A stretch of DNA of 64,000 nt from contig JANBQC010000024.1 in the NCBI GenBank assembly GCA_027576995.1, forward strand, positions 1-64,000, read 5' to 3'. A program made the position numbers and the translations under genes. The notes beneath the pieces are model-generated. The model was not told the DNA's origin, ran no database searches, and saw nothing but the letters and a program-made list of their open reading frames with translations. This stretch comes from Dimargaris cristalligena. Its lineage: Eukaryota > Kickxellomycota > Dimargaritomycetes > Dimargaritales > Dimargaritaceae. This document shows, piece by piece, positions 1 through 64,000 of the stretch (the first letter of the stretch is position 1; each line of letters opens with the position of its first letter).

Positions 1-10
1 AGGGCCGAGT

Positions 11-49
11 TCGAAATTCGAAATTCGAATGAGATCTCAGATCTGAGAT
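11..49. repeat. Short TTCGAAA repeat and a perfect 16-bp palindrome
   Basis: Positions 11-29 hold three overlapping copies of a TTCGAAA-like unit. Positions 34-49 (ATCTCAGATCTGAGAT) are identical to their own reverse complement. The following 150 bases are rich in GTCGG-like motifs but show no clear unit. No function can be assigned. Confidence 0.5.
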
Positions 50-273
50 GCAAATTTCGAAATGTTCACAGAATCGGCGGAATGTTCAATAGATCGTCGG
101 GGTGTCCACGTAATCGTCGTTCTGGTGGACGGGTCGGACAGTCGGGGCGTCGTTTCGGGCAGTCTTGCGGGTGCCCGAAGGGTCGAAATCGATGGATGGA
201 TAGTCGTGAACGGTTCGAAAACGAGTAGCCAAAAATTTGGGTACATAAAAATGAAGCAAATAAAAACAAGATG

Positions 274-346
274 GGGGGTCTAGCTCAAATGGGAGAGCGC
301 TCGCTTAGCATGCGAGAGGCACGGGGATCGATACCCTGGTCCTCCA
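274..346 (+). tRNA. tRNA-Ala (anticodon AGC)
   Basis: The 73 nt fold as a cloverleaf. The acceptor 5' strand GGGGGTC pairs with GTCCTCC plus discriminator A, with one U-U mismatch at 6-67. The G3-U70 pair, the main alanine identity element, is present. The D arm is GCTC/GAGC, the anticodon stem CTCGC/GCGAG encloses loop TTAGCAT (anticodon AGC), and the T arm is CGGGG/CCCTG around loop ATCGATA. There is no intron and CCA is not encoded, as expected for a nuclear eukaryotic tRNA. A short T-rich run about 10 nt downstream would serve as RNA polymerase III terminator. Confidence 0.93.
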
Positions 347-3300
347 TTATTTGTATATTTTTTATCCTGATTTACAACCAATTTTTACTTGCCTTTTATT
401 GTGTAACAACCAGCTGGATGGGAGGATGGCTACCAAAAACTAACTGCCCCCGCCTCCCTTTTGCTCGAGGGGGCTCCTTCGTACTATCTTGGATATTTAC
501 ATTATCACATTATGATTTTTTGACATGTAACAATTGAATGATAGGTTTGGTTGAAATCATACTTATTTCGCTTTCATTTTTATTAACACAAATGGCCAAG
601 GCAATCATTTCACACATGTAAGAAATACCTCGGTAAACCCTTTTACAAGGCTATGTAAAGGAGCACATTTTATTTTACAATGGCTATTTGATTCTTGAAA
701 AAAAAAAAACCGCGAGGAAAACGCGTTGAACCCAATTTAGAATAACTTTTTAATTAAAGAGGTGTCAGCATAATGGGCATGGAATAGCCACTGGTGCTGT
801 TGATGAACTTTACCTCGTATTTCATGGGTGGAAATAGTAATGGGGCGGTGATCTGAAGCTGTCGTTTAAATTTTACCCCTGCCTATGGTGGCTGCAAAAT
901 AATTACCCCTTCGAACCATTCTACAGCGGGCTAGGCAATCATCGGCATCACCCCAGTCCAAAATAGTAATATTAGCACCCCTGTGATATACACTCGCCGG
1001 TTTAAAATGTGATTGGCTCCCTAGGCCCGAGGTACTGTAAAAAAAAAATAGCTTAGGTGTTAAATTATCTCCATCGAGACACTACTTACAAACCACCGAT
1101 TCGATAGTGAGACTAATATGACAAGGATGGGTAGAAGGAAGTCACCAATCAGCCCGTTTGATGGTGGTTGAAGCTACATATTTCAAGTAATATGATGCAC
1201 AAAATAAAAGGGGTTCAGCCGAATGGCACCAAATTAAATATATAGTCTAAATGGAAGGGAAATCGGGTACAAGCGCCATTCGCTAACGAATATAGATGGC
1301 CCAGTCCGATTGACTAATTTAGGGGGAACCGGATTAGCAGGTGTTTTCGTCTTTGCTTTAGGCCGGTCCGGCAATTTTATTATTATAGTTTTTTCCAGTT
1401 CTTGTTCTTTATAATGAGGGGACTGGGTTGCTAGACATAAGTATGTAACCCAACCGGTTACTTTTTTGGGACTGAATGTCAATGTCGACCACAGTCACTG
1501 GCTGGTGGTGTTATGTGTTATCATGGCAACATAAACACGATTTGGAATGAACCAGAGGACCTAGTTACCCACCAGCTCGCAGTGTCTGACAACCGTCTTT
1601 CTCCGATGGTATTGTACTTGAAATGAATGGTAGTGGAGGCAAATCGGCGTGGGATATTTGGAAATTCTGGCGACTATCCATTTCCAGCGAGGATGGATAT
1701 AGACTAAATGTTGAAGGATTCTCATGTAAATTGCACTGGGCTTCAGCTACAGGTGCACACTATCAGGTCCCGCTGATATAGCTCATGAACCGGATTCTAC
1801 TACGAAAGCCGACGAATGGCTACAATTTACCTACCATATAAATTCGGGGGGAGGGTTAGTAAAGGATCCTGATGAGAGAATAAGTATGTTGGTCTAGTCG
1901 CATACTGTCGTGAGCAACAGTATTCCAGAAATAACGGTTAAGGTGCTCCCCCCGAAAGACCTAACCGATTACGGTCCCTTGCACTGGCCCCAATTTAATA
2001 GACTATGCTATTGAGATAACTGTCAGCACATTGGGATGATGTTGGGAACCCTGTACCGCATTTTTTCCACGCGTAGCCAGATTCGGGTTGATTAAGGGTA
2101 GAAAGCGCTTGGTAAATCCCATGTTCTTGCCGGGTCATCTAGGGTTGGCCGTAAAAGAGAACAATAATAGGACAATGTCACGGTTGCATAGTCTATTGGA
2201 CATGAATTCCGTCTATTCTATTATCTTGGGGGTTACCCTTTTTCTAAACCGGGGAATCCGCCGACCCGTTTTGAACTTCCTGATCCGTCCCTTCTACAGG
2301 GCATTCTCCTATCTACCATTCATCCCGACCACTTACTAATTCAACGCTTGCTGGCGTGAGAAATTGGGTGACCTCCGGATTTGGGGATAATTAAGTTGCG
2401 AATTCGCTTGGCGGCAACCGCGAGCCGCCGCTTGGGTGTGTCCCCTCCCCCCTCGCGAATCCGGCGGTTTCCAGCCGCGGTCTGTTGGCCTAATCAAAGG
2501 GACGCCATGCTAGCCCGGTGACCATGGCTATGGAAGGAGTGTGGGTACCTGTCTCTCCCCGTAGTTCGGAATTTTAGTAATGCCAAATCACCTCACCCTG
2601 CGCCAACAAGGTATGCCCTATGCGGGTGTGATGATGCAGCTGTGTTTGATGTCCGACACCGCAAATAGACACGACCATGGTGGCCATTCGAACTTCCACG
2701 AGAATTATTGGAATATTCAAGGTGGGGCGTCTTTAGCCCCTGCGATATATCCGGGGATTGTTTAAATTTAGAACAATGAAGCCCACCCATTTGGCAATCA
2801 ATATGGGACCATTTCAATCACATCGCCCCCCCTCCCTCATCTTCGTAGTTGACTAAGTAGGGCGCTCTTGGCCGACTTACCATCGTCTGATTGGGTACAG
2901 CGGATCTACGGGTAACTTGACTTATAATGGCGAATGTTATATTCGCTTCTTTGAGAAGGTTCCTCTTTCAGTGAAGGTGCCGTAGCCCCCGTCTCCTTCA
3001 GCGGCTTATTTTCACCTGTCATCACTGCGACCTTCCTCCATCTTCTTTTGATGGCGGATAGACGGTTTCCCAAGCTGTTCTATCTATGGGGGTGTCGATC
3101 TTTGCTCCAGAAGATAGTTAGGCCAATGTCCGACTTTACTGACTAGCACTCTTGTACTAACCCTTTGTTCTAGGGGCTGACCCATATAGTCCTGCTGAAC
3201 CCGTTTTACCTATATAGCAATATGTAATACTTGCCACTGGAACAGTTACGGAGTCCCAAACTTGGCCGTTTCCCTGGCTATCCGCTTTTGGTAGGGCATA

Positions 3301-5287
3301 TCCGGTTGTACCGATTTACAGCGGATTGCGTCTATAACCTCGCCAAATGGCCATTACATTTCGAGCCTAAGATCTTGGTTTAGATTGTTATAAGTAACTG
3401 CCAAGGCACCGTACCGCCGTGTACTGGGCGTGTTTCGTCTATTGTGTGGTCATAATATGTAATCGTCCGACTTCCTGGGTTTAGGGTCAATTTCGGCCTG
3501 GTCATTTTTGACCTCCCTGCTCCACCGGGTCGGCTGTTTTGGTTCATCCATAACCTGATTATACCGGCGCCTCTGCCCTTTACCCGAAATGGCCAAACGC
3601 ATATTATTCAATCCACTTTGCTATTTTCCCCATCCTGACGGATCATCCCCAAAGTGTGTGGGTGTGGGGGGGGTGTATATCAATGTACATATATATCCTT
3701 ATTCTATGACCAATCTCCCAACCAGCCACCAGCTTCTGCTTTCTTGTGGACCTGTACATGAGAAGAACGCGCGAGAATAATAGAAGAGGGGACGGGAGGC
3801 GGCGATGGAGGAGAAAAGGCACTGCCACTTCGGTCTATCCATTCACTACTGACTTGCGTAATAAAAGTGAACTGGAATGGTTTTGGGGGAGGGGGTTGTC
3901 TTCACCCCATTATATTCTTCACTGGCCTGCACGGAAATGAAATCCCATATTCAGTTCCCTTACCACTTTCATTTGCCTGTTTGAAAAAAAAACCCCTACT
4001 ACTACTATACTAAGAAGGCTGGACAAAGACGAACCAAGGCAGGCAGACCAGTGCATATACTGACTGATTCGGCTGTTTCTTGCCTAATTTCTCCCCTTCC
4101 ATACATTTCCCAATGACAGGTTGTTTCGATATCACGGTCTAGTTTCTGCCTATATGCGCATTGGTTGATGCACAATGGGTATATATATTTATACATGGCC
4201 CCCGCCTTGATCTCCCCCCTTATTCTTCTAATACCTTTGTTTCATTTTCCTGTTGATTGTCTTCTTGATTGATTCCAATGCACCGTTGGGCCACTCGTTG
4301 ATGTCTTCTCTTTATCTAGTATCTACAGTCTCCATAAACTGCTACCCTGTTACCGGTTTGCATTGGGCTTAATACCTTGTACCGGACCCCCATAGCGCGC
4401 ATCTGCAGTGGCTACACTGGGCACTCCTAATCGTAGTCGCTTGATCCATAATTCCTTACGTAGGAGGCTGCAAGCTGGCCACCGTCTGTGTGAATGCGTC
4501 AACCCACGTCCGGCCTGCTTAGTCCTTCTCACTCTTCAGCATTAGCCGTTCCCACTTTACCACATTCGCCTTTAGCGGCCGCAGCTTAGACCATCAAAAC
4601 CCGAGCAAAAACATCCACACCTGTGCCGCTTGATTATTTGTCGTCCCGCCAATGTAGGTGATGCCGGCCCAGAAAGACCACCATCTCCCTCCTGTCGGCT
4701 TGACTATCGTGGCGGCTGAGGCGCCTCTCCCCCTCGTCATTGCCCAACTACATTGTACTTCCACCTCCCCCTCACCCACCTCACCCGGTCACATATAAAC
4801 CAAGGGTGGACCCACTGCCGTAGCTCGATGATGTTTCTACCCTATTGACACTTAAACTAATTTTATATATTTATATCTATTCGAAATCTTTTTCGACTTT
4901 CTTGGTTTCGGCTTCCCCAGAACCAACGATTATATTTCTCATTTAGCACTCCGTCATCCAATCGCTTGATAGCTTATCACGGCTCCTTAAATGTAAGTAA
5001 GACAATCAGAACATCACCAAGTTGAGTAGTGTCATGTTCACTGAATGGCAGAACTTCTCTTGGGTAACCAATTGCCTAGGCTAATTCCCTCCCCCCTCTC
5101 GCTATTTTTGGCCAACAATCCCACAATATACCCACTACTTCAGCCCTTGAAATGTTTACATACTAAGCGGCTGGATAAAAAGAAAAAAAAAAGTATTGGT
5201 CCCCCCATTTGAAACACCGATTTTTCTAGCCCTTTATACTTAAGTAGCACCCGCCTTCCTTGGGTATGTTGATGTTTTGTTCTCCAT
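347..5287. other. Intergenic, no supportable gene
   Basis: About 4.9 kb in which the only open frames are short (up to about 80 codons), overlap one another on both strands and match no family I recognise. There is a GC-rich patch near 2400-2480. The segment 3640-4800 is pyrimidine-rich on the + strand and may include promoter sequence for the gene that follows. I see no RNA gene beyond the tRNA. Confidence 0.5.
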
Positions 5288-7552
5288 TTGTTTTTACCTG
5301 GTCCCCTCGATAGATTACCCCGCCCCTTTCTCTTGGTCTGCGGGCCATGCTTATGGGTGGCTATGTTGCCCAATGAACCTGTATCGGAGGCGCCTACCAC
5401 TGCCCCCGCTTGCACCATCACCCACCCATCGTCTTCAGCATCTGTTTTCCATTATCCAAACCCAGCTCCCTCCGCCCCCGGGCTACCGGCCTATGCACGG
5501 TTGACAGGCCTAACCCATGACCCTTCCGAATTTCCACGCCCTTATGGCCAGGCCCATCGGGGCGGCGGCGTCACCTCCCCGTACGATCACCCTCTGCCAA
5601 ACGCCCCTGGACAGGTAAATCATTGATTTTATTTAATTTTCGCTGCATGATTCGTTATTTACTAAGGAGAAGGACAAGCTGAAGTAGGGGTAAGGCGAAG
5701 AGGGGGGAGATGCTAAGGTAAAGTGTTGGGTCAGTCGACAGTAGCGTGCAGGCCGGGCTATTGGGCCACATCGAGCAATGAATGGGCCAGTGTCGGACGA
5801 ACGAGGTGAATGAAGGGGTAGAAGGTGATAAAAGCTTCGGTATTCACCCCTCGACCCGTACCCAAGCCACTCCTCCCGGCGGTCTCTCTAATCCAGGTGG
5901 GAAATCGGCCTGGGTCGGTCGGTGGGGGGGGTTCCTTTCACAAAGGCCCCCGTCTAGGTAGTGACCAATGCCCTGGACGCAATTTCCCCTTATCATCTAC
6001 CAGGGCAGGCCAGGCCAGGTGGGCAGACAGTGTTGCCCCTCAATGTCCGTGTTCATGCAGCGTGATTCCGGAATATTCCCTACCAGTGCATCACAGGATG
6101 TGGCTGCCGGTTGTTACGCGACCCTATTCCCTACCCCTACCCTCGCCCTGGTGTCTGGATGCAGATTGATGCATAGACTATGCACAAATGGGCCGACCCC
6201 GAGCCCTGCACCCTGGGGGCCAATAGCCGAGCAAACCGACAACTGTGGAACCTGGCCCACTGTCAAGTCTCTATAGCTTGTGAATGAATACCAACTCCCC
6301 CCTCGTTCCCTTTCCTTAATCCTCTCCCCCCAAGACCCCCATTAGTCCACAGCTTTATAGGAACAGAGTATTGTAGCAATGGCCTCAGTCACTTGCCCCC
6401 CTGTCATCCCCCTGACTCCTTCACTTCGATCTGCTTACCCGGGTGCTCGTCTTATGGTTTCTACTGCACGTTATATCCTTTGAGAACACATGAATGGAGT
6501 GTACTTTCCGGATCTACCACTATATTGATGCCCAAGGCTATAGTGGGTGTAACAAGCGGCCGACTCCATCTATGGCCGTTTTGGGCTTATGGGTGGCAAC
6601 TCTGATGCTACGCTAATCTATAGTGGAAGGTATATGGCGCCTTTACAAATCCATCCTGTTCATTTTACCATATTCCTAGTCTACGTCCTTTTACGACGGT
6701 ACTAATCCTGCTTTTTAATCATTTATATACGCCACAAATCAATACCACCTACGCACCCTAGAGGAATCCAACCTCAGTCCATTTAACTACACCCTATGAT
6801 TATCGGGCCTATCAAGGTCATCGCCCTTCTACCTACGAATCCACCGCTCTAGCCCCAATGAGTCCTGCCCCGCCCGTATCACCGCACCATAGTAGCGGGT
6901 GTACTCTACCCCCTACGACTTGGGGATCTTACCATTCCCCCGAGACAGCGCCTTCCCGGCGCCCGGAAATACCGATGTTTGGTCATAGTGGCTCGGCCAG
7001 CTCTAGTTCATCAGCCCTCAATAGTCCAATGGCTCAAATATCGTTTAGCCCGGGGCCACCGCCCTCTTTGACTGCCGCATCCTCTACGCAGGCTCGCTCA
7101 TCCACAACTTCTACATGGAGAAGTATGTCGAGCTCCATTTCCACTCGAGCGAGTCGAGCAGCTCGGGTCCGTCGCCGGCCACGCGTCGAGAACATTTCGG
7201 AAACCATCGCTACGTATCAGAAGATACTGGATAGCTTGCATATTCAGTATAGCCAAATCCAGGGGTATGACCAGCAGCCCCAGATCCCTGCCCGCTTTAT
7301 GGGCCCACTCTCGAGTCACCCGTCCAACACCAACGATCAGTCCATTTCAGCTCTACACCCTCCGACTAATCTTCCTCCCGAAATGGTGCGATCATTGTAC
7401 ACATTAAGGGATGAAAATTATCGACTGGCTTGGTACTATATTCAGAATCGATGTGAGGTATGTATTATTTTTTTAAAAAAAAAATTGGCAGGAAACCACA
7501 GTCGTACAAGGATGCAGCCATTGCTGTGTACATGAAGCTCTGCCAGGCGTAG
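5288..7552 (+). CDS. Pro/Ser-rich protein of unknown function (3 or more exons)
   Basis: I do not recognise the family. The best-supported parts are exon 6762-7457, a 44-nt intron 7458-7501 (GTATGT...CACAG) and the terminal exon 7502-7552. The splice rejoins the frame exactly at phase 0 and gives an end ...SYKDAAIAVYMKLCQA. An upstream exon 5288-5614 (or starting at the Met at 5363) ends in CAG/GTAAAT at phase 0 and would join exon 6762 (acceptor CCCTAG) in frame across a 1,147-nt intron; additional exons in that gap are possible. The protein is mostly disordered, rich in Pro, Ser, Thr and Tyr. It has an Arg-rich segment (RAARVRRRPR) followed by a predicted helical stretch (ENISETIATYQKILDSL) and a hydrophobic C-terminus (LRDENYRLAWYYIQ). 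This layout suits a nuclear regulator, but that is inference only. Confidence 0.5.
7458..7501 (+). other. 44-nt intron with T7-A10 palindrome
   Basis: This is the shortest intron I can place in the window. It starts GTATGT, contains seven T followed by ten A (7468-7484) that could fold on itself, and ends CCACAG. An earlier AG at 7490-7491 would shift the frame. Confidence 0.6.
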
Positions 7553-8361
7553 TTTACGAATACTACTATCCCAATAAGTGATGGGGGCTCACCTAGTTCA
7601 ACCGGCATGGGCACTAACCATTGTAAAATTAGAGTTTTTTATGATATTTTTTTAATACCTTACTCGCAGCTTGATTACTTACAGGACTTAATCGCCAGGG
7701 AGTCGCAGTCGCCGAATACCCGAACGGCCGACGGACTACCGACTATATGATGCCTGGTAATATTCCCAGCATTAATAAGGATAGGAGGGATTTGAATGGG
7801 CTTCTTCTAGGAGACATACCCGATTCGGGGCGTCCATTGAATGGTGCTGGACATGCTAGCTAGCCATGACACCCACGAATGGGTGTATTTCAGCACCATT
7901 CCCATGGCCGCATTAGGTTATAATTCTCTAGCCCATTCCAACGGGAAAGAGAAATATTGTTCATAAGGGACAATCATTTTTATTTGTTTTTTTCTTTGGG
8001 GGGAGGATGGTGGCGGTGAGAGTTCGGCCATTTTTGTCGATCCCCCAACACTGTTTGAAGTTTCCGATTAGGACATATTGCTTATGGCAATATTGTCCAA
8101 ATAGTTTTTGTAGGTTAAGGTTTACATACCCATGCTGTTTAGTTGATTGATGAAAAGATATATATCTGGTAGTAGTTTTCCATGTATGAATCGGCAAGTT
8201 GACCGTTTCTGAATGGATATATAAATAAAGGTTATAGTTTTATTTTTTTGGATGACAGACGATGGGATGGATCAGCAGGATCGATTTAACGGAGAACGCT
8301 AAGCAAATAGTTTGGAAACTCGATGCGGACGAAGATTAATAGGATAAACATTGAGCAAAGG
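7553..8361. other. Intergenic between convergent genes
   Basis: This 0.8-kb stretch separates the 3' end of the Pro/Ser-rich gene (+) from the 3' end of the elongase gene (-). It should contain both 3' untranslated regions. It is AT-rich with T runs, and no coding frame stands out. Confidence 0.55.
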
Positions 8362-9678
8362 TTAGAGGGTTTTGGATTTAACCGATCGGGAATAGGTGTT
8401 GATGGCAAATTGTACGAACAGGTAGATCAGCGGAAGTAGATAGAGGACATTGACGTGTGCGGCAAATCGGGAACCCTCGGTGACCAGGCAGTTGGGTACG
8501 AATAAGTAACCGACGGCCATGAAAATGCCAAGTAGGAACTGAGTGATTTGCATGAATGTGATGTAAGGTTTGCCCGGGGGATGAAGACCGATGGTTGTGC
8601 AGAGATAGTAGAAGTACATGATGGTATGCACCAGGGAATTGAATACCACGAAGATCCAGATGGGAATGGAACGGAACTGAATGCCAGCCCACATGCAGAG
8701 AATAGCGCCCGAGTGGTGGTAGGTTTGCAGGGTTGACGAGCGACGACCTGTTCGCGGGAGTAAGCGGCGCCAACGGGAGACACAAGGTGAGAAGAAAGGA
8801 ATAAATGAGAGGTATTGGTTAGATGAGTGTACATTTTGCATGATTGGTGTTGGTAGCCAGCTACAGACGGCCTATTTGACCAAAATAGGTAACCGGGGAT
8901 ATACTATATCGAGCAAGCGCAGCCAATCAGGTCAGATCAAGAAGGGGGTGATGGTTGGTGGCGCACCCATTCACCGCCCCCCCTTCATTCATTCCGAGCA
9001 CTGTTCGTATAATTTCACTCGATTCGGAAAAATCGGGTGGTTAGAAGAAGACGAGCAACAGTAGCAGCAGTAAGCACATCGTTGTGCCATGGATATATAA
9101 ATGAATATATATATATATATATAGTCTCCAAACAAGTTACCTTTTAGGAGGATGATGATGGTGTCGATGATTTCGTAATACTTGGACAGGTAAAAGAGGT
9201 AGCCCCAGTAGTACAGCCCGGACCGCCAGAATTTTTCCTCGGTATCACATAGGACGCCGTGCCAGGAGTATTCGTTTTGGACGCGCTGGTGGAGGGTAGT
9301 GACGGCGTGGTAGAAAGTGACGGCCGAGTACACACAGAGGAGTAGGTTGTGAAGAACGACAAAGGTGGTGAAGGCCATTGACTGAGTCCAGTGGGGTTGT
9401 TTTGGAAGGGCAGTCTTGGCCGAGGCTGGCGTTATAGCAGTAGTAGTAGTGCCAACAGCCCCTTCGGCGGCCTTTCGGTACCGGGCCTGAACCCGGGACA
9501 GTCCCCCGGTGGGCTGTTGGGTGTTGATGTACTTGACGGTGGCGGCGTACACGATGGCGGTGAGGACGGGTGTTTTCCAGTGCATGGCCCAGGGGAAAAG
9601 ACTCGGCCAGGGTAGGGATTCGACGGGAATGGGCGGCGGCGGAGGGGCCATGGTCAGGTAGTGCAGGAAGTTCAGCAT
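8362..9678 (-). CDS. ELO-family fatty-acid elongase (3-ketoacyl-CoA synthase type)
   Basis: Two exons on the minus strand, 9141-9678 and 8362-8747, join as AAAG/GTAACT ... GAACAG/GT in phase 1 and give 307 residues. Start is the Met at 9678; a second Met nine residues later is an alternative. ELO enzymes condense malonyl-CoA with acyl-CoA in the ER membrane. The ELO core is clear: FWRSGLYYWGYLFYLSKYYE, IDTIIILLKG, then the histidine box LQTYHHSGA (residues 186-194), then FNSLVHTIMYFYYL and ITQFLLGIF, with several hydrophobic membrane segments. The usual HxxHH box reads Q-T-Y-H-H (187-191). From memory, Gln in the first position occurs in the Isochrysis C18 delta-9-type elongase, and the surrounding residues look similar. 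Upstream sequence (9680-9800) is purine-rich on the + strand, i.e. pyrimidine-rich on the coding strand. Substrate cannot be told from sequence. Confidence 0.92.
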
Positions 9679-11669
9679 GGCGAACGGAGCTGGGTGGGTG
9701 GGGGTGGGAGGAAGAGGGGGATTGGTGATAATGGTAATGTAGAGGAAATAGGCCGGACGGAAGAATAGGTGGAAGGAGAGGAGGGTAAATAAATGGTGGA
9801 TGAGGGAGGGAGGGGGTCCAAATAATGATATTATGAGAGAGATACCCTTAGGCTAGGAGCACGAAGAAAAAAGAACGGTAGATATATATCTATCAACAGG
9901 CACATCAACGCAGGGGTGAGATTAGGTGGGTAAATGGGAGGGAGACGTGGTGTATTTATATGGAAGAAATTCAAACCAGCTGTATAAGGTTTTACATAAT
10001 ATGTGTATGGATGAATATATGCGAGAATATCTTTTAACCAGTAATATTGGCTTCATCCAATGGATTTTGCGTTATACAGCCTGAATGAACTTCTCCCATA
10101 TTCTCTTGTATCCATCAGTAGGTTCTTAATCACGCATCAGTCAGTAGTGGTTTATTTAAATGACGATCCCTTTTTATAAGAAAGGGTTTCTCACTTCTCC
10201 TCCTAGTATAATATAATAGCCTATAATGATGAGCATCTCCCAGAAACGGGAGGTGAAGCACGGCCCCTTCTATATAATACCTTCTAGGTTAACTACGGAT
10301 TTATAAGGGGAGACTGCTAGGATTTTATTTCATTAGAAGGTTTAAGCCACCATTTTGTGCAACTAACCACACACAACAACCCTTCCTTTTCAGCTGGATT
10401 AAGGGAGGATTTTAGCTGGTATATAGAAAGGTAATATAATATCTACACTCTATGATGGAGATTTCCCGCCCACCGTTTATTTTATCCAACCCTGGCTACT
10501 AAGTTAACGCGTGGCCCTCCTATATTATTATAATATAGTAGGTATGCCCGTTTTCTTACTTATCTGGCTACCACAACCCACACGCACGGCGTGCCCTTGT
10601 CGAATTCTCCAATTATACTGGTTAGAACAGCAGTCAGGCCATTTATCTGGACAGTCCCCACCCAAGAGGGAAGAAGGGATTGGGTATGTGAAACACCAAC
10701 ATTATTAGATGGAGAGATACCCATTTGGGGGAAGAACAGGGTAATTAGTATGCGCACACGTCACATCGCTTAGTGGGCTGTTTTTTCCCCTTATGCAGCA
10801 TCGCATTTTTCCCATCCGGCGGCGGCGGTTGCACTATATATCATTATTCATTCTGCTTGACCTCCCCCCGGACCAACCAGTTCGCCCGATTGGGGCCGGT
10901 GGCAGAGAACCCCCCGCTACCAGGTAGGGTAGATCTCATTATAATGTACTCTAGAGTGGGAGAAGGAGAGCGAGCGAGAGAGAGAGAGAGAGTCACACGC
11001 CCAACTCTGCCTGGCCTGGCCCGGAAATACTACTTACTACTAATACTACACCACCTGCTTGCTTGCTATTCATAGGGCTACCAGCGAATGGCCTGATTAT
11101 GGGCCGAGCAAATCTCATTCGTGTGGCTGATAAATCGGCCCAGTCACCATCATATCCCTCTTCTAATCTAAATAATAGTCAATCAAGTGACTACTTCAAT
11201 CGTCCGTGAGTGGAAGAACCACTATCGTCCGATAATTCCAAAAGCGCCGATGGCATAACGGCGATGTCGGAAGGAAGCCCGAGGAAACAGGGGGTTGGAT
11301 AAGCTATAATATAAACCATTGGGAACCCCCCCTAGGGCTGCGTAGACAGGGGGGGGGATACATATGATACTGCTCGATGACCTATATCTCTCTCTCCTTT
11401 ATTCTGGCCATCTACAATGCCGGATATCATCAATCACACAGACATTTCTCAACTTATCCGCTGTGTGGCAGTACCAGGGAAATTATGATAAGCTGGTTCT
11501 GATATAACATATATTATATATAGGGGAACTATATTGGGGCTATGTATAATAGAGCCATTTTTCCCTATTCCTATCACTTCACTTGGATAAATTAGAGGGG
11601 TGGTAGATTTACACCGCCAGGGTGCCAAACCCAATGACCTCGGCAGGCGAAAAGATAATAAATATATTA

Positions 11670-11700
<31 letters not shown>

Positions 11701-11962
11701 TCATCTTCGGGTGAAACCGTCTCAGAAACGGGGATGTTCGCCACCTTTCCCTTCCCGCCCTTGCAAACCAATACCCACCACCAACACCTACACTGTACCG
11801 CCTCACCTACTTCTAACTCGCGCTACTCTATTCCGAAACCCTCACTATCCCTTTTTACTACTAAACTCTCGCTCGCTCCATTACATTGTCTTGTCCAAAG
11901 TCACCTACATACATACATAATATATATATATCAAAAAATTAACTTACCCCTCACTGCCCGCC
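9679..11962. other. Intergenic, divergent promoters and one MITE copy
   Basis: This 2.3-kb gap separates two divergently transcribed genes. It holds the elongase promoter (purine-rich on +, 9690-9820), a MITE copy at 9961-10098, a GA repeat at 10957-10992 and a TAG/TGG trinucleotide run near 11670-11700. A pyrimidine-rich stretch precedes the USP gene. Short open frames here look random. Confidence 0.5.
9961..10098 (+). mobile_element. MITE copy 1 (138 bp, TA target duplication)
   Basis: Bounded by TA on both sides (9959-9960 and 10099-10100). The left end begins TGGAAGAAATTCAAACCAGC and the right end finishes GAATGAACTTCTCCCA. The right end reverse-complemented matches the left end over about 29 bases with several mismatches. 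The interior carries TTTTAACCAGTAATATTGGC, shared with the other copies. No coding capacity, so it would need a transposase in trans. TA duplication suggests the Tc1/mariner superfamily. Confidence 0.85.
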
Positions 11963-12700
11963 ATGTCGTCTACCACCCCTCGCACCATTGTCATTGCCAT
12001 TAACCCAAAGGCAGACGAAACCAAGCATACCCTGCAATGGGCCATTGACAACTTCCTCAACCCCGACCGGGACTCGGTTCAGCTGGTCGCTGCCCTGTGT
12101 CTGGAGTCCGACTTGGACGCTATTTCCCTCGGTAAGGGCTCCCTCAACTGTATACATACAACCCTAGGCTAAGCAGCACTTTTCCACTCTCTTAAAGAGA
12201 GTACTCGTGTCTTAAAAATAAAAGGGGGGGGGTTCACCTATAAGAGGGACTATGCTACCCACTCTACTGGCTAACTAACTCTAATCTACTCCCTGTATTG
12301 CCTTTTTTCTTACCTCTGTATCCGCGCACCGGTTGGCGTATTCCGGGCCAACTCCACCCTCCTCCTCCCTGTAGGTATCAATGCTGGTGACCTGGCTGGC
12401 TATCTAGTGGGCCTGGAGGAAGAGAATGAAGGCGAAATCACCAACCTCATTAGCCAGTACGCTGCTCTTCTGAGCGCGGCCCATATCAACCACGAAAGCG
12501 TCATTCTCAAGGGCCATACCGACGTTCGCGACATCGTGGTCAATTACATCAACGATCTCAAGGCCCATACTTTAATTGTTGGCAGTCGCGACCTGGGTGT
12601 GTGGAAGCGTCTGTGGCTCGGCAGTTTCAGCGACTTCTGCGTCCATTCTGTCCACTGCCCCGTCATTGTCGTTAAATCGCCCGACGCGGAAGAGCAGTAG
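11963..12700 (+). CDS. Universal stress protein (UspA-domain) family
   Basis: Two exons, 11963-12131 and 12375-12700, joined at phase 1 (CTCG/GTAAGG ... CTGTAG/GT), give 164 residues. The fold starts TIVIAINPKADETKHTLQWA and ends with the typical Usp C-terminal block IVGSRDLGVWKRLWLGSFSD ... HCPVIVVK. Usp domains are alpha/beta nucleotide-binding proteins, usually cytosolic. The ATP-binding signature normally reads G-x2-G-x9-G-S/T; here the second Gly is Asp (G126-S-R-D129) while the later L-G-S is intact, so ATP binding is uncertain. In fungi such single-domain proteins are widespread with poorly known roles. The start codon follows a pyrimidine-rich leader. Confidence 0.9.
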
Positions 12701-13136
12701 AAAGGCTATCGAGGACGATAGTTTTACCTGATCGTATCCTAACGCAGCGCCCGCGTGTTCCACTTTCCTACTATATGCTCTCCTTCCCTTTGAATTAAAT
12801 GGGGTGACTTTATATGCGCATTTATGGACTACTTAATCAATGCGCCTATTTGACCGGCGTGATATCTTCCCTTATCCTTTCCCTTTTCTAACCCATACCA
12901 GCGATCACTCCTCTATCCCGCGGATGTTCGATTTATTCTTGTATTACCATTACACTGTTCTATATTCGCCAGTTTCACCTCCCCTCCCCATTTTATTGCC
13001 CTATTCCATCTCCCTGCCCAAGGAGTAAAAGGAATCGTTCGTCAAGCATTCCCAAATTAAACACCATTATATAATAAGCATAATAGTCCCTAGCAATTAC
13101 CTAGCCAATATACGCACCACGTGTCCACTCCAAGTC
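12701..13136. other. Intergenic
   Basis: Pyrimidine-rich on the + strand at 12850-13020, consistent with a promoter for the next + strand gene. No gene seen. Confidence 0.5.
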
Positions 13137-13687
13137 ATGAACCAAGACGAGCGACTGTTAATGGGTTATACTCCCTTTGACCGCAATCACTACGAGGCGG
13201 AGATTAAACGACAAACCCAACATATGCAGGATACCTGTCACGGTAGGAATTGGCCCGCTTAATCCTGCGCTCACCGCCCTTTTCCCCATATCTCTCACCC
13301 TCCACCTAACCCTTCCTCCTGTCAGCCCAATTGAATTAACACCCTGCTGTATTCAGTGTATATTTATACCCCTCGTCACAAAAAACAAACAAACACACAA
13401 CTTCTCTTTCCTGCACGTCGGCATCAATAGCCATCGTGGATGACATGGCCAATCTGGTGAGTGAGCTCGCCAATATCTTGTCCGACCACATGGAAAGCCA
13501 GGTGGCCGATATTCACCGTCGCTTTCAAACCCAAGCCCAGGAGATCCAGGAAAAAGAAGAATACCAAGGTAAACCAACTCTATACAATACATAGATTAAT
13601 CTGGTCAACGACGGTTAAAGCCACCGTTCCAAAAAACAATAACAATTAGCAGGGGTTGGGATCAAGGCCTGGTTCTTATATAAATAA
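13137..13687 (+). CDS. Small helical protein, function unknown
   Basis: Three exons, 13137-13242, 13431-13568 and 13653-13687, all joined at phase 1 (CACG/GTAGGA, CAATAG/CC; CAAG/GTAAAC, TAGCAG/GG), give 92 residues. The first two junctions restore an uninterrupted, strongly helical, charged sequence: YEAEIKRQTQHMQDTCHAIV, then MANLVSELANILSDHMESQV, then HRRFQTQAQEIQEKEEYQ. Heptad-like hydrophobic spacing suggests a coiled coil, as in small subunits of tethering, kinetochore or BLOC/BORC-type complexes, but I recognise no family. The last exon is short and least certain. Its stop lies only eight bases before the next Met codon. Confidence 0.6.
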
Positions 13688-13695
13688 GTTGGGAT

Positions 13696-13920
13696 ATGGC
13701 GGACCAGGCCCAACTAATTGACATTGCTTTTCTCAAACTATTATCCAGCCGTTTTGCTATCGATTCGAATCCCTTGCCTCGCCGTTTCGATGTAATGGAT
13801 GGGCGAACTAAAACAGAGAGTCTCCATATTCAGCTTCTTACGTTTGTTGGAGTCATGAAAAGCGCCTATACCGAACTCTTCGAGTCAATGGGCCAACCCT
13901 CCCACGGGAGTCTCAGTTAG
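13696..13920 (+). CDS. 74-residue protein of unknown function
   Basis: A single open frame starts MADQAQLIDIAFLKLLSSRF and continues with LHIQLLTFVGVMKSAYTELF. It looks helical and amphipathic, with no membrane segment or signal peptide. It begins eight bases after the stop of the preceding small gene. I tested splicing it to the upstream exons: no AG acceptor gives the required phase, so a separate gene is the simpler model. It could be a second frame on the same transcript. Family unknown. Confidence 0.45.
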   Translation: MADQAQLIDIAFLKLLSSRFAIDSNPLPRRFDVMDGRTKTESLHIQLLTFVGVMKSAYTELFESMGQPSHGSLS

Positions 13921-14304
13921 TTACTTGGATTTCATGTCCGCTTTTCTAGTTTTAGGGCCCTGAACCACATTCTTCTCCAAGCTGGTACGAATAGTCGTGG
14001 TCAACAGCGTCCCATATACAGCTAGTAGATTGAAAAATCCGTCGATTAAAAATAATAATACACTATTTTATTTTCAAATTTTGGGAAATGGAAAAAAAAG
14101 GCTAAATATACTATAATATATACAAGTGTTAGTGATAAATAAGAGCTCCGCGGAGCAGCATGTCAACTACGCCATAGTCTTAATGTGCGAGAGTGTACGC
14201 AGTAAACGGGAGCGTCTCTTCGTGGCAATAACAGAGCCCGTATGGCTACAGCCCCTCTCATCAATTGATTTTTCTTTGGAGAAAAGCGATGGGAGTTGTG
14301 AGCC
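13921..14304. other. Intergenic, AT-rich
   Basis: Holds an AT-rich segment (14035-14120). The 3' end of the minus-strand secreted-protein gene abuts it. No gene seen. Confidence 0.5.
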
Positions 14305-14577
14305 TTAGGCCTGAACTAGGCTGGCCCGTTGCGCGTTGAAATTGTCTATGGTCGCCTGACTGTTGCAGTACCCAAACTCACTACAGATGGGGAATTCAGG
14401 CACCCGACAGTCCGCGCTGGATTGGCATAGGCCTCCGTTGGTATCGGGGTACGGGATAGCACCGAAGTTGGCGGTGTCCAAGTTGGCCTTGGGGGCGCAC
14501 TTTTTAGCGGTGACGGTATCGACCAGGAGGGTAGCGGCGACCAAACCCAGAACCAGGGCAGCGTGGAAAACCTTCAT
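14305..14577 (-). CDS. Small secreted cysteine-containing protein
   Basis: A single exon of 90 residues. The first 24 residues (MKVFHAALVLGLVAATLLVD and on to TVTA) form a textbook signal peptide with a likely cleavage after Ala24. The mature part is about 66 residues with five cysteines (27, 51, 57, 65, 71). The spacing C-x5-C-x7-C-x5-C in the second half, with motifs SADC and FPICSEFGYC, recalls small Cys-rich extracellular proteins of fungi. No family can be named. An odd number of cysteines leaves one free or used between molecules. A purine-rich + strand segment upstream (14590-14620, 14740-14790) is the coding-strand pyrimidine tract. Confidence 0.75.
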   Translation of the reverse strand: MKVFHAALVLGLVAATLLVDTVTAKKCAPKANLDTANFGAIPYPDTNGGLCQSSADCRVPEFPICSEFGYCNSQATIDNFNAQRASLVQA

Positions 14578-14964
14578 TTTGGCTTGAAAATAGAAAGAAA
14601 AGATAAAATGGAAGGCTCGGGATTACGGATAAAGAGTGGTAAGGGCAGTGGTCAATTTTCTATTACTAATAAAAAAAATCAACGACCAAGCTGGCAAATC
14701 CCTCTAATATTGGATAAATATGTCGGTGGATAAACGGAGGGCAAGGAAATAAAAGGAAAGGTGTGGGGGGGAGAGAACCAAGCGGAAATGGGATAACAAT
14801 AAAGAGATGGCAGGTCGGGGAGTGCTTTATATATAAAATTTCCGGCGAGGGTGTCAAGCGAACCGAGCCATCTCTTTCAGGTACGCAGGGTCCACCACCA
14901 TGTATGTATTCTTTCCTTCCCTGTTTCCTTTAATCTTGGCCTAATTTTGCGATGCCTTTACCCA

Positions 14965-15114
14965 ATGATTAGTCCAGAAACCCTTCCCAGAATTAACAGT
15001 AGCAGGAGGGGTGAAGAGGAAGAGGAAACGGAGACTAGCCGGCCTTTTGCCAAGTTTCGCTCGTTGGCCATTGGCTTTTACACGGCCGTTTGTGATTACT
15101 ACCGCGTCTTCTAA
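14965..15114 (+). CDS. Possible 49-residue protein or terminal exon
   Basis: From the Met at 14965 the frame runs through an acidic stretch (GEEEEETETSRPFAKFRSLA) to IGFYTAVCDYYRVF and a stop. Composition looks coding in the second half. The frame is open further upstream to 14851 without a Met, so this may be the last exon of a spliced gene, for example using the AG at 14970-14971. No family recognised; it may be spurious. Confidence 0.3.
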   Translation: MISPETLPRINSSRRGEEEEETETSRPFAKFRSLAIGFYTAVCDYYRVF

Positions 15115-16534
15115 GAATCCCTGTAGCATGTGTAGTTTTCCTCACGGGGGCTTCCCTCCCTATATACTTGTATTAATTAGGGGCTAGTGATGCCTTACAT
15201 ATCCACCCGGCGGAACATGAATTCGGCATAGCGGCCTATTGGTAACGAGAGGCATCCGACGGAGGCCAACCCTTACAGAGGAGGGACGGGGGAAAGAGAA
15301 TGGGAGGGAGAGATACATAGAGAAAAGAGGGGAGGAGCTCGACATTCTTTCTCCGTATCGGGCTCGTTGAGTTTCGAGTGGTTCCACCGTGGTTATTCGC
15401 GACAAAAAAGATCTAAATATAATGGGGGCTTTTGGACCAATTCACCACCGTGCCAAGACCGATTAGAGACCAGGCCTAATATATTATGATTCAGGCCGAA
15501 TGGATCCCTCTGTTGTTGGCTAACTAACTTAATGGGGTGCGTCCCTTTATCTCTCCATTGAGGTACTAAAACCAGGCGGACTGCCCCCGTTGGCATCTTT
15601 TGCCAATATAGTCAAGTTTAGGCGAGTATGTATGTATGGAAATGGACCCGGATTCCGATTACCGTTTTATATTAACATTACAGAATCCGACCCTCTCTTC
15701 TTCCCCTTGATACGTTCACCTCGGCGTTGTATTAGACTGCGCTGTTTGAGTATAAAATTATCCAACGGTAGATGTAGGCGGCCATTACCCTCATAGCTCA
15801 CTGTTGACGGACTAGGGTTTATTCCTCCATTTGGGTTTGCGAGGCATGTGCCATAATCTGAGGGCTACTTTCCGAAATGTAATATGTATATTTACTCCGC
15901 GTTAAAAATATCCGAATAGAGAGCGACCCAAAGCAATCGTTAGAATCGGCCAAAGTACCCCCCCCACACATGCTATGTCACATAATTTCCTTTACACGCC
16001 TCTAATATGATTATTATTAAAACGAGGTAAACATCACAGAGCTATTGTGCACTGTTTAATGAATAATAATAATTAGCCAAGTCTTCCCTGTCAAACAAAG
16101 CGCTTTTAAGCCCCCGAGAGAGTATATATGCATTTATTGATTTCATTCGACACATCGCCACTGGGTTGGTTAGCTATTGATGATTTCCCTCTTTACGGGA
16201 ACCGCGGAACGCGGAGTCTCCTTTATCACAACCCCACCACCTCCCTCCCTTCCTCACACCCGCCTCGCATTCTGTGACTAGTGGACATTGCTTTTCCTGA
16301 CTTTACTACTGCCTCTCCTATACTTCTTTCCAGTTTTCCGCATTCTCCGAAAGGCCTACTACTACTAGCAGTGGATTTTTTCCCCCTCGGTCCCCCCATT
16401 TCCGGTTCGTTTAACCTTATTCTCCCCATTTTTCTCATTCAGCATTTCTAAGCATTGCGACGCGTACGTGTCAGTTTCGCAGTCCCTAAACTCCCCCCCC
16501 CCCACCACCTCCCCCTTCCGACCCATTGTTCACC
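15115..16534. other. Intergenic upstream of the NELF-C/D gene
   Basis: This 1.4-kb stretch has only short overlapping frames. The segment 16210-16530 is strongly pyrimidine-rich on the + strand and ends in a C10 run just before the start codon, consistent with the NELF-C/D promoter and leader. Confidence 0.55.
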
Positions 16535-19500
16535 ATGGCCGACGAAAAAAATGCCCTAAAGGAGCGGTCGAAGACGCGCATCACAGCAATAGGTAAGCCC
16601 TGAAACTCTCTCATTTCAGACCTAGCACTACCACCACCATGCGGCTCCTTCTTCTGTACTAGGTCCCTCCGCCCAGCACAGGCGTAGGGTTGGGTGGAAC
16701 TTCCGTCGTCTCGGCAGCGGTCCAGACTGGGCCTGTGGGCGGCGCTCGTGGATTCGCTTGGGTGATCCCCCCCCCCACTTGTTCCCAAAGCCCCGACTAC
16801 GGCGGGCATTGCTGCATGCTGCTCGAGCGTACGGTGGGCGCTGATTAACTTACTAGTTGCCGGGTACGAATCCCCCCCCCCTAAGGTCGTTTCAGCACAG
16901 AACCTTCCTTGCCTAAGGCCGACTTTGTTTGCTGATTTTGCTTCCTCTTTCCATTACCAACCACCCTTCACCCTATTCCGCTATTTATTTAAGAAAAATT
17001 GACTAATCATCATATTTGTATGACTATATATACATGGGAAATAGACTCCATCTTCGAGCCCAACATCTACCCGTCGGTCATCACCTTCCTACGCTGTGGC
17101 GGTACTCCCTTGGATGTGGTCAACTACCTGTCGAATAATTATGTGGGACTGGTCCCCATGTGTGAATTGCTAGCCGACGAATGGTGCACCACCCTGGGCC
17201 TGAACGGAACCCAGATCATTTACGATACCTTAAAATCGGTAATTTTGGAACGGTTTGACCCCGAACAATTCGATAAAAAAACCATGGGCTCATCGGTAAG
17301 TTGACTAACACTGGGTTGATTCTAAGTATATATATATATATATATATAAGTCTGTCCATGTCGGCTATCATTCAGCCGTCTATACCAATTCCCGGAAATA
17401 ATGAAAATGAGGCGGGCATTGGCATTATGGCATGGTGTCATTAAACCTACCACACCGTGGTCGTTGGGAGCATTATATTTATTACCTCTGTCTCTTATAT
17501 ATATATGTGTGTACACATAGTCGCCGCCGGATTGGCTAGGCCCAATGATTCAGCACCATATCTGGCGTTCGGTGATTTACGAGTTATCCGAACAGTACCC
17601 CAAGAGCGCATTCCTAAACTTCGCCATTCAGTCCATTTCCGCCGCGGGCTACCAATCGGAAATCACCAGTGCTACCACCGCCTCCAAATACTTTAACGTC
17701 TACAGCAATGTCCTACTCGATGCCATTAAGGACATTAAGGATGTCAATGAAAGTAATTTTCCCGAGAAATTCGAGGTATTCGAGGTAAGTGACGGGAGGG
17801 GGGGGTTCCCTTCCCTTGAGTCAGGGGAGGGGATGGGTTATTCAAAAATGGATTGTATATAAGCCCTGGCCTTCCATTGGTTTTGACTAGTATATAGCTT
17901 AGTTTATTTAACCGACACTTCCCAAAGAAGATGTAGGTCGTTGGAGGAATCGATTTTTAAGTTCCACGACCTTGCACTAGCCTAATCCTACCCTATGTTT
18001 TCCATTATCCTTTACAATACCCAATCCCTCCCTCATACACACACCCAATGTCACTACGCTGGCTTCAGAGAATCTGTGCCCAAAATGAGCACACTTACCT
18101 AATTGCCCAGGCCTTGCTTAACAAGCTGATTCAAGAGAATCCCGCGGAGAACTACCCGCTTAAGCGGGTGGTTAACGATCTTGGACAGATTACCGCTCAG
18201 AAGCACCAAAAGTACGTTACACCTAGTCTACGACATCATCGATTTGCAACGTTATACTCATCACTACCAACCTGTTCGATTTTAATAAGTTCAATGTACT
18301 TACACTTCTTACTACTCCCTCTTGTTTTGGTTACATTATCTCTGTAATATCAGCCCAACTCTCCTGGGCAATATGAATGTATTGCTGGCAGGGTTGCCTG
18401 TGTACAATAACGAAGTATCCACGGCTATCATGTCGATTAAGCAAAAACACGAGCTCTCCCCTGGTGATCTGGTCGCGGTAAGTTGACTGTCTATTCAGCT
18501 GTTCCTGGGTCTACTACCTATCGAACTGTTAGATTTCTAAACAATGTTACCTACATCATTCCGCATTCCCTCTTCCCTGCCTCCTAACTTCATATGGATG
18601 AAATTCAAACCAGCTGTATAAGGTTTTACAATATACGTGTATGGGCGAATATATGTGAGAATAGCTTTTAACCAGTAATATTGGCCTCATCCAATGGATT
18701 TTTCATTATACAGCCTGAATGAACTTCTCCCATATCCATTATTATCTTAATTACTACGATATATCTCGTTATGCTTTTGACCCTTGGCAATTTTCTTAAT
18801 ATATATATATATCCATATTCCTGATCTTTATTACATCTATCTAAATCTGTCCATATAGCTTTACAAATCCTACAAGGGCCCTACCCCTCCGTCCATCGAG
18901 TACCTCCGGGACATTGAAATCATTGAATTTCTCCTAGTGAGCGTATTCCAGCCCCCCTCCGATGCCGGTCGGAGTCACTTCGCCACCCATACCGTAGGTC
19001 TGCGCCCCGAAATCAAGGACAAGTACCTCTGGCTCCTGGGCCAAATTATCGGTTCGGCCCCGGCATTTTATCCATCCCCAACCGCCGGGGAGGGCAATGG
19101 TCATGACCATGGTCAACAATCAACCGCGCCCGATTCGGTTACTGCCACCGAAGCGACCTACCGCCAGTTGGTGGCTCTCGATAAACTACTCATTAGTAAA
19201 CCCACCGCCGCGGATCTGGCCCAGTTGACGGGGGTGATTCTGGATCAATATATCGAGTAAGTTTGGAATTATCCGTTGCCTTTGATACACCGGGGATTAT
19301 ATATATATATATATTAAAGGAGAGGGCGATGAGAGTCCTTTTACCAACCCTTATTTAACGACATGTATCCTCTATTGCTATTATTATTGGAATGCTGGCT
19401 GAATTGTTTATGGATCATAGCCCCTAAATCTCTAACGATAGTTCCATCTGCTATTTTTTTTATTGCTACCTCATTCTTTCTATTTCTATGTTTTGGGGGA

Positions 19501-21598
19501 CCCTTTAGTGTCCCGATCCTCGCGGCAGCCGTAATTATCTGGCTACGCCATGTCTTGCAGGATGATAATTATCATTACTACGAAACGTACTTCCGGCTCA
19601 CTGAGGCCCCGCTCCCGCATTTGCTCCTTGAAGAGGTAAGTCTGGCTTTGCCGGTAATTTGCCACTAGGTCGCCTTAGAGATGCTTACTTTACATGGTCA
19701 ACTATTATCAAGATATATATATATATATATATGGTATAACTGATATAACTGATATAACTATCATTTATCCGTTGGTTTTATTTACACTACTTCCCTCCAC
19801 ACATGGATAGATTGCCCACCGGCACCCCGGCCTTCAAGACCGCATCTTCAGTGCGTACCAAGAGAGCTTCACAGCGCGGATCAGTACCATCGGAGCTGAA
19901 CTAATGGTAAGTGACCGTGTTGAATTCCGTAGGGGGCCTCTTATTGAAATCACCTACCTAATGCCACAGTGACTGTGTTGACGTGTGCCCAAAGGGTTAC
20001 TGCTAATACTGCCGTGGGCTGTATTTTCCCACCCCCCTTCTCTTCGCTTCCCTCCCTTTGCTTTTGGAGAGAACCCCTTATCCCTGCGACATATCTATCC
20101 CCCTGTGGCATATGCAGCTTTGCTTCCCCCTTGTTTTGCCCGCAGCATGGCAATAATATCTTTTCCTCATTATCGTGCAAAATCCCCCCAATGCCAACCA
20201 TACTAACTCCCATATTCACTCTGTTATTCCATGGCCCGCCTACCGATGGACGGATCCTGTACATTCCATATGTGTATGTGTGTGGGTGGTCCATGCTGCC
20301 CATTCCTTCCTTGCTGTATTCCCTTTTCCCGCTCACGCCCGAAACTCCGACCAACTCCTATCTCTTACCGCCTGGTGACAAACCCCCTAAACAGACCGCC
20401 CTGCAAAAATCGGTCTTGGATCGAATGCTCAATTTGATGGCTATGGGCTACGCGTTACCCGTTCTTAACTACGTTAAGCGGCTGCAGGAGAAGATTGACG
20501 AAAGTCTGACGGTCCACTTTGTGCGCAAGGTAAGTAGAACTTGGGGCGTATACAGGTTGTATTTATTCCCACCGCCCTGCTTAGATATGTTAATATATAT
20601 ATATGTATATGGCGGGGAGCTCAGATGGTAGATCTGAATTAAGTCGATATGGGAGTAGTTCAACCAGGCTGTATAACGAAAAGTCCATTTGGGAGAAGTT
20701 CAACCAGGCTGCTTAACGAAAAATCCATTAGACCGGGTCACTATTACTGGTTAAAATGATTTCACCCACATACTCTCACATACACGAATCATGTAAAACC
20801 TTATACAGCTGGGCTGAATTTCACCCATATGTTGTAGTGGGGGGTGCCATTTGACTAACTTTTTGACCCATGGCCCGACTGCTTTTATTCTGATTTTTAC
20901 GGTTTATACCACTCCACTCCCCTCCCCCCACCCCTTGTACTACTAGGTTTTGGACATGATAGCGGTACCTTATTCCAAACGGGTCATCAGCATACTATTG
21001 GAAATAGCGGCACCGGTCGTGAATACTATCATCGACGATCAGGACTACCACTTGGCGTTTTCGCGGTTAATCGGTAAGTGTAGGCATGCACTGCCATAAT
21101 AGTTCACTTCTTTATTTATTCGATACACCGAAGGATTGGTCTTCCACTTTGCACAGTGATATATATATATATATATTATTTCTTATATTTATTTTCGTAG
21201 CATTCGTGCTTAATATATTAATTCACCATCCTCCCTCTCCACTTTTTTTTACAGCTTGGCCCGAGCCAAGGAGCTTTTATTGGTGGGTGGGGGGATTACA
21301 GTCGTCCGCAATCTAATGCGTATCGTGGGCTATATTCCTGTTCGCCACTGTATTGGGGGTCCATACGCTTCCCGAAAGAATGGCTGATTTTGGCGACCCT
21401 AATTTCTCACACCGCTTGCCCATTTTATGATTTACAAAAACTTATTATTATTGGGTTTTTCCCTCCCGCCACCATTAAGATGACCTAATCGACAGCCCGG
21501 AAGACGTTCTTCAACCCGGCGAAACGCTATCCCCGGACACCGTAACCCTGCTTACATCTATGGAAGAAGAACTACCCGCCAACTCGGCTTTTAGTTAA
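16535..21598 (+). CDS. NELF-C/D (TH1) subunit of the negative elongation factor
   Basis: Eleven exons: 16535-16592, 17045-17295, 17521-17784, 18069-18211, 18354-18477, 18859-19256, 19509-19635, 19811-19906, 20395-20529, 20947-21073, 21480-21598. All junctions are GT-AG and in phase; the product is 613 residues (human NELF-C/D about 590). NELF-C/D helps hold RNA polymerase II at promoter-proximal pauses. Recognised blocks, compared from memory with the human protein, are IFEPNIYPSVITFLRCGGTP, PPDWLGPMIQHHIWRSVIYE, SISAAGYQSEITSATTASKY, NEHTYLIAQALL, YFRLTEAPLPHLLLEE, KSVLDRMLNLMAMGYALPVL and VLDMIAVPYSKRVISILLEI. They occur in family order, so the gene looks intact. Two introns carry MITE copies. 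The first exon (19 codons) and the last are least conserved; an alternative 3' exon follows the AG near 21254. NELF is known from animals and some protists and is missing from yeasts. Confidence 0.93.
17327..17348. repeat. (TA)11 microsatellite in NELF-C/D intron 2
   Basis: An uninterrupted TA dinucleotide run 32 bases downstream of the 5' splice site. Similar runs lie in other introns of this gene (near 18800, 19303, 19713 and 21160). Confidence 0.8.
18595..18732 (+). mobile_element. MITE copy 2 (138 bp) in NELF-C/D intron 5
   Basis: Flanked by TA (18593-18594 and 18733-18734). Starts TGGATGAAATTCAAACCAGC and ends GAATGAACTTCTCCCA. Nearly identical to copy 1 in length and sequence, suggesting recent or conserved amplification. 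It makes up more than a third of the 381-nt intron and leaves both splice sites intact. Confidence 0.87.
20650..20827 (-). mobile_element. MITE copy 3 (178 bp) with duplicated end, in NELF-C/D intron 9
   Basis: Inverted relative to copies 1 and 2 and flanked by TA (20648-20649 and 20828-20829). Its first about 40 bases (GGGAGTAGTTCAACCAGGCT and on) are repeated directly at about 20690 (GGGAGAAGTTCAACCAGGCT), so one terminal repeat is doubled. The other end carries CTTATACAGCTGGGCTGAAT. Lies within the 417-nt intron 20530-20946. Confidence 0.82.
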
Positions 21599-22235
21599 GC
21601 GTCGATGGAGAAAGGACTACGGTCCGTATTTTACTATCTCCCCCTCCCACTCTTTATACTCGACATATTCAACATTACTCCCCCCCAACCCACTTCTCTT
21701 TCTAAAGCTACAGTAGCTCCTGTGATTGATTTCTTATATGTTCTTGACTATATATTTACATATAATAATAATAATACTACTACTAGCTATAGTTATATTC
21801 GTTACATCCCGGATTACCTTGTTTTTTATATTATTTTACTGTTTACTCGACCTACCAAATATATAAATAATCCATTTTCCCCTGTAACTGAAACTGGTAG
21901 TAAAAGTCACTCATTTTCGCCATCCCCCATATATAAATATAACTATATATTTATACCTTCACGATAGTCCGTAATGTTGCAATAGCCGTATTCTTATTAC
22001 CGTCTAGCCGAGCGTAGGATCAGCTGGCATATACTGCTTTAAAGGGCCTAAACCCTTCTCGGGTATCTGCGATTTTTCTATTATCCCTCTAATATTTTTC
22101 TCCATCTATTACACGTTCTCCCGTACACTCACTCACCCACTCATTTACACACACCCATTTGTTGTCGTCCGCTCTGCCAGTCGTCCCCTCCTTTCATCCC
22201 TTTTTCCCTTGGCCTATTTTCTCCCACCATTTGTG
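21599..22235. other. Intergenic downstream of NELF-C/D
   Basis: AT-rich at 21730-21960 with ATA repeats, then pyrimidine-rich. Open frames here have A/T-biased composition and look accidental. Confidence 0.5.
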
Positions 22236-22431
22236 ATGTCGCCCGCCGCATTTTTATTCCCACGTAAAAGTTGGCCAACATGGACACGCACCCGTGTACG
22301 TGAATGGGCCCGACTGAATGTGGGTAAGTGGGTGTGGTCCCCCCTCCTCCCCTTCCCATACACTCACAGCCATAAAAATACCAACCTGTGCAGTGGCGAT
22401 TGTATCTGTGCTGGCATGGTGGCGCCTGTAA
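22236..22431 (+). CDS. Possible 41-residue two-exon membrane microprotein
   Basis: Exon 22236-22323 begins MSPAAFLFPRKSWPTWTRTR and ends AATGTGG/GTAAGT. A clean acceptor CTGTGCAG at 22393 joins it in phase 1 to exon 22394-22431, encoding VAIVSVLAWWRL and stop. The result is basic at the N-terminus with a short hydrophobic C-terminal segment, as in small mitochondrial inner- or outer-membrane subunits. The splice signals are good and a pyrimidine tract precedes the start. The frame is short enough to be accidental, and no family is recognised. Confidence 0.33.
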
Positions 22432-23197
22432 TAATTGACGTTGTTCAGTCGTAATGATGCCTTCGTCACTTTCGCTTATTGGATTATTTATTAGTAGGAA
22501 TGCCCTGTGGCGGGGATTGTGGGTCCACTTTGGGGAGTTTCCCCTGTTTAACTGGGATTCCACTCTCCCTCCCCCCCCTGGTCGCCTTCCCCCGATATGA
22601 CTCTTGTTGATATTAATTCAGAAGGTAGGATTCAAGAGAATAGCGATTTATTAGGTTATGATACTGGGAAGGGGAAACTGAAGATATAGGACCTGTCCTA
22701 AAAGGGAAATTATTAACACAAGAGGTCGAAAATGGGGGAGGGAAACGGCAGTCTAAAAGGAGACCCATCGATGGCAAAGTAGCGAGATTACGAAGGAGAC
22801 AAGTGTCGATAGCGGGACTAGGTCCATTTTCCCCATTAGCCTCAACCTTTCAGAGGTGGGTAGATATAGAAAAATAGATATATAGAGGAGGGATATATTC
22901 GATAATGTAATGTCAATCAAACCAGGGTCAGAGTCAAGCGGGAGTACTTTTAATGTTTACTATTCAATGCCCTTGATTATACATTGGTTATTTTTTTAAA
23001 AAAGACGGATGGGTGAGTAGAGGTGGGTAAGTGGACGAGTGGTGTACGGAGTATGGTAGGGGGGAGAGCGCCATAGACCTGCTTAGATCGTCCGATAACG
23101 ATACTAATACCCAAACCTAACCCAAGCCCGTCTCTTCGAGTGAGAATGCAGGTGGGGTGAGTATTATATATGTATTTTTCGTTTGATTATGTTCTTT
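22432..23197. other. Intergenic
   Basis: Purine-rich on the + strand (22660-23060). A T7-A6 run at 22991-23003 lies 3' of the minus-strand gene that follows. No gene seen. Confidence 0.5.
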
Positions 23198-23521
23198 TTA
23201 AAAGCGACACTGGATGTACATGACGTCCGGCTGGATCAGCTGAACCTCGATATCGAAGATGGGGTATTCCTCCTCCAGGAAATCGAGGAAGTAATGGTAG
23301 CCGGCTTCCGAAGTCAGAATGTGCGTGGCCTGGTTGAGAATAGAGGTGTCGCTCATCCGGTGGGCCCAATCGTCGAGCGGGGGCGGGTAGACCGTGACTC
23401 GACCGGCACGAATAATGAATACGATTTGCCGGATGTTGCTTTTGAAGCCTTCGACGGAGATATCCAGGACGGCGCGGGCCAGGGACTCGGGGGGCTGGTA
23501 GATAAGGGGCAGAACGTGCAT
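23198..23521 (-). CDS. 107-residue protein of unknown function
   Basis: A single open exon. The start at 23521 is chosen because upstream codons in the same frame are low-complexity Pro/Ser/Leu read from a pyrimidine-rich leader, whereas MHVLPLIYQPPESLARAVLD begins a well-mixed sequence. The body has alternating hydrophobic and charged segments (IRQIVFIIRAGRVTVYPPPL, ILTSEAGYHYFLDFLEEEYP, FDIEVQLIQPDVMYIQCRF) that suggest a compact alpha/beta fold. No signal peptide or membrane helix. I do not recognise the family. Confidence 0.6.
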   Translation of the reverse strand: MHVLPLIYQPPESLARAVLDISVEGFKSNIRQIVFIIRAGRVTVYPPPLDDWAHRMSDTSILNQATHILTSEAGYHYFLDFLEEEYPIFDIEVQLIQPDVMYIQCRF

Positions 23522-25643
23522 GGTGGAGTGTGATGGAGTAGTGGGTACTATGGGGTAGAGGTAGGTATGGGAGTGGAAGTGGGACGGAGGAGGGGGGGTG
23601 TTGGTCAAGAGGAGTGACAAAAGTAGCCGAGACTGAGGGGAAGGGAGAAGTGGTATAAATGGACGGGGGAGGAGTTGTACGTATGGCTTATTGAATGGGT
23701 GGCTCAAAGGAGTCAGCGGGACTTTAAGAATCCTGGAAAAAATAATAATCACCGAAGATAGGCTGTTGGATCAGACCCAATTTTGAACGGCCAGGCTGTA
23801 AATTAATGAATCAGATCCAGGTGTGGAAGCGAGTGAACGGCCCGAATACAACACAGCCTGATGAACAACTGGGAACTGACAGTGTAAATAATAGTGTAGC
23901 GTAGCTTGGGGTTAGAAGGTTGGCGTATGGGGGGACGGGCGTGGGTAATCGGCGATACGAGGATGAAGGGACGAGGTAAAAGAAGGGAAGGGAAAGGTCA
24001 AACCAAAGCCTGTTATATAGAGGTAGGCGAGTCAGACAGGGTGAGCATGAATAAACGAATGGTAACTTGGAAGGGCCGGTTGGGGAGGGGGGGTGGGCTT
24101 ATTTATAGCCATGCGTCAGACCTGAGCTAAACGCGATTCGAGTAGGATTCCACAAGAGGAGGAAAAAATCAGAGAGAGGACAAGCAAGCATACACCCGTG
24201 GCCTCCTTCTCCTCTCTCTGATTTTTGCTTGGCTTTTCTTTAAAAAAATTGACCAGGTATACCTGGACATAACAGTATTTTTTAGTGCCATACCAGTTTG
24301 CTGGCCTGGAGGGAGAATGGCCAACGGGAGGTGCAGGGCCGTTCTCCCGAAGACGCCATCACCCCCGCATATAGCATATAGAGCAAACGCATCGGTTATA
24401 TAGCGCATATATCGTCCCCATCGCATATACCACCTATAGTGGGTCCTCCTTTCCATGGACTTATTCCGAGTGGTGGCATAATGCACATTCGGTACGGGAT
24501 TGTATAGTACTGGTGTGGGTTGGGTTGGAGTGGAGTGGAGTGGGAGAACAGGGAAAGCGTAAAGGGTGTGTGTTGTGTGGACTACAGCAAGGAAAATGTA
24601 AATTAAAGGGTAGGAAGCGAAGGATCTAAAGCTACAGCCGCCCTGAAGTGATGTGTGGCATAGGATAAAGGCTACCCCGGTCCCATTCGCCAGCAATGTC
24701 TGCTGCATGCTGAATGTAGCCCTCAAATAGGGCTAGTGAATCCCTTTTCCACCGCTCTTCTCGTCCTCCTCCTCCATTTCCCGCCCACTTTACGCCTGTC
24801 CTTCTCCCCCTTCTTCGGTACCTCTCCTCCGCATAATGGCCACCCAGCCGCAGTTGGGCAGGTTTATTTAGATGTGGCTTCACCCCCAATCCCGCGGCAC
24901 GGTATTATTTTTCTCTTAACTTACCTGGTGATGGTCATACATTAACCTCTCCCTCCGACCGCCGCCTTCTTTCCCGTTCGCTTGCTTTCCCGGACTTGCC
25001 AATATTCCCTTCACCCCCGTGTACTTATTCCGGGGGGAGGGCGGACTCTTTGGAGGTGATGGCTGTGTTTCACCGGTCACTGTCCGGTGCGTAAACCCCG
25101 GGGGGGAGGGTGAGTATAGTCACTAAATGCGGGTAAGGGAGGTATTTTAGTCGCTAAATGCGGGTAAGGGAGGTATTTTAGTCACTAAACCATGCTTTTC
25201 AACTACATAAAAGACTACGTAATACTCCGCCAAATAATCTCAACTCTATGCGCATTCAATCACCCAAGCGGCATGGCATACACCCGAAGCTAGTCCATGT
25301 CCATTAGTGAATGTTATCTCTAAGCAAAAGTGCGTGGTCACTCAATGCGTCCCACCAAATTCTTCCCGCCATAAAAATATATGCTCACTGTGATCTGGTC
25401 TATATAAACCATGCCGACCCGGGGGACCCCGGTTATGCCACTACTTCACTTTCCTGTTTAATTCCTAGACCCACATATTGTTAAATTTAAATTTAATCCT
25501 CCGTGAGCATATCTCTAGTACAAACCCTCTATTTACCCTATAGTTACCTGCATCGTACCTAACCTTTCAGGCAGTAGTGTTATCGTGGCCCCATCTACAC
25601 TCCCCGTCCACTATACCGCATTCAATTTGGCCTGATATATACC
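23522..25643. other. Intergenic between the 107-residue gene and dmc1
   Basis: Two kilobases. 23530-23660 is purine-rich (promoter of the minus-strand gene). 24150-24245 contains an imperfect inverted repeat around AGAGAGGA and TCCTCTCTCT. 24730-25020 is pyrimidine-rich on + with no convincing gene behind it, and 25118-25189 is a 31-bp tandem repeat. Longer frames (for example 24169-24726, minus) have unnatural composition. Confidence 0.5.
25118..25189. repeat. 31-bp tandem repeat, 2.3 copies, upstream of dmc1
   Basis: Units at 25118-25148 and 25149-25179 are identical except for one A/G change; a third partial copy covers 25180-25189. The unit contains AGTCACTAAATGCGGGTAAG followed by GGAGGTATTTT. 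It ends about 455 bases before the dmc1 start codon. Confidence 0.85.
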
Positions 25644-28600
25644 ATGGATGCCTCTCAGTCGGTTGCGTCTCAAGTGGAGTTGGTTCATGAATCAGTCAGC
25701 GATACCGAAGTTGATGAGGTGAGCCTGCCCAGAGGCCTGCACTTTTTACACCCCCCCCCTATTATTAATTGTAGAATAAATATTATATATATATATATCA
25801 TTCGCTTCATTGGAAAAGTACCCAAACCCCTTTTGGTTGCGGCTATCCATTCCCGAGATACGCCGTCTCCCACCCGTTTTCGGCTAGGGGGAGTGGGGAG
25901 GGGGAAAAGAAGGCTTGTTGATCAGACCAACCCTCTGGATGAATGCCCACCATCTCATCTCAGCTTCTCCACCCCCCTCGCCCAGTCTCTTCATCACGCT
26001 CTGGTTCGCTCTCTTCGCACCCTTTCCCATCACCACGGCAGTAACGGAGGGGTTGGGGTGGTACATTAATAAATGAGCTCTTAATTAACCCGTCATTTAT
26101 TCCATCACACGGTCGTTGGTATCCGGATCGGTCCTCAGGATTATATTGAAATAGAAACTCTCGCTGATCAGGGCATCAATGCCGCTGACATCCAGAAACT
26201 TAAGGCTTCCGGTATTTGCACTGTAAAGGCAGGTTTTTGTTTCATATATATTTCCCCTTCCCTCCCACGACCTCATCAGTCACCCGGCCCTTGTTTAAGC
26301 GTAAACAGCATGGCTACTTGTATATTATAGACTATACCCACCATTAATATTACTTTCACATACCTGACTCTCCCGTGTCTAAATATTCCCTCCGAAATGG
26401 GCTTGCATCAACCCCATCCACAACCCAATGACCCCCATACCTAGGCCGTCCAGATGTCGACCAAGCGAATGCTCATTAAAATAAAAGGATTGTCGGAAGC
26501 AAAAGTCGATAAGTTGAAGGAGGCGGCCAATAAACTAATGGTAAGAGTTCTTCGTCTGGATTGCCCACACCGACTGTACTCGAATTCGGATACCCGTGAC
26601 CTCCTTGTAATAATTTCTTTAAAAAGGAATACATTTCACCAGCACAATGGCCTCGCCACTGACTCCTAACCTTGTCCTCTGATCCAATACGCCCCCGGAA
26701 CTCTTCAGGATTGTGGTTTTATTACCGGCCTCGAGTATTCAGTCCGACGCCAGCGGGTCATGAAAATAGGCACGGGGTCGGTGGAGCTCGACAAACTTCT
26801 AGGTGGTGGTATTGAGACCATGGCCATCACAGAGGTGTTTGGCGAATTTCGGACCGGGAAAACCCAACTAGGTCATACTTTGTGCGTGACCGTGCAGCTA
26901 CCGACGAACATGGGCGGCGGCCATGGCAAGGTAAATTTGACCCTCCCCTTTTCTACTAATGTAATTTTGCTACGATAACCCGAAAGACGGCCATCGACAT
27001 GTATGCTGACGAGGTACAGCGTGTTGATTAAGTCGGGTCTACCCTTTGGTTTAGCAAATCTAGCTGACCGTTTGCTGCCAGGCCCCGGCCGAGTTACCTG
27101 TGCAAATTCACCACTTAACAGTCTAATATGGTTTCAGGTTAGCGGCCGTTGGATTGAGAGAAAAATATATATAATCCCAACCCGAATCCACCATTCTATG
27201 GATTACATTAGCTATACTATATTTTAATAGACCCTATGCACATCCAAAAACTCTGCTGCATGACTACTTCTCTTAGCCACGGCAGTCTAGTCACCGCATG
27301 TGCGTGCATGGGTGCATGAGAAGGAGTCACTCATCAAATTGGCATACCAGAGTTTGGTCCATTTCCTGTTTATCTAACTTAATCACCCTGATTCTTCGCT
27401 GTCTTTCTGGTTGGTGGGGCCTCGCTATTCAACTTAGGCCGCGTTCATTGATACGGAGGGGACCTTTCGTCCCGACCGAATTCGGGCCATTGCGGAACGC
27501 TACGAATTAGATCCCGAGTTAGTGCTGGATAATCTTATCTACGCCCGGGCGTTTAATTCCGAACACCAAATGGACCTAATCACCATGGTGTCCGCCAAAT
27601 TCGCCGAGGAGAAGGGCGTATACAAGCTACTGGTCAGTCCTCCTCCTTATGAACTCTTAGTTTGAGAGAACACCCATGTAAAAACCCCGTCATGCTGGCC
27701 TACTTTTATTAGCATGGGCAGCGCAATGGAGTCCCCCTTTGGCTGCCCCTCTCCATAGGTTGCACATTGATAAACCAACCCCAACCACTTTACATTTTCT
27801 TTTGTTTATTCTTCCTTACCTTCACACCTGGTTGGGTTATAATACTGAATCACGTCTGAATTGGTTTCCACTGGTGGCGGAACACTGGCCCATACACCAG
27901 GTGGTGGACAGTATTATTTCACTGTTCCGGACCGATTTTTGCGGTCGGGGGGAGCTCAGTGAGCGGCAACAAAAACTCAACACCATGCTGTCACGGCTGA
28001 TGAAAATAGCAGAGGAATTTAATGTGGCCGTGTATATTACGAATCAGGTAAACCACGAAAAAACGGAAATTGCCCAAGCACTAAACCTAAATACGGACGA
28101 ATGGCGTACCGACGTAGTACACCTCCCCTAACTGTGTGCATGCGTAAAATCTGCTTTGTTTGGGGTGATCATTCAGTAATCCTTGAACCAACTTATGCGG
28201 TGTATTATATGTTTTTTTTAAAAAAAAAAACTTACGGGAATTTGTGGTTGTAAACCAATAGATTTGCTCCGACCCAGGCGCGGGCATGTCCTTCGTAGCC
28301 GACCCTAAGAAACCGGTGGGCGGGCATGTACTGGCCCACGCGTAAGTGCACTGGACGACTGGCACCGTGATTTGAAATTTGCAGAAATTAACAGATATGT
28401 ATACTGATGAATCCTCCGATAATTTAACCCCATTTGGAACTGTCTGTGTATCCTACCACCATGGCGCTGGTATAAACGTGTAGCTCGACTACCCGACTGA
28501 GCCTTCGCAAAGGTCGCGGTGAACAGCGCATTGCTAAATTATTCGATTCACCCAATATGCCAGAAGCGGAGGCTGGTAAGTAGGCAACTTTCCATGTCAT

Positions 28601-28815
28601 AGCCGTACTTTTCCCACCCCCTTGGTCTAAATGCTCAGCCACATTATGCACGCAGATATGCTATATTTAAGACTTTACTGAGCATAATCATACTAATTGA
28701 AATTACCAACGATGCCATTGATTTGATGTGTTTTATTTTTTGCCCACCCAAATGAATACCATCGAAATTAGTGTACGCTCTTTCCGATGGCGGGGTCATT
28801 GATAGCAAGGAATAG
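25644..28815 (+). CDS. dmc1: Dmc1, meiosis-specific RecA/Rad51-family recombinase
   Basis: Nine exons: 25644-25718, 26139-26228, 26445-26540, 26709-26930, 27438-27632, 27901-28047, 28262-28341, 28484-28575, 28772-28815, giving 346 residues (human DMC1 340). Dmc1 forms filaments on single-stranded DNA and carries out strand exchange between homologues in meiosis. Landmarks: helix-hairpin-helix region ([39 protein letters not shown]), Walker A GEFRTGKT (132-139), Walker B LLVVDS (about 225-230), [12 protein letters not shown], loop-2 region [12 protein letters not shown], and C-terminal [20 protein letters not shown]. Dmc1 rather than Rad51 is indicated by [16 protein letters not shown], the short N-terminus and the end GGVIDSKE, recalled from the Dmc1 family. 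Intron 2 uses a GC donor. The gene converges on the METTL16-type gene, 240 bases between stops. Confidence 0.95.
26229..26444 (+). other. GC-AG intron in dmc1
   Basis: The exon ends ...GTAAAG and the intron begins GCAGGT. Joining to CCTAG/GCC gives [14 protein letters not shown], matching the unbroken family pattern in length. A GT donor three codons upstream (ACT/GTAAAG) would delete two conserved positions. Confidence 0.7.
28212..28230. repeat. T8-A11 palindromic run in dmc1 intron 6
   Basis: Eight T followed directly by eleven A, able to form a hairpin or a bent, nucleosome-poor segment. Similar runs occur at 7468-7484, 22991-23003 and 57648-57666. Confidence 0.75.
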
Positions 28816-29055
28816 TGGTATTCAACGTCTTCCGCCCACTTTATTCATTTGCTTGGGCCATAGTTTCAAACGAGTAACTCGTACTTCACCCGGCCTTATC
28901 GACAACTTGTTGATGTATCAGATATGCTATCCAATAACCATCGACATTATTACAATGACAAAAAATCAGTCATTAAATACTCTTAGTAATTAGAAATAAA
29001 AATGGCACTGGTATCTCTTTCCTGATGCATTGGCTGGGTCTGGATCCATTATTAA

Positions 29056-32000
29056 CTACGGTAGCTCGGTCATTTTCCGGCTGACGTGGTTGTACAGCGA
29101 CTCAAACAGGGAGTAGTCCAGGCCATATACAAAAATAAAGGTGATCTGAACACCCATTTGATGGACCCATGTGGCGGTCGTGGTCACTGTGGGTTCGCCC
29201 TCCTCATCCAATGGCGAGTTGGGGCAATGGGTGCGGGAAGGTTCCGGCTGATAGGGCGTGACTAGGATAGCCATCTGTGACATACTAGTGGCCTTCGGTA
29301 GGCTTTGGGTGGTTGCCTGGGGATGGTGGTGGTGGGTAGGAGGGGTGTTGTTGGATGGGGACTGGGCGAATTGCCGGCTCCGCCGCGCCCGCCGCGACCA
29401 AAAGGCCTCCGCAAACGATAGTCGATACAATAACCCTTCGTTAACCTCCGACTCAGTTTCCGGTAAATCAAGAACTTCTTCTGATGAAGTTTGAAGAGGT
29501 GCTCTCCAAAGAATTTCCATCCGAACTAGCCCTTCGGTGCGGAGGGGGGCCAATATACCATCCAGGATAGTCAGGGCTGACTCGTAGGGCCGCTTGGGCC
29601 ACATGTGATACCACAGGTTGGGGTAGCGTATTGCCTTGCGCATGGTTCTACGGACAACAGGACCATCAACCCAGCTCATGTCGTCAAGATTTCTATAGTT
29701 CAAGTCTAGAGTGGGCTCCTACCAGGAGTCGCGTTGGAGTTGTAGCAATAAAAGGCATGATTTAGATTAGAATGGTTCAAGGTGGGGGGGGGTAGATTAT
29801 GGTTTCGTTGAACGGGCTGTCCTACTGTATCACCCGGCTATTTATAATTGGGCTGGGCCTACCTTGATTAGCAACCGCTGTCCGGAAAACGACCAAATAA
29901 GAATCCAACGCCTGGTACTGCCCTGACAGATCTCGGTAAACCCATAATTATGGATCTAAACGTGGCAAGTGCATGGATCAGAGACACAATGAAAGGCAAG
30001 TAGTGGTGGTATCGAGATCGGGACTAACGTTAACACCACGAAGACAAAATATCCGGGCACCAGGTACATATAATACTTGCCAGCCTGGCCAAACTTTCGG
30101 TTAACTGGACTTACCTTATTTGTGTTTAAAACCTCGATGACTTTTTCAAGGGATGAGTATTTTCCCAGTAGAGAGGTATACCATCTGATAATATACAAAT
30201 ATATAATTAGTTGAGAAATACCTATTTTGGGGGGCTTTAGATAGTCTGCCATACCATATATCCCCTTTCTCGGCGCCCCTGAGTCGATATATCAATGTGT
30301 CGGATGATCACCTAGAACATCTAGCAGGTGGGAGGGTAATGTATCGAAAGACTTACTTGATACGAGTGGTCCAGCGAAGGCTCTCGGTTATCATTTGAAT
30401 GACAAATAGCGCCTCACCACCTGGAGTGATCATTTCGTGGGGCTGACCCTCGCACACCTATTATTAGTTTCACATCGGTATGCATAGATTATCCATGGGA
30501 CCCAGTCCATTGTGTTAGGATGTAATGCCCAGTTTAGGGTCAGTCTAGTCCGGAGGGGAAGTCCAAGCCGTTCCCAAAGGTTGCCTACACTTTGAGACAT
30601 ATTTTTTTTAGATACGATCAAGGTAGAGGAGTTAACCATAACCGTATATATATATATATATATATAGGCAATTTTAAAAATCCAATACTTACGGCAAAAG
30701 GGGGCAGGGCTTTGTTGTCGCGGAGTTCGCTGATCTCATCCGAACTGCCGTAAAATGGTGGATTGCACATGCAGAAATCAATCCTGATTGAAGGGTACGG
30801 TGTAATGGAAATACTGACCCTCGGTTAGTGTCTATTGCTACTATGTTAGCGAGGGGTCCCTCGTAGCTGTACCGTAGAGGTAGAGTAACGGTCGGTTCGT
30901 GGGGTATGGGTGTATCCAAGGTATTAATCAATTGACTTACTGTGTATCCCTATCCACGGAATCTAAGATGAGGGAGTTCAAAACGGTGGTAGGGTCAGGG
31001 TTTTCCAGAACTTGGATTTTCGACGACAGGCCATTGTTGGCCACGTTTTGGCGGGCGACTGAGATTGACGGTTTATGAATATCTATTATTATATCCAAAT
31101 AAATAGTGTACAATTGGTCCGAATCATCTTAGTGATAAAGACATTCGCCCATGGGTGACTGGATTCCGCTGACTGGACCAGCCAACTAAAAATACACATG
31201 TAGTCAAATTTAACACTTGCCTGTTGCGATAAATTTCCAATGGGGGTTGAGGCGACATGCCAGCAGAGGATATATACAGGATGCGCCAGTCCCACTAGAC
31301 AACGTGGATATAAATGGGCCAGACATGTAGCAAAATTCAACATTTAGCGTATTGCTTCAAGGGATTTAGAGAAATGGGCAATTCAGTTCCAATCTGACCC
31401 TTCATAACACATAATAATCAATAACAACAGCAAGTTAAAATAGTATTCTTACATATCTAGTCCAATCATCGACCGCTGCTCAATATGGCTCGAACCGGTA
31501 CCGACAAGGTCTTCGATAACGTGTATATAGTCGAGACTGCCGTGTGGTATGGGTGGCATTTGGATTGGCAAGCCAGGTAATGTTTAGTAGATGGTGCCTC
31601 GCGACTAGTTTGGCGTTTTGCGTAACAATTGAACCCCCAATGGAAGGGCGATTGCCCCCGGTTTATTCGCAAATAAAAACAGAGCAGTAACATAAACCTA
31701 CCGATTGGGAATCTAACAACAATAGGGTATATTTAAAACAGAACAGCACCCCAAAGTTAGGTCTCGGTGGTACACGCAGCCTATGCAATATGAATCCAGT
31801 GTGCAGGCGTTTGGCGCTGCAGGGCTTAGTGTAAGCCGGTGGATTCTTGGTTATACCAAAGTCGGACCTACCATGGGGCAGAGTGTGTGGCGTGGAATGT
31901 CGAGTGCCAAATTGAAGTCAGCCTTTAGCAGTGTTAATGTCAATTCCCTAACGAGTATTCAAACAATAGCATAGTAGCCCCTTATTAATGGGCAGTAGTA

Positions 32001-32521
32001 ACTCTAAAGTATATTATACATACATATATCTGTACGTATACTAGTTTATTTGGTGAAGTTTTTTTTTTAATTATGCGAACAATTCCGAAATACTGTACGG
32101 TAAATGTGGCGTCATTACGCTTGGGGAGGAGGTGGGGGAGAAGGTTCAGGGTGAATAGGGCTTACCTGACGCTTAGGGGATCTTGGAAATCAATGGTGGC
32201 TCGACCCGACGACGATATCCTGGTGCTAAATACAAATTCGGGCAGTAGGAAATGGGCAGGGTGACGTAGAGGCAATGCTGGTCAGCTATGGCTTGCCTTG
32301 GCCAAGTGAAACTGCGCTTCAATCGGGTGAACGTTAAATATATATATATATATATGGAATAAATGGTCTTACCGTTGGGCAAATTCGGGATACCGAGTAG
32401 CAAGGTCAGTAAAGTTGGGGGGATGCGCTCGATAGCGGTTTCGGCGATGGAGACGACTAGGAAGGGCGGTCTCTCCCTCGAAAGGGTCACTGAGTACTGT
32501 CGACGGAGGCAATGGGGGCAT
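29056..32521 (-). CDS. METTL16-type RNA N6-adenosine methyltransferase
   Basis: Twelve minus-strand exons: 32373-32521, 32166-32225, 31872-31947, 31702-31712 (11-nt microexon), 31453-31536, 31221-31294, 30941-31082, 30693-30783, 30357-30457, 30115-30184, 29863-29955, 29056-29718; 537 residues (human 562). METTL16 methylates structured RNAs such as U6 snRNA and, in animals, MAT2A hairpins. Landmarks in order: HRRNRYRAHPPNFTDLATRY, LDIPRHTLCPM-IPNR-LDYI, IGTGASCIYPLLACRLNPHW (SAM-binding loop, G128-T-G), DFCMCNPPFYGSSDE (catalytic NPPF about 206-209), WYTSLLGKYSSLEKVIEVL and FTEICQGSTRRWILIWSF. The last exon holds two blocks resembling the vertebrate-conserved region (VCR) around a His/Pro-rich linker, ending FVYGLDYSLFESLYNHVSRK. 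Intron 6 is GC-AG. Each junction was checked for phase. Starts at MPPLPPST. Confidence 0.92.
30645..30666. repeat. (TA)11 microsatellite in a METTL16-gene intron
   Basis: Uninterrupted TA run inside intron 30458-30692. A similar (AT)n lies at 32337-32354 in the first intron. Confidence 0.8.
31083..31220 (-). other. GC-AG intron in the METTL16-type gene
   Basis: The donor reads ACAG/GCAAGT, the ideal GC-type donor, and the acceptor ATAATAG/AT. The junction gives FIAT-D-IHKPSISVARQNVA, matching the ATEVDxxxxxxAxxNV region of METTL16. The alternative GT donors I tried nearby did not give this frame and sequence. Confidence 0.8.
31702..31712 (-). other. 11-nt microexon of the METTL16-type gene
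   Basis: ATTCCCAATCG is bounded by TTGTTAG on its 5' side and GTAGGT on its 3' side. Inserting it between exon 31872-31947 (phase 0) and exon 31453-31536 (one base into a codon) restores the frame. It yields CPM-IPNR-LDYIHVIEDLVG, which lines up residue for residue with human IPTVPLRLNYIHWVEDLIG. Without it the two exons are out of phase. Confidence 0.8.
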
Positions 32522-34106
32522 TGTATTAGAACGCCAGTGGAAGTCCGAATGCCAATGGGCTACAAGTTATATTATTTTGAAGGGGAGGGAGGAGAGGGGG
32601 ACAAAGGGAATCGCGAACCGACTATCGAATTCGAAACAAGCCGATGGTCAACTACAGCGGTTTGCAAATGTAGCCATGTAATAGGACCTAACTAACTCCC
32701 GAATGCCTCCAATCCCTCTCCCCCACTTGGACAAAGAACGCGACACGGAGGAGCTATACAGGCTTAAAGGTGTGTTAAGGAGTGGTGGGAGTATGAATAT
32801 GGGGAGTACAAGAAAGAAAAACCCCCACGAGGGAGAATATGGCCAATGGTAATTGTCCATCCCTCCACCAACTGTGAATGTAACACAGCCAAGGTAGGTG
32901 GGCCAGTCGCTGTAGCGCCGCGATTCGGAGACGATTGATCTGGGAATTAACTCGACGAAGACTCTTCCTTTACTATTCTTCTCAAACAACCTTGCCAAGC
33001 CGGAGACTCAAGGGCCTGGCCAATACTTTCTTCCAGGGTTTTTTCTCTCCCGGAGGATAGTTTACCCTGGGTACATTTAGGAATATTCAAGTCTGTGGGG
33101 ACTTGCTGTTTTTGGCTGAGATGCGTACATTAAGTCTACAGCAGTGACGCTCTGCGGTCTATATGCATTGCAAATGGGGCTTGTAATATTTGGTTCAATG
33201 AGGTAGCTGGTTTGCGACCTGTGCCCATCGTAATTGAGGTATTATCCCGACTTCCCACTCCAAGATTTAGGCATGGCAAGAGTATCGCTGGGCAGGCACT
33301 TCGTATGGTGCCTTGCAACCTAGCTAAGTGAATTACAGACCAAGAGATAATACAGGATAAGGTGCCCCAGCCCACCCGACCCCCCTTTTCCCATTTTAGT
33401 TGCATCCTATAAATTTAATCCACTCCCATGGTGTCTACGGCGGGGGGCTGCAGTGGAGCAAAATGGTAGAATGGATAATCAGGTCCTGCGACCTTGGCTT
33501 GGTTACACAATGCCGGTGCCCCGGCGGAGTGCGGGTATTAGCCTCCCCCTATCCCCCATCACCATCCTTCCCCCCAATTCCCTACCCCCCTGTAGGTAGG
33601 TCGGCCAATTATGGCAATGACAAACTTGCACGGGGCTCCATTTTAACAGTGGAATGGGTTGGTGCAGGTAAGGGGGGAGGGTACCAAAAGACATTGCTAC
33701 TCGCGGTTTACTACTACCATAGTCAGCAATGGCCAATAACCACTTAGATTAGGTCATCAATGCGAATTATGGAGGTTTCACAATACCCCGTTTGGGAGGG
33801 ACCGGGGACCCACCTTCATTAAACTATTGAAGAGGGTAGAACAAAATAGGAATACTGTAATATCTATGGAGGCGACAAAGTACAAGTGGAGGTGTGAAAT
33901 AGGTATAGATATACTCACCTACGCCGCTCCCTCTCTCTCTCTCTATCCGCCCCCCACCCACCCTCTCACTCCATAATTCTCTGTATTAAATGTTGACTGC
34001 CCTCCAAAACTTGCTAGACGGTTATAATTTCACATTCTTCTATTATTATTCAACTTCCATCCGCCCCCACCTCTCACTTGACAACCATAACTTGCTATTC
34101 ACCATT
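32522..34106. other. Intergenic with ambiguous open frames
   Basis: On the minus strand 32947-33129 (ending REKTLEESIGQALESPAWQG...ESSSS) and overlapping frames at 33130-33405 have coding-like composition. They contradict each other and cannot be joined by a normal intron. The last 180 bases are pyrimidine-rich and belong to the next gene's promoter. Confidence 0.4.
33927..33966 (+). promoter_or_regulatory. CT-rich tract before secreted paralogue 1
   Basis: An almost pure pyrimidine run (CT repeats then C-rich) about 140-180 bases upstream of the Met at 34107. Comparable coding-strand pyrimidine tracts precede several genes here, and such tracts are a known core-promoter feature of many fungi. 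Confidence 0.45.
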
Positions 34107-35264
34107 ATGTACTACCGTATTGCACTGTGGAGTATACTGGCTGCTGGGGTGGTTGCTGCTAATCCGGAGCTGAACGACTCCACTCCGTTGACCACCCTTA
34201 CCCGACGCTCGACCAACTCACCTATGACTAGTGGTGCACACGCAGCCGCCCTCGTTCGGCGCTCACCGGCTTTCTGGAACAGGTCCTCGAATCCCAATTC
34301 GGAAATGACGGGCGAAGAATCGACCGACCCGGCCAACAATTCCAGTGAGCCCTCCAATCATCCCCCTAAATTCATGAGTGCTGTAGGCCTCGGCAAAGTA
34401 TATAGTCAATTCCATGACCCCGAACGAAAACATTTTATTCGGCGGTGGAAGAACAAATCCAAGCCCACCGAAGATACCTTCCAATCTGAGCCCAATGCCT
34501 TAAATGAACCGAGCACCGGGCCATTTGGGTCGGGCCAACAAGTTTTGGGTAACCCGCTTTTACTGGCTACCGGATATACACCATCGCCATCGAACGAAGA
34601 CATAAGCGGGGACAAAGACCATGAGAACCTCTCCAATATCGATGACAATGACACTACAGACTATGGCCATCAGAGTATGGGTGGTGGCTCCTCGGCGCCG
34701 CGTACCTCGGGTTATACGTACCTACCCACTGATAAGGAAGCTCCTCAAGACCCAGGATATTCTATTTCTGATTCTACCTACCCCAATATCTACTTGAACC
34801 AAAAGGGAGAGCCTATCGAAAATGGCGTTCGCATGCATAGTGAAACAGCTCAGGACGCCGATAAGAACCAACGTGCCAAACAATGGTATGATGGTATAAG
34901 CTACATTAAAGTAAAGGATTCGGAGCCGTCGGATACGGGGGAGAACGAATCATTGTCGCCATTGATTAATGGTAGTAGGGCTCCCGCCGATAAATTGGCT
35001 GAAGACGATCGCAATTATGATAGTGATGATGATGACGACGACGGCGATAATGACCTTGCACCCTTGAAAAACTACAGTGACGGATACAATAAAAGCCCTA
35101 CCTTGCTTTTATCACCAGTAGACAACATTCCCGGTGCCCACCAATTAGTTGGGGCTTTACCTTTACCCTCCCAGATGGAATCATCGGACAATAATGACGA
35201 AGCCGCCCCAACCGAACGTGCGAGGAAGAATTGGTGGGAACTCTCCACCTCTGAAAATAATTAA
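34107..35264 (+). CDS. Secreted acidic disordered protein, paralogue 1 of 3
   Basis: Intronless, 385 residues. The Met at 34107 is chosen because it aligns with the paralogues (MYYRIALWSILAAGVVAANP); the frame is open further upstream but reads through leader sequence. Signal peptide about 1-18, then dibasic sites RR at 33-34 (TLTRRST) and 51-52 (LVRRSP), fitting Kex2-type processing. The rest is low in hydrophobics, rich in Ser, Asn, Asp, Pro and Thr, with a run of six Asp near 310 and no cysteine. It is the most diverged of the three tandem copies. No known domain. A cell-wall, spore-coat or host-interaction role is possible but unsupported. Confidence 0.85.
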   Translation: MYYRIALWSILAAGVVAANPELNDSTPLTTLTRRSTNSPMTSGAHAAALVRRSPAFWNRSSNPNSEMTGEESTDPANNSSEPSNHPPKFMSAVGLGKVYSQFHDPERKHFIRRWKNKSKPTEDTFQSEPNALNEPSTGPFGSGQQVLGNPLLLATGYTPSPSNEDISGDKDHENLSNIDDNDTTDYGHQSMGGGSSAPRTSGYTYLPTDKEAPQDPGYSISDSTYPNIYLNQKGEPIENGVRMHSETAQDADKNQRAKQWYDGISYIKVKDSEPSDTGENESLSPLINGSRAPADKLAEDDRNYDSDDDDDDGDNDLAPLKNYSDGYNKSPTLLLSPVDNIPGAHQLVGALPLPSQMESSDNNDEAAPTERARKNWWELSTSENN

Positions 35265-37668
35265 GCCACTCGATCTGTCGCCTAGGTCAACTAATGCGTA
35301 ATTCCTGAAGCCGGGAAGGATTTCCACGAATACTGCTTTGGGGTATCGTCCCGTAGCCCTATTAGCCACACCAAAATGGACAGATACGTTGAACAGTGTC
35401 GGAGGAACGAATTAAGAAATGCCGTAGTATACAGAGCCGCGCCGCGTAAGGAGTAACCCCCCCCCAAAAAAAAAAACTATACCTTTTGAATCAATCTTGC
35501 GACGGTGGTAAGGAATCATCAGGCTATCGACGAACATAATAACAGACGGAGCCTGATAAATGCGAAGTACTGGCTTTATTAGCGGTCGATACTCTTGCCA
35601 TCTAAGCATCGTTATAAATAGTGGGGAGTGGTTATGGATATGGATATTTTTCTTTACCCCGAAGCCGTACTGTAGTTGGACTTGGCTACTTGATCGATTG
35701 AGCTTAATACTTGCCCAGCTGGCCTAACCACTGGCCCACTTGAGTTGAGTATGGAGCGATTATATTTATATTGCCGGCATTTGCTGTTGGGGTTGCCAGT
35801 TAAATAAGCATAGGAGTTAATTTTTTAGATTAGGCAATGGCCACCCCTTGTTGAATATTACTGTTTTGAATAAAACTTACTATAGATTATATGACCTAGT
35901 TTTGAAGTCGCCAAATGACTTTGAGTCGCTTATCCCCGAGTGAGGGCATATTTTCACTCTGCCGCACCCTATAACCGTGTAATTGGCCATCTAAGATGGG
36001 AAGTATATTAATCATATTGGTCTAAAAATGAAATGGCCGAATACTAGTACAGTGGTTAATACCTAGGTCTAGGTACTTTTGTTTAAGTTGGGATTTTATG
36101 CAATGCTAATATATTATATGCGAAAAATCAGGCGGTGTGATAAAATAAAAGGCATTTGAACCGTTAAACTCTGCGCCGATGATTATAGACCAAGTCTGTG
36201 ACAGATGTCTCGCTAGTTTGAACAGCAATAAGGACGTGTATGCCATTGCCATGTTAGCGACTCAATTTTTGAAAGCATGCATATAATTTCGCCTATCTAA
36301 ACGAGTAGAGAAAGTATAACTGGCACACCTGCCATAAATATATCAATAGACAAGTAGAATTGAGTACTTGATATGATTTTTGCTCTAAGGCCATGAAATA
36401 GGGATGAGGGCCCCATTATAGCCGGGCCGCTTCTTTTGTTTCGAGGCTGTTGATAGCCTCCATGACATATTTTTATTGGGATACCTGTCAATTGTCCATA
36501 TTGCAACCTCATACGTTCCATTCCGGTCGGTTCTCCATATAGCTGCCTCCTTGGCACAGTCGGCCGGTTACTCGAGAAATCAAGCACATGCAGTGACTTT
36601 TATCTGGTCACATCCGTCCTACTGGTCTAAATTTTGAAAAAAGGAATTCGGGAAATGAGGTAAGTATTACATTTGGGGTGTGCCCCAGACCAATATAGAT
36701 CATGGGATTAGGACTGGGACTGGGACCCGCGGTTGAAATGCAGGGGGGGGGGCAGACCCCTAAAGGAATATCCTAGTAGACGACTTGATATACATTGGCT
36801 GATAGGAAACTGGCGCAATGAGAGACGATATGTAAGAAACGAGGACATATCATTGACAATAGCTGCAATGTAATCGCTAAAACAAAAACTGGCGGGATTC
36901 ACTGACGCATAGATTGGGCACAATTAACTTGGTAGTACCAATTACCCGCCGTTTAGGTAATTGGGACCGATTAAAATAGTTACGGCTCAGCTCATAAATA
37001 AGCAACAGCAAAATAATTTGGATGGAAGGTGTAAGCGACTTCCAATTAAAAGTGGGCCGGGATAAAAACCATTGCGGGATGACTGACTGTGCCGGCCTGT
37101 CCATACACGTCCGGGGACCCGGTCCCAAAGATATTCATTGTCTGGGTCATCGACCGGACCTTGCATCGTTTAAGCCTCGGCTTGAAGTGGAAGGAGGGGA
37201 ATGAGGATGAGAAGATATAAGTGGTGGGGCTTTTGAACCAATAACCGACTAAGGCATATGCGCGCCTTTAGTATGCATTTGCTGTGCCCGTAAAGCGATT
37301 ACTATCATTGATAATGGCAATTGGCCAATAACTAAAGCAACACCCTCATTACCCATGCACCACACATAACTGGTATTACCCCCATGTCCCGGGGGATTCG
37401 TAAGCACATATATAAATATCCGTCCCTGCGCCCCATATGTTGCACTAGACCAACCAGCTTTGTTATATTGTCTTTTGTAGTTTATCCAGTTTGGTCTATT
37501 CGTTTCCCGATTATTTATAGCTTCCCGTTCTTTTGGTCCACAATTTCTAACCGTTTAACTCTTTCCATCAATTAGTACCCCTCCGCTCGTATTACTCGAT
37601 ATAGGGTATTAGCTATAATAGCCTAGGCTTGCTGTGTCCTTCGTTTCTCCCATTACCGGCCCGTAACA
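35265..37668. other. Spacer between secreted paralogues 1 and 2
   Basis: 2.4 kb of AT-leaning sequence with only short scattered frames on both strands. No repeat or RNA gene recognised. Confidence 0.5.
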
Positions 37669-38856
37669 ATGTATTACCATGTTAATGTGGTATCTAGCGC
37701 CGTAGTGACGACGGCCATGTTCGCCGGCTCGGCTTTAGCTACCTCTATCCCCACGGATGTCCCTGGGACTAGTCAAGGTATGGCATTCAGCACCCCGATG
37801 CATCTGACGCGCCGTGCCCCCCTATTCTTAAACTGGCGGAGCAGTCAAGCTTCCATGACCCCTTCAACCACCGACCAAGCCTATAGTTACCTGGACAACT
37901 CGGCAAGTGACTCGGCTTTATACACGGAGACAGACTCTATCAGCTCGACATCGACCCGTCGCCGAGACCGTATCGCCCAGCGTCTACCCAATAAAATTAC
38001 CGGGGCCAATAAGTCCGTCTCCGAACGCAACTCGTTTCAAAAATGGCTTAGTAAAAGTCAAAGCGACTTGGCCGGGGTTAGTACGGTGGGGTCAACCGAC
38101 AAGCCATTCACGACCTCCAGTAGTTGGAGTCAGAGCAATGAGTTTAAACCCCCCTCCATCGATGACATCTCCTTGTCTGAGAACTACCACGCCCCCGATG
38201 ACAGCCGCATTGGCTCCGATACTGTGGGCCAATCCGGTGGCAATGACCTGAATTGGAGTAATTTTTTCCAAGGCCCTCATGAAGATGATGACGAGGACGA
38301 TGGTGGTGATTATAATAGCTACGGGTTCAATCGTGACTTCCCCGATAGTACGATATCAACGAAAAATTCCGAGCAGAACCAGGTTGAACTTACACCAGAA
38401 GAGCTTAAGCAAGAGAAGCGCAAAAGAAGAAGTCTGAAGAATCAAGAGGAGCTTGAAAAAGCGGCAGCGCGTTATCATCATGCCAACATGAACGACTACG
38501 ATAAACCTCCCATCGGATATCCGCTTTATGCCGGCCACGCCGAAACTAGGTCGACATCGGCAAACGTGAACCAACAAACGAAGGAAAGCGGCGCTGCCAT
38601 TTTACCCGATACCCCCGTGCCGGATCTCACCAACGACGATGACAATGACGATGAATTTTTCGATGCTGAAGATGGTAGTACTTGGCCTAACTATCAGTCG
38701 GAAGCTCATGATTACTCGTCTAAGCACCCTTCCTTACCCGGTTATAATAGCCCAGTGTTGAAGAATAACCGTGCTGCAAACAACTATAGTCCGATCAGTG
38801 AGCCTGGCTTGACTAATCATGATGATGAGAACACTTGGTATATCGATGACCCTTAA
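37669..38856 (+). CDS. Secreted acidic disordered protein, paralogue 2 of 3
   Basis: Intronless, 395 residues. Signal peptide MYYHVNVVSSAVVTTAMFAG then SALA; a pro-segment ends in LTRRAP with RR at 48-49, exactly the position seen in paralogue 3. Shared blocks with paralogue 3 are STPMHLTRRAP, a basic stretch RRRDRIAQRLPNKITGANK, a W-x2-FFQ-x-P motif (NWSNFFQGPHEDDDED) and the acidic motif NDDDNDDEFFDAEDG near the C-terminus. A charged, Lys/Arg-Glu-rich segment (LTPEELKQEKRKRRSLKNQE) is predicted helical. No cysteine. Function unknown; extracellular localisation is inferred from the signal peptide. Confidence 0.88.
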   Translation: MYYHVNVVSSAVVTTAMFAGSALATSIPTDVPGTSQGMAFSTPMHLTRRAPLFLNWRSSQASMTPSTTDQAYSYLDNSASDSALYTETDSISSTSTRRRDRIAQRLPNKITGANKSVSERNSFQKWLSKSQSDLAGVSTVGSTDKPFTTSSSWSQSNEFKPPSIDDISLSENYHAPDDSRIGSDTVGQSGGNDLNWSNFFQGPHEDDDEDDGGDYNSYGFNRDFPDSTISTKNSEQNQVELTPEELKQEKRKRRSLKNQEELEKAAARYHHANMNDYDKPPIGYPLYAGHAETRSTSANVNQQTKESGAAILPDTPVPDLTNDDDNDDEFFDAEDGSTWPNYQSEAHDYSSKHPSLPGYNSPVLKNNRAANNYSPISEPGLTNHDDENTWYIDDP

Positions 38857-41784
38857 TCCCCTAGGACTTACACCGAGACCCCCGCCACAAAGAGTATCCG
38901 CTTCTAAGTTGCGGTTTCAGTGCTACCCAGTGCTATACTAAAACTTCTTTTATAGGATTCCAACCCAGGGCCCGGTAGCCGAACCTATTCACACTATTAA
39001 CTTTTTTATCTCTCAGGGAAATGGTTTCTGGGAACCTGTCGTTCCCAAATCTATACCAACTAGCCCCTCACCGCTTTTTTATTCAGATACCTCTAACGAC
39101 TTCTAAAACCCGTAGTTGATCGTCAAAAATTAGTTTAACAGGTTCACTATTAGCTGTGGAATAGCCCTATCGAATTCCGGCCCTCACCTGCCGATATTCA
39201 CAATAAATATAAATTGGTATCTATTTTTATTTTATTTTTTTAGGAAGGTTTGACGACAATGGCCTAATTGTCAATGTGTATTTGGAAAAGGTTCGGGGCA
39301 GTTGTAGAATGATAAATTGGTCTGGGGAGAAAGGGGTTATTGGCTAAAATTCATTATCTCCCCTATTTCACATACAGTATTGTATTCTAAATGCTCTTCA
39401 GCTTGGTCAAATACCGCCCAATACACACGTTTAGCACTTGGGCAAGAGGGCGAGTGGGCCACCATATGGCCAATACATTCTAGCTGATGTTTCACTAATG
39501 GTCGCATCTTAACCTGAGTATCATCCCTAAGAAAAATGGGTTTTCACTGAAAGGTATGTAATTTTCGTGTATTGAGTTGGCGACATGCTAGTTCCGATAA
39601 TAACATGCTGCTTCTATAGCCGAACGGCTTGTAATATAATAGCTTGACTCAATTTTCCCCATATGCCTTAGACCATTATTTTCATAACAAGATATCGGTG
39701 AAATTCAGCGCAGCTGTATAGGGGTTTAAGTAACGTATATAGGAAAATAGTAGAGTGTTTCATTTTTAACCAGTAGGTTCGGCCTCATACGACGAGTTTT
39801 TCGCTATATAGTCTAGTTGAATTCCTCCCATGCCCAAGAACCATCAATTAGAAAATTACTGGACAGTTTCATTGGGGGGGAGTAGTGCTTCTGAAAGGAA
39901 CGTTCCTTTTATTCAAGTGATAACTACGTGCAACCCCCCCCCCTGTGTCGCAACTTTCCAATGGAAAGGGCGACTTATATTTCTAGGGCACTATTGTCTA
40001 GAAACACGCAATATCTATTGGTAACATAATGGTCAAGAGACCTTTCGAAGAACATACCTAGCGAAACGGCCCATATAAGTAATCACGGCTAACTGAGTAT
40101 TCTTTTCTATACGAGCCTTCCCATTTAATATGCATTGGTAATAAACTTGCACCAGGGTGAGTATAAACCGACGGATGGCTACACCGCCAATAGCCACCGC
40201 GGGAGAGACCACTGTACTCGTAGTTTCCATAGGCCGGTATGGGTACATACTGCATTTACTAGAGATATTGTGGTTACATTGGTGGGGCACCTGGAGAGTG
40301 GTCGATGAATCGGACCAGCCCGTTCCTGGCATGACTGGGCTATAGGGCGTGGTGATGAGTTGGGCTGTGTCTTCCATTCCCCCCTTCCACCTAATCCCAC
40401 TATATACATGTATGACAAGATTGGGGGTACCAGAAAGAAGAAAAGGTGATAGACAGCACTAAGAACACGCTAAACCCCTCAGTGTTGGCCGATTTGCAAA
40501 CCGACCTCGGGTTTGTCATGAGGGCCTTGGCCGAGCACTATGTGTCGCTAGTTCGCTAAAGGGCCACATAAATGTTAAGTCTTTGCGTGGTAACAACCTG
40601 CAAATCAATTTTATTATATCTCGGTAGTGGCTGTTGATACTACCGGTTTTCCTATGGCACCCAATAGTGAGCAGGTATACTAAGAGGAAGTGGGAGGAGG
40701 GGGAGAGGGCGGAGGAGAAAGGGAAAAAGAGTAGAATGCCATATTTTTTTCTGAGTCTTAACTGGGCCTTGAAAACACAAGTGTTACACACACATTTCCA
40801 TGAATAGACAACAGGGTGGGAGTGCAAAGGCGAAATAAAACCAAGCTAAGAACCCATAGTTACCCCTATCTGCCCTAAATCGAGATGCAAGTCGTTCCTA
40901 GTGGCAAATGCCGCCCTGGTGTTGGCGATGCTCAATACACTTTTACAAAATATTGGTGGTATTGAAGTTGGTACAATAGTGCGAGGGGAGTTAATATTCG
41001 CAAATAAGAGGTCGCGTCGAATAAATTCTGTGTTATACAGCTGGGCGAAGCGCCCACCTCATCGTAAAACCATATTTATTCTGCTGTTCGGTATGAGCTC
41101 TAATGGATAATTGTCCAGGGACCGAATATAGCCACGCATTGGTTCACTCTACATTTATTGGATTTTTTCGGCCCGGGGAATTCTGCTGGCTCTTCTTTTG
41201 ACAAGGGCAGCGGAGAAGGGAAGAAGGAAAGGATGGAAAAGGAGAGGTTTGATCGGGAGGGCTTAGGGAGCGGTTACACTTGTGGAACCGCGTCGAGACT
41301 AGAAGGTGCAACCGCCAATATGACAAATCCATTTCTCGTACAGCCAAACCCGACCACCAATATACAGTTAATAGTCTACAATAGTTCGGCGTGTATCAAA
41401 TGAAGAAGGCGGAAAATGGGTTGACTTTGTAATGCCAAAATAGGGGATAGTCCACCTAAATCCCCCCCCCTCGCCCATGGGCGCCTATTCCTCTCCTACT
41501 ACCACAGCTGAAGCTACTTGGCCAGTCCTGGGCATCCGAGTGCAAATGCATATAAAACTGCGCCGGTGCCCTGCAGAAATCGCTACACCCGACTTGTCTT
41601 TCTCGTTTATTTCCAACCAGCGTTTCTTTTTGAGATATTTCTTTCCGCCGCCCTCCTAACTCCCCGCCCCATATTCCCTCCATCCTTTCCACTCAGCGCC
41701 TCTTCTTTGTCTAGAGTTTGGGGCATATTCCCATACCATTGTATTTCTGTCTACCCCCAATTTGTTTAGTGTTGGCCTACCACG
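38857..41784. other. Spacer between secreted paralogues 2 and 3
   Basis: 2.9 kb with a diverged MITE copy at 39695-39830. A short + strand frame ending at 40558 (VLADLQTDLGFVMRALAEHY and on) follows a CCTCAG acceptor-like site and might be an orphan exon. Minus-strand frames at 40033-40377 look accidental. Confidence 0.45.
39695..39830 (+). mobile_element. MITE copy 4 (136 bp, diverged)
   Basis: Left flank TA at 39693-39694; the right flank has decayed to TG. Left end TCGGTGAAATTCAGCGCAGC, interior TTTTTAACCAGTAGGTTCGG, right end TTGAATTCCTCCCA. Many substitutions relative to copies 1 and 2, so older. Confidence 0.75.
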
Positions 41785-42879
41785 ATGCATTATCGTTTCG
41801 GCGTATTGTCTAGCGCGCTGGTGGCGTCGACTGTGTTCGCTGGCTCGGCTCTAGCGACCCCTACTCCCGCGGGTGCTCTTGGGGCCAGTCGAGGTATGCC
41901 TCCCGGTACCCCAATGTATCTGACGCGCCGTGCTCCCTCACATTCATCCTGGTGGTCCAGTGGGACTGACATGACGACCACCGACCAGTCCAGGCAAGGC
42001 ATCGACTTCTCTCGGTACAACAACAACGAGGAAGAGGGTACTACCAGCGCCCCACCAGCCCGCCATCGCGATCGTGTGCGTGATTTCATTAACCGAAAGT
42101 TGAAAGGGACCGACAAGCCTGATTCAAAGCGTAGCCAATTTTATAATGCTATAAAATCCAACCTGAGGAGCTCAGACAATACGAGCACGGCGGAATCCAG
42201 TAGCTTGAACCAGGACGACAAGTTGATGGTAAACACCCCCATCAACCCCGTCACCTCTTCGGTTGACAACTACGCCCCCGAAAGCAATAGTGTGCACCCA
42301 GATGCAACGATGCAAGCTAATAGGGTTCGTGAAGATTGGGAAGACTTTTTCCAGAGTCCTACTAGCACTGCCTCATTCCCCTTTACCGAAAACTCCGACA
42401 AGGTTGAGGTCGAACCAGCAATGTTGGGAGGAGTCAATAATAACCAACACAAGGAGAAACATATTCCTATCGTTGTACGACCCCCCCCCGTGCCCGTCTA
42501 TGCCGATGAATACGACCCCCTTACCTATGGTACCAATCCCAGCCACGTTAACTACCCGGAATATCAGAGATTAGATGGTGTGGCCCAACACTATGGCTTT
42601 GGCGATGGAGGGGTCTCCCACGGTGGTGCAAGTTTTGGAAAATCGTTTAAGAAATCCCTCGAACTCACTGAGACGTACCTCTCCCAATGGAATTCAAACC
42701 CGGATTGCTATTCCCCTAAGCTGGCGTCTTCTATTCAATCAAATGACCACATTGTATCAAGAGCATCCACGAAGAATTACAATAACGATAACGGTGATAA
42801 TGAAGACAATGAGTTTTTCGATGCTTTAAGTGAGGCACACGTTGAATACCCCATGTCGCCCAGAGTTATTCCTAACTAA
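41785..42879 (+). CDS. Secreted acidic disordered protein, paralogue 3 of 3
   Basis: Intronless, 364 residues. Signal peptide MHYRFGVLSSALVASTVFAG then SALA; pro-segment to LTRRAP with RR at 48-49. Shared blocks: GTPMYLTRRAP, HRDRVRDFINRKLKGTDKPD, W-x2-FFQ-x-P (DWEDFFQSPTSTAS) and DNEDNEFFDALSEAH near the end. A Tyr/Pro-rich segment (RPPPVPVYADEYDPLTYGTN) is special to this copy. One cysteine. Starts of the three genes are 3.6 and 4.1 kb apart on the same strand, indicating tandem duplication. Function unknown. Confidence 0.88.
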   Translation: MHYRFGVLSSALVASTVFAGSALATPTPAGALGASRGMPPGTPMYLTRRAPSHSSWWSSGTDMTTTDQSRQGIDFSRYNNNEEEGTTSAPPARHRDRVRDFINRKLKGTDKPDSKRSQFYNAIKSNLRSSDNTSTAESSSLNQDDKLMVNTPINPVTSSVDNYAPESNSVHPDATMQANRVREDWEDFFQSPTSTASFPFTENSDKVEVEPAMLGGVNNNQHKEKHIPIVVRPPPVPVYADEYDPLTYGTNPSHVNYPEYQRLDGVAQHYGFGDGGVSHGGASFGKSFKKSLELTETYLSQWNSNPDCYSPKLASSIQSNDHIVSRASTKNYNNDNGDNEDNEFFDALSEAHVEYPMSPRVIPN

Positions 42880-43136
42880 ATATCCCAAATTAGGCGGCGT
42901 CTGCTGTTCCCTACCAATATAGTATTGAGGTTCCGATTGGGGGGCGCTTTCACCTTTATATGATTATTTTCGCCATAGACTTTTCGATTGTAACCGATAA
43001 ACCTGGAATTTGTTTGTTTCCTAAGGTTCATTTTTTTTCTTTCAAATATGGGTCCTCCTACCTAGCACGCTCCATCTGTTTAAGCCGCTTAGTAGTGGCT
43101 TCATTTTATTATTGAGGTTTTCACAATACATACATC

Positions 43137-43158
43137 TATATATATATATATATATATA
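43137..43158. repeat. (TA)11 microsatellite
   Basis: Uninterrupted TA dinucleotide run in intergenic sequence downstream of secreted paralogue 3. Confidence 0.8.
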
Positions 43159-46149
43159 GTCGATAGAGGTGACCAGGTGAGCTGTTTCTGATGGTAACGA
43201 TACTTCATGGACAATGGGGTTATTTGATGGGTTAGTCATCGAGTTTTAGGGGGCCTGGTATCCGAAGCCGAAAACTTGGAGGATAACATCATTGTAGTGA
43301 TCGACCGGTCCAAAGGGAAGTGAATCAGGGACGAGGCTTCTTGTGCTCCCTATTTACCCCTTGGGTCAATCCATTCCGAACCCCGTGAAACTCGGCGGAA
43401 TTAATAGTATAGTAACAATAAACCTAATGAAATCCAATGGACCCACCCCTGATCCACACCGCGGGGAAATAGGGAGTATATATATCCAATCGCACAGTTG
43501 GACTGGTCTTATTACATCGGAAACTAACCCACCCTCCCTCCCACATGAATAACCATAGTGGACCCCCTTCCAGGCACACATACACCCACACATTTCACCT
43601 CCGAATTCTCCTTTTTAGTACATTGGAGATTTCAATAAGGGAGCTCTTATTGATTGCAGTTGATCGAAATCATCCACCACGATATCCTGGTCAAGGCAGG
43701 GATAGTCATCAGATAAAGGGGCCCACTACATTACAATACGTCATTCATTATAGTACCTCCATTAACTAAAAAAAATGGCGGGGTTATTAGTGGTGTTCTA
43801 AGTATTTCTCTCGACCCCTGGTTCATGAGGGCCCCAATTCATGAATTCCCGCAGTAGGGCGTAAAAGGCACCTCCATATGTACTGCCATTTAGGCTGGTC
43901 GATTAATGTGCTTTATATTTAATATACTCCAAACATCTGACCCGCTAGGGCAATGGGGGGGGGGGGTTCAAAATGACATGAATTGGGATAGGGAGGGTTG
44001 TTGGACAACTGCTGGTGATGACGAGTCTGAAGAGAGCGGATGTAATGGTGTAGGTGGCCCTAGTCTTCCAACACCGCCCGTATGTCCTGTTGCAAGGTTA
44101 TGATGATTAATGGCCAGGCTGCACAACCCGACAGGCCCCTGGGCCTGTACATTTTTTTGCTGACAAGGGGGGTTAGACGGGTGGGTTACATTTTGATAAG
44201 GGGGGTAGGTAGAGAGTTATGTTACACGCAAGAAAGATCTAAATAATAGGTAATCTATTTACCACTATCGAGTGACATCCCCAACCCTCCTTACTCTTGA
44301 TAAATATATAAAATGGTTATGCTAAATGGGGACTTGGTTGAGGGGATAGGCCTCAGGAACCCTGTGAAATGAAATAACAATTGGTAAAAGTATACCTGGG
44401 TAAGATGGCTTAGTTTACATTGATTGATGTTTTGGGGATCCGGATCTGTTACAATCAATAGGGGGGATTTGGAGGAGATTTCAATCTCTAAATTTTCTGG
44501 ACCGAGTCCCCTTCTCTGGTGGATACTATTGACCAGTGGGGAGAATGGACATGACTGGCCTTGCATCATCTATCTACTTTGAGATTGGCTGCGGCGGATA
44601 TAACGGTACGAATATGGTTGGGCGGCACTTTAAATTCAACTGAAGAAGAGTCAGATAAAAGTTCGACATGTCTTTCTATAAATAAATACCAATACCTGGC
44701 GAGAGAATAGGAGAATAGTACCCCGGCTCTAAAGTGCGAACCGTGCGTTTGGTCAGGCGGTGTTTAATACATAGTCGGTCTTTTGGCTAATGCCCAAGCG
44801 CCATTGGCTGTTTGACTGTATAGGAAGATCCAGCTGCGTAGCATGCTCTCCCTTCTCTACACTTGTATTTATCTCGGTGCGTGTAGCCTGCTCTATTAAT
44901 TATATAGTGTCGAAATAATGGGATTCGGCGGATATTCCAAAATTACCCTTAGTTAGAAGATATATAGGCGAGCTGTATATTATTGTGCTATAGCAGGGTA
45001 ATAATGATAGTCACGCTTCCCCTCTTATTTTTCGTGGTTCGCGTAATGAGAGGCCTTTAACATTAGGGAAGGAGGTTTGTGATCCCGTGACCCCGCTGCA
45101 AAGGGCCAGGGATTGATTATTCCACGATGACATCATTGGGGGCCCACCAAATGAAAAGGCGAGGCGCAGAGAATGGCGAGGTTTCTCTTTCTAGACTGTG
45201 AGTGGGGTGTGTGACCCACTAAAAGTATAGAATACCCCCTCGTCCCCAAAAATGATGGAATGCGAATAAACCACCACTACTAACTACTACTTACTGGTCT
45301 CTTCTTCTCTTCTGCTCTGCCCCTCCTCCACTGAGCAGCATCCTTTATTACTACACTCTATACTGCTGCCCCCTCCCCCTTACTTCAAGTTATATCACTG
45401 CACCAGCCCCCCTCCTCTCCCTTCCCTGCAACCCAACACACGCCCTTTTGGTTTGGTCTCGGACCACTTTACTACCCAGCCGCAAGTTTGGCATTGGCTA
45501 GTTTCAATTGGGGGGTGTAGGCTATAATTGGCGATATAGATGGCGATGGCGATGGAGATACTGAACGGCCCTTACATTGAACCGTAATAATCTCCGATGA
45601 TGAAACAGTTACATAGTGAAGGTGTCTTGGGGACGAGTGAGAGGGCCTTCCTTGGATTCGGAGGAGAAAGAGATATAGCTGTGCTGTAGGTCCCGGATTA
45701 AAAAGAACGGAAAAGGACATGAACCATCGTAGTAGTATTCCTCAGCCATATGGGAGTTTTGCTCATATAGCAGCCATATTAGCGGTAAAAATAGAGGAGT
45801 ATATCTGCGAAGAACAGGGGATTTCGGGAGACATTATTCCCCTGGTGCCATTGTATTGTGTGTGGTTGGGATGGCTAGTAGTGGTGAGAGAGGGGTTCCG
45901 GGTTTGGCCATTGGCCTGGAGAGGGGGCCCAAACCCAACACTAGTGGCGGTCAGTGGGTTCCACCTTGATTGCCGCCCCTCCTTCCTTTTCCTCCTCCTT
46001 CCCACTGATTCCTTCTGCGTATACGGAGGACACCTTTCATATAAAATGGTACCAATGTCCTGCGCCCCTATCGTTGGGTCTTAATAGGTTTCATTCTACA
46101 CCACCTCGCTAGCCTTCTCTCTCTTTATTGATTATATTCTTCCTTATTT

Positions 46150-46173
46150 CCCTCCCTCTCTCTCTCTCTCTCA
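46150..46173 (+). promoter_or_regulatory. CT repeat upstream of small paralogue gene A
   Basis: Pure CT-rich run about 450 bases before the Met at 46618. It belongs to the pyrimidine-rich promoter pattern seen across the window. Confidence 0.35.
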
Positions 46174-46617
46174 TTCTATAATCCTCCTCTCCTATTGTAA
46201 CTCGGCCTTTTACCACGGTCTTATAAAAGTTGACTTGTAAAACTCCCTTCGCCTGGCACACTGAACAGGCTATTATTATTCATACTGCGCGTGTATCTCA
46301 TACACTGGCACTTACCCTTTAAAGTACGGAGCTATCTTGGCACCACTATTCAACCCAGCCGCTCCTTTTCCTCGGAGAGTATCGACTTCTTTGGTCTCGC
46401 CATACATAGCGCACTTTTCTGCCTAGTTTCATTATCACCCTAAGCCTAGTTTAACCCTTCGAGTCTCTTAGGTCCTGGATTGTTCGTAGTACAGTCGCTT
46501 GCTTCTACTCTGTTCTGCTCACTCGTCTGGCCACTTGGTATATCCACCATCCCTCTTTACTTTTACTTTTACATTTATCAATTACCTTTTACTACGGCAA
46601 CTTCGCCTCCCAGGACT

Positions 46618-47715
46618 ATGTCTACCACCCGCCGTAACCACTCGTCCTCAACTCTCCAGCAGGGCATAAACGGCTCGTCGTACATTAACTGGAAATTCCT
46701 ACACCAATCCATCGTTTCCGAAATCGATGCTTTCAACAACGGTATGTTCTTATAATAACTCTAACGTCCAAACCACGTCGATTTGCTGTGCCCTCTCCCC
46801 TAGTGCTTGATTTGGCCCCTATTCACAAGCTTGTATTTCCCTCAATACCGGCCCATTAGAGGAGGTGGGGGGTACCAGGGATAGTGGTGATGCGGGAGGG
46901 AGGGGGGGTGGGTATACTACGTCAGCAAGGTTTCTATTAAGCGCCATCCGCTGTTCCCTTGGGGTTTTTCGGGTGTGAGATATGTGGGTGTGTGGGCCCA
47001 CTCTATGCAATGCTTTAGAGATACCGGTCGCTGTTCGGCTGCAGGATCATTAGAAGGCTTGCAGAGCCGGTCTGCCCTTTCCCGACTTTTTCGATGCAAT
47101 GAAATCGAGTTCCATTCGGTATCTGTGGAGGACGCGGGGGGGGGGTCAAGGTGGTGCTTGGATAGAAGTAGATATACCGAGTTGTCAGGAGGGCATGCTG
47201 GCGATACTAGGTCGCACTGATCAGCGACCCCCCTGTATGCCTACGATTTTCGGGTGCTAAAATCCCCTGTCGGGTCCAAATTCGATTGCCCGCCTTGGGA
47301 ATGAAGCATCAGTCGCTCCAAATAGCATCTATTGTGCGCCGCACACCCCCCCCTCTCCCCTTCCATAGCCGTATGTTTGCGCGCGACCCATGGAATCATT
47401 CACTCACCATGCCAACGCTTCCAATCCCACATCCGGCTTACTAATCTAACCCACTCCCCTCCTCTATACCATACTGCTCCACCTAATTCTAACAACGATG
47501 TTACTTCGGGAACTCCTACAGGTCGTTTCGACGAGAAAAGCCAGCGCTACTACCATCTCATGGCCCTTCTACATAGCCTTCGCTCCCTACATTTAGCGGG
47601 CCTTTGTCAGCCGGTCTACATTGAGTACTGCAAGCGGTTGGTCAAACGCCGCCGCCCCACCTCCGGTAGTAGTAAACAGAAGCAGCCTGGTCCGAGCACC
47701 GCCCAAGCCGTCTAA
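46618..47715 (+). CDS. Small helical protein, paralogue A of a pair
   Basis: Two exons, 46618-46741 and 47522-47715, joined at phase 1 (AACG/GTATGT ... CCTACAG/GT), give 105 residues; the intron is 780 nt. The core runs HQSIVSEIDAFNNGRFDEKS, then QRYYHLMALLHSLRSLHLAG, then LCQPVYIEYCKRLVKRRRP, and ends in a basic Ser/Gln/Pro tail. The same core recurs at 55150-55370 in a second gene on the same strand, with the pattern SEI-x2-F-x2-G-x-F-x-E-x-S-x-RYY-x-L-x3-LH-x-L, then C-x-PVY-x2-Y-x2-RL. A faint resemblance to the SSXT domain of SS18/Snf11-type chromatin-remodelling subunits (I...NxGR...E...Y...LH.NL) is noted but not established. Confidence 0.7.
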
Positions 47716-49186
47716 AAATGCGTGAACCCGCCTCCCCCTTCTACAAACTACTCTCATGATGTTCCCAAGTGTTTTCATCTGTATTATCACTCATTCAAGT
47801 GTGTGCTCTCTGCCCCTTTCTTACCTTTCGCCTATAACGAGAGGTTGGGGGAGGGGTGGGACCCCCACCCCCCAAGAATGTATCTCCATTTGGTCTACTG
47901 ACATTTATTAGCACACCATGGGGTGGCTTAATAGATGGTCCAACTAAAGTATCCCGTACTTTCCACTACTATCGAGAGCCGTTCGTCTTTATTTTTCTAG
48001 AATTTCGCCCACTGTTCGCCTCTCCTCTTATTGGCTTCGGTGTCTACATGATTTTACCCACATGGATTGTCAGATCTTATTTTTATACCCGCACCCCCAT
48101 TTTCTCTCCATCCATCTATTCGACGTATTTATAATCCTTCCTTCCGTTCCCATTCTCTGTACAACACTTTATGTTCCTTGATTTTCTTGGGTAATCACTA
48201 TGCCTAGGATAATACCCCGTTATTTATTTATGTAGAGCAACACCTTCTAAAACCTTTCGCCCACATTCATCCGGATCAAGTCCGTCATCTCATAATGATA
48301 AATAGGCATTTTAGACAACCTAAACCCGGTTCCTTTGGTGAGCCAAGTACAACCGGGACATGGTATATGTGGTACAGGTGGGGGGAGGGAGTGGAAGTGA
48401 GAACATGGTTGGGAGAAATAGAATAATAGCCTGCGCTAAAGCCGTAAAGCGGGGTAACTAATAGCCCCCCACCCCTTACTTGCCTCAGATCATAGGGGCT
48501 GTGCTATTTTGCATGAGGAAATTAGTACACGCCATGCCCCAAATAGAAGGCCAGTTCAACTGATGGGGAAGGTTGGTTTTACCTGTAAGTATGTGTGTGT
48601 GTGTGTGTGTACATTGGAAGAAAAGGGGAGGGAATGAAAGTGAAGGAAATCGCGCGTACATCAGGAATTCCCAGCGGAGAATAAAAATCTAATTTATCCG
48701 ATTGGCTGCGCTGTTCAGGCTGTGTGGCACCACCTTGCTTTGTCCCCCTTCTCACACCCTCCCCCTCTCTCTCTCCCTCTCTCCTTATTCTTCCTCATTC
48801 TCACTTTAACCGGCCCCCTCCTGAGACTTGCTCATCTGTGTGCCACTCTGTTGTTACAACAGTGATTGTATAGCGGATGTGCAATCAATACTGGGGCAGG
48901 ACGCCTATTTCTGGTGTTTACACTTTCCCACTCGCCATGACAGTTTGGGGGGACTGGCAGCCTTGGTTGGAATATTGTCGCACTGTATGGCGGGGGGTGG
49001 AATGAAGCCTTACAACCCACAACAGTACTGGTTTTTTGATTTATATCCTTTTTTCTGACTAACTTCATCGTCTTGGTCGGTTATTTTTCTAGAAGGCATG
49101 CCAACGGTTGGCATTGTTGTATGGCCATCAGGTGTAACTAATTGCACTGTTGGTATTACTTTTTTTATGTTCAGCAATATAATATA

Positions 49187-49322
49187 GGAGAAGTTCATTC
49201 AGGCTGTATAATGAAACATCCATTGGATGAGGCCCATATTACTGGTTAAAAGCTATCCTCACATATATCCACCAATACACGTATTATGTAAAACCTTATA
49301 CAGCTGGTTTGAATTTCATCCA
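49187..49322 (-). mobile_element. MITE copy 5 (136 bp)
   Basis: Flanked by TA (49185-49186 and 49323-49324) and inverted relative to copies 1 and 2. Begins GGAGAAGTTCATTCAGGCTG, contains ATATTACTGGTTAAAAGCTA, ends TTTGAATTTCATCCA. One base is missing at the first end. Otherwise close to copies 1 and 2. Confidence 0.85.
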
Positions 49323-50031
49323 TATACATTACATTCCCCATCGTTTTCCAGGCTACAATAACATATATAAACATACCTGCGTGTAAACAAGATGGGGCAG
49401 CGGCAGGAATGGGGGCCCCACCCTTTCGCATGGCGCAATGCGACACTCCTTATTCTGGATAACACATTATACTGGCCAGTGTACATACTAGCTGTATTAA
49501 AATGTGATTAACTCTAAGTTGTCTGAATGGTCATCTAAGGGGGAGGGGAGAGTACTGTCTGGTAGGCGAAATATACGAACGGTGCTTTAAGCGGTGGTCC
49601 TATTCCTTCTAGTTTGAATAAACGGTAGTTTAACATTGCTTAGTGCACTGGAAAGGTATCTAGGCCTGATGAAGTACTAGAGAGCAGGGGCTCCGCGCAT
49701 GACGTCATTATGACGAGTTGGCGTTGGAAGAATAATGTATTTTCATCTAGTTTTATTACTTTGATAAACAACTCCACGGAACAAAAGTGATTGGTTGGCG
49801 TATTAGCAACGTGGTGGATTTTAATTCCCCGCACTCATCTCCCTCGCCACTCATCAACCCCCCCCTCCACCGATTGCTGAGGGATTCACGGGAGGTCCGG
49901 CATGTCTTTCTTCCCCTTTTCACTCATTACCGCACGGCCTTGGGATACGCTGGACTGGACTTGATTCCAAGGCCCCACCCAATGAACAGTACCGGGGTTG
50001 ACACTGAATTAGGAGACTTCACACACATTTG

Positions 50032-50055
50032 TATATATATATATATATATATATA
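50032..50055. repeat. (TA)12 microsatellite
   Basis: Uninterrupted TA dinucleotide run in the gene-poor stretch. Confidence 0.8.
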
Positions 50056-53000
50056 CGAGGTTATACATCAGACGTTTCCGTATACCTTGTATTCAAAGGG
50101 ATACTCAATACGAAAGGGCGGGGTATCCCGTTTAAAATGTATGTATGGTTGGTTTGTTGATTAATTACACCGATACATTTGGTGCCACTCACACAATTGG
50201 ATACTAGTCCAGCAGTGGATATCCTGGGAAAATGGCCCGGGATTGACCAGCCATTTCCAGAATTATTCTAAACTAGACTAGAAACCTAAGGGATTCTCTA
50301 GTAGAGCCCAGGTAGTGTAAAGGAGTAAGGGGGTACAGTAAAATAGGCAATTCAGTATAGTAGGACGGCGCCATCCGTTGGCCAACCCGCCCGGTGATCT
50401 CACGAATGGCAATTTATGCAGCCCCGTCCCTTCGGACTGCACCCGTCAAACAAAACCAAAAAATGGAAAACAATATATAGGTAATCTTCATGACTACCCA
50501 CATTCGTCCACTCATATTCACTCCCATTCACTCGGACAATGGTGTGTGTAGGGTTCGGTAACAGGGGTAGAGAGGGATTAGAAATGGACGGACAATATAC
50601 TAACAGTCCGATGTTATTTCGGCACTTTACCCGCCTAAGTTCATTAGCAGCGACCCCGCCCGGCGGCAATCCTCGGCTCCGTAAAGTGTAATCCGGCATA
50701 TTGTAGGGACCGTTGGGGAACATCAGATATTCGCCAATTCCGTGACCTGGCCGGCTGAACTATCCCCCTCGTATGTGTCTATATCCCCTTTTTAGATTGC
50801 TTCAACTTTGTCACCGTATCGGCTTATTCAATCGATGGCCAAAATTGCTCCCCTGCTATTTTTTCGGTAATCCAAACACCTCCTGTTGTACTGTAAACCA
50901 CATATTACTAGCTGCTACCGACCGAGTGATCCCACGTTTTCAAGACTAGTCGAGTCTTTTCGGTTTATTTGCATCATAATTTATTCACGACCCAAAAATA
51001 TTACACTTCAAAACTTACTTCTCCAATTTTCCCATCATTCCTACTGCTGAACTTTTACCCTCCGCGGGTTATTCCATTCTCCCCCCATTTCGAGTGAATT
51101 GATGGTGCAAGTCCCACGGCCGGCACGTCTGTTTATGGTTAAATAGCTAATGGTGGCGCGTAGCTGGACATACCTTTATGTACGTGTTTATACAAAGTAA
51201 TGATTTTGAGCAGCATGTCAGAGACCCGTGGTGAAGTTAGGTTACTTGCCCCCTTCAGCTGCCAGGGGAATGTAGACAAGGGGAGTTGGATGGCTGAGCC
51301 GTCATTGAAGGGGGGGAGTATTTGAATTCCAGCAGTAGAAAAATGTCGCCGATTACCAACGAAGTGCATTTGATTAATGTGTATATATAATAGGGGTAAA
51401 TGGGGCGAGTATGGTAATGGAGGGCCTAGTCGGTTCGCATTTTGGCGAAGCAATGCAAGTTCAGCAGCACAGCGATGTAATAGGTGGGCTTTGGAGGATA
51501 TAAACCGGGCACTATCCAATGCAATGGCTAGATTGAGTGGCGCGGTAGCATGGCCTATTCCAAGATGAAATGATTGTAAGGCTATAGGCATGCTGAAGAG
51601 GTAAGTGTATAGGTCAGAATGTTATGGCATGTCATTTTAGGATGACATTGCCCCAAGCGGACTAATTACACTTATGACGATGTAAATAAGTAGCTACAGA
51701 CCACATTGGAGAGAATTGGTGGGAGGGCGGTGCAGATGGGTAGCGGTGACCCTTATTCTGGGGACCAGTTGGGGTTGCTGGATATGCCGGCCATGATCGC
51801 CATACTAAACCCGAAGGCATTTAAATATCTTCCCCCGAGGCCCATCACCCACCCTAACAATAACTTACGCATTGGGCCATATTCGGCGACATGGCTAATT
51901 CGGCTTTTTGATCATTGTTTTTAACCATATTTACCTAAACGGCCCCGTTGGTGACTTCTTGATTCTCCGGGTGCCTCGCATGAGGTTTTTCTAGTCGGCC
52001 GAACACCATCGTTGTATTACATTGATGATATTACGGGCAACTCAACTTGGGGCTAGCTTCATCCGGATTTATATCCCCATTCGGTATGTGCATCGGCGTT
52101 CCTTTCCTCCTGGGTGTTCACTGGGGGGACCGCTCTTAAAATTACGCCTTAGATTGGCTCGTCTCTCTCTCCTCCTGCCGCACTTCTAAAAAAGGCCAGA
52201 AAGAGTGCACCATCGCAGTCACCCAGGAATGTTCGACTGTTGGTTTTTCTCCTTCATTTTCATTAATCAGCCAGTCTTCTAATACTTTGAAGTCAACAAG
52301 ACCAAAATCATATATAAGGAATACTCCACTACCTCCTGATGGGGATGGTGGGGCCTTACAATTGTTTACGCACCATTGCCCACTCTTACCCGCTGTTGAC
52401 CTTCCCTCTACCATCTGGCACATTTATCTCCGCCAACTCCCTTATCCGTTCATTGGGATTGGACACTTTTTAATACAGTCCCTGACCACCACCCCCGTCC
52501 TATCCGGTGAAACATAGATATTAACATTTAGCCATTCAGCCCTGATTCTTTGTCCCCTCCAAGATCTCCCCACAATCAAGCAGGTTTTCGGTAGTACGAG
52601 ACGCTTCATCGATGTATCTTTTCCATCAGTAGTTTTGTCCAGGGTAGTGATTGTTCCCGGTTGGTTAGAGCAATGCAAAGTGATGTTCTATTGGAGGTAA
52701 AGGAGTGGGAGACCATCGCTTTGCTTCATCAAAGGCGCCGCGTCTCCAGCATTGGTCAATGTACTCGGTCAAATAGGGGGGCTATGTGGTAAATTGCCCA
52801 CCCCCCTCATCTCCCTATTGCACAGTTTATTTATTGGCGGCATACGTGGGTTGGGCAGCTATGCTGACGATCCCCCCCACCTATCCCTGGCGTCATCGTC
52901 AGTAATATCCATAGTCCAATGGTATTATAGTATTGCCCACTCCTCCACGGATTCCATCCACTTATTCATTTGCGCTTTGCCTCTCGTGAGTGGAGGGGGT

Positions 53001-54865
53001 TATTAGCGCTGATGAACATATAGTGTTGAGGGAACCTGTTATACTCACTTCAGCTGAGCTGACGAGAGTATGCGGAATCTTCCTCCGGGTCAGTTACGTG
53101 ACATATTATTCACATTAGTCGGGGGGATAGGGGGGGAGGGAGCATGTAATAAAAAACTCCCCTTAAGTTAGGCTGACTTCTTTGGGCCGCCCTGGCGAAG
53201 TCTTTCAGCAGCCCCTTCATCTCCTCCCCCCGCCAATTCGCGGGTTGTTCATAGGTCAGCGACATTTTCTAGATTTTCATATTTCGCCGTAACTTATTGG
53301 AGGGGGAGGGAGACACAATAGAACCCATAAAGCCTCCCCTCCCCTAATTTACAGCTCTCTTATTCGCGGTCGACTCTCCGTCCTTTCGGTAGAACGGCGG
53401 CCGGGTACCCGACTTCTATTATCCCCTTCCTTCTCCCTTCTCCGTTAACCGTTCATTTTGTGTTGAGTGGTTGCGCGCGCCTTTTTTAGTTGACCCTGGC
53501 CTGTGGAGATTGATTCAGAGGCCCGTCACTCTCTACTGTGGAACAGGGTGAACCCTGTGGGCCGATCCGACTGTCTTCGTTGGCAGGAGTATTTAAATAG
53601 GTTGGCTTCGAACCGCCGCCGCTTCTTCTTCTCACCCCCTTTTCCTTCCCTATCCCTTCACTTTTGTACTATTGACTGAAGGGTGGTCCCATCGGACTGT
53701 TAGCAAGTCGCGGCTATTTGTTGTCCCATACTCACCTCTTATCGCTGCAGCAATCCCTACCCCCCTCCCCTTTAATGGGTTTATGATGGAATTTACCTGA
53801 TTTCAAATAGGAACAGTCAATGTACCTGCGGGTCCTATTCTATATCTGTCTATATTTATCTATATATATATATACTTGTCTATTCCCTGCTATTTTTCCT
53901 GTTTAGGCGGAGATTCAGATACCCAACTGTGGTTTATTGTATCAGGTTTAATCCGCGCTCAGACTCTCTCTCTTTCTTTCTTTATCATTATAAATTGCGT
54001 ACTCACCTCCTTGGGCTTCTGCGACTCCGCTAAGCCCCTTATCTCTAATTCATCCCAAATCTCGTCACCTGCCCGCCCCCTTTCCCCTGGTATGTAGTTT
54101 TTTTCAGCGTCCGAACCGACAACGCCACTCCCTGTATTTATACCAATTGCTGTTCGTGTTTCCTTTCCCCAGACAATTCACTTCCGGTATAATCCGTAGG
54201 ATTTGAAACATTTTTAGATGGTGGCTTCTGCCACCTATTTTCATCCAACCCCCTTCCCCGTTTGCCTGAGGTTAGACTGGGCTTCTGGGGGCGTTGCTTA
54301 TATATATATGTATGTATATAGGTGGACGTTGGTTTATTGTCGTCTTTACCTACGGGCCTAACTGGCGGTATAGCGCCCCGTTCGTCTTGGATTTCTGCTG
54401 GGGTCGAAGGATTTGGTTGGATGTGACGTCACTTCCATGTAGAAGGAGGTGCTTTCGCGGTTCTCCACCTATCATTGCTTCTTCAACCCTTTATTCTCCG
54501 ATACTATTCACAGTCGTGTCTAACTCGCTCCGATGCTTCCGGCTTTGGTGTTCCGATTACTTCATTACGCACCTCCTAGTATTTTTATGTGCCATTTATA
54601 ATCAGTATATAGTCCGCCATATGCATTACTGTTTGGCATGGTCATTCTTTCCCAGCTCCATTATGGTGGGTTGCTCTTATTATTTTCCCCCCTTGGAACC
54701 ATACGCCCTAATCGCCGGTTTATCTAACAAAACTACACCACCCTTCTATTCCTTTCATTACATGCACACCCTCTTTCCCCTCACCACGTTGGTATCTATC
54801 GCTCCCTTCCGTATAGAACGGTATCATTCGCTTGTAGTCCGTGTCCCTCCTCCTATTGCATTACT

Positions 54866-55372
54866 ATGCTTATTCGACTGGCTCAGCGATTGTTGAAGAG
54901 TGCCAAGTCGCCCGGCACATCCTCCCCACCGCCCGGGGTGGTCGCTGGTCCGATTGGCGTCGACGCCAAAGTAAAAGGTTCCACGGGTTGCTCGACCCAT
55001 CCCCAGCCCCACCCGCGCTGCCGACAACGGTTGCCGCGGTCTGACCAGCGCCACTCTAGTACCGCCGCCCTTACTTCGGCGGCTACCCAGCAACGGCCCT
55101 CCTCACCGGTCGGTTCCGCTTCTTCGGGGTCCGCCACGTCCCTCACCCTGGTGGACGATAGTAACCGCATTAGGGCTGCTTTACTGTCCGAAATCCGGCA
55201 ATTCGAGGAGGGCGTGTTTTCGGAACAGAGCACCCGGTATTATAATCTCACCATTACCTTGCATACCCTAAAGATGGGTTACCAGGGGGGGTGGTGCGAG
55301 CCGGTGTACCAGGACTATCTCCGGCGGCTGATATCCGCCACGAATAATCGTCAGCAGGCCATTGTACACTAA
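54866..55372 (+). CDS. Small protein, paralogue B of a pair
   Basis: An open frame of 168 residues. Residues about 1-100 are Ser/Pro/Gly/Arg-rich and probably disordered. The C-terminal part LLSEIRQFEEGVFSEQSTRY, YNLTITLHTLKMGYQGGWCE, PVYQDYLRRLIS matches gene A at 46618-47715 at the same spaced positions. Gene A has an intron exactly after the G of its FNNG motif, whereas here the coding sequence is continuous at that point (FEEG-VF), so an intron was gained or lost. The Met at 54866 is the first in frame; an unseen 5' exon is possible. Family not established. Confidence 0.65.
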   Translation: MLIRLAQRLLKSAKSPGTSSPPPGVVAGPIGVDAKVKGSTGCSTHPQPHPRCRQRLPRSDQRHSSTAALTSAATQQRPSSPVGSASSGSATSLTLVDDSNRIRAALLSEIRQFEEGVFSEQSTRYYNLTITLHTLKMGYQGGWCEPVYQDYLRRLISATNNRQQAIVH

Positions 55373-56622
55373 GAGACAACTACTCCACCCCTTCGTATCT
55401 GATTAATAGCTCTTTAATCATTTCCTCCTACATGATACGCCATTCATTCGAAGTTCCTTTCCGCCAGTTTGCGTCTAGTCTAGGTGGTCTTGGATATATC
55501 TTATCCTAACCCACCGTCGATTCCAGGATTAAGTTTAACATTGATTTTAATTCGATTTTTTTTTTTGGTCTAACCGGTCATATTAATCTCTGTATATGAA
55601 ATATTAACCCAATATCATTTGTATTTCTCCTTCTCGTTGCTTGACACCACTTCCCTACCCCATACCCCTACCCATTCGCCTGGATCTCTTGCCTCTACGC
55701 TCTGCACTGGCAAGGGTTTTTGGGTGATTTGCTTTTCATTGATTCTCACCTTGAAAACCTTACGAATCTTGACATCTCTGTATTTTTTTGCCAGACCTAC
55801 CAACAATTTTATAATATCCTGAATACCGCGAATATTAAGTATTTTATTAGTACCATACTTTAGCCAATTTAAACACAAACACACACCCCTATTCCCTCTC
55901 TCCTCCTTACGACTCATGTGTATCTTTTCCTCATTTTCTCTCTTGATACGACTCCGCTATGATATCCAAAATAATATTATATCCCCTCAACCTCTGCATG
56001 GAAAATACCCAAACATGAGATTATATATGATAAATATGTAGGGAGCAGTACCAGGTTTGCATAGTGGTCACCCGATTAGCGTGAGCTGCCGATGATTGCT
56101 AACGAAGGTGGTTTGTCCTGGGTAATTGCCGTTACTTTGAGGTGCATAGTACTTTAAGCCCAGCCATGAAAGGGGACCGAAACGGTCAATAGGTTAATCT
56201 AATATCAAACTACAGCGGGCTTCGGTGGTGGTATTGTAGTGAATATCCAACTACCAATTCCAGGCTGAACACAGCATTATCTCAATAAGTTCAGATATCT
56301 AGAGCTACTGGAGTGTTTTTTTCGCGACTGATTCAGATCGCCTTGACCGAAGCAGTGGTTGGTTGTGAGGCTCACTGTTTTTCATCCCGACCCAGTTGCA
56401 AATCTCCTCCCACAAATTAAGCCTAGATTCCTCTCTCCATCGTTTTCTCTCATTCAGGGTCGTAATTTACCAGTGGATCTCCTCTTTCGAATCTACGCTA
56501 CTTTTCCGCATATAGTGCATTGCCCCGTCGGATCCCCCCTCCTTGTGCATCTCATTCTAGTTTTCTCCTTTTCTCCTCTACACAGTCCCCCTCCTCCCTT
56601 CTCCTTCACACTCCCATCAACC
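55373..56622. other. Intergenic upstream of eIF3k
   Basis: 1.25 kb, AT-rich in the middle. The last 200 bases are strongly pyrimidine-rich and lead directly to the eIF3k start codon. Minus-strand frame 55615-55917 is low-complexity Lys/Arg/Glu from AT-rich DNA and is not convincing. Confidence 0.5.
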
Positions 56623-57552
56623 ATGGATTCCACTTTCGCTCCTACCACGCGCCCCGAGGCCATCAACCAGCTGATCAACAGCGTCGAGCGGTACAACCCC
56701 GACAACACCGAAGTTCTCGAGGAATACTTGACCAACCAGTGCCAAAACGACGAGAATGATCTCGCCGCCAACCTGGCCATCCTCAAACTTTACCAATTCA
56801 ACCCTCATCTGCTGAACATGTCCGCTCTGGTCAAGATTCTGGTCAAGGCTCTGACTAAGTTCTACGACGCCGACTTCAATCTGTGTCTCTACCTTCTCAA
56901 CGAGTCCATCGTAAGTTTAGCGTGAATCCAGCGAGATTTTCCTTTCTCCTTTCGCTTCCATATTGCCACTGCCCGCCTTATATCGTATTTCTGGGAATGC
57001 GCCCGTTTGAAATATCAGGTGTGAAGTACCAACCCAAACGGCGGTATGCTCGAGTGTTCCTGGCCCAGGATACCTACTAACCCGGTCCATCTCTTTTATA
57101 TACATAAAATACTCTATATTACCGACCACACCATCAATTACACTGCACGGCAGGCTGCCGAGGAGCCCATCGTCAAACTCATGGAGCTGAAGCAGTACCT
57201 TGAGGAGGCCCAGTTCGGTCTCTTCTGGTCCACGCTTCGCCAGTCGGACTACGCCGATCTGACCGTCGAGGTGAACGACTTCGACTCCTCCATCCGCCGC
57301 ACCATCGCCCACGTCATTTCCATGGCCTACCAGACTATTGACCGGCCTCTGCTCGAGCAATACCTAGACCTCCAGGGAGCCGACTTGGTTTCCCTGCTCG
57401 ACACCCTCGGCTGGTCTTCAAGCTCGGAACAGGCCGACGGAGTGGTTACTATCCCCCTCAACGAATACAACCGGGTGGAACCTACCGTCATTACCGAAAA
57501 TGTTCAGTTTGCCCAGCTGACTAAAATTATTGGTCATGCCAACACCGTCTAA
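56623..57552 (+). CDS. Eukaryotic translation initiation factor 3 subunit K
   Basis: Two exons, 56623-56910 and 57154-57552, joined at phase 0 (TCCATC/GTAAGT ... ACGGCAG/GCT), give 228 residues; human eIF3k has 218. It is a small PCI-type subunit of the eIF3 scaffold on the 40S ribosome. Family blocks are clear: NSVERYNPDNTEVLEEYLTN, DLAANLAILKLYQFNPHLLN, ILVKALTKFYDADFNLCLYL, then EEPIVKLMELKQYLEEAQFG, LFWSTLRQ, RTIAHVISMAYQTIDRPLLE and a C-terminal winged-helix region with GWSSSSEQADGVVTIPLNEY. Start ATG is preceded by a pyrimidine-rich leader. eIF3k is absent from budding yeast but present in many filamentous and early fungi. Confidence 0.95.
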
Positions 57553-58295
57553 TTAGTATAGCATATATATATATAAGTATGTGTATGTGATTACTCCGAG
57601 GCTTGGCCCACTGTTCTCATTTAGTTTCCCGATTTTTTTGATTTTTGTTTTTTTTTTAAAAAAAAACGTATAACCCGTCCTCTCATTGCCTCCGTCCTCG
57701 TCTAGTAAATTTTTATTTCTCCCTGATGAAGCCCTTGTACGCTATCTAGTGACATTCCTTATTATCAGAGCAGCGATAGGTCATGTCGAACAGGGCCCAG
57801 TTGGGTTATATTCCTTCATTTGTAGAACCCCATTTGTTCCAGTGAGTATTTAAACATATAATGCTCCAACACCTAAGCTTTAGCCACCGAAGGGTAGTGG
57901 AGCCGAATACAAAGTGAGCGTAGTGAATGATCTACGATTTATTTTGAGCACGAAGACCAGATAGGGTCAAATATTGCATAGAACCTGGGCGGAAAAAATA
58001 AAGACACGGTTATAGAATTACGGACACGACGAAGAAGAGATTTTGTTGAAGTGAAACAGGATACGGAAGTTTTAAAAGAAACAAGATAAAGTAAAAAGCG
58101 GGGGGGTCGATTGGCAAGTAGACTGTGTAAGCAAATAAATAAAATTTGGACTGGAGACCCCGGCCGATAGGCCAACGTGGAAGCTCAAGATGGCTTGCAA
58201 TATAGGTACGGATAAAGTGTGGCTAAATACCGGTCGAGTTGGTCTAGTCGCGCGTTAACCCAACCCCAACACACACCCATACAAATTGGAATCTA
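57553..58295. other. Intergenic between convergent eIF3k and V-ATPase c genes
   Basis: 0.74 kb holding both 3' ends. A T10-A9 run (57648-57666) lies about 100 bases past the eIF3k stop codon. The rest is AT-rich; no gene seen. Confidence 0.5.
57648..57666. repeat. T10-A9 palindromic run 3' of eIF3k
   Basis: Ten T followed directly by nine A, about 96 bases downstream of the eIF3k stop. It could bend DNA or help define the transcript end; that is speculation. Confidence 0.7.
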
Positions 58296-59248
58296 CTACA
58301 TTTTGCAGACTTCGTTGTCACCTCGGGTATTCAAAATCAGACCCACAATCAGACCGTAAAGTCCCAGCACTTCGGCAAAAATGAGGATGAGCACCATGGA
58401 GACGAACAGACGGTTCTGTAGAGCATAACCGCGCACCGAGCAGTCACCCACGATACCGATACTATAGCCGGCGGCTAGGCCGGTCAAACCAACCGAAAAG
58501 CCGGCGGCCAAGTGGGTGAATCCCGTGTAGAGCGAGTACTGACCGGGCTTGCCGAGCGAACCGGAAATGAGCACCGAGGCGACGAGACCGTAGACGGCAA
58601 TGATACCCGCCATGACCACGGGAATAAGGGACTGGGGTAGATAAGAGGTGATACCATAGGGTATAACATTAGTAGAGGCACGGGCTTGGCTGGTGTATAG
58701 AACGGCGAGGATGTGAACAAGTAAACCGTTTGGCAAACCAGCCCGGGGGGTAGGGTGTCATCAAGCGCCAAAAACCGAAATGCCAGATAGTAGGCATAAT
58801 ATAAGATGCATTAATGGGGTAGCGGGGAGGGAGATGTTGCCAATAACTTACCTTCATAATCAAGTGGGGGTAGAAGGTACCCATACCGGCGATACCGATA
58901 CCGGACTTGGCCGTTCCGTAGGCAGCGCCCATGGCTAAGCAGAGATGGTATAATGGAGGGTTTTTTATATGATAGGGTGGTTAGCGCGGGTTGCGTTGGT
59001 CGCCATAGTCACTAGTACTTTGGTCATTCGGACTAGGGGTGGCACATTAGCGCCCTACTCTAAGACAAGAATGCACGAGAAACCGAGCCAAGCGTCGAGA
59101 TGCGCTGTTTCTCCTCTGGACCTAGGAGACTTTTAATGCTAACCAGTCATATACTACTGAGGAGGGGACACTTACTACTAAAGACCATGGCACCGAAGAC
59201 GCCGGCAAAGCCAAAGAATGGGGCATACACGGGACAGTATTCGGACAT
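58296..59248 (-). CDS. V-type H+-ATPase proteolipid subunit c
   Basis: Three minus-strand exons, 59176-59248, 58852-58934 and 58296-58631, joined at phases 1 and 0, give 163 residues (yeast Vma3 160). The c-ring of the membrane Vo sector carries protons in vacuolar and endomembrane ATPases. The start [79 protein letters not shown] and [18 protein letters not shown] match the family. The proton-carrying Glu is E139 in helix 4, and four hydrophobic helices are visible. Sequence between helices 2 and 3 ([20 protein letters not shown]) aligns with c rather than c''. Exon 1 precedes a typical GTAAGT donor. Confidence 0.95.
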
Positions 59249-59816
59249 TCTGGGATACTGGCAGGAGAGGGGGTTGCGTTGGGGCGGGTATGCGAAGAGA
59301 TGGAAGTGAAAGAGACCAAATGGACAAGTTAAGGAAACATACAATGGAAATAGAAGTGAATGAAAGGGATAGTTAGAATACGGGTCTTTCACAATGGGAG
59401 AGAAAGAAGAATAAGGGAGCAAAGGGACGTTGACTATGTGGGGTGTGCATTCCGTTTGGCTGGGTGCGGCGGGGGGCGAAAGGAGCACACAACACACCCA
59501 TATAGGCAAAACTATCCCCTCCTCTTCCTTTGGTGGTCTCCAAGCTTGTAAAAGCTTTGCAATGGGGGCCGACAAGGAGAGTTGTACAACCACACGAGAC
59601 CCTCCTCCTCACTTGGCTCACTAAAGGGCGCTTTCCTCTTTCTCGTTTTTTTCTAGCTCGCTCTCCCCATTAAAACCCTTCTTCCTTTTTACTCAAGCGC
59701 CACGCACCACCATTGGGTGTGCTGTAGCTTCTTTGGAATAGTAGGGCGGCGACCCAAGTTCCTGCGTCGTCCCCTCTAAATATACTGGAGGGGGGGACAT
59801 TATTGAGCCGAGCAAC
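59249..59816. other. Intergenic upstream of the V-ATPase c gene
   Basis: Purine-rich on the + strand (59260-59440), i.e. a coding-strand pyrimidine tract for the V-ATPase c promoter. No gene seen. Confidence 0.5.
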
Positions 59817-60077
59817 CTAGACTTCCCCACTGTCCTCCACTAGGTCGGGGGGGAGTTGGGTAAAGTCGCCGGGGCGGCTGTACCTGTCGAGTTGGACTTG
59901 TGCGACGTGTGCATCACCGCCACCAGTCGCGCTTTTCGAGGATATGGTGATCCTTTTCTTTCGCTCCGTTTTTAACCGGCGGCATCTTCGTACCCCACGC
60001 GTGACATATAGGGGCTTCGAGGAACAACAACTCCACTCCCCATCCGTCACTAAAATGATACTCGTGGCCTTTGCCAT
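59817..60077 (-). CDS. Possible 86-residue basic protein
   Basis: An open frame from MAKATSIILVTDGEWSCCSS to a stop, with a basic middle (GVRRCRRLKTERKKRITISS) and acidic end (PPDLVEDSGEV). Composition is plausible, but the opposite strand is also open over much of this span and nothing is recognised. Listed as a low-confidence candidate. Confidence 0.28.
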   Translation of the reverse strand: MAKATSIILVTDGEWSCCSSKPLYVTRGVRRCRRLKTERKKRITISSKSATGGGDAHVAQVQLDRYSRPGDFTQLPPDLVEDSGEV

Positions 60078-63000
60078 CGTGCGCTTGTACAGGTCGGGCT
60101 TGACTAGAGGGCGCGATATTTAATTTGGAGTCTTAACTAGTCGGTTTTCTGGCAAGTGCTCCCAGTATCATTTCATCTTTTGTGGAGGTTGCATACTGCC
60201 AGAAATCATTTCCAATTAGTGTCTCTCCTCCTATATATTAAATGTATTGGGAGCGCTTGGATGTAGAGGGGTTTATCTACTACTACTATAGCGCCTTAAT
60301 CCCTAATACACCCACAGGCATCAACCACGTGATTCTATAGACAGTCTATTCTTGTGCGCTTGTCCATCTTTCAGATTTGACTACAACACAGACCATTCCA
60401 GGATACTACACTTTACGATATTTAAACCAAAGAAAGTGGATTAGGCGATAGGCAGTATTTGGCCAAACAGTGGGGGCTATTCGAGTAGATTAATGGGTGC
60501 TTACATTCTTTAAAGTCCTGGCTTTATAACTAGGCAGCGTCTACACACGAACCCTTATATTCCAAGGGTCTCTATCTGATGCCAAATCAACTGGCTGGGT
60601 TTGAGGTACAGATGTCCCCCCCTCCACCCTCACTTGTCTAGACGTGCCAGCCCTCTCTTCCTCACATACCATCATTCCGGTTATTTAGTTATTACGCCCA
60701 ATTCATTTCCCGCGTACGCCATTTAATTTTTTCCAACTATATACCTCTCCGGCTACTTGGCACTCGCTGCCCGATTTTTTAGTGACATAACCTCCACCCC
60801 ATTTAATTTTTGGCATCTACCCCTATAAACACAGTATCAGGAAAGGGGCATTTGCTTACTGATACCGATAGCCATGACCTGAGATCGATTCTGTTTTAAT
60901 GAGTGCCGATCTCATTAGAGATTTCCACTACACGGGTGACTGGTTTCCTATCGAATGGTTTATTCTAGTATTGGATAGCTGCCATAGTCTATATTATCAG
61001 TATTCGACTAAATGGAAAGTATATATCGGCCCATTCGTAGATTAGTTCTATGAATAGGATTGGCCCAACCTGCAGGCCTGTTTCCTTAGCCGAGATGTCC
61101 AAAACGTAGAGAGGTTCGCTGGGAAAATCCAGTTTGAGATAGGGAGGAAGGGTTGAAATGGGGTGTCCGATTGTAAAAAAAAAAAAGTAGAAACCAGGAG
61201 GGTGGTAGCCAACTCAGATGAGTTCAAGACGCTTCGGCACGTCCCATATATCCGGAAATCGGGGTTCTGTTGGCATCCAACATTCCCACTACCGTTAGGT
61301 TGTTTATATTAGGAGCGGGAAGTATATCAGGTATAAGCAATTCAGGTCGTTATTTTAGGGTGTGTCCAAACTGGGGAACATTTTCCATTCGGCCGTATGT
61401 TTCGGATTTAGTCTTACATCATCGCTGACAGACATTCAGGTCCATAGATACCACCGCTCTATTCAGGCCCCACTATCCAATATTTGTATCTTCCAACCCC
61501 CGTCATTGACCCATGATAACCCTGCCCGAAGCTAGTCCCACTGGTGTTAATAACAGAAGAAGACGGTGACCTCCCGTCCGTGAGGCTCTACAGTGTGACT
61601 ACAAGCGATCCCGACCGAAATCCCCTGACTCATTTGTCCCAGTTAAATAAACCAACATCATCGGTTATGTAAAATGCTTCCTGTATTGACCCACCCCAAC
61701 ATATTCGGTCCCTCAAAGGTAATGGGTTCTATTTATCGGAGTTACAATTATTTTATATACCGGTACACGTATATCCGCCATTTTAGTTTGAGGAACTTAT
61801 CCTTTTTTCTTCTGATTCTGGGTCTTAACGCTTACACCCTTAGTGAATATACAGTTGCTTGGACTAGGAGACCCGTATTTTGTTAGTACGGAAGCACTCA
61901 GGCGGTTTCTCTACGAATTTGAGATGGAAAACCCAATCTACTGGATTTCGTCTCTCAGCCTACTCTCATTCTGTAACTCTACCATTTTGTAGAGGGGTGT
62001 TTTGGAAAGGCGATTGAAGGCGAGAGTCTATCAATACGTTCACTTAAAAAAAAATTAACCACGTAATTTAAAGTACTGGAGTGTCTAATTCCCAGATAGC
62101 GGGGCAATATATGGTGCAGTCTGGCGCGGACGACTAGGTACTGGGATACCGCCACCAATACGGTGCCGTAGTATTGTCCACCTGAAATTCAACTCAAGTC
62201 CTTACTATTCCATGACTGAACTATGTCACCCTCACGGCTACTGGGTAATAATATACTGCCCATTTTTAAACATGGTACCTGAGACCACTAAGATATTATA
62301 ATAATTAAATTGAAATGCTATGGACTTCAGAGCAACCAAATACATTCGAATATTCTACGGAAGAGTACGAGGGCCTTGCTAGGAACATATTGTCCTGTAG
62401 GTCCATTTAACAATTTTGATCAAGTAGAGTTTCGGGTCATTTCAAGGGCCAAGTTACTAAAGTGTTTTAAACTAGATATAGGGTACAGCTGTAGGTGTCC
62501 AAGAAGTCGGTTAAGCAACTTCCGTATCACTGTTGCTGGTTTACAGTGTACCCGGGCCAAAGTGCGCGCACGCCTTACAATTGACTACATCTGCCGTTGT
62601 CCCTAAATTTATGTGAGTGTCCTTTTCCCGTGTGGGGGCTGGCATATTGTATGATCTCAGGGTCCCGAAATGGGGCCGAGTGGCGATGCATTTCCTCCAA
62701 TACTGACTGTTGAGTATATGGCCTGGACCACCTTCCAAACGAGTCCAGGTCCCCCATCTTAAGATTGAGCGCCGCGGATCTCAAGTGGAAGGGTAGCCTG
62801 ACTGTCACAAGATGAGTTGGATACAATCAATACTTGACACGTCAATATCTAAATGCTGGTGTGTACCATTCCGCTGGTTGTTCTAGTTCAATTGTAAAGG
62901 ATGCCGGTTAGTTAACCCTAGGCTGCGGTAGTAAGTTGGATAGGGGTCAGGCGACAATATATATATAAATACAATACCATTAAGGACGAAAGTTACAATT

Positions 63001-64000
63001 AAACTACTACACTTCTGTAGTTGCCTGTTTACCCTAAACTGCGGCATGGGTGTGTGTAAGCAGGGCCATGTACTGGGTTACAGCGCATCCATTTTTGGTA
63101 TATGATGATGTCCAGTCTGTTATTTTGTTATTTTTTATAAAGGTTAACGGTAACTACTGCCCAAATCACACGATATAGTAGGTAGGCGGTAAATTGGACA
63201 CGGTCTGACTATGTGTATACAGCCTTGTAGTCCTCGTCAACCAGCATGGGAACACGTTTACTTCCAACTGGGAGTGGAACGACTACGAAAAGCGTTGCTT
63301 AAAGTAGGCGATTTAGCTGCCTGGGTAAGAATCCAAGCCAACTGCGGCTTATGTAATGGGGTAACATTAAATTCGAACCGTGCAGATGAATAGAGGCTAG
63401 GCGTACATTTGATGGGCAAGTTACGTTTGGCGGCGAAGAAGGGTGCACCCCCTAACTTAGGGAAATTTCCAATCTACCAATACCCATTCATTGGGAATAA
63501 ATGTAGTAAAAATGGGGTGGTGCGGGGTCTTATGGCGGAAGGGGTCTTCCCAAGAGTAGGAGCATCTCATTGTAACCGCCCCCTTTACTTTGGGTGCGTA
63601 TCGGAAGGATTCATCGCTAGATTCTGGGCCGGGCTGTGCCGCGACCTAGGAGGTATATTATCCCCAAAAGCCAGTTAACCAGTGGTATTGCACCTTTCCG
63701 CAAGGCTAGATATACCCTAGTATCAGGGCATAAGGTACGCTTCGGGAACAATAGGGGGGTGGTTGAATGCCAGGTTTGTAGGGGCCACTATTAAAATCAA
63801 CCGGCCATTTGCAAATTCCGAGTTTTGTCAAACCGCGATAAAGTGTTAAATAGACTGAGCTACGGATCCCATATTTTTCCCAACCCATGGTTCGATAAAC
63901 TTGGACTAACTATTCTTCCGGATACACACACATATATATACACACAAACCGGTCCTTCACGAATCCATCGCCATCACTACCACTGCCGGCTTGTCTAGAC
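60078..64000. other. Gene-poor right end
   Basis: Nearly 4 kb without a supportable gene. Two adjacent + strand frames (63211-63393 and 63409-63678) are near each other but show no domain. An A12 run lies near 61175. The final bases (63925-63950) are CA/TA-rich. Nothing else stands out. Confidence 0.45.

Follow-up and report, generated by a model that had tools for sequence, protein, structure and literature searches.

In animals, RNA polymerase pauses close to gene starts under the action of NELF, a complex whose subunits include NELF-A, NELF-B and NELF-C/D. Knowledge of transcription in fungi comes mostly from yeasts. In their account of NELF evolution, Chivu et al. (PMC11482795) describe NELF-B and NELF-C/D as present widely among eukaryotes and secondarily lost in two model yeasts. 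They also report that some unicellular eukaryotes have apparent homologues of NELF-A, and place the HDAg-like domain in animals and Capsaspora only. A passage of a 2021 paper (PMC8524862) presents fungi as being without NELF homologues.

The DNA analysed here, called the window, is a stretch of 64,000 nucleotides (contig JANBQC010000024.1, positions 1 to 64,000, forward strand) from Dimargaris cristalligena, an early-diverging mycoparasitic fungus that the NCBI taxonomy places in Kickxellomycota. An earlier reading of this DNA, made from the sequence only and without knowledge of its source, had described an eleven-exon NELF-C/D gene of 613 residues and had supposed that the host might be an early-diverging fungus, which proved right. 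We rebuilt the gene from the window as 11 exons (16535-21598, +) that join in frame to give 613 codons and a stop:

16535..16592, + strand, NELF-C/D exon 1 with the start codon; N-terminus similar to Dispira orthologues
17045..17295, + strand, NELF-C/D exon 2; TH1 profile positions 46-127 in the genome search
17521..17784, + strand, NELF-C/D exon 3; TH1 profile positions 134-212, E 5.0e-22, in the genome search
18069..18211, + strand, NELF-C/D exon 4; NCBI model P0001 lacks the initial 14 codons of this exon, EHTY included
18354..18477, + strand, NELF-C/D exon 5; in-frame join, TH1 match of the spliced protein
18859..19256, + strand, NELF-C/D exon 6; in-frame join, TH1 match of the spliced protein
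19509..19635, + strand, NELF-C/D exon 7; in-frame join, TH1 match of the spliced protein
19811..19906, + strand, NELF-C/D exon 8; in-frame join, TH1 match of the spliced protein
20395..20529, + strand, NELF-C/D exon 9; TH1 profile positions 482-529 in the genome search
20947..21073, + strand, NELF-C/D exon 10; in-frame join, TH1 match of the spliced protein
21480..21598, + strand, NELF-C/D exon 11 with the stop codon, outside the TH1 match; C-terminus as in P0001 and similar to Dispira

The ten introns, of 142-488 bases, are all GT-AG, nine of them starting with GTAAG, and the G+C content of the gene is 51% in exons versus 43% in introns. Both ends of the protein are backed by Dispira orthologues ('MADP' at the start and 'ELPGNTAF' near the end). 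An extra exon of 18 bases (21255-21272) would also keep the frame but is absent from the NCBI model and from Dispira simplex, and was rejected. The in-frame join and the ten GT-AG introns bear out the eleven-exon, 613-residue model; we consider the predicted gene confirmed as real and the model correct.

Searched with the Pfam TH1 profile (PF04858), the check that the sequence-only reading had suggested for its collinear, full-length NELF-C/D, the 613-aa protein gives a single match in which residues 4-552 correspond to positions 32-548 of the 579 in the profile, with E 2.1e-93 and 314.4 bits against a curated cut-off of 24. Collinearity over most of the profile is thereby upheld. Among solved structures, all 8 distinct chains found at E 0.001 are NELF-C/D, which we take to be the human protein (best E 1.6e-64, 222 bits). 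When the entire genome (27.1 Mb in 779 contigs, the window's own contig having 101,530 bases) was searched in six frames with the TH1 profile, three matches came up at E 0.001, each of them an exon of the gene in the window. For this predicted protein, chance is excluded as an explanation of the TH1 match.

The NELF-C/D of D. cristalligena is already listed at NCBI, as 'TH1 protein', in a model (P0001) that is faulty: its N-terminus is different and 14 residues are missing at the start of exon 4, the motif EHTY among them. Across 12 rows, this motif is kept in the window model and in 9 of the 11 others (EHTY in eight, EYTY in Basidiobolus); the rows that lack it are P0001 itself and a partial protein from D. 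xerosporica. As a prediction, the eleven-exon model is superior to the database entry.

In a search of public proteins, 8000 candidates were scored, picked by shared words and hence no census of fungi, and 11 of them matched. Five are from Dimargaritales (D. cristalligena, D. xerosporica, two Dispira and Tieghemiomyces), five from Actinomortierella and Haplosporangium, which we place as Mortierella-type fungi and whose proteins already carry the database name NELF-C/D, and one from Basidiobolus ranarum. The best match is 'TH1 protein [Dimargaris cristalligena]', with one 14-residue gap and 0 mismatches over the aligned part, and the closest protein from another species is that of Dispira simplex (714 bits, 53% identity). 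Identity of the window protein is 52-55% to other Dimargaritales and 32-38% to Basidiobolus and the Mortierella types. We also built the TH1 phylogeny that had been proposed, as a maximum-likelihood tree of 12 rows, all fungal: the six Dimargaritales rows stand apart with support of 100/100, and the window protein sits inside them with its NCBI twin. With predicted relatives in Basidiobolus and in Mortierella-type fungi, retention of NELF-C/D is common to more than D. cristalligena.

These relatives bear on where the gene came from. The published D. cristalligena genome is part of a single-cell project on obligate mycoparasites, and its source was grown together with a host (PMC6784888); the tree has no animal or amoeba row. 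Both points leave some room for contamination from an animal, an amoeba or the host fungus, or for horizontal transfer. We hold such an origin extremely unlikely because the closest proteins belong to separate Dimargaritales species, with Dispira simplex scoring far higher than the solved animal-type NELF-C/D (714 versus 222 bits). The D. cristalligena protein at NCBI, which shows no mismatch wherever it aligns, speaks against it as well, as does the filtering out of contaminant reads and contigs reported in the genome paper (PMC6784888). That the gene is a functionless, decaying relic is also very improbable, considering a frame open through 11 exons, regular splice sites, the identities kept with Dimargaritales and with the more distant fungi, and the presence of partner genes for NELF-A and NELF-B in the genome.

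A genome search for NELF-A, NELF-B and NELF-E had been suggested together with the NELF-C/D claim; it yielded the first two, while NELF-E was not found with probes run without a positive control. The NELF-B gene (contig C153, 434-3510, +) is complete, with 7 exons and 643 aa. Its protein matches COBRA1 (PF06209) at E 7.9e-50 and 170.2 bits against a cut-off of 22, over positions 2-346 of 348, and all 6 solved chains found at E 0.001 are NELF-B (best E 1.8e-43).

The NELF-A gene (contig C218, 30028-26611, -; 5 exons, 641 aa) would be missed by a family search alone, since the first such search of the genome gave 0 matches at E 0.001; at E 10 there was one match (E 0.153), which is one exon of this gene. 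A first splice, with the frame broken after exon 3, was discarded; with a different exon 4 acceptor the frame stays open and agrees at that place with the NCBI orthologue P0012, named 'HDAg domain-containing' in UniRef. The spliced protein scores 32.5 bits with NELF-A_N (PF23553), whose cut-off is 27, over positions 19-120 of 146. Used as one sequence against solved structures at E 1, it found seven chains, three of them NELF-A (best E 2.6e-5) and the other four at E 0.048-0.083; a fungal profile of two sequences reached solved NELF-A at E 6.6e-10.

The NELF-A proteins of Dimargaris and Tieghemiomyces were further compared by local alignment, with 2000 shuffles, to a hand-typed human NELF-A sequence, five positions of which were checked. 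In neither fungus did any of the 2000 shuffles score as high as the N-domain or as the C-terminus. Taken alone in HMMER searches of structure chains, the C-terminus is weak (10.3 bits, i-E 1.7; 3.6 bits, i-E 230 with the two-sequence profile). The HDAg-like middle matches weakly, 25 of 2000 shuffles scoring as high in Dimargaris and 44 of 2000 in Tieghemiomyces, and the match is collinear around 'KMLDIDE' / 'KLLDISE'. Orthology of the predicted NELF-A is firm through the N-domain, with help from the collinear C-terminus, while the putative HDAg-like region is suggestive only. A structure model of Tieghemiomyces NELF-A, made from two sequences, was poor (mean pLDDT 49.2, pTM 0.24, 394 of 636 residues under 50). 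Public searches, again on candidates picked by shared words and not a census, gave two proteins, from D. cristalligena and Tieghemiomyces, among 4381 candidates with NELF-A residues 1-340 and the same two among 7999 scored with the two-sequence profile, so that no NELF-A from beyond Dimargaritales was found among these candidates.

For NELF-E, a hand-typed probe of 120 residues containing the RRM plus tail found 11 matches in the genome at E 1, of which four also pass E 0.001. All of them end by query residue 88, leaving the tail uncovered. We judged these matches by eye as other RRM proteins, with frames read at 10 of the 11 loci and the eleventh in the same frame as locus L010; presumably they are of the Nam8/TIA, Nrd1, Hsh49, Prp24, poly(A)-binding, RBM22, Yra1, SR and Pumilio types, with a glycine-rich one. 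A hand-typed N-terminal NELF-E probe gave 0 matches in the genome at E 10, and the HEXIM family profile gave 0 both in the Dimargaris genome and in 14 control genomes. Spt4, of DSIF, is encoded in the genome (E 1.1e-21).

Three NELF genes with family matches and a gene for Spt4 are the observed basis of the following proposal, to which we give a probability of about 0.72: a vertically inherited NELF-C/D would pair with NELF-A and NELF-B in a NELF that slows early elongation, perhaps without NELF-E. The products of the window gene, C218 and C153 would assemble into the complex, which together with DSIF would bind RNA polymerase II shortly after initiation, and early elongation of the bound polymerase would be slowed until release by a Cdk9-type kinase. 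Such a checkpoint would probably be modest, proto-pause-like and weaker than the animal pause. Assembly, polymerase binding and pausing in Dimargaris are steps that we infer from the genes.

Against the proposal we count that NELF-E and HEXIM were not found in searches without a working positive control, together with the weak HDAg-like match and the weakness of the C-terminus taken alone in the structure-chain searches; according to Chivu et al. (PMC11482795), Pol II binding and pausing depend critically on the HDAg-like domain of NELF-A. It is conceivable, if unlikely, that the subunits were retained for some purpose other than pausing, for instance premature termination, handling of the cap or 3' end of transcripts, or a cytoplasmic role, with no Pol II pause in this fungus. 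The undetected NELF-E and the weak HDAg-like region would suit such a task, and cytoplasmic NELFB is reported as essential in signalling independently of Pol II pausing (PMC10591015). Retention of three subunits of one animal complex together fits the function of a complex instead, and makes a working complex more likely than a single subunit recruited by itself. The sequence-only reading had left a choice between an ancestral pausing complex kept and another use of NELF-C/D; the genes for NELF-A and NELF-B tip this choice towards the kept complex, whose function is a predicted one.

As a find, the NELF-C/D gene by itself is no discovery, being already 'TH1 protein' at NCBI, with NELF-B and NELF-C/D in print as widespread. 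The sequence-only reading stands as to NELF-C/D, its intact frame and the early-diverging fungal host, and falls short as to novelty (PMC11482795); regulated pausing in this fungus would be a prediction. The EukProt data used by Chivu et al. include D. cristalligena proteins, as source tags indicate, and their supplementary tables may list its NELF. The open-access PMC literature gave us no paper that describes NELF-A, NELF-B and NELF-C/D together in a fungus, and no title on fungal NELF genes in a search on NELF in early-diverging fungal groups; the main text of a paper on gene loss in fungi (PMC10406608) does not contain 'NELF'. In PMC9476466, 'NELF' occurs once, as an abbreviation where the text deals with gliotoxin.

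The predicted NELF gene set of Dimargaris goes against the absence of NELF in fungi as printed in that passage of PMC8524862. Its NELF-A calls into question the restriction of HDAg-type NELF-A to animals and Capsaspora given in PMC11482795 and does not overturn it, because the fungal HDAg-like match is weak. Taken jointly, the data would fit an animal-style NELF, composed of B, C/D and a NELF-A that has an N-domain, an HDAg-like region and a C-terminal domain, which the last ancestor shared by animals and fungi already possessed and which some early-diverging fungi still have. HDAg-type NELF-A would then be older than the animal line, fungi would have lost regulated early elongation late and piecemeal, and in fungal NELF-A the HDAg-like region would be followed by a long charged helix, in a place where the sequence of the human protein is different. 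We see the odds of this scenario as even. The gene set would help to date the loss of NELF within fungi, and a fungus with NELF-A, NELF-B and NELF-C/D and no NELF-E detected would offer a natural way to test which of the subunits are enough for a pause.

Compared with known systems, the window protein is closest to the other non-Dikarya NELF-C/D, those of Dispira, Tieghemiomyces, D. xerosporica, Basidiobolus, Actinomortierella and Haplosporangium: it belongs to the same family at 32-56% identity, the divergence is ordinary and nothing more, and it is simply the D. cristalligena member. With animal NELF-C/D (TH1, PF04858; NELFCD) it shares the same order over profile positions 32-548 of 579 and a significant match to solved chains, and differs in that fungal residues 321-406, a stretch that includes low-complexity sequence, are left unaligned by phmmer and in that the NELF-E partner was not found in the Dimargaris genome with hand-typed probes lacking a positive control. 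Relative to the core NELF of unicellular eukaryotes, B plus C/D as outlined in PMC11482795, Dimargaris has both core subunits and adds to them a predicted NELF-A that has the Pfam N-terminal domain and resembles human NELF-A at its C-terminus.

The deposited NELF-C/D of D. cristalligena (P0001, an NCBI 'TH1 protein' entry) differs at its N-terminus from the eleven-exon model of the window, and in its gene model exon 4 lacks its opening 14 codons (18069-18110). The conserved EHTY motif is present in the window model. Among the Mortierella-type fungi, Actinomortierella ambigua and A. wolfii each have two NELF-C/D entries (P0006/P0011 and P0007/P0010, respectively). Since the A. wolfii pair is almost identical in the tree, these doubled entries may stem from different strains or alternative models instead of being paralogues.

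Other genes in the same window include three open frames on the forward strand, each with a signal-peptide-like stretch, recognized by eye, close to its start:

Open frames of the putative secreted family
33990-35261, + strand, open frame 1, 424 aa
37627-38853, + strand, open frame 2, 409 aa
41770-42876, + strand, open frame 3, 369 aa

A Pfam search gave no match for any of the three. The second and third frames share 35% identity across 208 residues (E 1.65e-26), and the first shows no clear kinship to either (best E 0.075). The three look like a small secreted-protein family. Separately, a frame on the reverse strand (8992-9852) matches ELO, the GNS1/SUR4 fatty acid elongase family (E 5.2e-14).

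The deposited D. cristalligena NELF-A (P0012) carries, after position 78, 23 additional residues that its Tieghemiomyces orthologue (P0013) lacks, and which we read as a putative part of the first NELF-A intron. A single residue difference (K for R) from the genome analysed here, where the gene lies in the region C218:23000-31500, was also spotted by eye, and therefore the two may represent different assemblies or alleles. The structure model of P0013, of low overall confidence, predicts a long charged helix at residues 300-383, directly after 'MLDLDEAQ', with a block pLDDT of 71-90 over 301-370. At the position of this predicted fungal helix, human NELF-A has a different sequence.
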